Below, one piece after another: positions 1-64,000 of a DNA stretch of 64,000 nt (positions are counted from its first letter, which is position 1; each line of letters begins with the position of its first letter). A program made the position numbers and the translations under genes. The notes beneath the pieces are model-generated. The model was not told the DNA's origin. It did not search any database and saw nothing but the letters and a program-made list of their open reading frames with translations. The DNA is taken from NCBI GenBank assembly GCA_009694745.1, contig SHUF01000002.1:1-64000 (forward strand), read 5' to 3'. The stretch comes from Acidobacteriota bacterium. Lineage in GTDB: Bacteria; Acidobacteriota; Vicinamibacteria; Vicinamibacterales; SCN-69-37.

Positions 1-6
1 GTCGGT

Positions 7-483
7 GTGACGTCGGGCGCGGTGATCCTCACGACGGGATGGCCTGAGTTGTGGTCGGGCCAGGCGCTCACCGGATCACGGCTGCTGGTCCATGTGGCTG
101 CCGCGCCGATGTTCGTCGTGTCGGCCGTACTCGTCACGCTGTTCTGGGCGCATCGAAACCGCTTTGGCCGGGCCGACTGGAACCGTCTGCGCAGGCCCGT
201 CGGACTCGCGGCTGCGCACGGGGCCAATCCGTATCTCGTGCTGCTCCGGAAGTTGTCGTTCTGGGTGGCGGCGATCGCCGTCGTGCCGGCGGCCGTCTCG
301 GCGACGCTCGCGATGTTCCCGATCCTGGCATCGGTCTGGCAGACGACACTGATCGCGATGCATCGCGACGCGGTCGTCGTGCTCTCCGTCTCGGCGGCGT
401 TCTTCACGGTGCTGGCTCTGGTCGCGTGGATCCGCCGATACCGGGACGACCCGGACCCGCCGCCCGCCGCTCCGGCGGCGTGA
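7..483 (+). CDS. small integral membrane protein, upstream of apbE
   Basis: 158 aa ORF with several hydrophobic segments; ends just before the apbE-like start. Confidence 0.6.
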   Translation: MTSGAVILTTGWPELWSGQALTGSRLLVHVAAAPMFVVSAVLVTLFWAHRNRFGRADWNRLRRPVGLAAAHGANPYLVLLRKLSFWVAAIAVVPAAVSATLAMFPILASVWQTTLIAMHRDAVVVLSVSAAFFTVLALVAWIRRYRDDPDPPPAAPAA

Positions 484-491
484 GCTGTTCG

Positions 492-1346
492 ATGCTCCAG
501 CTCCAGCACAAGGCCATGGCGACGGTGTTCGAGATCCGCAGCACGGGCGAGGATCCTCACCTCTTGCGCCAGGCGGCCAGGGCCGCGTTTGACGTCATCG
601 ATCGGCTCGAGCACATGCTGAGCCGCTACATCGAGAACAGCGACATTTCGCGTATCAATCACCTTGCGGCCGGCGAATCGGCCCTCGTCGGCTACGAGAC
701 CATGCAGTGCCTGCAACTGGCGCAGTTGCTGTACGCGGAAACCGGCGGGGCCTTCGATGTTTCCATCGGCACAGGGTTCACGAACCTGGAACTGGTCCCG
801 GAGGAGTCTCGCGTGGTCGCGCGCGCGGACGATGTGCGTCTGGATCTCGGCGCGATCGGCAAAGGCTACGCCGTCGATCGCATGGCCGACGTGCTCGAGG
901 ACTGGGACGTCTCCCGGGTGCTGATCCAGGCCGGCGCCAGCTCGGTGCTGGCGCTCGATCCGTCAGACCACGAAGACGGCTGGCCGTTGACACTGAGCGA
1001 GCCTGGGCAGGATGGCCTTGTACTCGTGAGGCTGTCAGTCCGGCAGTACGCGCTGGGCGCGTCCGGTATCAGGAAGGGCGATCACATCGTGAACGGCCTG
1101 GAGGGAACGCCGGTCCGGTCCCGGTCCGCCGCCTGGGTGTCGGCGCCGCGTCACGTGCTGGCGGACCTGGGCCGGCGTGCCGGGGTCGAAGCGTCGGCGG
1201 CGGCCGTCGCCGACGCGCTCTCCACCGCGTTCATGATCAGCCCCGTCGAGGAGATTGAGGCCTGTTGCCGGAGCCACGACGGGCTCGAGGCGTGGATCCT
1301 GGCGGATACGTTTCAGCACTTTCCGGCGAACCTGCAGAGCGAGTAG
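492..1346 (+). CDS. apbE: FAD:protein FMN transferase (ApbE family)
   Basis: MATVFEIR...LSRYIENSDISRIN...GGAFDVSIG...LDLGAIGKGYAVDRM are ApbE-type motifs; the ORF-track start at 51 is too long. Confidence 0.85.
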   Translation: MLQLQHKAMATVFEIRSTGEDPHLLRQAARAAFDVIDRLEHMLSRYIENSDISRINHLAAGESALVGYETMQCLQLAQLLYAETGGAFDVSIGTGFTNLELVPEESRVVARADDVRLDLGAIGKGYAVDRMADVLEDWDVSRVLIQAGASSVLALDPSDHEDGWPLTLSEPGQDGLVLVRLSVRQYALGASGIRKGDHIVNGLEGTPVRSRSAAWVSAPRHVLADLGRRAGVEASAAAVADALSTAFMISPVEEIEACCRSHDGLEAWILADTFQHFPANLQSE

Positions 1347-1453
1347 CACCTGCGACAACGCATTCACGCAACGTCATACGGACTATCGACGGTGCCTCAC
1401 TGATGGATGGAGCCGGACTTGCGTTTTGGCCCCGTCGGTAACAGCGGGCGTCG

Positions 1454-3586
1454 CTAGAACGAAACGGTGAGACCTACGCGTATCGTTCGTCTTGCGCCCG
1501 GATAGGCGTATGGTACGACCCCGCCGACGAAGTCTGTCAGTGTGTAGCCATACTCCTCGTAGCGGCTGTTGGTGGCGTTGATCACATCCACAACCACCAG
1601 CGTCCGACCGATAGGACGCCGAATGCGCAGGTCCAAGGTTGATGGTCCTTTGATCGAGAGAACATTGGCGCCATCGAAGAACGCACCCCCGGAATGCTTG
1701 AAATATACAAAGGTGCCCACCCTCCATGGAAAGTCGACCGAAACACCTACTGACATCAGTCGCTCCGGGATGTTCTTGAGCTGGGTGTCCCTGTCCCTTG
1801 ACGAGCGGTCGGTGACCCGAGTCCACGCATATGACATCGTCGGCCGGACACGCTTCCACCAGTTGCCTTCAATTTCAATCTCCGCTCCAATGTGGCGGCT
1901 TCGACCAACGTTGGCATACGAAAAGGTTCGAGCATCGAAATCGATTTCGCCTTCAACGGTCATTTGGTAAGCGAGCGCACTCCACCGCAGCGGTCCACTG
2001 CCCGAGATGCCGGCTTCAAGATTCGTCGCCCTCTGCGGTGTCAACGTACTGTTGGAGATCGAGAAGGTGCCGCCGCGGAAGTCTGGATACGGCCGAGGGT
2101 CGAACATCTGGTCAAGCGTAGGCACCTTAAAGGCACGCGCTACCTGAGCAAACAACACGACTCCCCCAGGGTCGCTGAGCTGGACGACAATGCCAGCCCG
2201 CGGAGACCATGCGGCCTTTTTTGACGGAGTCACCGCACCAAAGCCCGCGTCGTCCACGCCGTCCCACCGAATCGCGCCGGTTAGGTGAACCCGAGGAGTT
2301 GCTTCAAATGACGCCGCCGCGAAGATCCCGGCACGAATCCGCCTGCCACGCGCTCGGCTGTTAAATGCACCGACGTCACCAGCCGGGGATACTTCGTTGT
2401 AGCGCGTGTCCAGGCGTTCGTGCGCGACGTCACCGCCGAATCTCACCAGATGGCGGCGCGTGACAGAGAGAGTGCGTTCGCTTTCGACACTACCGCCGAC
2501 CGAAAGACTCGACAGCGTGCGAGCACGCGTATCGCCAAAGCCAGGCAAGAACAGAATTGTGCGGATGAGATCCTCGGCGCGCCGCTTGACGAAGAACCGC
2601 GCTCCTGAACTCCACGCACTTGAGGCGGCACGCAGCGCGAACGCCATCGAGAGGTTACGCCGGTCAAGCCTGTCGAGATCAAAGGCCGGATCCAAAGTTC
2701 GAGGAGCGGTTCTGACTGCCTCTACTGCGGCAGATCCTGGATCCTCGTGCTTTCGGCGATAACCGTTTAGGGTCAACCGCAAGTTGACTCCATCGATCGC
2801 CCGCTCAACGCTGCCAGCGGCCACATATTGGCCGGCACGCGAATGTCGGTATGCACCGTCCGTGTGTCGCGCGGCGCCCGAGAGCGTGAGGCCCCAACCG
2901 TGCGCGCCGCGGCCGTACGAGCCATCGGCCGTGATGGAACCAAACGTACCACCCGTCAGTGAAAACTGACCCGCATTCTCTGCCCGCTCGGTCAGAATCT
3001 GTATGACGCCGCCAACAGCCGCGTCGCCGTATGTTGAGGCGCCGGGCCCGCGGTGCGCTTCGATGCGCCTGATCGACGAGGTCGGAATAAGGGACAAGTC
3101 GATGAGCCCAGACTCGACGTCGCCGACCGGCAGACCGTCTACGAGCATGAGCACGTACTCGGCTTCGCCACCGCCGAAGAAGCCTCGCGCCGAGATCACG
3201 GGGCGGCCCGCATGGAACTGCCCCTGCATAATGTTGAAGCCAGGAATGAACGTCAGGATCTCAGAAGGATGCACGACGGGAAGTGCCGCCAGCGTGGCCT
3301 TGTCTATTACGACGGTCGCAGCTGGCACCTGTGCACGGGGCGTCTCGCCACGTTCGGATGTGACAACGATCTTCGTGTCGAAGCGGACGGGAATGGGCAC
3401 CGGCACCTGAGCCCACGCCGACGTCGACACACCACAACACCCGGATGCAATGAGCAGGCGAATGAACGTCTTGAGATTCCTGGCTATGATCACGACCGTG
3501 TTTTGTGCGGCGGCGGCTCCTTGAGTGGCAGGTCGTGTCTGCCAATTCTGCGACGCGGACAGGAGTTTCGCATCTCGGAAGGTCAT
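1454..3586 (-). CDS. TonB-dependent outer-membrane receptor
   Basis: Plug-domain motifs (VVIDKATLAALPVVHPSEIL, RIEAHRGPGASTYGDAAVGGVIQI) and C-terminal beta-barrel ending in F. Confidence 0.9.
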   Translation of the reverse strand: MTFRDAKLLSASQNWQTRPATQGAAAAQNTVVIIARNLKTFIRLLIASGCCGVSTSAWAQVPVPIPVRFDTKIVVTSERGETPRAQVPAATVVIDKATLAALPVVHPSEILTFIPGFNIMQGQFHAGRPVISARGFFGGGEAEYVLMLVDGLPVGDVESGLIDLSLIPTSSIRRIEAHRGPGASTYGDAAVGGVIQILTERAENAGQFSLTGGTFGSITADGSYGRGAHGWGLTLSGAARHTDGAYRHSRAGQYVAAGSVERAIDGVNLRLTLNGYRRKHEDPGSAAVEAVRTAPRTLDPAFDLDRLDRRNLSMAFALRAASSAWSSGARFFVKRRAEDLIRTILFLPGFGDTRARTLSSLSVGGSVESERTLSVTRRHLVRFGGDVAHERLDTRYNEVSPAGDVGAFNSRARGRRIRAGIFAAASFEATPRVHLTGAIRWDGVDDAGFGAVTPSKKAAWSPRAGIVVQLSDPGGVVLFAQVARAFKVPTLDQMFDPRPYPDFRGGTFSISNSTLTPQRATNLEAGISGSGPLRWSALAYQMTVEGEIDFDARTFSYANVGRSRHIGAEIEIEGNWWKRVRPTMSYAWTRVTDRSSRDRDTQLKNIPERLMSVGVSVDFPWRVGTFVYFKHSGGAFFDGANVLSIKGPSTLDLRIRRPIGRTLVVVDVINATNSRYEEYGYTLTDFVGGVVPYAYPGARRTIRVGLTVSF

Positions 3587-3706
3587 TGCTTACGATCGCT
3601 CGCGCTCATCATAGCGCCGTTCGTGGTGTGGGGACAACACTTTGAGGTAGCGCTGAGCCGCAACGGCACACTCGACTGGATCGGGCAATGCGGCCGCTGG
3701 GCATGG

Positions 3707-4057
3707 CTAGCTGGCATCGTGCTCCTTGTCGCTGATGTCGCCGGACCGATTCTGGCGCACGTGCGTTAGCGGCAGCCAGCGCGCGACGATCAGGGCCAGG
3801 CCAGGCACGACGAGTGCGCCGACGAACGCCATCAGGAAGGAGTCGAGCCGCATCGAGTACGAGCCGACGGCTGCGTACCCGACCGCAATGCCAAGATTTG
3901 ACCCGGCCGTGAGCCACAGAAAGCGCCTGAGCGGGGCGAGGACCAGCCCGGCGAATACGACCGTGGCTTCCGCGAGGACCGGAATGGGCCGGCACAGCAC
4001 AACCGCCCAGACTCCGTAACGATCGGCGAGATGTGCAGCCCGCGCCAGTCCATCCGG
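3707..4057 (-). pseudogene. C-terminal fragment of a VTT/SNARE-associated (DedA-like) membrane protein
   Basis: LARAAHLADRYGVWAVVLCRPIPVLAEATVVFAGL... reads to a stop, but an in-frame stop lies just upstream; N-terminal half missing. Confidence 0.55.
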
Positions 4058-4173
4058 ACGGGATCATTTATCAGACGCGTACGCGCGCGGACGGTGCGAT
4101 CGAGAGCGATATTGGTATCGGCACCGGTGTCGGTCCGCTCATCAAGACATTTGTATTCCGTAAGCGTGCCTGA
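4051..4173 (+). pseudogene. C-terminal tail of an unidentified protein
   Basis: Frame reads GIIYQTRTRADGAIESDIGIGTGVGPLIKTFVFRKRA*; no start, abuts the VTT fragment. Confidence 0.35.
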
Positions 4174-4231
4174 GCGGGGCCACGCGCGCGTTCGAGTGTC
4201 GAGCGGCGGCCGAATGTGGCCGTGGCTAGTG

Positions 4232-4495
4232 TCATGCGGATAACGGTTTAGGACATCGCGTGATTTTGTCGAGAATCATGTCCGCGCTCTTGGTCCAGAC
4301 GAAGCGCCGTGGAGCCCCGTTGTATTGCTGCAAGTACTCGTTGATGGCCGCCACGAGCGCAGGGACGCTGTCGAAGGTGCCACGACGGATCCGATCCCTA
4401 GTGATTTCGCCGAACCAGCGTTCGACGAGATTGAGCCAGGAACTGCTGGTCGGGATGAAATGAAAGTGCACGCGGGGATGCCGCTTCAGCCAGAT
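4232..4495 (-). mobile_element. IS630-family transposase C-terminal remnant
   Basis: LKRHPRVHFHFIPTSSSWLNLVERWFGEITRDRIRRGTF is a typical IS630/DDE C-terminal motif. Confidence 0.75.
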
Positions 4496-4954
4496 GCGCA
4501 GGCGCTCCTGCCCCACAGCCGGACGCAACGCATAGCGACACAGGCGCTCGAGTCGATCGCGCGCCCCCGCCCGCACTGCGATCCCGGCATGCAGATCAAG
4601 CCCCTGCAGACGCGCGTGCCACTCACGCGGAGGAGTCGACTCAGGCCCCGCGACCGGGTCGCCGCAGCGCCGTACCGACAGCCCCGCCCGCAGTCCCAAC
4701 CCCGCGACACCACGCACGGACGCGGCCGCCAACCCCGCCAGCGTGGGCGTCTCCTCCGCCCACGGGTCGGCCACGTCGACACCCTCAGCGCCTCCGGACA
4801 CGCCGTGGCGCGCCAACAGGCGTCCGATGCACCTCGCCAGCGTCACCAGCAGCGGCGTCACGTCCGGCGTGGCCGGGTACCGCGCGGCGTGGAATCGCAC
4901 GTCACCCCGCGCATCCCGTGTGAACACACCGTCCGACGGACCGAACGCGGGCAA
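4496..4954 (-). mobile_element. IS91/IS801-like transposase internal remnant
   Basis: GVFTRDARGDVRFHAARYP...LGLRAGLSVRR...GLDLHAGIAVRAGARDRLERLCRYALRPAVGQERLR resembles IS91-type (Y2) transposases; both ends missing. Confidence 0.65.
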
Positions 4955-5120
4955 GGTGGCGTTGACGGACGCAGCGGGCCTCTTCGTCTTTGAGGACCTC
5001 GTCTCATCGCCGCAGTTTCAGATCGAGGCCTCCAAGAATGGCTATCAGGCTGTGCGGGTCGTCCATCTGTACGGCCTGATCACCAATGGCCAGGAGTCCG
5101 CCGTGCTTGTGGCCAAGTGA
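4950..5120 (+). pseudogene. C-terminal fragment of a carboxypeptidase-regulatory-like domain protein
   Basis: VALTDAAGLFVFEDLVSSPQFQIEASKNGYQAVRVVHLYGLITNGQESAVLVAK*; upstream part of the ORF is antisense to the IS91 remnant. Confidence 0.5.
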
Positions 5121-5291
5121 ACGCGAGGAGGCAAGCTCCGGAAGTACTGAGGACAGTAGATACTCAGGAGTAGCTATAGACTTCAGGATGTCCCGCCGGC
5201 GCCCTGCGGCTTCGCCCTAACCTCGTGAAGTCGCGGCCCTGCAGCCGTCGGGCTCTACATCGTCATTGGGAACGGGCATCGTTGATCGGAT

Positions 5292-8288
5292 ATGGATTTT
5301 GGCGGGAGACTTATGGTGAGACGTTACGCGGCAGTTGTGTTGGTGATCATCGGTGGCGTGGCAGGTCTGCTCGCGCAGGCCCCAGCGGCCACGCATCCAC
5401 TGGCCCGCGACCTGCGGTGGCGCAACATCGGTCCGGCCAACATGACGGGCCGCATCGCCGCCATCGAGGCACTGTCCACCGATCACCGCTACGTGGTGGT
5501 GGCGTCCGCATCGGGCGGCGTGTTCCTCTCGAAAAATGCGGGCATCACCTGGGACCCGATCTTCGACCGCTCCGAGGGTGCCGGCTCGATCGGCTCGGTG
5601 GCGATCTTCGAGCCGAACCCGAACATCATCTGGGTGGGCACGGGTGAAGCCGCCAACCGCAACTCGAGCGGTTGGGGCAACGGGCTGTTCAAGACCACCG
5701 ACGCCGGCAAGACGTGGCGGCACGTCGGTCTGGCCAACACCCACCACATCGCCGAGATCGCGCTGCACCCGACCAATCCCGACATCGCTTACGCGGCCTC
5801 GCCCGGCCACCTCTGGGGCTACTCAGGCGACCGCGGCCTGTTCAAGACCACCGACGGCGGAACCGCCTGGACAAAACTGGCGGGCGGCCTGCCCAGCGAC
5901 GGACGCACGGGGGCCACCGAAGTCATCATGGACCCGCGCAACCCGGACATCCTGTACGCCGGCATGTATCACCGCCTGCGACAGCCGGCAACGATGCACT
6001 CGGGCGGACCCAATGGCGGCATCTTCAAGACGCGCGATGGTGGCCGCACGTGGCAGCGGATGAGCAAAGGCCTGGCGGCGGGCGACTCGGGCATGATCGA
6101 CATCTCCATCCACCTCGCCAACCCCGACATCGTCGTGGCGGCGTACGAAGCCGACGAAAACATTCCGTACGACCCGGCACGACCGACCTCGGCACAAACG
6201 CCGGGCTCTGGCATTTACATCTCCGAGGATGCGGGGGCGTCGTGGAAGTGGCTGCTGAAGACCCATCTGCGACCGTTCTACCACGGGCAGGTGCACATCG
6301 ACGCGAACAACCCGAAGCGCATCTTCTCGGTGGGACGCGAGTTCAAGGTGTCGCTCGACGGCGGCGTCACCTGGCGCGACAAATGGTGGGGCGGCGGCGG
6401 GGACGAGCACGATTTCTGGATGGCGCCCAGCGACTCGAAGATCTTCTATACCGCCACCGACCAGGGCGCGTACCTGACGGTGGATGACGGCCAGACGATT
6501 CTGTCGTTCGACAACATGGCCATCGGGCAGTACTACAAGGTGGGCGTCGACATGCGCGACCCGTACTGGGTGGTCGGCGGTCTGCAGGACAACGCGATCT
6601 GGAGCGGCCCGAGCAATTCTCGAGAGACCCGCGGCATCCTCAACATGCACAACACGTGGCTGGGCGAAGGCGACGGCTTTGCCTCTCTGGTCGATCCCAC
6701 CGACTATCGCGTGACCTACATGGTGAATCACGTCGGGTTTGCGATGCGCCTGAACGTTGAGACACGCCAGCCGACGTTCATCACGCCGACGCCGGAGACG
6801 GTGCTGAATTTTTCGGATTACTCCGACGTGGGCTACACCGAAACACCCATCCGCTACACGATTGCCCCCGGCGAGCACTGGTTCCGCTATGGGCAACCCA
6901 ACCGGCCGCTGATGCCGCCGCACTTCCGCTTCAACTGGAACAGTCCTCTGACGATGTCACCGAGCAATCCGCGGACGCTGTACTTCGGCGGCAACCACGT
7001 GTTCAAGTCGGTCGATCGCGGCGACACGTGGCGCATCATCAGCCCAGACCTGACGGCCAACAATGCCGAGTGGCGCAATCCGTCGAACTCGGGCGGGTTG
7101 ACGCGCGAGGTGACGGGTGGCGAAAACCACTTTACGGTGTTCGACGTCCGAGAGTCGCCGCTCGACCCGGCGTTGATCTGGGCCGGCACTGACGATGGCA
7201 ACGTGCAGGTGACGAGGAACGGCGGCGCGCGCTGGACGAATATGCGCGGCAACCTGCCGGGCGTCACCGGCGAGGTGTGGGTCAGCCGCGTGGAGCCCTC
7301 CCACCACGCGGTCGGCACGGCCTACGTGGTGCTCGACAACCATCGGCGCGACGACATGAATCCGCATGTGTTCGTGACTCGCGACTTTGGCGCCACGTTC
7401 ACCGACATCACCGGCAATCTGCCCGAGGGCATCGGGTCGTACGTCATCAATGAAGACCCGGTGAACCCGAACCTGCTGTTTCTGGGCACGGAGTTCGGCG
7501 TGTACGCCTCGACCGAAGGCGGCGGCACGTGGTTCAAGCTGTCGAGCGGCATGCCAAACGTGGCGGTGCTTGATCTGGTGATTCACCCGCGTGACGGAGA
7601 CCTGATCGCCGGCACCCATGGCCGGGCCATCTGGATTCTCGACGACCTCACCCCACTGCGGCAGATGACGCCGGCCGTGGCGAACACGGCCGCGCACCTG
7701 TTCCAAAGCGAGGTGGCCACGAAGTGGGTGACGATCGACCTGGGGCGCATGCAGGAAGACTTTTTGTTTCGCGGCGCCAATCCACCAGCCGGCGCCTCGA
7801 TCAATTTCTGGCTGCGCGAGGCGCCCGAAGGCCCGGTGACGCTGGACGTCTCGGAGTTTGCCGGTGACCGCGTCGCGACCGTGCGTCTGGGCGGCGGCGG
7901 TGCGCAGGCCGGCATCAATCGCGCGCACTGGAACTTCCAGTTTCCGACCACCGCCGCCGAACGCGCCACCATGGCGGCCCGTCTCGACGCCGCCATCGCG
8001 TTTCTGGACGGGCGCGTGGCTGACACCACCCGGCGCCAGCAGCTCGGCCGGCTGCGCAGGGCGCTTGCGGCCGCCTCCACCGATGCCGCGCTCAATCAGG
8101 TGCGATTGGAATTGGTGACCGACTTCAACGGCGAGGCGGCCGGGCGCCCCCTGTTCGGCTCGCCCATCGGCAACAGCACGGCCGGCGCCGGCACCTACCG
8201 CGTCACCCTGCGAGTCAACGGGCAGACGCTCGAGGGCACGGTCACCGTGCGTGACGACCCGATGATGGCCGAGCACGGAGGCCGCTAG
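5292..8288 (+). CDS. VPS10/sortilin-like BNR-repeat (beta-propeller) exported protein
   Basis: Repeated GLFKTTDAGKTW / GIFKTRDGGRTW / HVFKSVDRGDTW BNR motifs; 998 aa with N-terminal hydrophobic signal. Confidence 0.85.
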   Translation: MDFGGRLMVRRYAAVVLVIIGGVAGLLAQAPAATHPLARDLRWRNIGPANMTGRIAAIEALSTDHRYVVVASASGGVFLSKNAGITWDPIFDRSEGAGSIGSVAIFEPNPNIIWVGTGEAANRNSSGWGNGLFKTTDAGKTWRHVGLANTHHIAEIALHPTNPDIAYAASPGHLWGYSGDRGLFKTTDGGTAWTKLAGGLPSDGRTGATEVIMDPRNPDILYAGMYHRLRQPATMHSGGPNGGIFKTRDGGRTWQRMSKGLAAGDSGMIDISIHLANPDIVVAAYEADENIPYDPARPTSAQTPGSGIYISEDAGASWKWLLKTHLRPFYHGQVHIDANNPKRIFSVGREFKVSLDGGVTWRDKWWGGGGDEHDFWMAPSDSKIFYTATDQGAYLTVDDGQTILSFDNMAIGQYYKVGVDMRDPYWVVGGLQDNAIWSGPSNSRETRGILNMHNTWLGEGDGFASLVDPTDYRVTYMVNHVGFAMRLNVETRQPTFITPTPETVLNFSDYSDVGYTETPIRYTIAPGEHWFRYGQPNRPLMPPHFRFNWNSPLTMSPSNPRTLYFGGNHVFKSVDRGDTWRIISPDLTANNAEWRNPSNSGGLTREVTGGENHFTVFDVRESPLDPALIWAGTDDGNVQVTRNGGARWTNMRGNLPGVTGEVWVSRVEPSHHAVGTAYVVLDNHRRDDMNPHVFVTRDFGATFTDITGNLPEGIGSYVINEDPVNPNLLFLGTEFGVYASTEGGGTWFKLSSGMPNVAVLDLVIHPRDGDLIAGTHGRAIWILDDLTPLRQMTPAVANTAAHLFQSEVATKWVTIDLGRMQEDFLFRGANPPAGASINFWLREAPEGPVTLDVSEFAGDRVATVRLGGGGAQAGINRAHWNFQFPTTAAERATMAARLDAAIAFLDGRVADTTRRQQLGRLRRALAAASTDAALNQVRLELVTDFNGEAAGRPLFGSPIGNSTAGAGTYRVTLRVNGQTLEGTVTVRDDPMMAEHGGR

Positions 8289-8423
8289 GAGCGGCGGATA
8301 AGGGCCGTTACGTCATGGAAAGACCCACGTAATACGGACTGTCGGCGGAGTCGGAATGAAAGTGCGCATGCGGAATATCAAGCGGGGAAGTCGGAAAGTA
8401 GAAAGGTAGGGAAGTGGGGAATA

Positions 8424-9841
8424 ATGGCGCCCATGCTTCGTATCGTTTGCCTCTTCGTGCTGTTGGCCATCGCGAATGGCTCTGCGCAGTCCCGGCCGGC
8501 TCCGGACTGGCCCGTCATCGAAGCCGAGACGCTGAAGCACTTCCAGGCGCTTCTGCGGTTCGACACTTCCGACTCTCCGGGGCGTGAACGCGAGGTCGTG
8601 GACTACCTGACGCAGGTGCTCACGGCTGAAGGAATCGAAGTTCAGGAGTATTCCAACGAGGCCCACCGACCCAACCTTGTGGCTCGGCTCAAGGGCAGCG
8701 GCGCCAGGCGGCCCCTCCTGCTCATGGCGCATACGGACACGGTCAATGTCGATCCGAAGAAATGGACGTTCCCGCCCTTCAGTGCCACGCTTGATGGCGA
8801 CTACGTCTACGGCCGCGGCGCCGTCGACGACGAGGACAACGTCACGGCATCGCTGATGGCGATGCTCCTGCTCAAGCGGCTCAACGTGCCGCTTGATCGC
8901 GATGTGATCTTTCTCGCCGAGTCGGGCGAAGAAGGCTCGACGCACGTCGGCGTCAAGTTCATGGCAGATGAGCACTGGGACGCGATCAACGCCGAGTATT
9001 GCTTCGCCGAAGGCGGCAATGTCATGCGCGAGGGCGGCCGCGCGACGTACGCATCGGTGCAAACACTCGAGAAGATTCTCTTTGGGATTGAACTGGCGGC
9101 GACCGGGCCCGCTGGACACAGCTCGATCCCGCTGGAAAACAACGCCGTGGCGCGCCTCGCCAAAGCGGTGGCAGCTGTCAGCGCATGGCAACCGGAGATT
9201 CGTCTCAACGAAACGACCAGCGCGTTTTCAAGAGACTGGCGGACATCTCGGAGCCGGAGGCCGCCGCCCGATATCGGGCCGTCGCCGATCCAGCCAGGGT
9301 CACGGACGCAGACGCCCATTTTCGGCGCTTCGAACCTCGGCTCTCCGCGATGCTGCGCACCACCCTTTCGCCGAATATGGTGTCCGGCGGATATCGCATT
9401 AACGTGATCCCGTCGGATGCGCTCGCGACATTCGACACGCGGATCCTGCCGGACGAAAACCTCCAGGCTTTTCTCGAACAGGTGCGCAAGGTGGTGAACG
9501 ACCCTTCGGTCGAAGTGCGTCTGGCGAAGCGCAATCTGAGGCCCGGTGGTGTGGAGGCGCGCATCGACTCTGACGTCTTCCGCGCGCTTGAATCGTCGGC
9601 AAAGACGCATTACAACGTGCCGACCCTGCCGACGATGGGCACGGGCGCGACCGACATGGCGTTCCTCCGCGCCAAGGGAATGCAGTGCTACGGCGTCGGC
9701 CCGGCCATCGATATGGAGGACGCGGCGAAGGGCTTTGCGGCCCATAGCGATCAGGAGCGGATCCTAGTGAACGAACTCAATCAATTTCTGCGGTTCTACT
9801 GGGACGCGGTGACGGCGATCGCTGGGAAAGTAGGGAAGTAG
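8424..9841 (+). pseudogene. M20-family metallopeptidase, frameshifted
   Basis: ORF 8424-9407 holds the N-terminal half (LLMAHTDTVNVDPKKW, YVYGRGAVDDEDN) and ORF 9185-9841 the C-terminal half (GGYRINVIPSDA...MGTGATDMAF); frame changes near 9215-9230. Confidence 0.8.
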
Positions 9842-9891
9842 GGAAGTAGGACCTCGCGATTCAGCTTCATTGCCGGGCTCGAATCGTCCCT

Positions 9892-10112
9892 TCAGGCCGG
9901 AAGACGAAGCCGGCGCGCCGCCAGGGCACGGTCACCGTGCGTGACGACCCGATGATGGCCGAGCACGGCTGCTAGGAGCGGTTTCCAATTCGGCGTAGCG
10001 GAAACCGCCCGGAGGGCACGGGCTTCAGCCCGTGCCGCGCGTCCCGGGCTGAAGCCCGGGACCTCCGAACGCCTACGGTCGTCGAGCCGGCGTGCGGCTT
10101 CGACCTGGCCCA
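9892..10112. repeat. compound inverted-repeat region containing a copy of the VPS10 gene tail
   Basis: GCGGTTTCC..GGAAACCGC at 9979-10009 and GGGCTTCAGCCC/GGGCTGAAGCCC at 10011-10066. Confidence 0.6.
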
Positions 10113-10192
10113 ATTCGAGCGGCTTCTCCTCGAGGAGGATTTCGCCAGCGCCTCCAATCGATTACGAATGAAGGTGTCCCTGGCGGTAAGGC

Positions 10193-12409
10193 TCAGAACG
10201 GAAACATCTGACTGAACTTCACAATCACGCCTCGTCCCGGCGGCGCGCCATCCGTGGTGAACCGCTGTTCGTTGTACACGACGTACAAGTCGCTCAACGG
10301 GCGGTGAATGAAGTTGAATCGAATGTTGGTGTTGATCTGCCGGCGGTCGCGGTTGTACTGGACCAGCGCATCCAGGAACATGTTCGTCGTGAAGGAATAG
10401 TTCGTGCGCATCGTGACGATCGATGACACAAAGGACTGTCCCGGCAGCAGGAGCTTCCCAGACGTGCGTTGCAGGCCCACCGTCATGCGCCACTGGGCGC
10501 TGGGTTGCACGGTCGCCGTGGCCGACACCGATCGCTGGGTGCCGTTCCACAGCCTACCCCAGTTGATCGTCGCCGTGCCGCTGAAGGTGCGGCTGGCGTC
10601 CGATTGCGTCAGCAGCCGCCACTCGGCCCACGAGTAGTCGCCGGGCGCCAGGGCCACTGTCGCGTTTGGAAACTGCAGCGGCTGCATGAGCGCCTGCATC
10701 TGCGCGTTGTGGGACAACTCCACATAGGCGCCCGACTTCCGGAGAAATGTCATGCCCGAGTGCAACGTGCGGGCGATGGCCCGATTGGATGGGTCGGTAT
10801 ACCAGTTCCACGCGACGTGCGGATGCAGCTCACGAAGCCCGACGCGATTCAGCCACGCCGGTCGTGGCCGCAGCCCGGTATCGACGAGGTATTTTCTGAC
10901 GCCGGTGCGCCGATAGTAGGCCAGGTCATCGCGGAACCCCCGGCCGATCACCAGCAGGCCGGCCTTTCCGTGGAAGAAGGGCCCCTCCCAGTTGAGCGAT
11001 GTGCGGGCCGCGTACTGATCGTCCTGCACGCCTGGAGTCACGCTCCGCATCACGTAGGAGCTCCAGTCGAGAATTCGGTACAGGCGAATATTGGCATCTG
11101 CGCCAAAGACCCTGTTGTAGTCCGCGGTGTCTGCCGTGTTCTGACGCGACATGACGATCACTCCCACGTCCGAGGCGCCAAACAGATTCCGCCGCAGCCG
11201 CAACACGGAGTAGTTCGTCGCCGGAGACGCCGGCGCTGACTCGGTCTGTACCGTCAGGGCTCCAATCGCGAACCCCCCGGCGCGTCCGGTCAATCTGGCG
11301 CCCGCGAGGATGGGGACGGCGGAACCCGATGGACTCAATCCGATCCGGCGGCTGAAAAACAACAGCAGGTCTTCATCGGGTGTGGGGGTCGGGTTCATGC
11401 GGTTGCGCGCGGCGTCACCCACGTAGAACAGCCCGGCATTCTCGAGGAAGAAGCTCCGTTTTTCCGGGAAGAACTGCGAAAACTGCGTCAGATTCACCTG
11501 CTGTTCGTCGGCTTCCGCTTGCGCGAAATCCGGGGCGACCGTGACATCAAGCGTCAGCGCCGGCGTCACGGCGTACTTCACGTCCAACCCGATGTGTGAT
11601 GTCGAGTCGTACGCGGAGTCCCCCAGGGCACGAACGGCGCCAGCGAGGACATACGGCTTGATCTGCAGGTTGCGACCCGGCCGGGCATCAGACAGGCCCA
11701 GCAACTGACCGGCGAGCGAGACACGCGCCAGAGAAAACGACCGGGGCACGGGTGACCAATAGTCGATCTCGTTCTTGCGCCGGATGCGGCGACTGAAGTT
11801 GATGCCCCACTCCCCACCGGGCTCGAAGCGCAACGCCGTTAAGGGAATGGCCATCTCGACGGTCCATCCTTCAGCGGTGCGCTGCGTCCGCACCGTCCAC
11901 ACGCCGTCCCAGCTCGCATTGATGTCGCGTCCTTCGTTGGTGATCTGCTGATCGGCTCTGGCGCCCGCCGGGGTGGTGGCAAACAGAAATCCATTGCGCT
12001 TGTCGCCGAACGAATCGATAACCACTTCGAAAGTGTCCTGGCCTGTGAGGGCAAAGTCCTTGCGGAGGTCCTTGACCACCAGGCTCGCCGCATCGCTGTC
12101 GTGACACATCGCGCCGATGAACAGCGCGGCGCCGTCAAACAGCATGCGCACGGTGGTGCGCTCAGTCGCGGGCTGGCCGGTGAAGGGTTCGCTTTGCACG
12201 AACCCTTCAGTCGGAATCGCGGCGGTCCACGCCGCATCCGTCAACGCTCCGTCAACAACCACCGGCGTGGTGGCCTGAGCCACCACGATTTCCCGCCGTG
12301 CCGCCGGTTGAACGGGAACCGGGGCCTGGGACGCCATCGTCGTCGAAATGGAGAACACACACAGCATTACCGCCCAGGCCCGCATCATCGGAAAAGTGTA
12401 GTGCAACAA
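10193..12409 (-). CDS. DUF5916-type protein with CBM9-like N-terminal domain
   Basis: PVVVDGALTDAAWTAA..., FSRRIRRKNEIDYWSP, FPEKRSFFLENAGLF motifs; signal peptide; C-terminal barrel. Confidence 0.8.
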   Translation of the reverse strand: MLHYTFPMMRAWAVMLCVFSISTTMASQAPVPVQPAARREIVVAQATTPVVVDGALTDAAWTAAIPTEGFVQSEPFTGQPATERTTVRMLFDGAALFIGAMCHDSDAASLVVKDLRKDFALTGQDTFEVVIDSFGDKRNGFLFATTPAGARADQQITNEGRDINASWDGVWTVRTQRTAEGWTVEMAIPLTALRFEPGGEWGINFSRRIRRKNEIDYWSPVPRSFSLARVSLAGQLLGLSDARPGRNLQIKPYVLAGAVRALGDSAYDSTSHIGLDVKYAVTPALTLDVTVAPDFAQAEADEQQVNLTQFSQFFPEKRSFFLENAGLFYVGDAARNRMNPTPTPDEDLLLFFSRRIGLSPSGSAVPILAGARLTGRAGGFAIGALTVQTESAPASPATNYSVLRLRRNLFGASDVGVIVMSRQNTADTADYNRVFGADANIRLYRILDWSSYVMRSVTPGVQDDQYAARTSLNWEGPFFHGKAGLLVIGRGFRDDLAYYRRTGVRKYLVDTGLRPRPAWLNRVGLRELHPHVAWNWYTDPSNRAIARTLHSGMTFLRKSGAYVELSHNAQMQALMQPLQFPNATVALAPGDYSWAEWRLLTQSDASRTFSGTATINWGRLWNGTQRSVSATATVQPSAQWRMTVGLQRTSGKLLLPGQSFVSSIVTMRTNYSFTTNMFLDALVQYNRDRRQINTNIRFNFIHRPLSDLYVVYNEQRFTTDGAPPGRGVIVKFSQMFPF

Positions 12410-12471
12410 CTGTTAGAATCGGCGCCAGGGCGGAGCAACGCAGGCCCGGTGACGGGCGTATAGGGAAACAC

Positions 12472-13755
12472 ATGGCGTATCGACGGTTTGTGAGTGGACG
12501 GGTCGCGGCGGTGCTGGTCGCGGCTCTGGTGATGATGGCGGGGCCGGCGGAGGCACAGACCTCGGTGAAGGTCTTTGTCGATTGCGCCCAGTGTGATTTC
12601 AACAACCTGCGGCAGGACATCACCTACGTGAGCTACGTCAACGCGCAGCAGGACGCGGACGTGCACGTGCTGATTTCGACGCAGAACACGGCGTCGGGCG
12701 GCCGGGAGTACACGTTTGATTTCATCGGGCAGGAGACGTTTGGCGACCTGCGTCAGGCGCTGGCGTTCCTGAGCAGTGGGTCGGACACCGAGGACGAGCG
12801 GCGGCGCGGGGTCTCCCGGACGTTTGCACTCGGGCTCACGCCGTTCCTGTTGCGCACGTCGCAGGCATCACGGTTCTCGCTTCAGTATTCACGTCCGGCG
12901 GACCAGGCCACCACAACCCAACCGGCGCAGGACCCCTGGAATTCATGGATTTTTCGACTCGGATCGAGTGTTGAGCTCAACGGCGAGGAGCGTCAGAAGA
13001 GCGATCGCATTCGCAGCAACTTCGTCGGAAACCGTACGACGCCGGCGTGGAAGTTCTCCTTCAACGGAAACCTGGACCTCAACAACAGCCAGTTCACCCT
13101 GAGCGACGGTCGCGAGGTGAAGAGCGAGTCTGATTCGTGGAACGTCAGCGGGGCGGCGATCAAGAGCCTCGGCAGCAATCACTGGGCAGCGCTGGCGCGC
13201 TTCGAGATTCGGTCGAGTACCCAGTCCAACGAGCAGCGGGACATGCGCCAGGCGTTCGGCATCGAGTGGGACTACTTCCCGTATGCCGACTCCACGCGCC
13301 GGTCGATGGTGCTGCAGTATTCCGTCGGCATCTCCCGCGTGAAGTACTACCAGACCACGCTGTTCGGGAAGGACGACGAGACGCTGTTCGACAACCGCCT
13401 GGCGGCCATCCTCGCGCTGCGCCAGCAGTGGGGCACATGGCGCGCCTCGGCGGCGTACTCGGGGTTTCTGCACGACCTCTCGAAGCACAATCTGGACTTC
13501 TTCGTGGATGCCGACGTCCGGCTCTTCCGCGGGTTCACTCTGAACGTCGAGGGGAGCTACTCGCGCGTGCGCGATCAGATCTATCTGGCGGCCGGCGGCG
13601 CCACCGACGAGGAAGTGCTCCTGCGGGTGCGGCGCCTCCAGACCGGGTATCGCTACCGGACGCTCGTGGGTTTCAGCTACCAGTTCGGATCGATCTTCAA
13701 CAACGTCGTGAATCCGCGTTGGAGCGCGACAACCGGCCGCCAGTTCGGACAATAG
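12472..13755 (+). CDS. exported outer-membrane-type protein of unknown function
   Basis: Signal peptide MAYRRFVSGRVAAVLVAALVMMAGPAEA; C-terminal amphipathic beta strands. Confidence 0.65.
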   Translation: MAYRRFVSGRVAAVLVAALVMMAGPAEAQTSVKVFVDCAQCDFNNLRQDITYVSYVNAQQDADVHVLISTQNTASGGREYTFDFIGQETFGDLRQALAFLSSGSDTEDERRRGVSRTFALGLTPFLLRTSQASRFSLQYSRPADQATTTQPAQDPWNSWIFRLGSSVELNGEERQKSDRIRSNFVGNRTTPAWKFSFNGNLDLNNSQFTLSDGREVKSESDSWNVSGAAIKSLGSNHWAALARFEIRSSTQSNEQRDMRQAFGIEWDYFPYADSTRRSMVLQYSVGISRVKYYQTTLFGKDDETLFDNRLAAILALRQQWGTWRASAAYSGFLHDLSKHNLDFFVDADVRLFRGFTLNVEGSYSRVRDQIYLAAGGATDEEVLLRVRRLQTGYRYRTLVGFSYQFGSIFNNVVNPRWSATTGRQFGQ

Positions 13756-13833
13756 CAGACGGCCGGGGCCGCGGGGACCGTGATCGTGGGCCGCGTAGGG
13801 ATCGCGGCCGCGGTCCGATGCGGTAGACCGGTC

Positions 13834-13863
13834 GCCGGGTCTAAAAGACCCGGCCTTGTTTTT
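13834..13863 (+). terminator. rho-independent terminator
   Basis: GCCGGGTCTAAAAGACCCGGC stem-loop followed by a T-rich tract. Confidence 0.75.
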
Positions 13864-13864
13864 G

Positions 13865-13969
13865 TCAGGCGATCAACTTGGTCACGACCTTGCCGTGCAC
13901 GTCGGTCAGCCGGAAATCGCGACTCTGGAACTAGTACGTCAGCTTCTCGTGATCGATCCCCAACTGATG
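13865..13969 (-). pseudogene. C-terminal relic of a DUF1501-like protein
   Basis: Minus-strand translation [33 protein letters not shown] resembles the DUF1501 C-terminus and contains an internal stop. Confidence 0.6.
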
Positions 13970-14061
13970 CGGGCAATATTTTCGCCGGGACTCGGGGGCT
14001 CAAGGTCGCCCCCATCGCCGCGCGTCATCGCGTGATCGAGACCGTTGCGGTGGCAGGCCCG

Positions 14062-14748
14062 TTATGTCAGGAAAGACCCACGTAATACGGACTCAGGCGC
14101 GGTTACCGCGCCCCCGTCCACGCGAAACACCCGGTGGAAGCGCGTGTCGAGCGGTCGCTGATAGGCCAGCAACGTGGCGCGCCCCTGCGCGTGGCGCTGG
14201 CTCAGGGTAAATTCCAGGGCCTCTCGCTGTGCCGGTGCCCCGGGAGCCACGATCTCGTCGATGAACATCACCGACGGGCGGAACACGCCGCCGAGCAGCA
14301 GCAGTTGCAGCCGCCACATCTCCGGATAGGTGAGGTCTCGCGGATTGGTCTCGAGCGACGGCAGGCTGAAGCGCGCGATCGTCTCCTCGGGAGGCGGCGG
14401 ATGCCCCGATTGTTTCGCCGCCAAAGTGATCTCATCTGCGAGCGTGGCGCGAAAGAACTGCAGGTAGCTCACCTGCGAGACGTAGATGGACCGCGACGGT
14501 CGCGCACGGACGGGCACGCGATCCAGTGGCTCACCACCAATAGAGATGCTGCCTGCGGTCGGCCGCAACAGCCCGCCAATCAGCCTGCCGAGTGTGCTCT
14601 TGCCGGATCCATTGTCGCCAAGCACGAGGGCGGATTCGCCAGCCTGCAACTCAAACGACACGTCGCTCAGGACTGCGCGATCGCGGCCTTGAGATTCAGG
14701 CCGCGCTACGTACCGAAAACTCACGCTGTCGAGGCGTAACAAGCTCAT
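14062..14748 (-). CDS. ABC/ECF transporter ATPase with Walker A and B but degenerate signature
   Basis: GDNGSGKST Walker A, YVSQ Q-loop, VMFIDE Walker B; TYPEMWR where LSGGQ is expected. Confidence 0.8.
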   Translation of the reverse strand: MSLLRLDSVSFRYVARPESQGRDRAVLSDVSFELQAGESALVLGDNGSGKSTLGRLIGGLLRPTAGSISIGGEPLDRVPVRARPSRSIYVSQVSYLQFFRATLADEITLAAKQSGHPPPPEETIARFSLPSLETNPRDLTYPEMWRLQLLLLGGVFRPSVMFIDEIVAPGAPAQREALEFTLSQRHAQGRATLLAYQRPLDTRFHRVFRVDGGAVTAPESVLRGSFLT

Positions 14749-15290
14749 CGTGAACCAATCGCCTCAGTCACTGCCGTGCCATCATCATGAAGGCGTCTGA
14801 GCGGCGGCGCCCCGGGTGCACTGGCGTCTGCGGGAAGCGCCAGCAGCAGTTGTGGATCGTACTCGCAGAACACGGCGTCGCTCTGTTCGGCCGCTCGCTC
14901 GAGCAACGTGCGTATTCGCGCATCGCTCAGGTGACTGGTGGCATCAAGGAGCAGGCGAGCCGGCAGGGGCCGGTTCATGAACAGCGCCAGGCCAAGGAAT
15001 TTGCGCCAGCCGCCTGAAAGATCCAGGACGCGCCGGTCGAGGTGGGCATCCAAATCCCACGCTTGTACGAACGCGTCGAACAGCCGCAGCGGCGGCTGGT
15101 CCCCGGCGTGATTGGAAAGGACGAGGCCGATTTCTTCTCTGACCGTTTCGCTGAATCCACTGTGTTCGACAAACGAGAGCGGGCGATAGAGTGCCACCAT
15201 GGAGCCGAGCGCAGCCTCTACCCGCGCCTGCAGGCCCGCGTGGTCGAAGTCAATCGCGTTGGGGTTGGACGTCAGGACGTAAATCGCCAC
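14745..15290 (-). CDS. degenerate ABC/ECF ATPase subunit lacking Walker A
   Basis: LDLSGGWRKFLGLAL signature and RLLLDATS in place of Walker B; no GxxGxGKS/T; GTG start assumed at 15290. Confidence 0.65.
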   Translation of the reverse strand: MAIYVLTSNPNAIDFDHAGLQARVEAALGSMVALYRPLSFVEHSGFSETVREEIGLVLSNHAGDQPPLRLFDAFVQAWDLDAHLDRRVLDLSGGWRKFLGLALFMNRPLPARLLLDATSHLSDARIRTLLERAAEQSDAVFCEYDPQLLLALPADASAPGAPPLRRLHDDGTAVTEAIGSR

Positions 15291-15955
15291 AGCAGCAGTC
15301 CTCCGGCGCAGGCAAATAACGCAACGTCCACGGGGCCTACGGGCGATTTGGTGACGGCCAGTGTCGGCGGAAACGGCAGGCCGAGCATCTGGCAGTAGGC
15401 GGAGCGGTTCGCCGCCTCGGTGATGAGCGCAGCCAGCAGCGGTACGGTCCACAAACCGACAGTGCGCAATCGCCCCACGCCGGACGCCGAGTTGATGCCC
15501 CGGACGGTCAGGTGCGAGTCAATTTCCCCGAGCCGGTTGAACACGGCCAGGCGAATCGATCCGATCAGTTGGAGGATGGGACCGGCGCCGGGAATGCCCA
15601 ATCGCGCGATATCCCGGGCCAATTGGTACGGGTCCACGACCGATGTGAAGAAAATCATCGGCACGATCAGGTACAGCAGCACCCGCAGCGAAAACTGCAA
15701 GGTGTCGTTGAGCACCAGCCGCACCGCCTCGAGCCACGGTTCGGGACGCGGCATGCCGAGCACCAGGCCGTACATGCCGAAGATCACCACGAGCGTGACC
15801 AGATGAGGCCAGACGCGAAACCACGCGAACAGGACCGCGAACGTCGCGACGCAAGACAGCCATGCCGGGATGCCGAGCGTCGAGGCGCAGACGCTGATGC
15901 CTACATACACTGCCAGCAGGGCGATGGCGCGGATACCGCTGATGCCTCCAGCCAA
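15272..15955 (-). CDS. EcfT-like transmembrane component
   Basis: Polytopic protein with ISGIRAIALLAVYVGISV...LTVRGINSASGVGRLRT...AALITEAANRSAYCQ; overlaps the ATPase gene. Confidence 0.65.
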   Translation of the reverse strand: MAGGISGIRAIALLAVYVGISVCASTLGIPAWLSCVATFAVLFAWFRVWPHLVTLVVIFGMYGLVLGMPRPEPWLEAVRLVLNDTLQFSLRVLLYLIVPMIFFTSVVDPYQLARDIARLGIPGAGPILQLIGSIRLAVFNRLGEIDSHLTVRGINSASGVGRLRTVGLWTVPLLAALITEAANRSAYCQMLGLPFPPTLAVTKSPVGPVDVALFACAGGLLLWRFTS

Positions 15956-15961
15956 CGGTTC

Positions 15962-16008
15962 AAGACCTCAGAGGTCTTCCTGAGGTGAGATAGGACCTCT
16001 GAGGTCTT
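15962..16008. repeat. GACCTCAGAGGTC palindromic repeat pair (site 1)
   Basis: GACCTCAGAGGTC at 15964-15976 and its reverse complement at 15994-16006. Confidence 0.85.
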
Positions 16009-16669
16009 CGTGACCGCGAAGGCCGTGCTGCGCCAGGAACGACTTCGGCAAGGCTCTGACTACCGAGATGGACACTAGAGTGACGATGAGTTTGTCCACG
16101 GGTTCGCTGGTCAGTTGCGACAGCATCACGCTGTCCATGAGGCTCTGTCCGGTGGCGCGGAAGAACGCGGTAATTAGATCGGACCCGCTCGTGGTGACGC
16201 CGCCAAAGACAAACGCCGCCACAGGCGCCGAAGCCAGTGCAGCCGCGCACGCCAGGAGCAATGCACTGACCACGGTCAGCAGCGGTGAGCGGTACATGTT
16301 GCGACGCCGCAGTTGGTCAACCACGAGGGCGATCACGATGGCGGTGCCCGTGAAGAACGGCAGGTACGGATTCACGACGAAGAAGCCGATGAGGCAGGTC
16401 AGGACAGCGCAGCTCACACCAGCGCGCCAGCCCAGCAACAGGCTCGCGAGCACGATGCCGGTCGAATCAAGGTAGATCGGCAGCTTCAACCACGCCACGA
16501 GGCCCCCGATGGTGACATTCAGGGCGGTGAAGGCGATGACGAGCGACGTGCGAACGGACACGGGCCGCAGTATATCGGGAAGCGAGTCTGACCTACGGAT
16601 CACGGGAAAGGCGCAGAGACACAGAGGTCCGGAAAGACAGATCCACCATGAAGGGCCATGAAGTTCCAT
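15968..16669 (-). CDS. ECF transporter substrate-specific (S) component, substrate unknown
   Basis: Multi-TM; LPIYLDSTGIVLASLLLGWRAGVSCAVLTCLIGFFV typical of ECF S components; C-terminus encoded within the repeat at 15964-16006; true start probably downstream of 16669. Confidence 0.65.
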   Translation of the reverse strand: MELHGPSWWICLSGPLCLCAFPVIRRSDSLPDILRPVSVRTSLVIAFTALNVTIGGLVAWLKLPIYLDSTGIVLASLLLGWRAGVSCAVLTCLIGFFVVNPYLPFFTGTAIVIALVVDQLRRRNMYRSPLLTVVSALLLACAAALASAPVAAFVFGGVTTSGSDLITAFFRATGQSLMDSVMLSQLTSEPVDKLIVTLVSISVVRALPKSFLAQHGLRGHEDLRGPISPQEDL

Positions 16670-16933
16670 GAAGGCGCGTGGTTGGGTGCCCGGCCCTCGG
16701 CCGGGCTGCGTGATCGGAGGGAAGTCACAAACGAACGCATCGGAATACCAAAACGACCTCTGAGGTAATTACCGTCGGCAATTACCGGTAATTACCGGTA
16801 ATTACCTCAGAGGTCGTTTTGCCCCATCGCTGCGTTCGTTTGTGACTTCCCTCCGATCGTGCATGCCGCCAAAGGCGGCACCCAACCCTGCGCTTTCAGT
16901 GCCTCGGAGGCTCGGCGTCTCTCCGTGATCCGT
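16595..16933. repeat. nested compound inverted repeat (site 2 of the GACCTCTGAGGT family)
   Basis: Perfect 28-bp arms 16712-16739/16831-16858, perfect 24-bp core arms 16750-16773/16797-16820, outer GGTTGGGTGCC and ACGGATCACGG arms. Confidence 0.85.
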
Positions 16934-16944
16934 CGTGGGGCCTG

Positions 16945-19581
16945 TCAGCGCACGATCGTGGCCGCCCGGAACAGTGGATCGGCTGACGCGAGCAGCACCC
17001 AGCGCAGGCGCTCGGGGTAGTCGGTGGGGAGGCTGTCCAGGTACGCGCGCACGTCTGCGGCGGCCTCTGGTGAGCGATGGCCGCCGAGCGCAGCGTCGGC
17101 CCATCGTTTTGGGAAGAAGATATCGCCGGTGTCGCGGATCTCGCGCACCATCTGCAACGCTGGCACGATCAGGTGACGAGCGGCTCCCGCGCGGATTGGG
17201 TGGTGCAGATAGCCCATCGCCTCCAGCACCCATGCCTCGCGACGCCGGTTGGCGACATCCTTGAACCGCTCGAACAACGCCTCACGGGTGGCGGCGCTCT
17301 CCGCGACGGCCGGCCGCACGAAGGCGAAGCGAGCCTTGCGATCGGGGTTGGTGATGCGCGCTTCCTGCGTGTCGAGCATGCGCTCGGCATCGGCGGCGCC
17401 GCGCAGCGCGAGGTCCAGCGCCAAATCCGTTTCGTCGTTTTCCGACAACAGCAGACCAGGGATCTTCTCTTCGCGATTCCAGACGCGCCGGAGCCACGCG
17501 ATGGTCTCGGGGGTCGTGGCTGTGCTCCGCACCGCGCTGAACCATGCGCTCTTCAGGCTGATGGTTGCCGCGCGCGTGAGTCCGTCGCGAAGCAACGTCT
17601 CAAGTGCGGGGGCCAGGGCCATCCGTTCGCCGGCAGACGAAAACCGCCAGAACAACGACTGGAGGTATCCCATTTGCCTGGCCACATTGAGTTCGTCCCG
17701 CTCCAGCGGCAACGCGACCATCAGCGCATCGCGGACTCGCGCGGCGGGGATGCGTCCTTCGAGCATGGAATCCCACATCGTCACCAGCGCGGCTCCGCGG
17801 GTCAGCGGATCGACGATGGCCGGCAGGTCGGTCGCGAGCGCGTCCAGCATCGCAGAGGGCAGCACGAAGTCGCCGTAGCCGAGGCCGCCTCCGGTGGGCA
17901 GCACCCAGCGAACGTCTGTGGGTGCCCCGCCTCCCTCGCCTGGGAACGGCGCCTGCGAAAACGCCGCGCGTCCTGAGTCGCCCAGTGTGACATCGACGTG
18001 TACGGCGTGTGCGCGATGACCCAACACCACGCGCAGTGTCTGCGGCCACACCAATACGCGTCCGGATCCGCTCTGCGCAGCCAATGCGTCGCCAACCTGG
18101 AGCGCCACGGTGACGCCACCGGCGGTGTCAGGCTTCACATCCATCGTCACCTGCGGCCGTCCGCGTTCTTCCACCCAGGCGCGGCTCCACGCGACAAGAT
18201 CAGCCGGCGTGCGCGCATCGAGCACACGAATCAGGTCGGGCCATGTGGCGTTGGCCATGGCGTGCGCCTTGAGATACTCGCGCAGTCCGTCACGGAACGC
18301 GTCGGCACCCAGCAACAGCTCGAGCTGGCGCATGACGATGGGCGCTTTCTGGTAGATGATGGCGCCGTAGAGCGACCCAGCCTCGTTCAGATTGCCAAGC
18401 GACTGGCGGATGGGGTTGGCCCCTGCCGTGCGGTCCACTTCGTACGCTGCAGGGTAGTGCAAATACAGGAACCGCAGGTCATGGTTCACCTCCGGGAAGG
18501 ATGGGTTCACGATCTTTGCCGCCATGAAGTTGGCGAAGACCTCCTTCATCCAGACGTCGTTGAACCACTGCATGGTCACCAGGTCGCCGAACCACATGTG
18601 CGCGGTTTCATGGGCGATGAGGCTCGCGCGTCCGAGCCGCTGGTTCTGCGTTGCCGTTTCATCCAGGAACATCGAAGACGCGTTGTAGAACACGGCGCCG
18701 GCGTGTTCCATCCCGCCGAACTGAAACGACGGAATGGCGACGAAGTCGAACTTCCCGAAGGGGTAGGGGATTGCCGTGTAGTCTTCCAGCCAGCGCAGCG
18801 CGGTGTGGTGCAGGTCAAAGATCGCGTCGCGATTGCGAGCCACTTTTGCGGCGTCGGTCTCGCGATGCAGCATCCGGAACTGGCGGCCGTCGCGCTCGCC
18901 CGTCTCAATTAAAAACTTGCCGGCCGCGAACGCGAAGAGGTACGTGGGCAGCGGTTCGGTTTTCGCGAAAATCAGTCGCGTCCGGTTGTTGAGCCGGATC
19001 TGCCCGGTGGTGGCGCCGTTGGCGACGGCCGTCCAGCCGTCGGGAATGTCGAGCGACAAGACCCAGCGCGCCTTGAGGTTGGGCTGGTCGAACACCGGCA
19101 TCGCCAGTGAGGCCCGGGCCGGCACAAAGAGCGTGTAGAGAAATTCGTCCTGCCGATTCAGGGCCTCGTCGCCGGCGATGAAGGTGAGCGTGACTTCATT
19201 GGGCTGGCCAGGAACGAGGAGGTTCGCCGGCACGATCAGGTGCCCGTTGCGCGACGTGACCTCCGAGGTGGTCTGGCCATTGACCGTGGCGCCCAGAAAC
19301 TTCTCGGCGGCTTGAGCGAAGTCGAAGACCAGTGGCGCCGCGATTTCGTTGAGGGTGAACCTGGCGGTGACCGAACCGTGGATCGGCTCACTGCGCGTGG
19401 CGGGAATATCGAACGAGGCCTCGTACGTCAGGTCGCGAATGCGGGAGGCCCGTTCGTCGGCCAGAGCCTGGGGAATGCCCGCCTCGACCGACGTGGCCCG
19501 CCGGCCCGCCCACGCGAAATACACGACAAAACCGACCGCCAAAGCGGCCACTACGGCGATCAGGAGTCGGGCCACGGCCAA
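16945..19581 (-). CDS. M1-family aminopeptidase
   Basis: FGGMEHAGAVFY (GAMEN-like) and HETAHMWFGDLVT...NDVWMKEVFANF (HExxH-x18-E) motifs. Confidence 0.9.
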   Translation of the reverse strand: MAVARLLIAVVAALAVGFVVYFAWAGRRATSVEAGIPQALADERASRIRDLTYEASFDIPATRSEPIHGSVTARFTLNEIAAPLVFDFAQAAEKFLGATVNGQTTSEVTSRNGHLIVPANLLVPGQPNEVTLTFIAGDEALNRQDEFLYTLFVPARASLAMPVFDQPNLKARWVLSLDIPDGWTAVANGATTGQIRLNNRTRLIFAKTEPLPTYLFAFAAGKFLIETGERDGRQFRMLHRETDAAKVARNRDAIFDLHHTALRWLEDYTAIPYPFGKFDFVAIPSFQFGGMEHAGAVFYNASSMFLDETATQNQRLGRASLIAHETAHMWFGDLVTMQWFNDVWMKEVFANFMAAKIVNPSFPEVNHDLRFLYLHYPAAYEVDRTAGANPIRQSLGNLNEAGSLYGAIIYQKAPIVMRQLELLLGADAFRDGLREYLKAHAMANATWPDLIRVLDARTPADLVAWSRAWVEERGRPQVTMDVKPDTAGGVTVALQVGDALAAQSGSGRVLVWPQTLRVVLGHRAHAVHVDVTLGDSGRAAFSQAPFPGEGGGAPTDVRWVLPTGGGLGYGDFVLPSAMLDALATDLPAIVDPLTRGAALVTMWDSMLEGRIPAARVRDALMVALPLERDELNVARQMGYLQSLFWRFSSAGERMALAPALETLLRDGLTRAATISLKSAWFSAVRSTATTPETIAWLRRVWNREEKIPGLLLSENDETDLALDLALRGAADAERMLDTQEARITNPDRKARFAFVRPAVAESAATREALFERFKDVANRRREAWVLEAMGYLHHPIRAGAARHLIVPALQMVREIRDTGDIFFPKRWADAALGGHRSPEAAADVRAYLDSLPTDYPERLRWVLLASADPLFRAATIVR

Positions 19582-19622
19582 GATTCTACTGTGTGCGGTC
19601 CTTCTGATGGCATTCTAGGGGT

Positions 19623-20017
19623 ATGAAGAAAGCCGATAAAACCGATGCCGAGTGGCGCGCCGAGTTGGCGCCCGAACAGTATGAGGTACTCCGGTGCCAC
19701 GGCACCGAACGGGCCGGGTCCAGTCCGCTCAATGTGGAGAAGCGCAACGGCATGTTCTATTGCGCCGGCTGCGGGAATCCGCTGTTTTCGTCAGAGACCA
19801 AGTACGAAAGCGGCTCGGGGTGGCCCAGCTTCTACGCCGCTCTGGATCAGGGCGTGGTCACAACCCAGGACCGGAGCCACGGCATGGTCAGAACCGAGGT
19901 CACCTGCGCAAAGTGCGGTGGGCACCTGGGGCATGTGTTTCCCGACGGCCCGCGCCCAAGCGGCGAGCGGTATTGCATGAACGGGTTGGCACTCAAGTTT
20001 GAACCGAAGGAGCAGGC

Positions 20018-20021
<4 letters not shown>
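19623..20021 (+). CDS. msrB: peptide-methionine (R)-S-oxide reductase
   Basis: [55 protein letters not shown]. Confidence 0.95.
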
Positions 20022-20569
<548 letters not shown>

Positions 20570-20572
20570 GCC

Positions 20573-20691
20573 CTACCGGATCATGCCCTTGCGCACGGCG
20601 TAAAGCACGATTTCGGCCGTGTTGTGCAGGTTGAGTTTCTGCATCAGGTTGGCGCGATGTGTCTCGACCGTGGAAAGGCCGAGGTCCTAGT
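20573..20691 (-). pseudogene. C-terminal HTH relic of a NarL/LuxR-type response regulator
   Basis: Minus-strand translation DLGLSTVETHRANLMQKLNLHNTAEIVLYAVRKGMIR* preceded by an in-frame stop; receiver domain absent. Confidence 0.75.
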
Positions 20692-20702
20692 AGGCGTGGT
20701 GA

Positions 20703-21806
20703 TCATCCTGCCTCGACCGGATCATCTTCCTCGGTGCGGCGACCGCGGTCGGTGCGACTGTCCATCGCGACCGTGGGTATCGGCGGCGGAGCGGAGAGAT
20801 CGCCCGCGTTGAGGAGTTCGTCGGTCACGTACTCGAGTGCGGGTTCGTCGGATCGCGAGAGCAGCGCTTCGAGCGCTGAGCGCGGCTGGTCCAGTACTTC
20901 GCGGACCTGCATCGACGGCCAGTGTCCGTCCGCGCGTTGCGGCACGTAGCGGCACCAGAATCCGGCGTGCCACCGCAGGAATTCCCGCGCCCGTGTTCTC
21001 CCATGCTCATCGTCGCCCCAGTGTTCAAGGGCGAGGGCGGTGTAGCGGCGGTAGATCCCGAGGCGTTCTTCAGCCGTGATGTCCCAGTAACCCGAGGTCA
21101 GTTCGCGGAAGAGCCATGGCTTGATGAGGGCTCCGCGGGCGGTCATGAGCGCGGCGCATCCGGAGGAGGCCAGGCGCTCGTGCACTTCGTGCGGGAAGAG
21201 GAGATCGCCGTTGCCGATCACCGGTACCGACAGGGCCGCAGCCACTTCGGCGATCGCGTCCCAGTTGGCAGGGTAGCGATATCGGGCCTCGCGGGTGCGG
21301 CCGTGCACAAAGACGCCGTCGGCGCCGCCTTCCACCGCCGCACGGGCCAGGTCGAGATAGTTGAGCTGATCGGCTTTCCATCCCAGCCGGATCTTCACGG
21401 TGACCGGTACCGTTACAGCTGCCTTCATCGTTTCGACAATGCGACGGACCCTGGAGGGTTGGCGGCCCAGCGCCGCGCCCAGGCCCATGCGCGTGAAGTG
21501 GTCGATCGGGCACCCGAGGTTCACATCCACGAAGTCTGCGCCTCGTGACTGTGCCAGGGCGGCGGCCCAGGCCATTTCTTCGGGCTTGTTGCCCGCCAGT
21601 TGCACGCCGAAGCAGGGCTCGTCCGGTGCTCGGCGGAGCAGCGCGAACTCGCTGCCGCGGCGCTGTTTGAGGCGGCGCGCCACTGCCATCTCACTGACGA
21701 GCACCCGAGCGCCCAGTTCCACACACAGACGCCGGAATGGCAGGTTGGAACCCTTGGTCATCGGCGCCACGACCAGAGCACCGCAGACGAGATCGCGAAA
21801 TGACAT
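20703..21806 (-). CDS. tRNA-dihydrouridine synthase
   Basis: APMTKGSNLPFRRLC, DFVDVNLGCPID, VTVKIRLGW, VFVHGRTREARY, PVIGNGDL. Confidence 0.92.
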   Translation of the reverse strand: MSFRDLVCGALVVAPMTKGSNLPFRRLCVELGARVLVSEMAVARRLKQRRGSEFALLRRAPDEPCFGVQLAGNKPEEMAWAAALAQSRGADFVDVNLGCPIDHFTRMGLGAALGRQPSRVRRIVETMKAAVTVPVTVKIRLGWKADQLNYLDLARAAVEGGADGVFVHGRTREARYRYPANWDAIAEVAAALSVPVIGNGDLLFPHEVHERLASSGCAALMTARGALIKPWLFRELTSGYWDITAEERLGIYRRYTALALEHWGDDEHGRTRAREFLRWHAGFWCRYVPQRADGHWPSMQVREVLDQPRSALEALLSRSDEPALEYVTDELLNAGDLSAPPPIPTVAMDSRTDRGRRTEEDDPVEAG

Positions 21807-21852
21807 GGAACGATTATGGCGCTTTGGTCCTTGGGCTTGTTAAAGTGTCCCG

Positions 21853-24324
21853 GTGGCAGTTCGAGTGACCAACGGTCTATTGCGCGACGGACTGCGCGCG
21901 TTTGTCGCCGAGCGGCATCCGTTCGGGTTGTCTGCGGTGTTGTCCGCATTCGACGTCCTGACAAACGTCGAAGACCTGGCATGGGTCCGCGATCGTCTTC
22001 GCTGTGTGCTGCCAGACAGGATCCGAACACACCTGACGCAACATGCGTCGCCTCCCGTGGCGACGACACCGGGCATGGGTAGCGATGTGCGAGCGGCGCA
22101 TGCTGCCGCTGAACTCGTCGAGGCGGTGGATGGTTTTCTGGCGCGCACGGCCATCGCCCAGTCGTTCACCGACGAGGAACGTGTGGAGATGTTGCGGGGC
22201 ATGATTCTGACCCGCGCGGTGGACAATCGCCTGAAACACTTCTTCTCGGGCGGGGAGGTCAAGTACGGCGCGGCCTCGTTTCAGGGGAAGGGTTTCCGGT
22301 CGCTCGGACAGGAAGCGATTTACGCCGTGCCCCTGCGTCTGCGGCGCGGACCTGCGTGGCGGTCCGCAGAGGGCGCCTGGCAGGGCGATGTGGTGGCGCC
22401 GCTCATCCGCGACCTGGGCGCTGCGCTTGCCATGAGAGGTGATGCCGACGCGGTGCGGCAGGTCTTAAGTGCGCAGATGGGCAAGGCCGGGCCGCCGATG
22501 GGCGGGCGAGACCTGCATCTTGGTGACTTCGACTGGGGAGTATTGCCGGCGTCCGCGCCGCTCACCATCAGCACCCTTACCGCCGCCGGTATGGGCTGCG
22601 CGTTCGCCCAGACCCGCAGTGGGCGCATCGCGGTGTCGTTTATCGGCGAAGGCGGCTCGTCGCTGGGTGAATGGCACGAGGCGATCAATGTCTGTGCTGC
22701 GAGGCGATGGCCGGTGTTGTTCTGCCTCCAGAACAACCAGACGGCGCTGTCCACGCCCGTGGCAGAGCAGTCGGCGGTGCGCGTGTTTGCCGACAAGGCC
22801 ATTGGGTACGGCGTGCCTGGTGTGACCATCGACGGCACTGACCCCGAGGCCATTGCGGCCACGTTTGCGTGGGCGGCTGAGCGCGCCCGCGCAGGCCACG
22901 GCCCGGCGTTGATTGAGTTGGTCGCCATGCGGATGTGCGGGCATGCCCATCACGACGACATGCTCTACCTCGGCAAAGACCCGCAGCCAGGGTGGGACTA
23001 CCCGCCACTGACGGCGCAGGGCTACGCGAATCCTGATCTGTACGCGTTCTGGAAGGAGCGCGATCCCATTCCGACGTACGCGCGGCGGCTCATCGCACGC
23101 GGCCTCATCGATGCTGCGGGTGTTGAGCAACTCAAGCACGACGCCGAGGACGTGGTGGATGCGGAGGCGCAGGCCGTAATCGCGGCGCCGTGGCCCGACC
23201 CCGCCACCGTGACGTCCGGCGTCTTCCTCGACGACCCGGTGGACCGTCGTCGCGTGGAAGTGCTGGACCCCGAAGTGCGGCGCGGTTTTCGGTCGCGTCC
23301 CGTAGTGACAATGCAGGTGGAGCCGGCGCCGCCCTTCGACAAACGCGGCACTACACTGCTCGACGCCGTGATGATGGGGGTGGGCGACGCGCTTGCCGCG
23401 GATCCTCGCGTGTTTGTGTTTGGCCAGGACGTCGGCGGCAAGTATGGCAACGCGTTCCTGCTGCTGCGGCCATTGCTTGAAAAGTACGGCAATCGCATCC
23501 TCAATTCGCCGCTGGCCGAAGGCGCTGTGCTCGGCACATGCATCGGCGCGGCGCTGGCAGGATTGCGGCCGATCGGCGAAATGCAGTTCAACGATTTCGT
23601 GGCCACCGGGTTCAATCAACTTGTGAACAACGCCGCCAAAATCCGGTATCGGTGGGGTGGCGAAGTGCCGATGGTGGTGCGGATGCCGTGGGGCGGGCTC
23701 CGCCATGCAGGCCCGTACCACTCGCAGAATACGGAAGGCTGGTTTTATCGCACGCCGGGCCTGAAGATCGTGGCCCCGTCTACGCCGCATGATGCCCGGG
23801 CCTTGATGGCGGCCGCCGTGGCCGACGCAGACCCGGTGCTGTTCTACGAACATATCGGGCTGTACCGCGACCCGCGCATCAAGCAGCACCTGGCAGACGC
23901 GGCGCCCGCGCCCCTGCCCATTGGCAAGGCCGCCCTCCGGCGGGGGGGCAACGATCTGACGATCATTTCTTACGGCGCGTACGTACACGTCGCCATGCGC
24001 GTCGCCGAAAAATTGCACGCGTCGAACATCGAAGCGGCTGTGCTCGACCTGCGCACCCTTGTGCCGCTTGATCGCGAAGCGGTCCTCGAACTCGCTCGCG
24101 CCACTGGCCGTGTGCTGATCGTTCACGAAGACTCCCGCACCGGCGGCATCGGCGAGTCATTGGCGGCGATCATTCAGGAAGAGGCGTTCGAGTGGCTGGA
24201 TGCGCCGGTGCGCATCCTCGGTTCGCTCGACTCGCCGGTGCCGTACTCGCCACCACTCGAGGACGTGTTCCTGCCCAGCGAAGCCGACGTCGAACGCGCC
24301 GCCCGCCTCCTGGTCGCGTACTGA
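21853..24324 (+). CDS. 2-oxo acid dehydrogenase E1, alpha and beta domains fused
   Basis: N-terminal ThDP-binding E1-alpha features and C-terminal E1-beta (PLAEGAVLGTCIGAALAGLRPIGEMQF, GGIGESLAAIIQEEAF). Confidence 0.88.
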   Translation: MAVRVTNGLLRDGLRAFVAERHPFGLSAVLSAFDVLTNVEDLAWVRDRLRCVLPDRIRTHLTQHASPPVATTPGMGSDVRAAHAAAELVEAVDGFLARTAIAQSFTDEERVEMLRGMILTRAVDNRLKHFFSGGEVKYGAASFQGKGFRSLGQEAIYAVPLRLRRGPAWRSAEGAWQGDVVAPLIRDLGAALAMRGDADAVRQVLSAQMGKAGPPMGGRDLHLGDFDWGVLPASAPLTISTLTAAGMGCAFAQTRSGRIAVSFIGEGGSSLGEWHEAINVCAARRWPVLFCLQNNQTALSTPVAEQSAVRVFADKAIGYGVPGVTIDGTDPEAIAATFAWAAERARAGHGPALIELVAMRMCGHAHHDDMLYLGKDPQPGWDYPPLTAQGYANPDLYAFWKERDPIPTYARRLIARGLIDAAGVEQLKHDAEDVVDAEAQAVIAAPWPDPATVTSGVFLDDPVDRRRVEVLDPEVRRGFRSRPVVTMQVEPAPPFDKRGTTLLDAVMMGVGDALAADPRVFVFGQDVGGKYGNAFLLLRPLLEKYGNRILNSPLAEGAVLGTCIGAALAGLRPIGEMQFNDFVATGFNQLVNNAAKIRYRWGGEVPMVVRMPWGGLRHAGPYHSQNTEGWFYRTPGLKIVAPSTPHDARALMAAAVADADPVLFYEHIGLYRDPRIKQHLADAAPAPLPIGKAALRRGGNDLTIISYGAYVHVAMRVAEKLHASNIEAAVLDLRTLVPLDREAVLELARATGRVLIVHEDSRTGGIGESLAAIIQEEAFEWLDAPVRILGSLDSPVPYSPPLEDVFLPSEADVERAARLLVAY

Positions 24325-24330
24325 CACGGG

Positions 24331-25134
24331 ATGGCCACTCGCAAAACCGAAGGCTGGCACGGCTGGGACACGTACGCGCCGTTCTACGACTGGGAGAACG
24401 CGCGCACCCTCGGCCGTCGCGACGTGCCGTTCTGGGTGAAGACCGTGGGCGAGACCCGCGGTCCGGTGCTTGAACTCGGTTGTGGCACCGGGCGACTCCT
24501 TGCGCCGATCGCGCGCAGTTGGCTGACATCGGGCGCAGACGCCAACCGCCGTCTGCTTGGCATCGACCGGTCCGAACCCATGCTGGCCCGCGCGCGACGT
24601 CGGTTCGCGCGAGTGCCCAAGACCATTCGTCCGACCTTGCTGCGGGGCGACGTTCGCGCGCTCCCGGTACGGCCGGGGAAACTCGGCGCCGTCGTGGCCG
24701 CCTATGGGCTGCTTCAGTCACTGCTGAACGATCGCGACCTGGAGGCCACGCTCACCTCGGCCGCAGCCGCGCTCAAGCGCGGCGGCCTGCTCGGCATCGA
24801 CCTGGTACCGGACCTCGCGGTGTGGGAGGAGTACTCGGGGCGCATTCCCATTCGGGGCCAGTTCGCGCCAGGCACCACGCTCTCGCTGGTGGAATCCGTG
24901 CGCCAGGACCGGCGCAAGGGGCTCACCATCTTCGATGAACAATACGTCGTTCGACGCGGACGCGAGGTGCGCCGTCACCACTTCACGCTGACATTCCGGA
25001 CCCTGCCGATGGCGCAGTTTCTGACGCGAATTGAGCAGGCCGGCTTCAGAGTGGACGACGTGCGCGGCAGTTATGACGGAGAGCCCTGGCACCCCGAGGC
25101 GGACGTCTGGGTGGTGCTGGCCAGACGGCGCTAG
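24331..25134 (+). CDS. class I SAM-dependent methyltransferase
   Basis: PVLELGCGTGRLLAPIA motif I, GIDRSEPMLARAR. Confidence 0.85.
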   Translation: MATRKTEGWHGWDTYAPFYDWENARTLGRRDVPFWVKTVGETRGPVLELGCGTGRLLAPIARSWLTSGADANRRLLGIDRSEPMLARARRRFARVPKTIRPTLLRGDVRALPVRPGKLGAVVAAYGLLQSLLNDRDLEATLTSAAAALKRGGLLGIDLVPDLAVWEEYSGRIPIRGQFAPGTTLSLVESVRQDRRKGLTIFDEQYVVRRGREVRRHHFTLTFRTLPMAQFLTRIEQAGFRVDDVRGSYDGEPWHPEADVWVVLARRR

Positions 25135-25138
25135 GCCC

Positions 25139-25213
25139 ACTCGGCCTTGAAGACCAGGCCGAGCTACGTCTGGAGAGAGGAACGTAGCTCGGGCTGGTTC
25201 TCAAGCCCGAGGT
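25139..25213. repeat. GTAGCTCGG(G/C)CT hairpin repeat (copy 1)
   Basis: CTCGGCCTTGAAGACCAGGCCGAGCTACGT facing ACGTAGCTCGGGCTGGTTCTCAAGCCCGAG. Confidence 0.75.
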
Positions 25214-25287
25214 CAGCCGCGTGGTAGCATGAACGATCCATTTTTCCGCCCAGAAGGGCGGCATTTCACGCGGCGGGAGATCACCTC

Positions 25288-26037
25288 ATGTCAGGCCATT
25301 CCAAGTGGCACACGATCAAGCACAAGAAGGGCGCGGCCGACGCCAAGCGCGGCAAGATTTTCACGCGCATCATCAAGGAACTGACGGTGGCGTCGCGCAA
25401 CGGCGGCGGCGACCCCGACATGAATCCCCGCCTTCGCACGATCATCGCTGATGCCAAGCAGGTCAACATGCCTGCCGACAACATCAAGCGCGCCATTCGC
25501 CGCGGCACCGGTGAAGAAGAAGGTGTCAACTACGAAGAGATCATGTACGAGGGTTACGGCCCCGGCGGTGTGGCCGTGATCGTCGATACGATTACCGACA
25601 ACCGCAACCGCACGGTCAGTGAAGTGCGGCACATCTTCGGCAAGTACGGCGGCAACCTCGGCGAGGCGAACAGCGTCGGCTGGATGTTCGACAAGAAGGG
25701 TCTGGTCGTGGTCGACAAGGCCAAAGCGCAGGAAGACACGCTGATGTCGGCCGCGCTCGACGCGGGGGCCGACGACATGAAGGACGAAGGCGACGTCTGG
25801 GAAGTGACGTGCAGCCCGGAGAACCATCAGGCCGTGCTCGACGCCGTCAAGGCCCTGGGCCTTGAGCCCGACCGTTCCGAAGTCGCCATGCTCCCGCAGA
25901 ACTACGTCACCATCGAAGGCAAGGCCGTGGCCCAGATGATGAAGCTGATGGAAGCGCTTGACGACTGCGACGACACACGCAACGTCTGGACCAACGCCGA
26001 CTTCGAGGAAAAGGACATCGAGGCCTCTCTGGCGTGA
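25288..26037 (+). CDS. yebC: YebC/PmpR family protein
   Basis: MSGHSKWHTIKHKKGAADAKRGKIFTRI...EGYGPGGVAV. Confidence 0.96.
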   Translation: MSGHSKWHTIKHKKGAADAKRGKIFTRIIKELTVASRNGGGDPDMNPRLRTIIADAKQVNMPADNIKRAIRRGTGEEEGVNYEEIMYEGYGPGGVAVIVDTITDNRNRTVSEVRHIFGKYGGNLGEANSVGWMFDKKGLVVVDKAKAQEDTLMSAALDAGADDMKDEGDVWEVTCSPENHQAVLDAVKALGLEPDRSEVAMLPQNYVTIEGKAVAQMMKLMEALDDCDDTRNVWTNADFEEKDIEASLA

Positions 26038-26597
26038 GGATATTTGGCATTGACCCAGGCTCGATTCGCACCGGCTATGGGTGCGTCGAGACTGGCGGCA
26101 GCCGCCATGTCCTGGTGACGTGCGGGGCTATTTCAGCGCCGGCCGGGTCAGGTTTTGCCGAGCGGCTTCACGTCATCCACGAGACGTTGACCCGCGCCCT
26201 TCGCGAAACGTCGCCCGACTGCGTGGCTATCGAAAACCTGTTTCATGCCCGCAATGTGCGATCGGCGCTGCAGCTCGGTCATGCGCGAGGCGTAGCGATG
26301 CTGGCCGCCGTGCAGGCCGGTGTGCCGATCGTCGAATACACACCCGCGGAGATCAAGCTCGCGGTGGTCGGCTACGGCCGTGCCGACAAGGTTCAGGTGC
26401 AGCACATGGTCAAGTTGCTGCTGGGTCTGACCGCGTTACCCAAGCCGTTCGACGCGTCAGACGCGCTCGCCGCCGCGTTGTGCCACAGCCACTCCGGCAC
26501 GTCGGCGCTCGCGCGCCGCAGCACGCGGTCGCTCCCCCGGCACCTCCGGAACTGGCGCGACTACCGGCCGGCGACTGCCGGACGGCAGGCGCCGTGA
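26034..26597 (+). CDS. ruvC: Holliday junction resolvase RuvC
   Basis: RIFGIDPGSIRTGYG, AIENLFHARNVRSALQLGHARG. Confidence 0.95.
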   Translation: MRIFGIDPGSIRTGYGCVETGGSRHVLVTCGAISAPAGSGFAERLHVIHETLTRALRETSPDCVAIENLFHARNVRSALQLGHARGVAMLAAVQAGVPIVEYTPAEIKLAVVGYGRADKVQVQHMVKLLLGLTALPKPFDASDALAAALCHSHSGTSALARRSTRSLPRHLRNWRDYRPATAGRQAP

Positions 26598-27199
26598 TCG
26601 CCCACCTTTCGGGCCGCCTCCTGGAGAAAGACGCGCGCCGCGTGCAGCGTCTTGTCATCGACGTGCAGGGCGTGGGCTACGAAGTGCTGGCGCCCCTGTC
26701 CACGATCTACACCCTTGGCGATGCCGATTCGCCTGTGGCGCTACGCATCTACACCCACGTGCGCGAGGACATCATCCAGTTGTTCGGGTTTGCCACCGCG
26801 CTCGAGCACACGCTCTTCGAGCGCCTGATCGGCGTGAATGGCGTGGGGCCGAAACTCGCGCTCGCCATCCTCTCGGGTATCGAACCGTCGGATCTGGGCC
26901 GCGCCATTCGCGACAATGATCTCGGCCGCCTCACCGCCATTCCCGGCGTGGGCCGCAAGACCGCCGAACGCCTGGTGGTGGAACTGCGCGATCGGCTTGC
27001 CCAGGACTTCGGCCAGGTTCCCGCCAGCCCCACCTCGGGCGGCGCCGCCGTGCGCGAAGACCTGCTCTCGGCGCTGGCCAACCTCGGCTACCAGCGCGCC
27101 GCAGCCGACAAGGCGGTCGATCGCGTACTCGGTCGTGGGCCGGACGCCATGGCATTCGAACCGGCCCTCCGTGAAGTGCTGAAGGAGCTCGCACGATGA
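26594..27199 (+). CDS. ruvA: Holliday junction DNA helicase subunit RuvA
   Basis: [28 protein letters not shown]-like start, [32 protein letters not shown]; start revised to 26594 (GTG). Confidence 0.94.
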
Positions 27200-28239
27200 G
27201 CGACCCGCGCAGCGATGAGTCAATGCCCGGCGACCATCTTGTTGAAGCCACGCCGCAGGATGACGACGCGCAGTACGACGCGGGTTTGCGTCCACGCACG
27301 TTCGATGACTACATCGGGCAAGACCGCGTGCGCGAGAACCTTCAGGTCTCCATTACCGCCGCACGCCAGCGTGCCGAAGCGCTCGACCACGTGCTCTTGT
27401 TCGGCCCGCCTGGCCTCGGCAAAACGACGCTGGCGTACGTGATCGGGAACGAACTGGGCGTGCCCGTGCGCGCGACCTCGGGGCCCGTGATCGAGAAGCC
27501 CGGCGACCTGGCCGCGATGTTGACGTCGCTCCAGGCACGCGAAGTCTTGTTCATCGACGAGATCCACCGCATGAGCCCGGTGATCGAAGAGATTCTTTAT
27601 CCGGCGATGGAGGACCACGAACTCGACATCCTCATCGGCCAGGGGCCGAGTGCCCGGTCGGTAAAAGTGCCCCTCCAGCCGTTTACGTTGATTGGCGCCA
27701 CCACACGGGCGGGTCTCCTGACGTCACCCCTCCGCGCCCGCTTCGGCATCGTCCATCGCCTGGACTTCTATCAGGACGTGGACCTGACGGAAATTGTGAC
27801 GCGGTCCGCCCGGATTCTCGGAGTGCAGACCGTCCCGGGTGCGTGTGAGGAGATCGCCCGCCGGTCCAGGGGCACACCACGCATTGCGAATCGTCTGCTG
27901 CGGCGCATTCGCGACTTCGCCGAAGTGCGGGCCGACGGCGTGATTACGTCGGAGGTCTGCCACAAGGCGCTCGAACTGCTCGAGGTGGACGAACACGGCT
28001 TTGATGAGGCCGATCGCCGCCTGCTGCGCACGATCATCGACAAGTTTGGCGGAGGTCCCGTCGGCCTCAACAGCCTGGCGGCCGCCATCGGGGAAGAAAA
28101 AGACGCGATCGAGGATATCTACGAGCCGTATCTGATACAGATTGGGTTCCTTGATCGCACACCGCGGGGGCGGGTGGCTACCGCGCGTGCCTACGAGTAT
28201 TTCGGACTGATGGCTCCTGGAAAGGATCGATTGTGGTGA
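27196..28239 (+). CDS. ruvB: Holliday junction DNA helicase RuvB
   Basis: [56 protein letters not shown]. Confidence 0.97.
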
Positions 28240-29231
28240 CGATGAGACCGGTGAAGATTGCGGGGTTGGGGGCGTATGTTCCGCCCGGCCTGATCACGAA
28301 TGACGACTTGTCGAAGATGGTGGACACCTCGGACGAGTGGATCCTTCAGCGCACGGGGATCCGCGAGCGTCACAAGGTGGCGCCAGGTGAGGCGACGTCC
28401 GACATCGCCAAGCCGGCTGCGCTCGCGGCGATCGCCGAGGCCGGACTCACGCCCGAAGACATCGACTTCATCGTGTTCGGCACCACAACGCCCGACACCA
28501 TCTTCCCCAGTACCGCGTGCGTGCTGCAGGCGAAGATCGGCGCCACGAATGCCTGGGGCTTTGATCTGGGTGCGGCGTGTTCCGGCTTTGTGTATTCGCT
28601 GACGACCGCGTGGAAGATGGTGGCGTCGGGAGCGTCTGACCACGCACTGGTGGTAGGCGCCGATGTCATGTCGTCGATCATCAACTACAAGGATCGATCA
28701 ACCTGCGTGTTGTTTGGTGACGGCGCAGGCGCCGTGGTGCTGTCGGTAGCTGGCCCAGACGAGCCGTGCCTGATCGACTTTGCGAACGAGATTGATGGCC
28801 ATGGCGGCGACGCTTTGTGCATGCCGGCGGGCGGCAGCCGGTTGCCGGCCTCGCATGAGACGGTGGACCAGGGTCTGCACTACATGAGGCAGGATGGCGC
28901 CGCGGTGTTCAAGTTTGCGGTGCGCAAGAGCGGGGAGATCGCCACGCGTGTGCTGACCAAGAACGGACTCACGGGCGCGGACCTGGACCTGTTTGTGTCA
29001 CACCAGGCCAATCGCCGCATCATCGAGGCGACGGCCGAGCGCATTGGTTTGCCGATGGACAAGGTCATCATCAACCTTGAGCACTACGGCAACACCACGG
29101 CCGCGACGATCCCTCTCGCGCTTGTGGACGCGCGCAAGGACGGCCGTCTCAAGAAGGGTGATCTGGTACTGCTGACGTCGGTGGGCGCCGGGTTTACCGT
29201 GGGGTCCGTCTTGCTTCGCTGGAGCTTGTAG
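28233..29231 (+). CDS. fabH: 3-oxoacyl-ACP synthase III
   Basis: [63 protein letters not shown]. Confidence 0.95.
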
Positions 29232-29246
29232 ACCGCGCCAGTGGCC

Positions 29247-29465
29247 CCCTGATCGCCCTTGAGGCGTCAGGGCAGCGCCTCCGCGGAGCTGCCGCGTGAA
29301 ACCGTGCGCTGCGTCCGCGCGGCCTGCGACCCTTCGCCATCGGGCCACTCCGCACACGGCGGAGCTGGCCCTCGCATTCCGCGCTCCCTTCGCGACGGTT
29401 TCGCGCTGTCGCGTGTCGCGGCACTCCGAGTCGGCGCCGCCCTGATGCCTCAAGGGCGATCAGGG
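29247..29465. repeat. 219-bp element with 27-bp terminal inverted repeats
   Basis: CCCTGATCGCCCTTGAGGCGTCAGGGC (29247-29273) versus GCCCTGATGCCTCAAGGGCGATCAGGG (29439-29465): 26/27 complementary. Confidence 0.8.
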
Positions 29466-30355
29466 CGTGTCTTGCGGACGCCTGGTGCCTGCCGATACGC
29501 GCTGAGTCTTCGCGCGTATTGGTGGATCGAGTGGCCGTCGCGTTCTCTGCGAAGTCTCGTCGGTGCAACAAAATGGCGCGAGTCTGGCAGCGACCGCCTT
29601 GGCGTGGTTAGCCGCAGCGGCCCGCAGCTGACGGCCGACGTGGCGTCCAACGCCATGCCGTGGGTGCGCCTGATGAGCGTGCTAACATCCGCGCGGGCAG
29701 CGAGTTGGCTGGTGTAAGCCGCAAGAGGTGTTGGCCGGCATGACGACCGTGAGTGCGCTCGCATTCATCACGGCCGAGGGGCCGGTCGGCAATACGACGC
29801 TGAAGTTCAACGCGCTCAACTGCGTGCGAGGCGGCAAGGTGGTGGCAAACGGTGGTGCGGTGCTCGTGAACAACGTGCCAGGAATTCCGATGATCTGCCA
29901 GACGTAGGTACGTTCGGGTCAGCGCGCGATGTGATCTACAAACCGTCCGTGCCGGTGCGCCGGAGCAGGCGAAGATCCGCTCGGCCGCGCACCCTCGATC
30001 CGCGCGTGGCTACGCCTAACGGCTCTTCCGGGTCTACTTCAAGGTAACGCCGCTGGAGCCAGCCCATCAGAATCGCCGGCAGCCGTGTAGTCCGGCGGTT
30101 CGGGTCTCCCTCGCACCGCATCACCCGGCCTCGTCGAGGCAGATCGGCCGGGTCTGGCTGCGCCAGCAGCTGGACAAAGGCGTTGAATCGCGTCGGGTCG
30201 ATGACCTGCATCATTGGTGAAGGGCTCCTGAACCGGCATTGTCACAGAGGCGTTGCGTTGTGGCTGTCCCAGATGGCACACCCCTGAAATCGCAGGTGTC
30301 GCAAACGAGACAGACGATCACGAGGCCGGCCCACTACGCTGTGTGTGGGGAACTT

Positions 30356-30808
30356 ATGACGGCCGACCAGCTCAATAACTTGAATATGTGGATGGCGATT
30401 CGCGCAATCGCGAGCGTGGTGCAGATTGCGGCCTTGGCCGCGCTCACCATCTTTGGTTATCGCTTGTACGCGCACAGCCGGCGGACGATTGATGCACTGG
30501 AGCGCCGCCATATTGAACCACTCACACGGCGTGTGAACGACGTGCTCGATACCGTCAGCACGGAAGTGGCACGTATCCGCCATGCCGGCGACCGTGTGCA
30601 GCAGACGGTGCAGGGCATCAACGGCGGACTCAGCCATGCGGCATCCGTCGTGACCGCCACGGTGATGCCCGGCTGGGTCGTCACAAAAGGTGTGCTGGCT
30701 GCCGCGTCGGCGTTTCGCGCTGCGGGCAAGAGCGCACGCCTGAAGCGGCCAGCCCCAAAAGATCGTGATCTCGACCGGTTCGTTAACGAAGGAGGCAATG
30801 ATGCGTGA
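30356..30808 (+). CDS. hypothetical single-TM protein (DUF948-like)
   Basis: One TM helix then coiled-coil-like helix; followed by a YtxH-like gene; ATG at 30356 chosen over the ORF-track start. Confidence 0.6.
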   Translation: MTADQLNNLNMWMAIRAIASVVQIAALAALTIFGYRLYAHSRRTIDALERRHIEPLTRRVNDVLDTVSTEVARIRHAGDRVQQTVQGINGGLSHAASVVTATVMPGWVVTKGVLAAASAFRAAGKSARLKRPAPKDRDLDRFVNEGGNDA

Positions 30809-31126
30809 AATGAAGACTTATAAAAATGACGGTAACGGTGGCGGCTTTGTGATGGGCTGATGTGTGGCGCTGCGGTCGGCGCGGCCGTCGGCCTGCTCTT
30901 GGCGCCCAAGGCAGGCGCAGAGCTGCGGCAGCAGATTTACGACTCCACGGGGAGAATGCGTCGGAGCGCGACGGACGGGTATGAAACCGTGACGCACGCG
31001 GTCGACGACCTGGTGGAACGTGGCAAGAGGGCCGCGCAGCGCGGCGTCGAAACGTACGAGAACGTTCGCCAGACGGCGACAGAGGCGACCAACGCGGCCG
31101 CCAGGGCCGTCAACGATCGGATGTAA
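30801..31126 (+). pseudogene. YtxH-like protein, apparent frameshift
   Basis: MREMKTYKNDGNGGGFVMG* then, in another frame, MCGAAVGAAVGLLLAPKAGAELRQQI; one inserted base near 30856 would restore GFVMGLMCGAAVGAAVGLLLAPK. Confidence 0.6.
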
Positions 31127-32008
31127 CTAGCGGCTCCACTTCATCGAGAGTGCGAGCACGCCCGGACGCGACACGGCCACGTCGGTGACCTTCACCGGCG
31201 TGGCGCTGTCGCCCGTCGTATACGTCACGGCGTACTGCGAAAACGAGTTGGCGGCGATGCTGCGAAGGAACGCGCCAAGGTTTGTCTGGCTGGGTCCCTG
31301 AAGCACAACCCACCGCCCTCCAGTGTTGGCGGCCAGCCCCTTGAGCAGGTTTTCACGATTGGCATCGCGCCGCGTGCCTTCCTGCAGCGCCACCGACCAG
31401 ACGATGGCGCCGGACTTGCGCACTTCCTCGGCCACCTGCCGGGCCTGCACGTTCGTGGCGTCAATGGTGGGTTCCATGTTGATGGTGAGGATGACCTTCC
31501 GTGTGCCTGGGGGCAGCGCGGCCAGTTTCTTCGCCACTTCCACGAGCGCTTCGTTCAGCACAGACTCACTGGGTTTCGGCATAAGCTTGCCGAGACCGGC
31601 ATCGATCTTCGTCTGCTCGGAGGTGAAGTCCATAACGGTTATGGCGGCCCCGCCAAATTCCACAAACGAAAATTGCGTCTTCGGCTCGACGCTGAGCAAC
31701 AACGCCGTGAAGGCCTTCACGCCTTCACGAACGTCATTCACCGCGCGGCCCGCGGTCGGCGTCGTGTCCACCATGATCACGTAGTGAATCGGCTCGGACG
31801 CGCGCTCTACTTTGGCGATTGTGCGCACCGCGCCGTCTTCCTTGACGCTGAATTCCTCCGGCTTCATGTCGCCGACGGGCGCGCCGGTGGAGTCCATGAC
31901 CGACACATACACCGTGCGCGCCGGCGACTGCTTCGCCGCAAGCCCCACAGGCACGCCCACCACCATCACCAGGCCCAGAGCCAGTGCCACATCGCGCAGT
32001 CGAGTCAT
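31127..32008 (-). CDS. VWFA-related domain exported protein
   Basis: YVSVMDSTGAPVGDMKPEEFSVKEDGAVRTI...HYVIMVDTTPT pattern; N-terminal signal. Confidence 0.8.
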   Translation of the reverse strand: MTRLRDVALALGLVMVVGVPVGLAAKQSPARTVYVSVMDSTGAPVGDMKPEEFSVKEDGAVRTIAKVERASEPIHYVIMVDTTPTAGRAVNDVREGVKAFTALLLSVEPKTQFSFVEFGGAAITVMDFTSEQTKIDAGLGKLMPKPSESVLNEALVEVAKKLAALPPGTRKVILTINMEPTIDATNVQARQVAEEVRKSGAIVWSVALQEGTRRDANRENLLKGLAANTGGRWVVLQGPSQTNLGAFLRSIAANSFSQYAVTYTTGDSATPVKVTDVAVSRPGVLALSMKWSR

Positions 32009-32076
32009 CGGTAATCCTCCGGGCGAGATTCTACTACGGGTGAGCTTCTGCCGATTCGTCTCGTCCAACCACCGGC

Positions 32077-32964
32077 GTGGCAAATCTGATTCACACGTCG
32101 AAGCTGTGCCGGGCGTTTAACGGCCAGCCGGAGGTCCGCGCACTCGATTTGGAGGTGCCCGAAGGCGCCGTGTACGCGTTTCTGGGTCCGAACGGCGCCG
32201 GCAAGAGTACGTCCATCCGGCTGATCCTCGGGCTGATTCGACCCGACAGCGGCACCATCAACGTTTTTGGACTGCCTCTGGCCACCGAGCGTCTCGCTGT
32301 ACTTCGGCGCGTGGGCTCGCTCGTGGAGATGCCGTCGCTATATCCGCACCTGACGGCCACCGAGAACCTGGCTATCCCGGCGCGCCTGCTTCAGCGGCGA
32401 GGCACTGATATTTCACGCGTTCTCGAGACCGTCGGTCTTTCAGGGGTCGGCCGGAAGCTCGTCGGGAACTTCTCGCTGGGCATGAAGCAGCGGCTCGGCC
32501 TGGCGCAGGCGTTGCTCGGTCAACCGGAATTGCTGGTGCTTGATGAGCCCACCAATGGCCTGGACCCAGCCGGTATTCACGAGGTGCGCCAACTGTTGAA
32601 GTCGATGCCATCCGAACACGGCGTGACCGTATTCCCCTCGAGCCACTTGCTGAGTGAGGTCGAACAACTGGCCACACACGTCGGCATCCTGTCGCAGGGC
32701 GCGATGGTGTTTCAGGGGCCCGTCTCCGACCTTGCCGCGCGGCGCCAGTCACGCCTTCGCGTCATCGTGGACCGGTCAGCAAACGCCGCCGTCCATCTCA
32801 ACGCGCGTGGATGGTCCACCGACCGGCAGGGTGACGCGTTGATCGCATCAGCCACGGCACCGGCAGCGGCCATCAACAGGAGTCTGGTTGAAGCCGGCTT
32901 CGACGTCCATCAGCTCGTGCACGAGGAAGATTCGCTGGAACAGATGTTTCTGGGCATGACGTAA
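32077..32964 (+). CDS. ABC transporter ATP-binding protein
   Basis: LGPNGAGKSTSIRLI, NFSLGMKQRLGLAQALLGQPELLVLDEPTNGLDPAG. Confidence 0.93.
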   Translation: MANLIHTSKLCRAFNGQPEVRALDLEVPEGAVYAFLGPNGAGKSTSIRLILGLIRPDSGTINVFGLPLATERLAVLRRVGSLVEMPSLYPHLTATENLAIPARLLQRRGTDISRVLETVGLSGVGRKLVGNFSLGMKQRLGLAQALLGQPELLVLDEPTNGLDPAGIHEVRQLLKSMPSEHGVTVFPSSHLLSEVEQLATHVGILSQGAMVFQGPVSDLAARRQSRLRVIVDRSANAAVHLNARGWSTDRQGDALIASATAPAAAINRSLVEAGFDVHQLVHEEDSLEQMFLGMT

Positions 32965-32975
32965 TCGGAGGTCCG

Positions 32976-33734
32976 ATGATCGGCCTTCGGGCGCTCCCCG
33001 CCGTGCTCGCCACTGAGTACATGAAACTGCGGCGCACATTGGCGCTGCGCATGACCGTGCTGCCGCTGGTGGTGGTCTTCCTGTACTTTCTTCTGGGCAT
33101 CACCGGCACGTCTTCGCTGGTGCGCAACAACCCTGATGTGTGGGGGAGCATTGCAAGGAACAGCGTCTCGTTGTGGACCATGCTCATGTTGCCGCTGTTC
33201 ATCACGCTCGAGACCTCGCTGCTCGCGGGCCTGGAACACACCGATCGCAACTGGAAGTACCTGATGACGATGCCGGTGCCGCAGTGGACGGTGTACGTCA
33301 GCAAGTACATCGTCACACTGACGCTGGTTGCGGTCGCCCATGTCGTGCTCATCGCCGGCACCATGGTCAGCGGCGTGTTGCTCAGGCAGTTCGCTCCGGA
33401 GCTCAAGGTGGGTGCGTTGCCGATGGCGGTGGTCGCGTGGCCTGTCCTCAAGGTCACCGCCGCGGTTCTGATGGCGGTGGCCATCCAGCACTGGGTCAGT
33501 CTGCGCTGGCCCTCGTTCATCGCCGCGATGGGGTTCGGCATGTGTGCCATGGTCGTCGGCTTCATGGCGGTGAACTCACCGGAATACGGACCCTGGTTTC
33601 CGTGGTCGCTCACCCTGCATACACTGCGGCCGCTGCCTGGCGCTGTGATTCACCCGGCGGTCTTCAGTGCCATCGCTGCCGCGGCGATTACCGTGATCGG
33701 CGCATGGCAATTTGCCCGGCGGGATGTGGCGTAG
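32976..33734 (+). CDS. ABC transporter permease
   Basis: Six-TM-like protein immediately downstream of an ABC ATPase. Confidence 0.8.
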   Translation: MIGLRALPAVLATEYMKLRRTLALRMTVLPLVVVFLYFLLGITGTSSLVRNNPDVWGSIARNSVSLWTMLMLPLFITLETSLLAGLEHTDRNWKYLMTMPVPQWTVYVSKYIVTLTLVAVAHVVLIAGTMVSGVLLRQFAPELKVGALPMAVVAWPVLKVTAAVLMAVAIQHWVSLRWPSFIAAMGFGMCAMVVGFMAVNSPEYGPWFPWSLTLHTLRPLPGAVIHPAVFSAIAAAAITVIGAWQFARRDVA

Positions 33735-33746
33735 GATCTTCCGGTC

Positions 33747-34253
33747 GTGACCAAACGAATCCTCGTCGGTCTGGCCGTCGTCGTGGGGCTGGTCGGGCTG
33801 GTGGCCCTCATCGGCTGGATGCTTCCGGTCGGCCACCGCGCCACCCGCAGTGCTCTCATCGACGCGCCCCTCACGAGCGTCTTCGACGCGGTACGCCAGG
33901 TGGATCAGTATCCCTCCTGGCGCACCGGCGTCGCGGCGGTCCAGGTCCTTCCCGACGACGGCCGAGGCCGTCGGTTCCGCGAGGACGGCAGCAACGGCCC
34001 CATCGTCTTCCGCATTGAGTTGTCTGTCGCGCCGTCGCGGTTCCTGACCCGAATTGATGACCCGGATCAACCCTTCGGCGGCACATGGACATATGAACTC
34101 GCCGCGGAGGGCGCCGGCACGCGCCTGACGATTACCGAAGACGGCGAGGTCTACAACCCGATCTTCCGTTTCCTCTCTCGGTACGTGTTCTCGCAGACGG
34201 CGACGACGGAGCAGTACCTCGCGGACGCGCAGAAACACCTGACGCCGCGCTGA
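33747..34253 (+). CDS. SRPBCC-type lipid/polyketide-cyclase fold protein
   Basis: RSALIDAPLTSVFDAVRQVDQYPSWRTGV, GGTWTYELAAEGAGTRLTITEDGEVYNPIFRFL. Confidence 0.7.
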   Translation: MTKRILVGLAVVVGLVGLVALIGWMLPVGHRATRSALIDAPLTSVFDAVRQVDQYPSWRTGVAAVQVLPDDGRGRRFREDGSNGPIVFRIELSVAPSRFLTRIDDPDQPFGGTWTYELAAEGAGTRLTITEDGEVYNPIFRFLSRYVFSQTATTEQYLADAQKHLTPR

Positions 34254-34260
34254 CTCGCTC

Positions 34261-34285
34261 GGAGGTCCCGGGCTTCAGCCCGGGA
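34261..34285. repeat. CCCGGGCTTCAGCCCGGG palindrome
   Basis: GGAGGTCCCGGGCTTCAGCCCGGGA; same family as 10011-10066. Confidence 0.7.
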
Positions 34286-34305
34286 GCACTGCACGGTCTA
34301 TTTCC

Positions 34306-35005
34306 TTACCGGTCGTCCGGCTCGTCCGCCCAGTACTTCGGCCGGCCGTAATGTTCATACATCGCGAACTCGTGCTGACGCTCAAACAATGTCGCGGCGT
34401 CGTAGGGCGGCGCGTGTTTGATGGCGTCCCGGCTCAGATCCAGCGACACCGTCAAATCCGGCCAGCTCACGCGTTCAACCCACTGAGGTGCGATGAGCAC
34501 ATGATGTCCACCCCACCAGTTACTCGTGTTGACCACGAAATACCGCACGGCCCACGACTCATCGTCGAGCAGTAAGTTCTCGACGTGGCCGAGGTCGCCG
34601 TTGAAACGCCAGACTTACTGGCGATGGTCGCAGTGCCGGCCAGCATCCCCGGGTACGCGCTCGTGCCCCACAGGCCGGGCCTTCCCAATACACGGGATAC
34701 CCGTAGTAGCTGAGTTGCTCCTCTTCGTGCTGTCGCGACACCGGCTTCTGCGTATCCACATCCGGGCTGTGTTCCACCCGGTCCTTCGTCAGCGACACGG
34801 GGAGCTGCTGCAGAGCCCAATCGGGGCGTCCCAGCGACATCGGGGAGATCAGCACTCTGCGGCCCGACAACCAGGTACCAGTATCCACCACCAGATAGCG
34901 GACGGCCCAGTGCCGGTCGTCGACCAGCACGTCCACCACATGGCCTATGGGGCCGTCGGTGGCCAGCAGCGCATACCCTTTGAGATCTTTGACTGGTCGT
35001 AGCAT
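34306..35005 (-). pseudogene. tandem PRC-barrel domain protein, apparently frameshifted
   Basis: Domain 1 MLRPVKDLKGYALLATDGPIGHVVDVLVDDRHWAVRYLVVDTGTWLSGRRVLISP; domain 2 NGDLGHVENLLLDDESWAVRYFVVNTSNWWGGHHVLIAP in a different frame after a stop. Confidence 0.65.
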
Positions 35006-35090
35006 GTTCCGACTGTGCCATGTCCGGCACTTCGCGGCTGTCCTGTTGAGCACTCCATGGCGAGATTGCCCGGCGGGCGTAGAATCTCGT

Positions 35091-35558
35091 ATGCGGATCA
35101 GGCACCTCGCGTTCGCGGTGGCCGGCGTGGCCCTCGCCACAACCGGCTGCAATCAGTCCGTCACGCTGTATCAACCGACACTGCCGCCGGAAGCCATCGT
35201 CACCGAGGTGTTGACGGGCACTGTCGCGGCGGCGGTGAACGGCGTGTTCCAGAACACGATCAAGACCTATACGGTGGTGGGGCAGGGCGGCGGGCCCGTG
35301 ACCATTACGTTGACGTCGGCGGTGCAGGCCCGGCCCGACGGAACGCAGCAGCCGAACATGCCGATGGGGGTTGGGGCTGGGACGGTCACAGCGGGAGGCG
35401 TCTGCATCGTCGCGGCCACCGCGTACGTGGCCACGATACCAGGGGCCGGACCGCACCTGAGCGGCAGTTTGGCGCAAGGCACCTACTGCATCCAGGTGTC
35501 GGACGTGTCAGGACAGGTGGGGCCGGTGGCGTTTTCGATCACCGTGACGCACCCGTGA
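35091..35558 (+). CDS. putative lipoprotein
   Basis: MRIRHLAFAVAGVALATTGCNQS lipobox. Confidence 0.65.
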   Translation: MRIRHLAFAVAGVALATTGCNQSVTLYQPTLPPEAIVTEVLTGTVAAAVNGVFQNTIKTYTVVGQGGGPVTITLTSAVQARPDGTQQPNMPMGVGAGTVTAGGVCIVAATAYVATIPGAGPHLSGSLAQGTYCIQVSDVSGQVGPVAFSITVTHP

Positions 35559-35561
35559 GAC

Positions 35562-36728
35562 GTGCCACCATACGGTGTGCGCGTCAGCGACTTTGATTTT
35601 GATCTTCCCGATCGCCTGATCGCGCAGCATCCGCGCGAACGGGGCCGGTCGCGGCTGCTTGTGGTCGATCGAGCCTCCGGGACGTGGCAGGAATCCCGGG
35701 TCGCGGACCTGCCGCGGTGGCTGAAGGCCGGCGACCTGCTGGTGGCCAACGACTCGCGCGTGTTTCCGGCGCGGCTGCTGGGCCGTCGGGTGCCGGGCGG
35801 CGGCCGGGCCGAGTGTTTGCTGCTGGAAAAGGAGCCCGAAAACGACCTCAGAGGTCGTTTCGGAGAAAATACCCACGAAACGACCTCTGAGGTCGTTTTC
35901 GGTGGGGGCGTTTTCGAAGATTGGTCGGCTCTGGTCAAACCCGGTCCGAAACTGCTCGTCGGCGCGCGCATCGACTTCACCGACGTAAGTCGCGCGCCGG
36001 ACGTATCCCTGACCGGCACGATCGAAGCGATCGACGACGCCGGCCGAAGGCGCGTGCGCCTCGTCGCCGAGGGTGCCCCGGTCGCCGACGCTATTGACCG
36101 GCTCGGCCACATTCCACTGCCGCCCTACATCCGCCGCGCCGATACCGCTGACGACCGCGCACGGTACCAGACCATGTTCGCCCGCCTTCGCCCTGAGGGG
36201 CTTCGGCGAGGCCTCGCCCGCTTCCCCGGGTCGATTGCCGCACCCACGGCCGGCCTTCACTTTGATGAAGGCCTCATCGCCGCCTTGCAGGCGGCAGGCG
36301 TCGGCATGACGACAGTCACGCTCCATGTCGGCTACGGCACGTTCAAGCCGGTCACGGCCGAAGACACCGCCGATCACCGCGTGGACGCCGAACGCTATGA
36401 AGTGCCGGCGGCAACAGCCGCAGCCATCACGCAGGCCCGGGCGGCCGGGGGGCGGGTGGTCGCCGTTGGCACCACCACCACGAGGGCGCTTGAGTCTGCG
36501 GCGCGCGACAGTGCCGCTGGATCGGGCCGGACGGAATTGGTGATCACGCCTAGGTTCGAGTTCAGGGCCATCGACGCCCTCATCACCAATTTCCACCTGC
36601 CGCAATCATCGCTGCTGATGCTGGTGGCCGCCTTTGCCGGGAGAGACCTCCTCCTGGCGGCCTATCGCGATGCAGTGGCCCGGGAATTCGCCTTCTACAG
36701 CTATGGCGATGCGATGCTGGTGGTATGA
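35562..36728 (+). CDS. queA: S-adenosylmethionine:tRNA ribosyltransferase-isomerase with an in-frame repeat-derived insert
   Basis: VSDFDFDLPDRLIAQHPRERGRSRLLV, AGLHFDEGLIAAL, HVGYGTFKPV, ALITNFHLPQSSLLMLVAAFAG. Confidence 0.94.
   Translation: MPPYGVRVSDFDFDLPDRLIAQHPRERGRSRLLVVDRASGTWQESRVADLPRWLKAGDLLVANDSRVFPARLLGRRVPGGGRAECLLLEKEPENDLRGRFGENTHETTSEVVFGGGVFEDWSALVKPGPKLLVGARIDFTDVSRAPDVSLTGTIEAIDDAGRRRVRLVAEGAPVADAIDRLGHIPLPPYIRRADTADDRARYQTMFARLRPEGLRRGLARFPGSIAAPTAGLHFDEGLIAALQAAGVGMTTVTLHVGYGTFKPVTAEDTADHRVDAERYEVPAATAAAITQARAAGGRVVAVGTTTTRALESAARDSAAGSGRTELVITPRFEFRAIDALITNFHLPQSSLLMLVAAFAGRDLLLAAYRDAVAREFAFYSYGDAMLVV
35836..35898. repeat. GACCTCAGAGGTC palindromic repeat pair inside queA (site 3)
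   Basis: GACCTCAGAGGTC at 35842-35854 and GACCTCTGAGGTC at 35880-35892, flanked by GAAAAC/GTTTTC. Confidence 0.9.
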
Positions 36729-36740
36729 TCGAAAGTCTTC

Positions 36741-36817
36741 GCCGGTGTAGCTCAGTTGGTTAGAGCATGCGGCTCATATCCGCAGGGTCCGGGGTTCAAG
36801 TCCCTGCACCGGCACCA
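36741..36817 (+). tRNA. tRNA with CAU anticodon (Met or lysidine-type Ile2)
   Basis: GCCGGTGTAGCTCAGTTGGTTAGAGCATGCGGCTCATATCCGCAGGGTCCGGGGTTCAAGTCCCTGCACCGGCACCA folds as cloverleaf; loop CTCATAT; CCA encoded. Confidence 0.93.
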
Positions 36818-36861
36818 ACTTTCTTTTAGACCCGTCCCGCCTCGCGGGGCGGGCGGAAATC

Positions 36862-38228
36862 ATGTCCACGATTGACCGCGCCTCGCTTCGATCGTTGTCG
36901 GGCCATCGCGTGGCCGCGGCCGTGTCGGGCGGCGCCGATTCGGTGGCCATGGCGCTGTGGTTGCGCGCGCACTCGGGCCAACCGCCGCACAACGCCACCC
37001 TGGTGGGTCTCATCCATGTGAATCACCATCTGCGCGGCGCGGAGTCGGATCGCGATGAGACCTTCTGCCGTGCGTTGGCCAACCGCCTTGGTGTGCCGAT
37101 CGACGTGGTGGATGCGCCCATTGCCCCGCGCGCCGCACGGTCACCCGAAGCCGCCGCGCGCGCGAGTCGGTATCGCGCGTTCGCTGCAGCCGCCGCTCGC
37201 CTGGGCGCCACGCGCGTGGTGACCGCACATACCGCCGACGATCAGGCCGAAACAGTGCTCCTGCGCTTGCTTCGTGGCACCGGCAGCCGTGGGCTCTCAG
37301 GCATTCGGGCGGCACGCGGTCTGTATGTTCGGCCGCTCCTGGCATGTCGTCGCCGGGATGTGCGGGCGTGGCTCGAGGCGCGCGACGAAACCTGCTGCGA
37401 GGACTCCTCGAACGCCGACCGCTCAATTGCCCGCAACCGGGTGCGCCACGACTTGCTTCCGGTGATCGAGCAGATGGCGCCCGGCGGCGTGGCCGCGCTC
37501 GCTCGCGCAGCGGCGCTCGCCGAAGATGATGAGCAGGCGCTGCAGGCGCTCGCGATCGAAGCCGTCCCCGCGGTCGTCTTACATGCAGACACGGACGGCG
37601 CGGACCTGGAACGGGACCGGCTGCAGTCGCTTGCTCCGGCCATCGCCCGGCGCGTGTTACGGGACGTCCTGGAGCGTCTTGTGCCTCACGCCCCGTGGCG
37701 GGCCGACCACTTTGAGGCGGTGCGGCGGCTCGCGGCGCGCAATGCTGGCGGCGGTTCGCTCGATTTACCGGCCGTCCGGGTGGAGCGGGTGTCTAACATC
37801 TTGCGGGTTCGCATTGGCGCCGCGGTCGCCGTGCCTCCTTTCGCCTACACGTTGGCCCCGGCCGGTGACGTGGCCGTTTCCGAGGCCGGCCTCCGGGTCA
37901 CGGCCGAAGCAGTCGGCTTTCCTGCGACCGGTGCATCGGAGAGCGGCGACGAGGCGTATTCACTGGTAGTGCCGCTGGCCGCGTTTCCGCTCACTGTGCG
38001 GAACCGACGCCCCGGGGATCGCGTCGCACTAAGTGGGGGCGCGCGGAAGGTGCAGGATCTTATGGTGGATGCGAAGATCCCGCGCTCGGAACGGGATCGT
38101 GTGCCGCTCGTGGTGGCGGCAGACGGTCAGATTTTATGGATGCCAGGGCGCTCGGCGGCCGGGCTGCCCAATGCCGGACTCAATGCAGTTGACATGGTAA
38201 CCTTGAGGTTCAGAAAGCTGGAACGCAC

Positions 38229-38232
<4 letters not shown>
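36862..38232 (+). CDS. tilS: tRNA(Ile)-lysidine synthase
   Basis: [19 protein letters not shown]-loop; [26 protein letters not shown]. Confidence 0.94.
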
Positions 38233-40140
<1,908 letters not shown>

Positions 40141-40154
<14 letters not shown>

Positions 40155-41013
40155 CTTCGACCTGCCGCTGCCAGGCGGGCACATCCTCAGGCTCGGCGAG
40201 CGCACGCTCGTCATGGCCATCATCAACGTCACACCCGACTCGTTTTCGGACGGCGGCCTGCGGGGGAACCCCGCGGTCGCCGTCGCCGATGCGCTGCGCC
40301 TGGTAGACGAGGGCGCCGACCTGCTCGACATCGGCGGAGAGTCCACGCGTCCGGGAGCCGAACCGCTGGACGTCGAGGAGGAATGGCGCCGCGTCGGCCC
40401 CGTGCTCAAGGGGCTGCAGGGGCGCACGACCGTCCCGATCTCCATCGATACATACAAAGCGGAGATCGCCAGGCGCGCCATCGACACCGGCGCGACCATC
40501 GTCAACGACATCAGCGCGTTTGGCTACGACCCGGCGCTGGCAGGCGTGGTGGCCGACACTGGCGTTGGCGCCATCCTCATGCACAACCGCGGGCGATCAG
40601 CCGCGATGTACGCGCGTGCGCAGTATGCCGACGTGGTGACTGAGGTCCGTGCGGAGCTCGAGGACAGGGTGAAGGTTGCCGTCGCCGCAGGTGTCGCCAG
40701 GAGCCAATTGCTGGTCGATCCGGGCTTTGGTTTCGCGAAACAGCCCGAGCACACGATGGCCATGCTGGCGGGCCTGCCGGCGCTGGCCGACTTCGGGTGC
40801 CCGATCGTGTCGGGGCCGTCGCGGAAGTCGTTCCTGAAATCGGCGATCGGAGAGCGCCCGCCCGAGGGGCGAGTGTGGGGCACGGCAGCAGCGGTGGCCG
40901 TGTCAATCTGGCTCGGGGCGCACATCGTGCGCGTGCACGACGTGGCGGCCATGGTGGATGTGGCGCGTGTGACCGACGCCCTCGTTCGTAGCGGCGAACG
41001 CCTTAATCCGTAG
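40141..41013 (+). CDS. folP: dihydropteroate synthase
   Basis: [61 protein letters not shown] start at 40141 tentative. Confidence 0.93.
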
Positions 41014-41092
41014 CTCGGGCTGATCCTCAAGCCCGAGGTTGCCTCGGCCTTGAGACCCAGGCCGAGCTACGTGGACCCAGGCCGAGCTACGT
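41010..41092. repeat. GTAGCTCGG(G/C)CT hairpin repeat (copy 2)
   Basis: GTAGCTCGGGCTGATCCTCAAGCCCGAGG...CCTCGGCCTTGAGACCCAGGCCGAGCTACGT plus a partial direct duplication GGACCCAGGCCGAGCTACGT. Confidence 0.75.
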
Positions 41093-41131
41093 GCTCGCCG
41101 CGCTCCGTCTGATACTCTTTAAGCTCAGTCT

Positions 41132-41962
41132 ATGGACCAGCTTCTTGCCCTCCTGCAGCGGCCCACGGTGAACTGGTGGGATGTCGTGGACATCCTGGTG
41201 GTCTCGATCCTGATTTACGAGAGCCTGAAACTCATTCGTGGTACGCGAGCCGCGCAGATGGCGCTGGGATCGGCGTTTGTCCTGGTCCTGTTCTATGTCT
41301 CGCAGCGGTTCCCGCTGCAGACGGTGAACTGGCTCATCCGCAACGTGTTTGTGTATGCCGGCTTCGCGGCGATTGTCTTGTTCCAGTCGGACATTCGCCG
41401 GGCGCTGTCGCACCTCGGGCGATCTCCGTTTTTCCGGTACTTCGCGGGATCAAAACAGGCCGACGAGACGATTGAAGAAGTGATGACGGCCGCGAGCCTG
41501 CTGGCGCAGCACCACGTCGGCGCCTTGATTGTGCTCGAGCGTGAGATTGGTCTGCGCAACTACGTGGAGAGCGGGATTCCGCTGGATGCGGCCGTCAGTT
41601 ACGACCTGATCACCACGGTCTTTCAGCCGGGCGCGCCGATGCACGATGGCGCGCTCATCATCACGGAAGATCGCGTGGCCGCGGCAGCGTGTTTTCTGCC
41701 GCTCACGGTCAGTTCGAAGTTTGATCGCGATCTCGGAACACGGCATCGGGCGGCGATCGGTGTCACCGAGGAATCAGACGCGATCGCCGTCGTGATCTCG
41801 GAGGAACGCGGCGAAGTGTCGCTCGCCTACGACGGCCAGATCGAGCGGGCGGTGACACCAGAGCGCCTGCGCATCCGTCTCAACGAACTGGTGTTGCACA
41901 GACGAGGCAACCGGATCGGTTCGGGCATGGCAGAAGCGATGGGGAAAGGGCCGGTGGCGTGA
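41132..41962 (+). CDS. cdaA: diadenylate cyclase (CdaA-like, DisA_N domain)
   Basis: N-terminal TMs; PGAPMHDGALIITEDRVAAAACFLPLT, LGTRHRAAIGVTEESDAIAVVISEERGEVSLA. Confidence 0.93.
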   Translation: MDQLLALLQRPTVNWWDVVDILVVSILIYESLKLIRGTRAAQMALGSAFVLVLFYVSQRFPLQTVNWLIRNVFVYAGFAAIVLFQSDIRRALSHLGRSPFFRYFAGSKQADETIEEVMTAASLLAQHHVGALIVLEREIGLRNYVESGIPLDAAVSYDLITTVFQPGAPMHDGALIITEDRVAAAACFLPLTVSSKFDRDLGTRHRAAIGVTEESDAIAVVISEERGEVSLAYDGQIERAVTPERLRIRLNELVLHRRGNRIGSGMAEAMGKGPVA

Positions 41963-42609
41963 TGGCGTGGTATCCGTTCCGCAACCTGGGCCTGAAGTTT
42001 GTGGCGGTCGGCCTGGGCATCATGCTGTGGCTGACTGTGGGGAGCGAGCACCTAGTGGAGCGCAGCGTGCGCGTGCCCCTATTGTTTCGCAATAAGCCTA
42101 TGGCTCTGGAGATCCTGCCGGATGCGCCGGATTCGGTTGAGGTGCACCTGCGCGGCCGCGCCAGCCAGCTCTCTGGCGACCAGGCGGATGTGACCGTGTA
42201 TATCGATCTGGCGGATGGACGCCCGGGGTCCCGGCTGTTCCACCTTCGGACCGACCAAGTGACCACGCCGTTTGGGGTGGAGGTGACGCAGGTGTTTCCC
42301 TCCACCGTCATGCTGACGCTTGAGACCACAGGCACACGCGGGGTTCCGGTGGACGCCATCGTCGAAGGCGATCCGGCGACGGGGTATGAGGTGGGCAAGG
42401 TCACCGTTGAGCCGGCCCAGGTCGATGTGGTCGGACCTGAGAGCCAATTGAAGGTTGTGCGCAATGCGATCACCGAAACCGTCATGGTTGATGGCGCCAA
42501 GGCAACCGTCTCGCGGACGGTGAGCATCGGCGTGGTGAACTCGGCGTTGCGTCTGCGCGAGCCGCGCACCGCCCGGGTCACGGTCGAGATTCGAAAGAAG
42601 AGACCGTAG
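41959..42609 (+). CDS. YbbR-domain protein (CdaR-like)
   Basis: NLGLKFVAVGLGIMLWLTV start and YbbR-like repeats; between cdaA and glmM. Confidence 0.85.
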   Translation: MMAWYPFRNLGLKFVAVGLGIMLWLTVGSEHLVERSVRVPLLFRNKPMALEILPDAPDSVEVHLRGRASQLSGDQADVTVYIDLADGRPGSRLFHLRTDQVTTPFGVEVTQVFPSTVMLTLETTGTRGVPVDAIVEGDPATGYEVGKVTVEPAQVDVVGPESQLKVVRNAITETVMVDGAKATVSRTVSIGVVNSALRLREPRTARVTVEIRKKRP

Positions 42610-43949
42610 TGCCGTTGCGCCGGTTGTTTGGTACCGATGGAATTCGTGGGGTGGCGGGGGCGTCGCCGCTTGATCCGCCCACCGTGGCCCGCATTGGCGG
42701 CGCGGTGGTGCGGTCGCTCGCTCTCGATCGGCCGGCGCGGCTGTTGATCGGCCGCGATACCCGCGAATCTGGAGAGTGGATCGAGCGGGAGCTGGCGCGG
42801 GGCGCGGTGTCGCAGGGAGCTGCGGTCTTGTCCGCCGGAGTGATTCCAACGCCGGGAGTGGCGTACCTCGCGCGGACACGAGACGTGGACCTCGGCGTCG
42901 TGATTTCCGCCTCGCACAACCCGTTTCAGGACAACGGCATCAAGGTGTTTTCAGGCCGTGGCGAAAAATTCGGGGAGGACATGGAACGGGCGATCGAAGC
43001 CATTGTGGCCGATACGTCGTGGAGCGTTCCCGCGTCGGGTGAAGCCCGGCTTGAGGCCGCAGACCTGATCGCGCCGTATCTGGCACACACGGCTGAGCTG
43101 GCGCCGGCAGGTGACGGATTGCGGGGCATGCGGGTGGCGATCGATTGCGCCAACGGCGCCACGACCACGACGGCGAAGCGACTGTTCGAGTCACTGGGAT
43201 GCGTGCTCGTGACGGTAGGCGACGCCCCGGACGGCCGCAACATCAACCTCGCGTGTGGGTCCACGCATCCAGCGCGGCTGGCCGCCGAGGTGGTGGCGCA
43301 CGGGTGCCGCCTTGGTGTGGCGTTTGATGGCGATGGCGACCGCGCGATTCTGGTGGACCATCGCGGCCATATTGTGGACGGCGACGCGTTGCTCCTGATT
43401 CTGGGTGCGTACTATCAGCGGCACGGCCGCCTGACGGCGAACACTGTGGTGGCCACGGTGATGAGCAATCTCGGCCTCGAGATCGCGTTGCGTACTCTGG
43501 GCATCACGATGCTGCGGACGCTCGTGGGCGACAAATACGTGATGGAGGAGATGCTTCGCGGCGAATACGTGGTGGGCGGCGAGCAGTCGGGCCACGTCAT
43601 TCTGGCCGAGCACCTGTTTACCGGTGACGGGATGGCGACCGCGCTCGCGATCATGCGTGTGATGGTGGAGACGGGTCGCGAACTGTCGGACCTGGCGGCC
43701 GAGCTGGTGTTGTGTCCCCAGACGCTGATGAACGTCCGCGTGCGCGAGCGCGTGGACCTGGAGTCGGTGCCCACCGTGGCTGATGCCATGGCCCGCGTGC
43801 GCGCGGCGCTCGGTGACTCGGGCCGTTTACTCGTGCGATATTCGGGGACAGAACCTCTGCTGCGGATCATGATTGAAGGGCAGGAACAGGCGTCGGTTCA
43901 AGCGATGGCCGAAGAAATTGCCGACGCGGTGAGGACCACGCTGGCATGA
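42609..43949 (+). CDS. glmM: phosphoglucosamine mutase
   Basis: LFGTDGIRGVAG, VVISASHNPFQDNGIKVF, FDGDGDRAILVD, RYSGTEPLLRIMIEG. Confidence 0.95.
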   Translation: MPLRRLFGTDGIRGVAGASPLDPPTVARIGGAVVRSLALDRPARLLIGRDTRESGEWIERELARGAVSQGAAVLSAGVIPTPGVAYLARTRDVDLGVVISASHNPFQDNGIKVFSGRGEKFGEDMERAIEAIVADTSWSVPASGEARLEAADLIAPYLAHTAELAPAGDGLRGMRVAIDCANGATTTTAKRLFESLGCVLVTVGDAPDGRNINLACGSTHPARLAAEVVAHGCRLGVAFDGDGDRAILVDHRGHIVDGDALLLILGAYYQRHGRLTANTVVATVMSNLGLEIALRTLGITMLRTLVGDKYVMEEMLRGEYVVGGEQSGHVILAEHLFTGDGMATALAIMRVMVETGRELSDLAAELVLCPQTLMNVRVRERVDLESVPTVADAMARVRAALGDSGRLLVRYSGTEPLLRIMIEGQEQASVQAMAEEIADAVRTTLA

Positions 43950-44719
43950 CTCGACTGAGCGTCAATGTGAACAAGGTGGCGACGCTGCGCAACGCGCGCG
44001 GCGGCGATGTGCCCAGTGTCTGCGAGGCCGTGGCGGCCTGCGTGAAGGCCGGCGCGCGGGGTATCACCGTGCATCCGCGCGCCGACGAGCGCCACATCAC
44101 TCGCCGCGACGTGATGCAGGTGGCTGCGCACCTGCGCGAGACGGCCCCCGAAGTGGAGTTCAACATCGAGGGAGACCCCACTGCCGACTTCGTGGATCTG
44201 GTGGTGGAAGCGCGGCCGCAGCAGTGCACGTTGGTGCCGGTCGTGCCGGGTGAGGTCACCAGCCAGGCCGGGTGGTCGGCTTCCACGTCGCCCGAGCGGC
44301 TGGTAGCCGTCATCGCGCGGCTGCACGCCGAAGGCATTCGCGTGAGCGTGTTTGTGGATCCCGAAGAGGCGCCGATTCGATGGGCCAAGCGGCTCGGTGC
44401 GGACCGCGTGGAGCTGTACACCGAGCCGTTTGCAAAAGGCTTCGCGCGCAGTCGCGAGCACGGGCAGTCGAGCTTTGAGACGTACGCCGCCGCGTCCACG
44501 CTGGCGCACACGCTCGGCCTCGGCGTGAACGCGGGCCACGACCTGGATTTGAACAACCTCGTCGTGTTCCGCGAACTCCCGCACCTCGACGAGGTGTCCA
44601 TCGGCCACGCCCTGATCGCGCACGCGTTGTACGTAGGCCTCGACCGCGCCGTGCGCGACTACCTGGCCGCCGTGGGTGGCCGGGAAGATCAGTTATCATC
44701 GACCCAGGTGATCAAATGA
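43946..44719 (+). CDS. pdxJ: pyridoxine 5'-phosphate synthase
   Basis: LSVNVNKVATLRNARGG, ITVHPRADERHI, GVNAGHDLDLNNL, EVSIGHALIAHAL. Confidence 0.94.
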   Translation: MTRLSVNVNKVATLRNARGGDVPSVCEAVAACVKAGARGITVHPRADERHITRRDVMQVAAHLRETAPEVEFNIEGDPTADFVDLVVEARPQQCTLVPVVPGEVTSQAGWSASTSPERLVAVIARLHAEGIRVSVFVDPEEAPIRWAKRLGADRVELYTEPFAKGFARSREHGQSSFETYAAASTLAHTLGLGVNAGHDLDLNNLVVFRELPHLDEVSIGHALIAHALYVGLDRAVRDYLAAVGGREDQLSSTQVIK

Positions 44720-45357
44720 CCCGCGAGTCTCTGGTCTTTGCAATCTCTGGCACGATGTTCGGCCTCCTGGTGGGCTGGATTATTGGCACGCAGCAGGGTG
44801 CCGGACCCGCGCCAGCCGCCGCGGTGGCGGCCGCCAACGGCCCGCCCGCCGCGCAGATGCCGGCCACGCCACCGCCGCCACCCCTGGATGTGCAGCGCGC
44901 CGCCGACCTCGAACGCCAGGCCAATGCCGCGCCGGCCAACGCGGCGATCCGTGTGGACCTGGGCAATCTCTACTTTGATGCCGAGCGTTTCGATATGGCC
45001 ATCTCCTGGTACGAGGCGGCGCTCAAGATCGATCCCAAGAACGTGAACGCCAGCACCGACCTCGGTGTGAGCTACTACTCGTCGAATCAGATCGATCGTG
45101 CGCTCGCGCAATTTGATCACTCGTTGTCGATCGACGCGGCGCACACCAAGACGTTGCTCAACCAGGGCATCGTGCGCGCCTTCGGCAAGCAGGATCTGGA
45201 AGGCGCCACGAAGTCGTGGGAGTACCTGGTGTCGATCGCGCCGAACAGTCCGGAGGCCGCGCGCGCGAAAGAGGCACTGGCCGCAGTCAAAGGCGCGCAC
45301 CCCGTAACGCCTGGCGTACCGGCCGCGCCCGCAGGACGAGGCGGCACGGTTCAATAG
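44716..45357 (+). CDS. membrane-anchored TPR protein
   Basis: N-terminal TM then TPR-like NAAIRVDLGNLYFDAERFDMAISWYEAALKIDPKNVNASTDLGVSYY. Confidence 0.8.
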   Translation: MTRESLVFAISGTMFGLLVGWIIGTQQGAGPAPAAAVAAANGPPAAQMPATPPPPPLDVQRAADLERQANAAPANAAIRVDLGNLYFDAERFDMAISWYEAALKIDPKNVNASTDLGVSYYSSNQIDRALAQFDHSLSIDAAHTKTLLNQGIVRAFGKQDLEGATKSWEYLVSIAPNSPEAARAKEALAAVKGAHPVTPGVPAAPAGRGGTVQ

Positions 45358-45645
45358 ATGGCCCTGATCGGCTGGATCATCCGGATCGTCGCGATCCTCC
45401 TCCTCGTCCGGCTGGTCATGCGGTTCTTTGCCGGCATCGTCAGGGGTTACTCGACACCGGCATCCGGACCGTCTCGTCGATCAGCCACGCCGGCCACACG
45501 CGAAGGCGGACATCTGGTGCGTGATCCCCACTGCGGCACCTATGTGCCCGTCGGTCGATCGCTTCGTGAGGGATCGGGCGATTCCGCCATCTATTTCTGC
45601 TCTGAAAACTGCCGTCACGCCTGGTCGGCTCGCAAAGCGGGCTGA
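45358..45645 (+). CDS. small membrane protein with TRASH/YHS-like Cys motif
   Basis: N-terminal TM; DPHCGTYVP...YFCSENCRHAW. Confidence 0.7.
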   Translation: MALIGWIIRIVAILLLVRLVMRFFAGIVRGYSTPASGPSRRSATPATREGGHLVRDPHCGTYVPVGRSLREGSGDSAIYFCSENCRHAWSARKAG

Positions 45646-45653
45646 CGCGCACC

Positions 45654-46526
45654 ATGGCCACCCACGAAGATCAGCTGCGTCTGGACATCGTGGAGGTCGG
45701 CCGCAGGTTGTGGACGCGCGGCTTCGTCGCCTCCAACGACGGCAACATCAGCGTTCGCCTGCCTGGCGAACGACTGCTCATGACGCCTACCAGCGTGTCG
45801 AAGGGGTTCATGAGCCCCGAAATGATGGTGGTCACCGATATGGACGGTCGGCTGCTTGCCGGGGAACCGGGCCGTAAAGCGTCTTCGGAAATCCTGATGC
45901 ACCTGACGGCCTATCGGCTTCGGCCGGACGTGCACGCCGTGGTGCACGCGCATCCGCCGCTCGCCACGGGCTTTGCGGTCGCCGGCATTCCCCTGGACCG
46001 GGCTGTGCTGGCCGAGGTGGTCACCACGCTCGGCAGCATTCCCATCGCCGAATACGGAACTCCGTCCACGCCCGAACTGTCCGCATCAGTGGAGCCGTAC
46101 GTCCGCTCGCACGACGCGCTCCTGCTGGCCAACCATGGCGCGCTGGCCCTGGGTAAAGACCTGTTTGCCGCGTATTACAAGATGGAGACCATCGAGCACT
46201 TCGCGCGCATCAGCCTGGTGGCGCGCCTGCTCGGCCGCGAGCACCTGCTCTCGCGCGAGGAAGTGGACCGGCTTCAGGCGCTGCGCGGCATGTATGGCAT
46301 CGCTTCACCGGCGCCGGTCTGCACAGATCCGCCCCCCGGCGCCGACCCGGGATGCCAGGTCCTTCACGCGCCGTCGGCGCCCGGCGAACAGCTCGTCCTG
46401 GACACCTCAGTGGCCGGTGGGCGAGTGACCGTAGGTAATGGCGGCGAGATTCAGTTAACATACGGTGAGCTGACGGCGCTGATTGAGGGCGCCGTCCGGC
46501 ACCTCACGGCCCGCACGATGGCGTGA
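45654..46526 (+). CDS. class II aldolase/adducin family protein, BMC-associated
   Basis: [38 protein letters not shown]-terminal extension [21 protein letters not shown]. Confidence 0.9.
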
Positions 46527-46564
46527 GTCCGACTTACGGAGCGCGGGAAATTGAGGAGGGGTCC

Positions 46565-46849
46565 ATGGGTGAGGCACTCGGAATGGTCGAGACAAAGGGG
46601 TTGGTCGCGATGATCGAAGCGGCCGACGCGATGGTCAAGGCCGCCAAGGTGACACTGGTCGGATGGGAAAAGATCGGCGCAGGTTACGTCACGGCGATCG
46701 TGCGCGGCGACGTGGCGGCGGTCAAGGCTGCCACCGACGCCGGCGCGGCAGCGGCGCGCCGTGTGGGTGAACTGGTGTCGGTGCACGTCATTCCGCGTCC
46801 ACACGCGAACCTCGAGGACGTGCTGCCGATCGGCAAAGCGGCGAAGTAG
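46565..46849 (+). CDS. BMC-H hexameric microcompartment shell protein
   Basis: [57 protein letters not shown]. Confidence 0.95.
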
Positions 46850-46858
46850 GCGCGCCGG

Positions 46859-47152
46859 GTGATTCTCGCCAAGGTCGTCGGCACGGTCGTCGCGACCCGC
46901 AAAGACGAGCGGCTCGTGGCCAGCAAGTTGCTGGTGGCGCGGCCTCTCGACGCGTCTGGGAACCCCGACGGCAACTACGTGGTGGCGGTCGATACCGTTG
47001 CCGCTGGCGTGGGCGAGACGGTGCTCATCGTCTCCGGCAGTTCCGCGCGGATGGCGCAGGGCTTCAAAGACTGTCCCATCGACGCAGCCATCATCGGTAT
47101 CGTCGATCAGGTGGACACACCCGGCGCGCTTCCGTCCCCAGCAAAGAAATAG
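46859..47152 (+). CDS. EutN/CcmL-type BMC vertex protein 1
   Basis: AKVVGTVVATRKDERLVASKLLVARPLD...AVDTVAAGVGETVLIVSGSSAR. Confidence 0.92.
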   Translation: MILAKVVGTVVATRKDERLVASKLLVARPLDASGNPDGNYVVAVDTVAAGVGETVLIVSGSSARMAQGFKDCPIDAAIIGIVDQVDTPGALPSPAKK

Positions 47153-47154
47153 TC

Positions 47155-47421
47155 GTGCAGCTCGCGAGAGTGATCGGCAACGTGGTGTCCACGGTGAAAG
47201 ATCCGAACCTGAGCGGCCACACGCTGCTGATGCTCCAGCCCATCACGCACGATCGCAAGCCAGTGGGCCGCGCGGTGGTAGCCCTCGACGCGATGGGCGC
47301 GGGCGTGGGCGAACATGTGTTTTTTGTTCGCGGACGTGAGGCAACCTTTCCGTTTTTCCCCGGCGAACCGCCCGCCGACGCGTGCGTCGTGGGCATCGTT
47401 GATTCCTGGGACGTCGAGTAG
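47155..47421 (+). CDS. EutN/CcmL-type BMC vertex protein 2
   Basis: ARVIGNVVSTVKDPNLSGHTLLMLQPI...ALDAMGAGVGEHVFFVRGREA. Confidence 0.92.
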   Translation: MQLARVIGNVVSTVKDPNLSGHTLLMLQPITHDRKPVGRAVVALDAMGAGVGEHVFFVRGREATFPFFPGEPPADACVVGIVDSWDVE

Positions 47422-47424
47422 GCC

Positions 47425-47697
47425 ATGCAGATCGGGCGCGTGATCGGGACGCTTGTCGCGACCAGGAAACATCACAAGATTGAGGGCGCGAAGCTGCTGC
47501 TGGTGCAACCGCTCACGCTCGAAGGCGCGCCGAAGGGTTCGGCGGTGTTGACCATTGACTCGGTGGGCGCGGGCGTCGGTGAAACGGTGCTGATCGTGAT
47601 CGAAGGCAAAGCCGCCGGAGATGCCCTGCGACGCAAGGCGGCGCCTGTGGACGCGGCGATCATCGGCATCGTGGATACTCTGACGGTGGAAGGATGA
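47425..47697 (+). CDS. EutN/CcmL-type BMC vertex protein 3
   Basis: GRVIGTLVATRKHHKIEGAKLLLVQPL...TIDSVGAGVGETVLIVIEGKA. Confidence 0.93.
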   Translation: MQIGRVIGTLVATRKHHKIEGAKLLLVQPLTLEGAPKGSAVLTIDSVGAGVGETVLIVIEGKAAGDALRRKAAPVDAAIIGIVDTLTVEG

Positions 47698-47930
47698 ACG
47701 AAGCTGAACTTCGGTCCCTCGTGCGCACCGCCGTGGCCCGGCACCTGGGTCATACACCGCCGGCGATGCCCGTTGCCCCGGCCGCCGCTCCGTTCGTCGT
47801 GCATGCCCCAATGACGCTGGTATCCAGCCACTCGTTGTACGCCGGGCTCGTCAACGTCACTGACGACTGCCTGATTGAGCCCGCCGTGAAGTGCGATCAC
47901 TGTGGCTACTGCAAGTCACATGGACATTGA
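47694..47930 (+). CDS. small BMC-linked protein: encapsulation-peptide-like helix, Pro/Ala linker, Cys-rich tail
   Basis: MNEAELRSLVRTAVARHLG + HTPPAMPVAPAAAP + ...DDCLIEPAVKCDHCGYCKSHGH; ATGA overlap with the preceding eutN-like gene. Confidence 0.7.
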   Translation: MNEAELRSLVRTAVARHLGHTPPAMPVAPAAAPFVVHAPMTLVSSHSLYAGLVNVTDDCLIEPAVKCDHCGYCKSHGH

Positions 47931-47959
47931 AACTGGGGAACTTAGGAACTGGGGAACTG

Positions 47960-48640
47960 GTGGAGACGGGGTTGACACGTTCGAACGTTGTGCCGGTTCT
48001 TAAGGCAGTCGGCAAGGCGATCCGGTTGATGGAAGAGCCGGCGGTTGAGAAGATCGCTGAAGAAACGCACGACGATCCGTTTCGGGTGCTCATCGCCACG
48101 TTGCTTTCCGCGCAGACGAAGGACGCGGTGACGGCCGGGGCCTCCGCGCGGCTCTTCAAGGTGGCGCACACGCCAAAGACGATGGCGGCGCTGACGGTGG
48201 GGCGAATCGAGCGGCTGATCTATCCCGTCAGTTTTTATCGGACCAAGGCGCGGCATGTGAAGCAGGCGTGTCGGCAGATTCTGGATGATTTTGGCGGCGT
48301 AGTGCCGCGCACGATGGAAGAGCTGTTGACGCTGGCAGGGGTGGGCCGGAAGACGGCCAACCTCGTGCTGATTCTCTCGCACGCGAGCCAGGACAACATC
48401 TGCGTGGATACGCATGTCCACCGCATTTCGAATCGTCTGGGCTGGGTAAAGACGCGGACGCCCGATCAAACCGAACAGGCGCTGTATCGGGTGGTGCCGC
48501 GCAAGTGGTGGCCCGATGTAAATTTGTATCTGGTCACGTGGGGCCAGAATGTGTGCAAGCCGGTGTATCCGCGGTGCCGCGCGTGTGTGGTGTCGGCGAT
48601 GTGTCCCCGCAAGGGTGTGACACGGGAGAGTCGCGCATGA
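47960..48640 (+). CDS. nth: endonuclease III
   Basis: LIATLLSAQTKDAVT, LAGVGRKTANLVL, VDTHVHRISNRLGW, CxxxxxxCxxCxxxxxC-type cluster; start GTG 47960 tentative. Confidence 0.93.
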   Translation: METGLTRSNVVPVLKAVGKAIRLMEEPAVEKIAEETHDDPFRVLIATLLSAQTKDAVTAGASARLFKVAHTPKTMAALTVGRIERLIYPVSFYRTKARHVKQACRQILDDFGGVVPRTMEELLTLAGVGRKTANLVLILSHASQDNICVDTHVHRISNRLGWVKTRTPDQTEQALYRVVPRKWWPDVNLYLVTWGQNVCKPVYPRCRACVVSAMCPRKGVTRESRA

Positions 48641-49221
48641 AACGACAATTCTTCGCAATGATGGCGTTCGTGGTGGTGGCTGGGAGTGCGCTGGTGCTTG
48701 CCCTGCCGGCGTCCGCGGTCAGGCCCGAGCCCGGGCGTTTGATCCAGCTGGCCGGCAATCCCACGCTGGTGCTCGACACCGCGAAGGGCGTGATCGAAAT
48801 CGAGTTGCTGCGCGGCGACGCCCCGAAGAGCGTGGACTTTATCGTTGCCCTGGTTGAAAAGAACTTCTATCGCGGACTCAGGTTCCATAGGGCGGAGCGA
48901 GGCCTCGTGCAGGTGGGGGATTCGGCGTCGCGGGATGTGTCGAAGAAGGAGTGGTGGGGGCGTAGCGCCCCGACCTCGACGATCGGCGTGGCCGAGATCT
49001 CCAGAAAATTGATCCACGTACGGGGCATGGTGGGTCTCGCGCACACCGGAAATCCCCAGCTTGCAGGCAGCCAGTTCTACATCATGAAAGAAGCCAGCCC
49101 ATCGTTGAACGGCAAGTACACGATCATCGGGCGGGTGCGCGTGGGCATGCCTGTCGTCGATACGGTGAAGTTCGCCGACGTGCTCAAGCAGGCGACGATC
49201 AAAGTGGCAGTCCCGAAGTAG
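48637..49221 (+). CDS. cyclophilin-type peptidyl-prolyl isomerase, exported
   Basis: Signal peptide; GVIEIELLRGDAPKSVDFIVALVEKNFYRGLRFHR...GSQFYIMKEA. Confidence 0.87.
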   Translation: MKRQFFAMMAFVVVAGSALVLALPASAVRPEPGRLIQLAGNPTLVLDTAKGVIEIELLRGDAPKSVDFIVALVEKNFYRGLRFHRAERGLVQVGDSASRDVSKKEWWGRSAPTSTIGVAEISRKLIHVRGMVGLAHTGNPQLAGSQFYIMKEASPSLNGKYTIIGRVRVGMPVVDTVKFADVLKQATIKVAVPK

Positions 49222-50116
49222 TCACGATCCCTTCGAGGTCGGGGTACCGGTTCACCATTTCACGTTCATAGAGGCCGGGTACGTTCTGGCCCAGTTGTGA
49301 CCTGAGCACCGCGGCGTTCGCCACGGCCTTGGCCGAGAAGTGGTTGTTCATGAAGGCCATCACCTTGCGGCCCGTCTGCGCTGCCTCAGCCGCCGCCACC
49401 GCGAACGGCTCCAATTCCGCCGGCGAATACAGGTAGTTGTACCTGTCCTCCGCCTGCTCATGACTCCACCATGCGTCTGCGTTCCGTCCGTGCATCCGGA
49501 CATAAACAACCTCTGAGGTCGTTTCCGGAAAATTCAGAGAAACGACCTCAGAGGTCCTTTCTGGATCGTCCGCGATCACCAACCCCGCGCGGCCTGAAGC
49601 AAGACGCGCGGAGGTCTCGGCGCCGGGCGCGAACCACGAGCGATGGCGCAGTTCCACCGCGAGCGGGTAGCCGGCGAACGCCTCGAGCACCCACGACAGG
49701 TACTCGCGCATTGGCGCGTCGGCGTGAAAACTCGACGGAAACTGCACGAGCAGCGCGGCCATTCGGCCCGCATCAACGAGCGGCGCCACGCCTGCGCGGA
49801 AGGCGTCCACGTCGCCCAACGACAGACTCCAGTCCTTCACCCCGGCTCGAGCCAGGTACATGTCAGGGTGCGTGAACTTCTGGAACAACTTGATCGCGAA
49901 CTGAAAATCCGCCGGCGTGCGGCTCACCCACTTGTCGACCAATCCGGGATCCGGCATCCGGTAAAACGTCGAGTTCACTTCGACGATGTCGAAATGCTCG
50001 GCGTAGTAGCGCAATTCATCAAACCCGCGCGGACGCCGCGCGGGATAGAACACCCCATTCCACGTGCCTTTGCCGGTGGGGTAGTTCCAGCTGGAGGTGC
50101 CGACGCGGATGCTCAT
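49199..50116 (-). CDS. DUF72 family protein with in-frame repeat-derived insert
   Basis: IRVGTSSWNYPTGKGTWNGVFYP...FDIVEVNSTFYRMP...FMNNHFSAKAVANA. Confidence 0.9.
   Translation of the reverse strand: MSIRVGTSSWNYPTGKGTWNGVFYPARRPRGFDELRYYAEHFDIVEVNSTFYRMPDPGLVDKWVSRTPADFQFAIKLFQKFTHPDMYLARAGVKDWSLSLGDVDAFRAGVAPLVDAGRMAALLVQFPSSFHADAPMREYLSWVLEAFAGYPLAVELRHRSWFAPGAETSARLASGRAGLVIADDPERTSEVVSLNFPETTSEVVYVRMHGRNADAWWSHEQAEDRYNYLYSPAELEPFAVAAAEAAQTGRKVMAFMNNHFSAKAVANAAVLRSQLGQNVPGLYEREMVNRYPDLEGIVTTSGLPL
49505..49560. repeat. GACCTCAGAGGTC palindromic repeat pair inside the DUF72 gene (site 4)
   Basis: AACCTCTGAGGTC at 49508-49520 and GACCTCAGAGGTC at 49544-49556. Confidence 0.88.
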
Positions 50117-50578
50117 CCTCCAGCCATGATGCCATCAGGCACGGCGTTTCATTTGTCATCATCGTGTCGGGCGCCCGGCCGCCCCAGTTAAACGTGTATA
50201 GGTCACTGGAAGCGACGGCGGCAGCCCAGAGGCCGATCACCAAGACCCCGACTACGATCAGAGCGGCCGTCCTATTGGAACTATGCGCGCGCCGCTTCAC
50301 CGAAGTGATGTTGCTGATCTCGAACCTCGTGCCGTCGCTCGCGATGATGGCGTCGGGGGTCACACTCTGTAATGTGAACTGCGCAGACGCGCCATCTCGT
50401 AGGGTGACACGAACGGTGTCACCTGCCTGCACCGCCCAATAGGGTTGCCTGCGATCGTTCGAACGACGGGGACCTGGTGCAGACTCGTGCAGCTCGCGGT
50501 AGCCACAGTTAGCGCCGTGAGCGCGCAGACCAGATTCCGTGCGAGCGTGACCGGGCGTCGATGATTCATTCGCGGCAT
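50110..50578 (-). pseudogene. small lipoprotein/membrane protein, apparent frameshift
   Basis: MPRMNHRRPVTLARNLVCALTALTVATASCTSLHQVPVV then, in another frame, RSNDRRQPYWAVQAGDTVRVTLRDGASAQFTLQSVTPDAI...TAALIVVGVLVIGLWAA; 3' boundary approximate. Confidence 0.5.
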
Positions 50579-50608
50579 GGGGCACCTCCTTCGTGCTCAG
50601 AGAGCGAG

Positions 50609-51127
50609 TCATCGCCGCGCATTGAAACCCGCAAGCAGGCTCACGCGCACGCCGGACTTGGAGGGCACGACCGCAAGATTCACCGGGACGTTGAGGTTGC
50701 CGACACGCAGCGTCATCCCCGCCGCAACGGCCATGGCTGAGCCGGCCGGCGTGAGGTTGGGGCCCACCGCAAACTCGATGCCCTTCGCCGTCCGAAATCT
50801 CACCAGCCAGCTCACACTCGGCAGGAAGGCACCCTGGTCGATGCCACCGACCAAGAGGATCCACTCGGTGATGGCAGTTGCGCCGTTCTCACTGGAGAGA
50901 AACCGTTTCTCCTTCTGCCAGCCGAACTGGCTGACGAAGGAGTCCACTTCAACGTCGTGCTCCCCCCGAAGTGTGCGGACGACTCCGTCGCTCAGAAAGG
51001 TGATGCCGATGCGCGGCCCCGACAGGTTCATGGTCTCGGGCCGGCGAAGAGGAGACGGCTCCTGAGCGGCGGCGGCACGCGGAAGTAGCGAAAGGCCAAG
51101 TACGAGCAACGAGGCAAATCGTGTCAT
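50609..51127 (-). CDS. exported hypothetical protein
   Basis: Signal peptide MTRFASLLVLGLSLLPRAAAAQ; ends ...LAGFNARR. Confidence 0.6.
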   Translation of the reverse strand: MTRFASLLVLGLSLLPRAAAAQEPSPLRRPETMNLSGPRIGITFLSDGVVRTLRGEHDVEVDSFVSQFGWQKEKRFLSSENGATAITEWILLVGGIDQGAFLPSVSWLVRFRTAKGIEFAVGPNLTPAGSAMAVAAGMTLRVGNLNVPVNLAVVPSKSGVRVSLLAGFNARR

Positions 51128-51328
51128 GGGGCACTCCGATATAGGCGAAACTGCACTCATGCGGTCCTGCAAGCGCGACAGTACGGCCGCAGGGGCGTCG
51201 AAGTCGTGAGGAGGGACGGAGGAATGTCTGAGGAAACCGTGTCGGACGCGCCGATCAACGTCTTGGAGGCAGCGTCAGGTCGTGTGGCCGTGCGGCCCGC
51301 CGCTCGCGGCTATTCTCTGACCAGACAC

Positions 51329-51467
51329 CACCGCCAGAATCTCCTCTCCGTACAACTCCCGTCGCCGCGGCCCAAAATCGGCAATGCCGGCCAGATCGTC
51401 GAGGGTGCGCGGTGGACGCTGCGACAGGTCGTGGAGGGTCGTGGAAGGCAGGATGACGTCCGAGCCG
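51329..51467 (-). pseudogene. duplicated 3'-end relic of rnd
   Basis: Highly similar to 52980-53122 at the end of rnd; encodes DVILPSTTLHDLSQRPPRTLDDLAGIADFGPRRRELYGEEIL. Confidence 0.85.
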
Positions 51468-52949
51468 GGGCGCAGCCAGATACATGTCGGGGGAAAACGT
51501 CGAGTTCACCGCGACGATAGTGACGAATGCTGTTCCGCCACGCGCGAAGCGCCGTATCATCCCCGTTTCATATCCCTGAACTACCTGGCGACCTGCTTCC
51601 AGTGCACGTGGCCGTGGGAGATGCTTGTCATGCTCTGCGACGGTCGCATCGTCTGTGGCTGTGCCGACCCGTTGGCGAAGCGCGTGTTGGGCGACGCGAA
51701 AACGGCCTCGATCGAACACATCTGGAACGGATCGACGCTCAACGCGCTCCGAAGAGATATGAATGCCGCTGGATCGAAGTTCTGCGGCGACTGCGCGCTG
51801 AAGCGACCCCTCGAGCCTGGTGAGGTGCCGGTGGTCCAAGCACTCGACGCCGGCCGCCATCCGTCGCGGATGTTCATCGAGTGCACGGCGGCCTGCAACA
51901 TCTCGTGTTATCAGGCGTGCTGCGCACTCGAGACCGGGATCACGCGCACGCGGCAGGCGGGCATGCTCGACTTCGAGCTGTTCCGCAAGGTCATCGACGA
52001 AGTGGGGCCGACGCTCAGCCGCATCGACTTCTTCAACTACGGAGAAGCCTTTCTGCACAAGCGAGCGGTCGAGATGTGCGAGTACATCAAGAGCCAGTTC
52101 CCGCATGTCTATCTCTACACGAGCACGAACGGCCTTGCGCTCAGCGAGGAACAGGCCAGGCGGCTGGTGCATTCTGGCATCGACGAGGTGACGTTCTCGA
52201 TCGACGGCGCACGCGCCGAGTCGTACGTGCAGTACCGTCAACGGAATAAGTTCGATGTCGCGACGCGCAATCTCCGCGCGATGGCCGCCGAGAAACGCGA
52301 CAGTGGTCGCGACCTGCCGCACATCAACTGGCGCTACATCCTGTTCAAATGGAACGACAGCGACGAAGAGATGGAACTGGCGCGCCAGTTGGCGCTGGAG
52401 ATGGGGGTGGACCGGCTCTGCTGGGAAATCACCGATCACCCAGAAGATGCATTCTCGCGCCGGTTCCTGCGCGGGACGCCGGCGGTCGAGTCAATCCGTG
52501 TCGAGACCTGGGACGACAGTAACATCGGCAACGCGATACCAGGCGCGACACCGCGTGCGCAGATCGAGATCGAGTGCGAGACGTCACCCGACGTCTGGCA
52601 TCCGGCCGAGCAGTTGACGACGTCTGCGGGCGAGTCGTTCGTGATCAGAGCGCGTGTGCACAACCTGTCCACGCGGCTATTTCCCGCCGACGCGACCTAC
52701 AGCCGCCGGTTCGTCCGGCTCGGCGCGCAACTTGCCGACCAATCGGGCGCTCTCGTCAATCGCGATTTCTCACGTGCTGGCCTTCCGCACATCGTCGCCC
52801 CTGGCGGCGCCGCGCAATTCTGGGTGAGGCTGCCGTCTCCGCCGGTGCCTGGACGCTACACGTTGAAGTTCGACCTCGTGTCCGAAGGCATCGACTGGTT
52901 CGAGCGATGCGGGTCACCGACGACGACGGTGCCGCTTGTTGTGGGTTGA
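51453..52949 (+). CDS. N-terminal SPASM-like / radical SAM / C-terminal Ig-like domain protein
   Basis: CTWPWEMLVMLCDGRIVCGCADPLAKRVLG...IEHIWNG...FCGDCALK; then ECTAACNISCYQACC; C-terminal beta-rich YTLKFDLVSEGIDWF; true start uncertain. Confidence 0.8.
   Translation: MTSEPGRSQIHVGGKRRVHRDDSDECCSATREAPYHPRFISLNYLATCFQCTWPWEMLVMLCDGRIVCGCADPLAKRVLGDAKTASIEHIWNGSTLNALRRDMNAAGSKFCGDCALKRPLEPGEVPVVQALDAGRHPSRMFIECTAACNISCYQACCALETGITRTRQAGMLDFELFRKVIDEVGPTLSRIDFFNYGEAFLHKRAVEMCEYIKSQFPHVYLYTSTNGLALSEEQARRLVHSGIDEVTFSIDGARAESYVQYRQRNKFDVATRNLRAMAAEKRDSGRDLPHINWRYILFKWNDSDEEMELARQLALEMGVDRLCWEITDHPEDAFSRRFLRGTPAVESIRVETWDDSNIGNAIPGATPRAQIEIECETSPDVWHPAEQLTTSAGESFVIRARVHNLSTRLFPADATYSRRFVRLGAQLADQSGALVNRDFSRAGLPHIVAPGGAAQFWVRLPSPPVPGRYTLKFDLVSEGIDWFERCGSPTTTVPLVVG
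51468..51526 (-). pseudogene. internally deleted DUF72 relic
   Basis: Minus frame TIVAVNSTF|SPDMYLAAP matches DIVEVNSTF...HPDMYLARAG of the DUF72 gene at 49199-50116. Confidence 0.65.
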
Positions 52950-52974
52950 TTCCCGACTCGGACCATGCTGGCAG

Positions 52975-54105
52975 TCATCGTGACACCACCACCAAAATCT
53001 CCTCCCCGTACAACTCCCGTCGCCGCGGACCGAAGTCGGCAATGCCCGCCAGATCATCCAGGGTGCGCGGTGGACGCTGCGACAGGTCGCGGAGGGTCGT
53101 GCGAGGCAGGATGACGTCCGATTCCACGCCGCGGGCATTCGCGCGCGTCTTTCGCCACTGTTGCAGACGATCGTATCGAGCCAGCACATCGTCTGGTGGC
53201 ACCTCGATGATGGGCGCAGGCGGAACGGGTGCGTGCAGCCCTCGCTGGATGGCCGACAGCAACCCCCGCCCATGCCTGTGGACCTGGCCGGGCGTCATGC
53301 CGGGAGTGGCGCTCAGGTCGTCGAGACTTGCCGGCGCGCGAAGGGCAAGTTCCATCAGCACTGGTTCGCCCATCACCTTGAACGGCGGCTGGTTGATTCG
53401 CTCGGCCTGACCCTCGCGATAGTCGAAGACCGCCTGCAGGATTGCGGTCTGACCGGGCGGCAAAGCGCGAGCGCCTTTCACGCGCCAGAACGCCATGGGG
53501 TCTGGCGACGGGCCCGGGGGTTTCGGCCGGACGTGCGCCACACGCTCGAAGTCCTCCTGGGCCTCTGCCCAATGACCGCCTTCGACCAACGCCGCGTGCA
53601 GGCGTTCGCGAAGCGGCAACAGATACCGCGTATCCAGTCGGGCGTAGTCCAGCATGTCGGTCTTCAGAGGACGTCGCCCCCAGTCGGCCCGTTGGTGCGT
53701 CTTGCTCAACGTGACGTCGAACTGCCTATTGAGCACCGCGGCGAGACCCACCTGTGGCCATCCCAGCGTTCGCGCGGCCGACATCGTGTCGAAAATGTTC
53801 GCGAACACGAACGAAAAGTCCCGGCCAAGACCGAGTAGGTCGCCCTCACTGGCGTGGAAGATCTTCTCCTGGTCGGGACTGGCAAAGAACGGCGTCAACC
53901 AGGTCAGATCCGGCACCGCGATCGGATCGACGATGTAGTCGGCGCTGGGCGTGGAGAACTGAATCAGGCACACGCGCTCCCGATAGGCGTGGAGGCTGTT
54001 GGACTCAGTGTCCACGCCAACGGCGGCGCAGGACGCGAGGTCCGCGACGAGACGCCGCAGGCCAGAAGCATCGTCGATGAGAGTGGGCGGCGGAAGCAGC
54101 GACAT
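52975..54105 (-). CDS. rnd: ribonuclease D
   Basis: AVGVDTESNSLHAYRERVCLIQFST, FHASEGDLLGL, DYARLDTRYLLPLRERL; HRDC-like C-terminus. Confidence 0.93.
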   Translation of the reverse strand: MSLLPPPTLIDDASGLRRLVADLASCAAVGVDTESNSLHAYRERVCLIQFSTPSADYIVDPIAVPDLTWLTPFFASPDQEKIFHASEGDLLGLGRDFSFVFANIFDTMSAARTLGWPQVGLAAVLNRQFDVTLSKTHQRADWGRRPLKTDMLDYARLDTRYLLPLRERLHAALVEGGHWAEAQEDFERVAHVRPKPPGPSPDPMAFWRVKGARALPPGQTAILQAVFDYREGQAERINQPPFKVMGEPVLMELALRAPASLDDLSATPGMTPGQVHRHGRGLLSAIQRGLHAPVPPAPIIEVPPDDVLARYDRLQQWRKTRANARGVESDVILPRTTLRDLSQRPPRTLDDLAGIADFGPRRRELYGEEILVVVSR

Positions 54106-54145
54106 ATACCGCCAGTATGATGTCAAGGTTAAGATTCAGTGGAGT

Positions 54146-54787
54146 GTGCTGACCGTCCACGAAATCTACGTCTCTGTGCAGGGCGAGTCCACGCATGTCG
54201 GACGGCCGTGTGTCTTCGTGCGCCTGACGGCGTGTGACCTCCGGTGCGTCTGGTGCGACACGCCCTACGCCTTCACTGGGGGGAAGAAGATGTCCATCGA
54301 CGAGGTCGTCGGCGCCGTTCGCGACCTACAGTGCAACCTCGTGGAGTTGACCGGCGGTGAGCCGTTGCTGCAACCAGAGGCCATCCCACTGATGCGGCAC
54401 CTGCTGGACGACGGATTCGAGGTGCTTGTCGAGACCGGCGGCCATTTGCCAATCGATCGCCTGCCGAAAGGCGTCCACGCCATTATGGACGTCAAGTGCC
54501 CTGGCAGCGGGGAAGCGGGGAAGATGCACTGGCCCAACCTCGACGCGCTCTCGAAGGACCACGAAGTGAAGTTCGTCATCGCCGACCGCGCCGACTACGA
54601 ATATGCGCGACGCATCATCACCGAACACGACCTTGCCGTGCGAGCCGGCGCGGTCCTCCTCTCACCGGTGCACGGCGTGCAGCGTCCCGACGAAGTGGTG
54701 AAGTGGATGCTCGACGATCGCCTGGGCGCACGCCTGCAGATCCAGGCGCACAAGTTCATCTGGACGCCGGAGACCCGCGGCGTATGA
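54146..54787 (+). CDS. queE: 7-carboxy-7-deazaguanine synthase
   Basis: [55 protein letters not shown]. Confidence 0.94.
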
Positions 54788-55446
54788 AACGCGCCGTCGT
54801 TCTCCTTTCAGGCGGCCTCGACTCGGCCACTGCCGCCGCCATGGCTCAGCGCGAGGGATGGGAGTTGTTTGCCCTGACCCTGAGGTACGGACAGGTGCAT
54901 CAGGCCGAACTGGAAGCTGCCCGCCGTGTGGCCGCAGCCCTTGGTGTGTCGCGCCATGTGGAACTCGAGGTTGACTTGAAGGCCTTCGGCGGCTCGTCGC
55001 TCACCGGCGACGGTGACATCCCCAAAGACGATGTGGATGCGCCGGGGATTCCGACCACCTATGTGCCCGCGCGCAATACCGTATTCCTGTCGCTGGCGCT
55101 CGCGTGGGCCGAGGTGCTGGGCGCCGAGCGCATCGTCATCGGCGTCAACGCCATCGACTATTCGGGATATCCCGACTGCCGTCCCGAGTACATCGCGGCG
55201 TTTGAGTACCTGGCGAGTCTGGCGACCAAGGCGGGCGTGGAAGGGCGCGCACTCCGGCTCTACACGCCGCTGCAGGATCTCACCAAGGCCGGCATCATTC
55301 GACTGGGTACCGAGCTGCGCGTGGACTTCAGCCTGACCCACAGTTGTTACGACCCGCTCGAGGACGGCAGGCCGTGCGGTCACTGCGACAGCTGCCTGCT
55401 GCGCGCCAGAGGCTTCGCCGAAGCCGGAGTGGTTGACCCCGCATGA
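54784..55446 (+). CDS. queC: 7-cyano-7-deazaguanine synthase
   Basis: [20 protein letters not shown]-loop, [19 protein letters not shown]-terminal [14 protein letters not shown]. Confidence 0.96.
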
Positions 55447-56624
55447 CCCATCACCTGTATTACACCGACGCGCTGCAGACCACCTTCGACGCGGCCGTGG
55501 TGTCGTCTTCCGTGGTGGACGGCAAGCACCACATCGTGCTGGACACCACAGCGTTTTACCCCACCTCGGGTGGTCAGCCCTTCGACACGGGATCGCTCGG
55601 CGGCCACGCCGTGCTTGATGTCGTGGATGGCGATGGCGGCGTCATCACTCACGTGGTGGCGGGCCCCTTGGAGCCGGGACAAACCGTCACGGGCGTCGTC
55701 AATTGGGCGCGGCGGTTCGACCACATGCAGCAGCACACCGGGCAGCACATCCTGTCCGCGGCGTTTGAGCGCACGAGTGGCGTGCGCACCGAGAGCTTTC
55801 ATCTGGGTAGTTCGTCCTGCACGATCGACCTCGCCCGCGAAGTGACGCCGGCCGAGATTGCCGCCGCCGAAACCCTGGCCTGCGACGTAGTCTTCGAAGA
55901 TCGCCCCGTGCAGGTCCGGTTCGTGAGCGAGGCAGAAGCGGCTGCACTGCCGCTCCGCAAAGGCCCGAACAGGACCGGCACGCTGCGGCTGATCGAGATC
56001 GACCACTTCGACCTGTCCGCCTGTGGGGGCACGCATACGCCGACGACAGGGCGTGTGGGCGTCATCGCCGTGTCCGGCTGGGAGCGATTCAAGGGCGGCA
56101 GCCGCATCGCATTCGTCTGTGGCCACCGCGCCGTCGTGTCGTACAGAACCCTGCGGGATGTGGTGACCGGACTCGTGCGCCAACTGACTGTGGCGCCGCC
56201 GGAGATTGGCTCAGCGATCGAACGCCTGCAGACCGACTCGCGCGCGAATCAGAAGGTCATCCGACAGTTGAGAATCGCAGCGGCCGAACACGAGGCCGCG
56301 CAGTTGGTGGTCGCGGCCGAAGACGTGGGACCGTTCCGTCGTGTGCTGGTCAGTAGTGCGGACAGCGATATCGACGTGCTCAAGACGTTGGCATCAGCCA
56401 TCGCGGCACACGCCGGATGCGTCGCTGTCGTGATTGGGGATGGTACCCCCGTACCGGTGGTCGTTGCGCGCGCGGCAGACGTCGCCTTCGATGCCGGCGC
56501 CTGGGTGAAGCAACTCACGGCCGCTTGCGGAGGCCGGGGCGGTGGTCGTCCGGAAATGGCGCAGGGTGGAGTATCAGGATCGGCCGCCGAGATCGTCGCG
56601 TTTGCTCGCGACTCCGTCAGGTAG
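55443..56624 (+). CDS. alanyl-tRNA editing protein (AlaX-like with DHHA1)
   Basis: [51 protein letters not shown]. Confidence 0.9.
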
Positions 56625-56645
56625 ACGGGATACAATCCGATTTCC

Positions 56646-58949
56646 GTGCTCGCATCTGTTTATCAATTCTTGTTTAAGTACCAGCCGCTGGTCTTCGAGC
56701 AGGGAGACTTCGTATGGGGCAGCTCCCGCTGGATGGTCGGCCTCGTGCTGGCAGCGACGGGTGCGGCGGTGTACGCCCTTCTGACATACCGGAATGTGCG
56801 CGGCCACGGCGCACGCGACCGCGCCGTGATTGTCGGCTTGCGCATTGCGGCGCTCGCACTGCTGGCAGTCTGCCTGCTGCGCCCCATGCTGGTCCTGAAA
56901 GTGGCGGTGCCACAGCAGAACTTCGTCGGCGTAATGCTTGATGACTCGCGCAGCATGCAGGTGGCGGACCTTGAAGGCCATCCGCGCGGCAACTACGTCA
57001 CCGAAAACTTTGGCACCGCTACCGGCCCGCTGCTCGCCAAACTCTCTGAAAAATTCGTTGTCCGCACATACCGCTTTTCGTCTTTCACTGAACGGCTCAA
57101 TTCCGCCGGTGATCTGACCTTCGACGGCACGGGCAGCCGCCTCGGTGATGCGTTGGGCCGCGCGAAAGACGAACTCTCGGGCCTGCCTCTCTCCGGCCTC
57201 ATTGTCGTCTCCGACGGTGCAGATACGTCCGAGACCACGCTGGATTCATCGATCACGGACCTCAGGGCCGAGAACATTCCCGTCTTCGCCGTTGGCGTCG
57301 GCGAAGAGAAGATGACGCGCGACATCCAGGTCAGCCGCGTGGAGACACCGCGCCAGGCGCTCAAGGGGTCGTTCCTAGTGTTGGACGTGGTCATCACGCA
57401 GACGGGTTTCGAAGGGCAGACCCTGCCCCTGATAGTCGAGAGCGAAGGCCGGGTGGTGGATACGCAGGATGTGCCGATGCCCGACAACGGCGAAGCGGCC
57501 ACCGTGCGAGTGCGATTCAAGGTGGACGAGAGTGGCCTGCGCCGGTTCAGGTTCCGAATTCCAGAGCAGGCGGGTGAACAAGTTCTGCAGAACAACGCGC
57601 GCGAGAGCGTGATCGAAGTACTCGATCGCCGCGTGAAGTTGTTGTACCTGGAGGGCGAGCCGCGGTTCGAAGCCAAGTTCATCAAGCAGGCCCTTGAGGC
57701 GGATCCCAACATTCAGGTGGTGCTGCTGCAGCGCACCGCCGCCGCAACGCCATCGTCGCCCACGAAGTTCCTCCGCCTGGGGATCGACACACCGGACGAA
57801 CTGATCGAAGGGTTCCCCCTCAAGGAGGAGGACCTCTTCGCGTATTCAGGCCTGATCCTGGGCAGCGTCGAAGCAAGCGCGTTCACGGTGGAGCAGCTCC
57901 GGATGATTGCCGACTTCGTGGGCCGGCGCGGCGGCGGGCTGCTGACGCTGGGCGGCCGGCGGTCATTCTCCGAAGGCGGGTGGGGCGGCACGCCCGTCGC
58001 CGAGGCCATGCCTGTGGCGCTCAACGCCGCCACCAACGCGCGGTCAACCGACTACTTCTCGCACGTCGCCGTTGAACCGGCGCGGGCCGGACTCGCGCAT
58101 CCGCTGGCGCAACTGGCGGCCACCGAAAAAGGCTCGATTGAAGCGTGGGGCAGGTTGCCGCGCCTGACGAGCGTGAACCCGATCGATGCCGTCAAGCCCG
58201 GCGCTACCGTGCTCCTCAAGGGCGAGGACGAACGCGGCCGCGAGCAACACATCCTGTCGGCGCAACGGTATGGTCGCGGCAAGGCCGTGGCTTTCGCGGT
58301 GCAGGACTCGTGGCTCTGGCGCATGCACGCCACGATGGCCCCCACGGACCTGACGCATCATCAGTTCTGGCAGCGGCTGCTGCGCTGGGTGGTGGATGGC
58401 GTGCCAGGGGTTGTTGAAGTCTCGAGCTCGCCCGAACGCGTGGAGCCGCGTGAGCCAGTGACGCTCACGGCCCAGGTCGGCGACAAGAAGTACACCGATG
58501 TGAACGATGCCCGGGTCGTCGCGACTGTGCGGTCGCCAACGGGCATCGTCAGTGAAGTGCCGATGTCGTGGAGCGTCAAACGCGACGGCGAGTATCAGGC
58601 GACGTTTGCGCCGCTCGAAGAAGGCACGTACGAAGTGCGCGTGACGGCCACCAAGAACGGCGAAACGCTGGGAACCTCGGTCACGCACCTGCGGGCCGCG
58701 CCGAGCGAACGCGAATACTTCGATCCGGCCATGCGCGGGTCGCTGTTGCGCCGCCTGGCCGAAGAAACGGAAGGCAAGTTCTTCAAGTCTGCTGATACGT
58801 CGGGCCTTTCAGACGCCCTGACGATGAGCGGGCGGGGCGTGACCGTCGTAGAAGAGAAAGACCTGTGGGACATGCCGGTGTTGTTCCTGCTGCTTGTGGC
58901 CCTGACGGGCAGCGAGTGGTTGTATCGCCGGGCAAGGGGGTTGGCATGA
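56646..58949 (+). CDS. large membrane protein with VWA-like and glutamine-amidotransferase-like regions (BatA-operon type)
   Basis: N-terminal TMs, MLDDSRSMQVAD, LSGLIVVSDGADTSE, GGGLLTLGGRRSFSEGGW. Confidence 0.75.
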   Translation: MLASVYQFLFKYQPLVFEQGDFVWGSSRWMVGLVLAATGAAVYALLTYRNVRGHGARDRAVIVGLRIAALALLAVCLLRPMLVLKVAVPQQNFVGVMLDDSRSMQVADLEGHPRGNYVTENFGTATGPLLAKLSEKFVVRTYRFSSFTERLNSAGDLTFDGTGSRLGDALGRAKDELSGLPLSGLIVVSDGADTSETTLDSSITDLRAENIPVFAVGVGEEKMTRDIQVSRVETPRQALKGSFLVLDVVITQTGFEGQTLPLIVESEGRVVDTQDVPMPDNGEAATVRVRFKVDESGLRRFRFRIPEQAGEQVLQNNARESVIEVLDRRVKLLYLEGEPRFEAKFIKQALEADPNIQVVLLQRTAAATPSSPTKFLRLGIDTPDELIEGFPLKEEDLFAYSGLILGSVEASAFTVEQLRMIADFVGRRGGGLLTLGGRRSFSEGGWGGTPVAEAMPVALNAATNARSTDYFSHVAVEPARAGLAHPLAQLAATEKGSIEAWGRLPRLTSVNPIDAVKPGATVLLKGEDERGREQHILSAQRYGRGKAVAFAVQDSWLWRMHATMAPTDLTHHQFWQRLLRWVVDGVPGVVEVSSSPERVEPREPVTLTAQVGDKKYTDVNDARVVATVRSPTGIVSEVPMSWSVKRDGEYQATFAPLEEGTYEVRVTATKNGETLGTSVTHLRAAPSEREYFDPAMRGSLLRRLAEETEGKFFKSADTSGLSDALTMSGRGVTVVEEKDLWDMPVLFLLLVALTGSEWLYRRARGLA

Positions 58950-59743
58950 AGCGGACAAGTCATCGGGCGGCGTGGGCGCTGATCCTGGGCGCCGTGGTCG
59001 TGTCTCTGGGCCTCACGGCGCAGGCCCAGAGAGGGAGCAACCGCCAGCGGGGCGGAGGCGACGAGCGCTTCCAGACCGGCGGCCAGATCCACGGCAACAT
59101 CCCGTACGACGGCCGGTTTACGTTCGTGCGACTGATGTACCGCGGCTTCGGCCGCGGCGGCACCAGTTGGATCCACGACTATCCACGCGGTGACGAGCAC
59201 CTGATGAAAATCATCAACGCCGTGTCGCTGACGAATCCGCACATGGATGGCGAAACCAACATCCTGGCGCTCGACGATCCCGAACTGTTCAACTATCCAG
59301 TGGCCTATATGGCCGAGCCTGGCTTTTGGCAGATGTCCGAGGCCGAACTGGCGGGGCTCAAGGCGTACATCGAAAAGGGCGGGTTCCTGATTTTCGACGA
59401 TTTCCGGTTCGAGCACTGGTACAACTTCGAGGCGCAGATCAACCGCGTGTTCCCCAGAGCCGTCTGGCACGAGATGACCGCAGACCATCCGGTGTTCCAC
59501 TCGTTTTACGATATCAACTCGCTCGACATCATCCCGCAATACTTCCAGAACTACGGCAAGCCGATCTTCCGCGGGCTGTTCGAAGACAACGACCCGAAGA
59601 AGCGGCTGATCGCCATCGCCAACTACAACACCGACCTTTCGGAGTTCTGGGAGTTTGCCGACACCGGGGTGCAAGCGGTGGCAGACACGAACGAAGCGTT
59701 CAAGCTGGGCGTGAACTACATCATTTACGGAATGACGCACTGA
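58946..59743 (+). CDS. DUF4159 domain protein
   Basis: FTFVRLMYRGFGRGGTSWIHDYPRGDEHLM...LKAYIEKGGFLIFDDF. Confidence 0.85.
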   Translation: MKRTSHRAAWALILGAVVVSLGLTAQAQRGSNRQRGGGDERFQTGGQIHGNIPYDGRFTFVRLMYRGFGRGGTSWIHDYPRGDEHLMKIINAVSLTNPHMDGETNILALDDPELFNYPVAYMAEPGFWQMSEAELAGLKAYIEKGGFLIFDDFRFEHWYNFEAQINRVFPRAVWHEMTADHPVFHSFYDINSLDIIPQYFQNYGKPIFRGLFEDNDPKKRLIAIANYNTDLSEFWEFADTGVQAVADTNEAFKLGVNYIIYGMTH

Positions 59744-59754
59744 AGGGATCAGAC

Positions 59755-60792
59755 GTGAGCACAACCGCGCAAGACACTGTGAAGATGGAATCGGCCGACG
59801 ACATCGCGCTGGCCGACAAGATGAATGCCGCGCGCGGGCAGATCATCGCCGAACTCAAGAAGCTGATCATCGGCCAAGACGAAACGGTCAACCTGATCCT
59901 GCTGTCGCTGTTCGTCGGCGGCAACAGCCTGATCGTCGGCGTCCCCGGCCTGGCCAAGACGCTGCTGGTCCGGACGCTGGCGCAGGTGCTGGACCTCAAG
60001 TTCAACCGCATCCAGTTCACGCCCGACCTGATGCCGTCCGACATCACCGGCACGGACATCATTCAGGAAGATGCCGCCACCGGCCGGCGCCAGATGGCGT
60101 TTGCGCCTGGCCCCATTTTTGCGAACATCGTGCTCGCCGACGAAATCAACCGCACGCCACCCAAGACCCAGGCCGCGCTCCTTGAAGCGATGCAGGAACA
60201 TCGCGTCACCATTCAGGGCCGCACCTACAATCTCGAAGAGCCGTTCTTTGTGTTCGCCACACAGAACCCGATCGAACTCGAGGGCACCTATCCGCTGCCC
60301 GAAGCACAGCTCGACCGTTTCATGTTCCACATCGTCATCGAGCATCCGCCCGAGGATGAGGAATTCGAAGTCGTGCGGACGACCACGGCGATTCTGGACC
60401 CGCAGTTCAAGCGGCCGGTGAGCGGCGCAGAGCTGGTGGCGTTCCAGCGGCTGGTGCGGCGCGTGCCCGTGTCCGAGCCGGTCATGCGGTATGCGTTGCG
60501 CCTGGTGCGCACGAGCCGGCCGAAGTCGGCCGACGCGCCAGAGTCGGTCAAGAAGTACGTCGCATTCGGCGCCAGCGTTCGTGCGGCGCAGTACCTCATC
60601 CTGGGCGCCAAGGCGCGTGCCCTCACGAGCGGCCGCTATCACGTGAGTTTCGACGACATCAAGTCGCTGGCGCATCCGGTGCTCAGGCACCGCGTACTGA
60701 CCAACTTCCGCGCCGAGTCGGAAGGCATCACGAGCGACGTGCTCATTGATGATCTGTTGAAGTCGGTGCCCCTGCCGAAGTCCGGCATGTAA
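59755..60792 (+). CDS. MoxR-family AAA ATPase
   Basis: IIGQDETVNLILLSLFVGGNSLIVGVPGLAKTLLVRTLA, LADEINRTPPKTQAALLEAMQE. Confidence 0.95.
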   Translation: MSTTAQDTVKMESADDIALADKMNAARGQIIAELKKLIIGQDETVNLILLSLFVGGNSLIVGVPGLAKTLLVRTLAQVLDLKFNRIQFTPDLMPSDITGTDIIQEDAATGRRQMAFAPGPIFANIVLADEINRTPPKTQAALLEAMQEHRVTIQGRTYNLEEPFFVFATQNPIELEGTYPLPEAQLDRFMFHIVIEHPPEDEEFEVVRTTTAILDPQFKRPVSGAELVAFQRLVRRVPVSEPVMRYALRLVRTSRPKSADAPESVKKYVAFGASVRAAQYLILGAKARALTSGRYHVSFDDIKSLAHPVLRHRVLTNFRAESEGITSDVLIDDLLKSVPLPKSGM

Positions 60793-61716
60793 ATGGAGCG
60801 CCACGAACAGTCGGGAACGATGCCGGGGGCGAGGTTTGTCGACCCCAAGGTGCTCGCACGCGTCGGCAACCTGGATCTGCTTGCCCGCAACGTGGTGGAC
60901 GGCTTCATTAACGGCCTCCACCGCGCGCCGCATTTCGGCGCGTCTATCGACTTTGCCGAACATCGGGGCTACGTGACCGGCGACGACATCCGCCGCGTGG
61001 ACTGGCGGCTCTACGCGCGCACCGACAAGTACTACGTGAAGCAGTACGAAGCCGACACCAACACCAACTTCGCGGTGCTGCTCGACATCTCTAAGTCGAT
61101 GTCGTTCGGCAGCAACGGTGGCGTGACCAAGATCGAATACTCTCGGTTTCTGGCGGCGTGCTTGGCCTACATGGCGCATCGCCAGCGTGACCGCGTGGGC
61201 ATTGTGACCTTCGACGAGGAAGTGGTCACCTATGTGCCGCCGTCGGCGAAACACTTCGACGTATTGCTCCACACCCTCGATCGGGCGCAGCCCGTGCGAG
61301 CGGGCCGGCTGCGCGCGCCGCTCGAGAAGATTGCTGAACACTTCAAGCGTCGCAGTGTGGTGGCACTGATTTCGGACCTCTACGAAGAGCCGGACGAAAT
61401 CGTCGAAGCCATCAAGCCCTACCGGTTCCTGGGCAACGACATCATGGTGTTCCATGTGCTGGACCCCGCCGAGCTCGATTTTCCGTATCGCGAAGCGTCG
61501 CGGTTCCAGGATCTGGAGACCGGCGAAGAAGTGCCGATCGTGCCCGAGTCATTGCTCGCGCAGTACCGTGAACTGATCAACGCGCACATCGACGCGCTGC
61601 GGACGAAGTTCTCGGAAATTCGCGTGGACTACACGCTCGTAAACACGTCGCGCCCGTTGGACGATGCGCTGTTTAATTACCTCGCGAACCGCGAGCGCAT
61701 GATGCGGGTGAGATAG
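60793..61716 (+). CDS. DUF58 domain protein
   Basis: GYVTGDDIRRVDWRLYARTDKYYVKQYEADTNTNFAVLLDISKSM. Confidence 0.93.
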   Translation: MERHEQSGTMPGARFVDPKVLARVGNLDLLARNVVDGFINGLHRAPHFGASIDFAEHRGYVTGDDIRRVDWRLYARTDKYYVKQYEADTNTNFAVLLDISKSMSFGSNGGVTKIEYSRFLAACLAYMAHRQRDRVGIVTFDEEVVTYVPPSAKHFDVLLHTLDRAQPVRAGRLRAPLEKIAEHFKRRSVVALISDLYEEPDEIVEAIKPYRFLGNDIMVFHVLDPAELDFPYREASRFQDLETGEEVPIVPESLLAQYRELINAHIDALRTKFSEIRVDYTLVNTSRPLDDALFNYLANRERMMRVR

Positions 61717-61719
61717 CCG

Positions 61720-63801
61720 ATGACATTTCTCACGCCGCTGTTCCTGCTCGGCCTGGCAGCGCTGGCCGTTCCGATGCTCGTGCACCTGATTCAGCGCGAG
61801 CGCAAGACGCCGGTGGAGTTTCCCTCGCTGATGTTCCTGCGGCGGGTGCCGTACCAGTCGGTGCAGCGCCGCCGCATCAACAACTGGCTGCTGTTCCTGC
61901 TGCGGTCGGCCGCGGTGTTGCTCACGGTGCTGGCGTTCTCGCGGCCGTTTTTCAGCCAGACCGCCGTGCAGGCGTCGATCGCAAATGCCGGTGCCCGTGA
62001 AGTGGTGGTCATGCTCGACCGATCGGCCAGCATGGGCTACGGCGATCACTGGCAGCGCGCGAAAGACGAAGCCAAGAAAGTGATCGACGGGCTCGGCAAC
62101 GGCGACCAGGCCACGCTGGTGTTGTTCGATCGCAGCGCGGAGGAAAATGTGCGCGCCACCGGCGACAAGACGCGGCTGCGCGCGGCGGTGGATGCTGCAG
62201 AACTTTCGGCCGCCGGTTCCCGGTACGCGCCGGCGTTGCGGCTGGCGCAGAGCCTGCTCTCGCGATCCACGCTCGGACGCAAGGAAGCGGTCGTCGTCTC
62301 CGACATGCAGCGCACCGGGTGGGTCCGTCCCGAGCAGATTCAGTTTCCGGAAGGGACGGCGTTTACGCCGGTGTCGGTGGCTGCCGTGAATCCCGCGAAC
62401 GTCTCGGTGACCTCGGTCACGTTCAACCGCACGCGTTTTGCCAACGAAGAGCGCGTCATCGTGACGGCGGCGATTGCCAATCGCGGACCCAAGCCGGTGG
62501 AGGGCGTGCCCGTGGTGCTCGAGATCGACGGGTTGGAGGTGGCAACCTCGCGAACCACGCTGACGCCAGGCGTCACGAACGCCGTGGTGTTCCCGGCGTT
62601 CACGCTGGCGCAGTCATTTGTGCGCGGTCGGGTGAAAGCCGGCACCGATAGTCTGGCGGCCGACAACGTCTTCCAGTTCGTCTTGTCGCCCGCGCGACCG
62701 ACGCCGGTCATCATCGCCGTGCGCGATGGCGCCGAAGCCGCCGAGAGCCTGTATCTGGCGGCCGCGCTCGAAGTCGGGTCACCCAGGCAGTTCGACGTGC
62801 AGGTCGTGCCGATGTCGAAGCTCACCGCGCCTGCTATCTCGCGCGCCGGCGTGCTCATCGTCAGCGATGCGAGCATGCCGGGCACGCTCGGGCCGGCGCT
62901 CAAGAGATTTGTTGAACGCGGAGGCGGCGTCCTCACCATCGTCGGATCGCGAGGCGGGCCGCTTGATGGCGAAGGCGCCCTTCTGCCCGGAACACTGGCT
63001 GAGCCGAAGGACGCCGCGGGTGGACGGGCCGAGACGCTTGGCGTGATCGACTTCAGCCACGTGGTGTTTGAGTTGTTCAAGACGCCCAAGAGCGGCGACT
63101 TTTCCGGCGTGCGGTTCTTCCGATATCGGCCCATTTCGCCCGCGGCCGGAGACCTCGTGCTGGCCCGGTTTGCCGACGGTTCGGTGGCCATGGCCGAGCG
63201 TCGTGTAGGCGCTGGAAAAGTGATTGCCTTTGGGTCCACACTGGACAGCAACTGGAACGATTTGGTCCTCAAGCCCGTGTTTGTGCCGATGCTGCATCAG
63301 GTGGCGCGGTATCTCGGGCAGGTGGAAGTGCAACCGGCCTGGCAGAGCGCCGGGCAGGTGGTGGACGTGTCGCAGCGTGTGGCGGCGCTCACCGCCGGCG
63401 GCACCGACGAACGTGTGACGTCGGCGCTTGTCGTCTCGCCTGGCGGCAGCCGGCAGACCGTCGGCGGTCAGGTCGGGATGTCGGTGGAGTTGCGCGAGCA
63501 GGGGTTCTACGAAGTGCGGCCGCAGGGCGCGGCGTCTTCGGGACGGCCATTTACGCTGGCGGTGAACATCGACCCGAGCGAATCGGATCTCGCGTCCATG
63601 GACGCGCAGGAGTTTACGGCCGGAGCCACCGGCAAGGCGTCGTTGGTTGGGACGAGCGTGCCCACCGACATTAAACCGACGGAGAGCGAACGGCGTCAGT
63701 CCATCTGGTGGTTCCTGTTGCTCGTCGGGTTTGTCTTACTCGTCGCTGAAAGCATCATCGCGAACCGGCTCTCGCAGAAGCCGGCGTTCGGTATTCGGTA
63801 G
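61720..63801 (+). CDS. BatA/VWA domain membrane protein
   Basis: MTFLTPLFLLGLAALAVPMLVHLIQRERKTPVEFPSLMFLRRVPYQSVQRRRINNWLL; VVVMLDRSASMGYGD. Confidence 0.9.
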   Translation: MTFLTPLFLLGLAALAVPMLVHLIQRERKTPVEFPSLMFLRRVPYQSVQRRRINNWLLFLLRSAAVLLTVLAFSRPFFSQTAVQASIANAGAREVVVMLDRSASMGYGDHWQRAKDEAKKVIDGLGNGDQATLVLFDRSAEENVRATGDKTRLRAAVDAAELSAAGSRYAPALRLAQSLLSRSTLGRKEAVVVSDMQRTGWVRPEQIQFPEGTAFTPVSVAAVNPANVSVTSVTFNRTRFANEERVIVTAAIANRGPKPVEGVPVVLEIDGLEVATSRTTLTPGVTNAVVFPAFTLAQSFVRGRVKAGTDSLAADNVFQFVLSPARPTPVIIAVRDGAEAAESLYLAAALEVGSPRQFDVQVVPMSKLTAPAISRAGVLIVSDASMPGTLGPALKRFVERGGGVLTIVGSRGGPLDGEGALLPGTLAEPKDAAGGRAETLGVIDFSHVVFELFKTPKSGDFSGVRFFRYRPISPAAGDLVLARFADGSVAMAERRVGAGKVIAFGSTLDSNWNDLVLKPVFVPMLHQVARYLGQVEVQPAWQSAGQVVDVSQRVAALTAGGTDERVTSALVVSPGGSRQTVGGQVGMSVELREQGFYEVRPQGAASSGRPFTLAVNIDPSESDLASMDAQEFTAGATGKASLVGTSVPTDIKPTESERRQSIWWFLLLVGFVLLVAESIIANRLSQKPAFGIR

Positions 63802-63815
63802 CTCTGGAGAAACGC

Positions 63816-64000
63816 ATGAACACGAATCTCGGAAGCGATCCACGCGCGCAGTTGACCGCCGTCATCAGCGAGGTGCGTAAGCGCTGGCGCATGAAGATGG
63901 CGCTGCGGGGCGGCGCGCTGGTGCTGGGCGGCACCGCGATCATTCTGTTGGGATCGGCGCTTGGCATCGACGCCTTCAGGTTCTCGGCGAGCGCCATCAT
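63816..64000 (+). CDS. membrane protein, truncated by window end
   Basis: MNTNLGSDPRAQLTAVISEVRKRWRMKMALRGGALVLGGTAIILLGS runs off the window. Confidence 0.6.
   Translation, partial: MNTNLGSDPRAQLTAVISEVRKRWRMKMALRGGALVLGGTAIILLGSALGIDAFRFSASAI

Follow-up and report, generated by a model that had tools for sequence, protein, structure and literature searches.

In the window (the whole 64,000-nucleotide stretch of an Acidobacteriota contig analysed here) lies the gene for a radical SAM protein that is complete and conserved and is built of a twitch-type auxiliary Fe-S domain, a partial (beta/alpha)6 barrel and an FW/Ig-like domain. Its family is uncharacterised and occurs chiefly in Vicinamibacterales; the alignment of the members gives CX3CX4C as the family-wide main cluster motif. 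The explanation that best accounts for these observations as a whole, to which we assign a probability of about one half, is that of an oxidising radical SAM enzyme with an N-terminal auxiliary cluster and an FW docking domain, the gene of which was relocated from an ECF sigma factor operon.

The radical SAM domain and its cluster motif

The longest open reading frame begins at 51384 (51384-52949, plus strand), and its frame is open from 51321. Pfam finds in it a SPASM domain (residues 74-137, E 2.6e-8), then a Radical_SAM domain (residues 166-303, E 2.8e-7) and, after the latter, a weak N_BRCA1_IG/FW match. With 31.3 bits to PF04055 against a curated cut-off of 29.5 and three invariant or nearly invariant cysteines, the radical SAM domain (51879..52430, plus strand) falls within the superfamily, and it also carries the NYGE and TNG motifs. 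AlphaFold2, given 76 family members as input, predicts, from the N to the C terminus, a small domain of hairpin and helix, a partial barrel with six strands (100-103, 151-154, 181-186, 206-210, 251-259 and 282-287) and a beta-sandwich tail, with a mean pLDDT of 93 and a pTM of 0.90, the least certain part being the stretch right after the cluster loop (block mean pLDDT 67 at 121-130). The best PDB fold match of the barrel is the cytosylglucuronate decarboxylase BlsE (PDB 7vob), with which only about 216 columns align (TM 0.35-0.48) and from which the accessory domains differ. Among NCBIfam models the radical SAM domain best matches TIGR04317, the tungsten cofactor oxidoreductase radical SAM maturase, at 93 bits against a cut-off of 380; AFOR was not found in the window genome, which rules out maturation of a tungsten oxidoreductase.

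The cluster motif, C109-NIS-C113-YQAC-C118 (51894..51923, plus strand; cysteines here and below are counted from the ATA codon at 51570), had been read in the first-pass annotation as CNISCYQACC with an unusual CX3CX3C spacing. The letters are correct, the motif has the same length in relatives from other genomes, and the spacing is indeed unusual and family-wide, but it is not CX3CX3C. In the 75-member family alignment C109 is kept in 74 sequences and C113 and C118 in all, whereas position 117 varies (C in 65 of 75, I in five, V in four, H in one), so that CX3CX3C is ruled out as the ligating motif and neither it nor the canonical CX3CX2C describes the family. In distant relatives from CSSED10-310 and Aminicenantes the corresponding segments are CNLDCYKSVC and CNLSCFKAVC. 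The agreement of the 75 members likewise rules out a local sequence error, one of the conditions under which the earlier reading was to fall, as the source of the spacing. By eye, the segment from the second cysteine to the conserved glycine is two residues longer than in a canonical protein of the same genome (L002, CQLRCPSC), so that the cluster loop is expanded by two residues. One family member elsewhere (L057, 8001-9356) has tyrosine for the first cluster cysteine (AECTAAYNLSC) and NYSE for NYGE, and is, judging from these substitutions, probably inactive.

Such a spacing is no bar to membership, because the radical SAM superfamily accepts non-canonical motifs, among them CX2CX4C in ThiC, CX5CX2C in HmdB, CX14CX2C in QueE and CX2CX21CX5C in PhnJ (PMC4389238). 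Like these enzymes the window family departs from CX3CX2C, and like QueE it has an enlarged loop on a canonical barrel; here the enlargement, of two residues, lies between the second cysteine and the third. CX3CX4C occurs in none of the enzymes listed there as non-canonical (PMC4389238), and no radical SAM enzyme carrying it was described in the literature searched outside the subscription journals, which falls short of proof.

The gene neighbourhood in relatives and the apparently relocated copy

At full-length strength the enzyme was detected in 31 of 60 relatives, including one in which the gene is divided between two contigs, and in 15 of 199 genomes sampled across the phylum. A Luteitalea genome of the Vicinamibacteraceae (L020) is one that carries the gene. 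The earlier statement that no partner gene lies nearby holds for the copy in the window, but not for the relatives, in which the gene typically follows an ECF sigma factor, a STAS protein and a small protein. Among relatives with enough flanking sequence (73, 71 or 68, depending on the gene), a gene for a protein of about 90 residues lies directly upstream on the same strand in 58 of 73, at a median gap of about 30 bp, with a STAS gene (58 of 71) and an ECF sigma factor gene (54 of 68) further upstream, while lpxC lies downstream on the opposite strand in only 29 of 60. Two loci (L049 and L082) have lost lysA and tmk but keep the four genes as one block, which favours an operon. In two loci of a neighbouring genus (L153, 3197-4267, minus strand; L155, 596-1738, plus strand) an apparent secreted creatininase-family gene follows the enzyme gene, a neighbour not seen at L006 or at the window locus; the creatininase-like MftE partners a radical SAM enzyme in mycofactocin.

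The small protein was considered as a possible partner. It is encoded in 55 of 60 relatives, between the STAS gene and lpxC or the radical SAM gene (for example L085, 5141-5470, minus strand, and L054, 7718-7990), contains no cysteine, matches no Pfam or NCBIfam model, and has diverged to 37-45% identity in the window's family. All 31 enzyme genomes within the 60 relatives carry it, and together with its adjacency to the enzyme gene this would agree with a peptide or protein maturase, acting on a ribosomal peptide or a partner, perhaps the small protein itself, with the FW domain binding that partner. Many SPASM/twitch enzymes do act on peptides or proteins, and the best NCBIfam matches of the radical SAM domain are maturases (TIGR04317 and TIGR04311). 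However, 24 of 60 genomes have kept the small gene, often at 63-76% identity, but have no enzyme, which is unlike a dedicated substrate and makes the dependence between the two genes a loose one; no RRE domain was found by Pfam, the small protein is the only precursor candidate, and AFOR, the type of partner served by TIGR04317, is absent from many other enzyme genomes besides that of the window. The distribution of the small gene thus weakens its candidacy as a dedicated substrate, and we regard a maturase as a doubtful, though not a negligible, reading.

Compared with the relatives, the gene in the window has apparently moved. In the window genome the sigma/STAS/small-protein block lies on another contig (C62; L085, 5141-6382, minus strand), without the enzyme and with lpxC only 3 bp away, and six other genomes of the same genus lack the enzyme. 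The window copy is carried on an insert (51464..52981) that is missing at the syntenic site of the sister genome G001 (L176), where the sequences corresponding to 50709-51463 and 52981-58000 of the window adjoin. The insert is bordered by a 140-bp direct repeat, of which the upstream copy (51324..51463) is a duplicate of the 3′ end of rnd (84% identical to G001) and the downstream copy (52982..53121) lies inside the 3′ end of rnd itself (86% to G001), an RNase D-like gene at 52975-54126 on the minus strand. In the tree the window copy groups with those of L004 and L006, with L007, which has the usual operon, next; no genes of the usual operon were detected around the L004 and L006 copies, although L004 has little upstream sequence. 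Taken together, the enzyme-free operon of the window genome, the grouping with L004 and L006, and the insert-free site in G001 indicate that the gene apparently left the operon within this clade, and by this comparison its arrival at the rnd site appears to postdate the divergence from G001.

No transposase gene was seen in the insert. A phage or plasmid origin was rejected, as there was no phage match, plasmid matches were partial only, and viral contigs held no relative. The 106 bp upstream of the gene gave only a 28-bp match, to a minus-strand gene at 49199-50116 that we take to be a DUF72 gene; this 28-bp repeat (49960-49987 and 51491-51518, 89%), a piece of that gene, hints at a more complex rearrangement.

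The start of the gene also calls for a correction. The first-pass annotation had placed the start at 51570, where the conserved protein begins, but the codon there (51570..51572) is ATA, whereas in 69 of the 75 family members this position is occupied by ATG (44), GTG (23) or TTG (2). Translation in the window probably begins upstream, the best candidate being the ATG at 51453 behind a Shine-Dalgarno-like GGAAGG, which gives a probable coding extent of 51453..52949 on the plus strand. Because the native start codon is lost, expression of this copy is in some doubt, and the copy might be a decaying relic, stray at the rnd site and no longer expressed. Its long terminal branch (0.38), its absence from the six congeneric genomes and its position beside a duplicated rnd tail would fit such a relic. 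Against this, the frame is fully open, the upstream ATG is usable, and dN/dS (0.23 to L004 and 0.18 to L006) indicates purifying selection and is similar to that of other pairs; start aside, only R9C, G226N and L319I deviate from columns conserved at 95%. Moreover, the copies of the repeat are now 91% identical to each other, which means that the insertion is not new, and yet the frame has stayed open. A relic is accordingly improbable in our estimation, and we take the window copy, on the evidence of its sequence, to be functional, the chief reservation being the start codon.

Reversed domain order and the FW-like tail

The N-terminal domain (51603..51797, plus strand) is assigned to the SPASM/twitch type by PF13186 (34.5 bits, cut-off 21.5), by conservation and by its homology to the twitch domain of BtrN. 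Across the 75-member alignment C12, C29, C31 and C72 are invariant, C75 is nearly so and C23 is mostly kept, in line with a truncated SPASM fold having about four cysteine ligands, the cluster itself being predicted. A full SPASM domain binds two auxiliary clusters through seven cysteines in the motif CX9-15GX4C-gap-CX2CX5CX3C-gap-C (PMC6231123). That motif is not present in full, as only the cysteines named above are kept; its start shows CX12G, followed by GX3C and GX5C instead of GX4C.

Searched against Protein Data Bank sequences, the family profile matched BtrN, the 2-deoxy-scyllo-inosamine dehydrogenase (PDB 4m7s/4m7t), twice (E 1.2e-14 in all). Profile positions 7-77 correspond to residues 184-257 of BtrN, its C-terminal twitch domain, and positions 99-209 to residues 22-134, its N-terminal radical SAM domain, so that by sequence comparison the relation is one of homology in reversed order. 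Further differences are the CX3CX2C cluster of BtrN (C16/C20/C23) in place of CX3CX4C, the CGC of the window family where BtrN has a single cysteine, and the FW-like domain, which BtrN does not have. The ligation would differ as well, because the lone middle cysteine of BtrN aligns with G30, between C29 and C31.

Pfam and the double BtrN match in swapped order thus bear out the earlier placement of a SPASM segment before the radical SAM segment; the view of this order as unusual holds with respect to BtrN, but not as a novelty. A twitch domain N-terminal to the radical SAM domain defines the named NCBIfam subfamily NF033640 (N_Twi_rSAM), and phage proteins of the KVP40 type share it at the level of fold; in a viral library, phage proteins gave the best fold matches, with 300-350 columns aligned in sequence order. 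An ordinary NF033640 member with trivial loop variation is nevertheless a very improbable description. In its favour are the shared domain order, the weak match of 73 of 76 family members to the model and the phage structures of the same order that head the viral-library matches. Against it, the score of the window protein is 37 bits where the model requires 170, which rules out membership; TIGR04317 and TIGR04311 give higher scores than NF033640 for the radical SAM domain of the family; and L164, a true NF033640 member from the same bacterial order and likewise twitch first, has CX3CX2C (CNLMCRMC).

The C-terminal beta-sandwich domain (52551..52946, plus strand) is predicted with a pLDDT of 93.9 when the tail is modelled alone. 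Foldseek places it closest to the FW domains of ILRUN (TMt 0.67) and NBR1 (0.56-0.58), then to the carbohydrate-binding domain of Wzt (0.40-0.45), and the accessory domains of GH123 enzymes match more poorly than the FW domains. PF16158 matches 25 of 34 tails; the window tail scores 18.9 bits and that of a relative (L081) 28.9 bits, against a cut-off of 28. The earlier likening of this beta-rich tail to domains of polysaccharide-export proteins was fair, since the Wzt domain is similar, but among small domains the NBR1/ILRUN FW domain (PF16158) is the best likeness; an identification with Wzt itself was rejected, as FW domains fit better and the proteins sharing the tail are methyltransferases. 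The same type of tail occurs, terminally or internally, on class I methyltransferases in Vicinamibacterales (L147-L152). FW domains also bind proteins, as described for NBR1 (PMC9233695), and a glycan is hence a candidate target rather than an established one. At L081 two close family genes lie on opposite strands (7479-9317 and 9822-11462), the first with an extra N-terminal Ig-like domain.

Proposed mechanism and meaning

Based on these findings, we propose that the family comprises oxidising radical SAM enzymes, and that the window enzyme itself is most likely functional and oxidising. C109, C113 and C118 would hold the SAM-binding [4Fe-4S] cluster, and the N-terminal domain would hold one auxiliary cluster through C12, C29 and/or C31, C72 and C75, a single cluster being implied because the domain is of the twitch type. 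This domain could fold back on the barrel, the auxiliary cluster reaching the active site as in BtrN. Ordinary cleavage of SAM is implied, as for the superfamily in general, because the barrel, the NYGE and TNG motifs and the three cysteines are present; the resulting 5′-deoxyadenosyl radical would take a hydrogen atom from the substrate, and the electron left over would pass to the auxiliary cluster, giving a two-electron oxidation like that of BtrN. For the twitch auxiliary clusters of BtrN and SuiB, electron uptake from the substrate radical has been proposed or shown (PMC9012708).

As for the substrate, oxidation of a sugar or surface glycan is our first guess, because sugars or cyclitols are the substrates of BtrN and BlsE, the closest PDB neighbours in sequence and fold, and the fold of the tail is also found in glycan binding; a protein would be the next candidate. 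The FW-like domain may serve for docking, on a glycan or on a surface protein. In relatives, the ECF/STAS setting suggests regulated use, and the modification would probably belong to an envelope-stress or developmental response, because in most of them the gene is the last of the ECF sigma factor-STAS-small protein operon. In the window genome the gene is absent from the operon and stands alone at the rnd locus, where it would be under a new promoter and start codon. The more specific proposal that a CX3CX4C SAM cluster, a permuted auxiliary cluster and FW docking serve an ECF-sigma-controlled modification of surface glycans or proteins in Acidobacteriota is tentative.

Searches for radical SAM enzymes often rest on CX3CX2C, and a family-wide CX3CX4C motif on a canonical barrel would widen that definition, as the loop of QueE did. 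With its domains swapped relative to BtrN, the family is a natural experiment on how auxiliary clusters gain access to the active site. Finally, the linkage to ECF sigma factor and STAS genes suggests that a large group of bacteria from soil and fresh water carries out a regulated modification.
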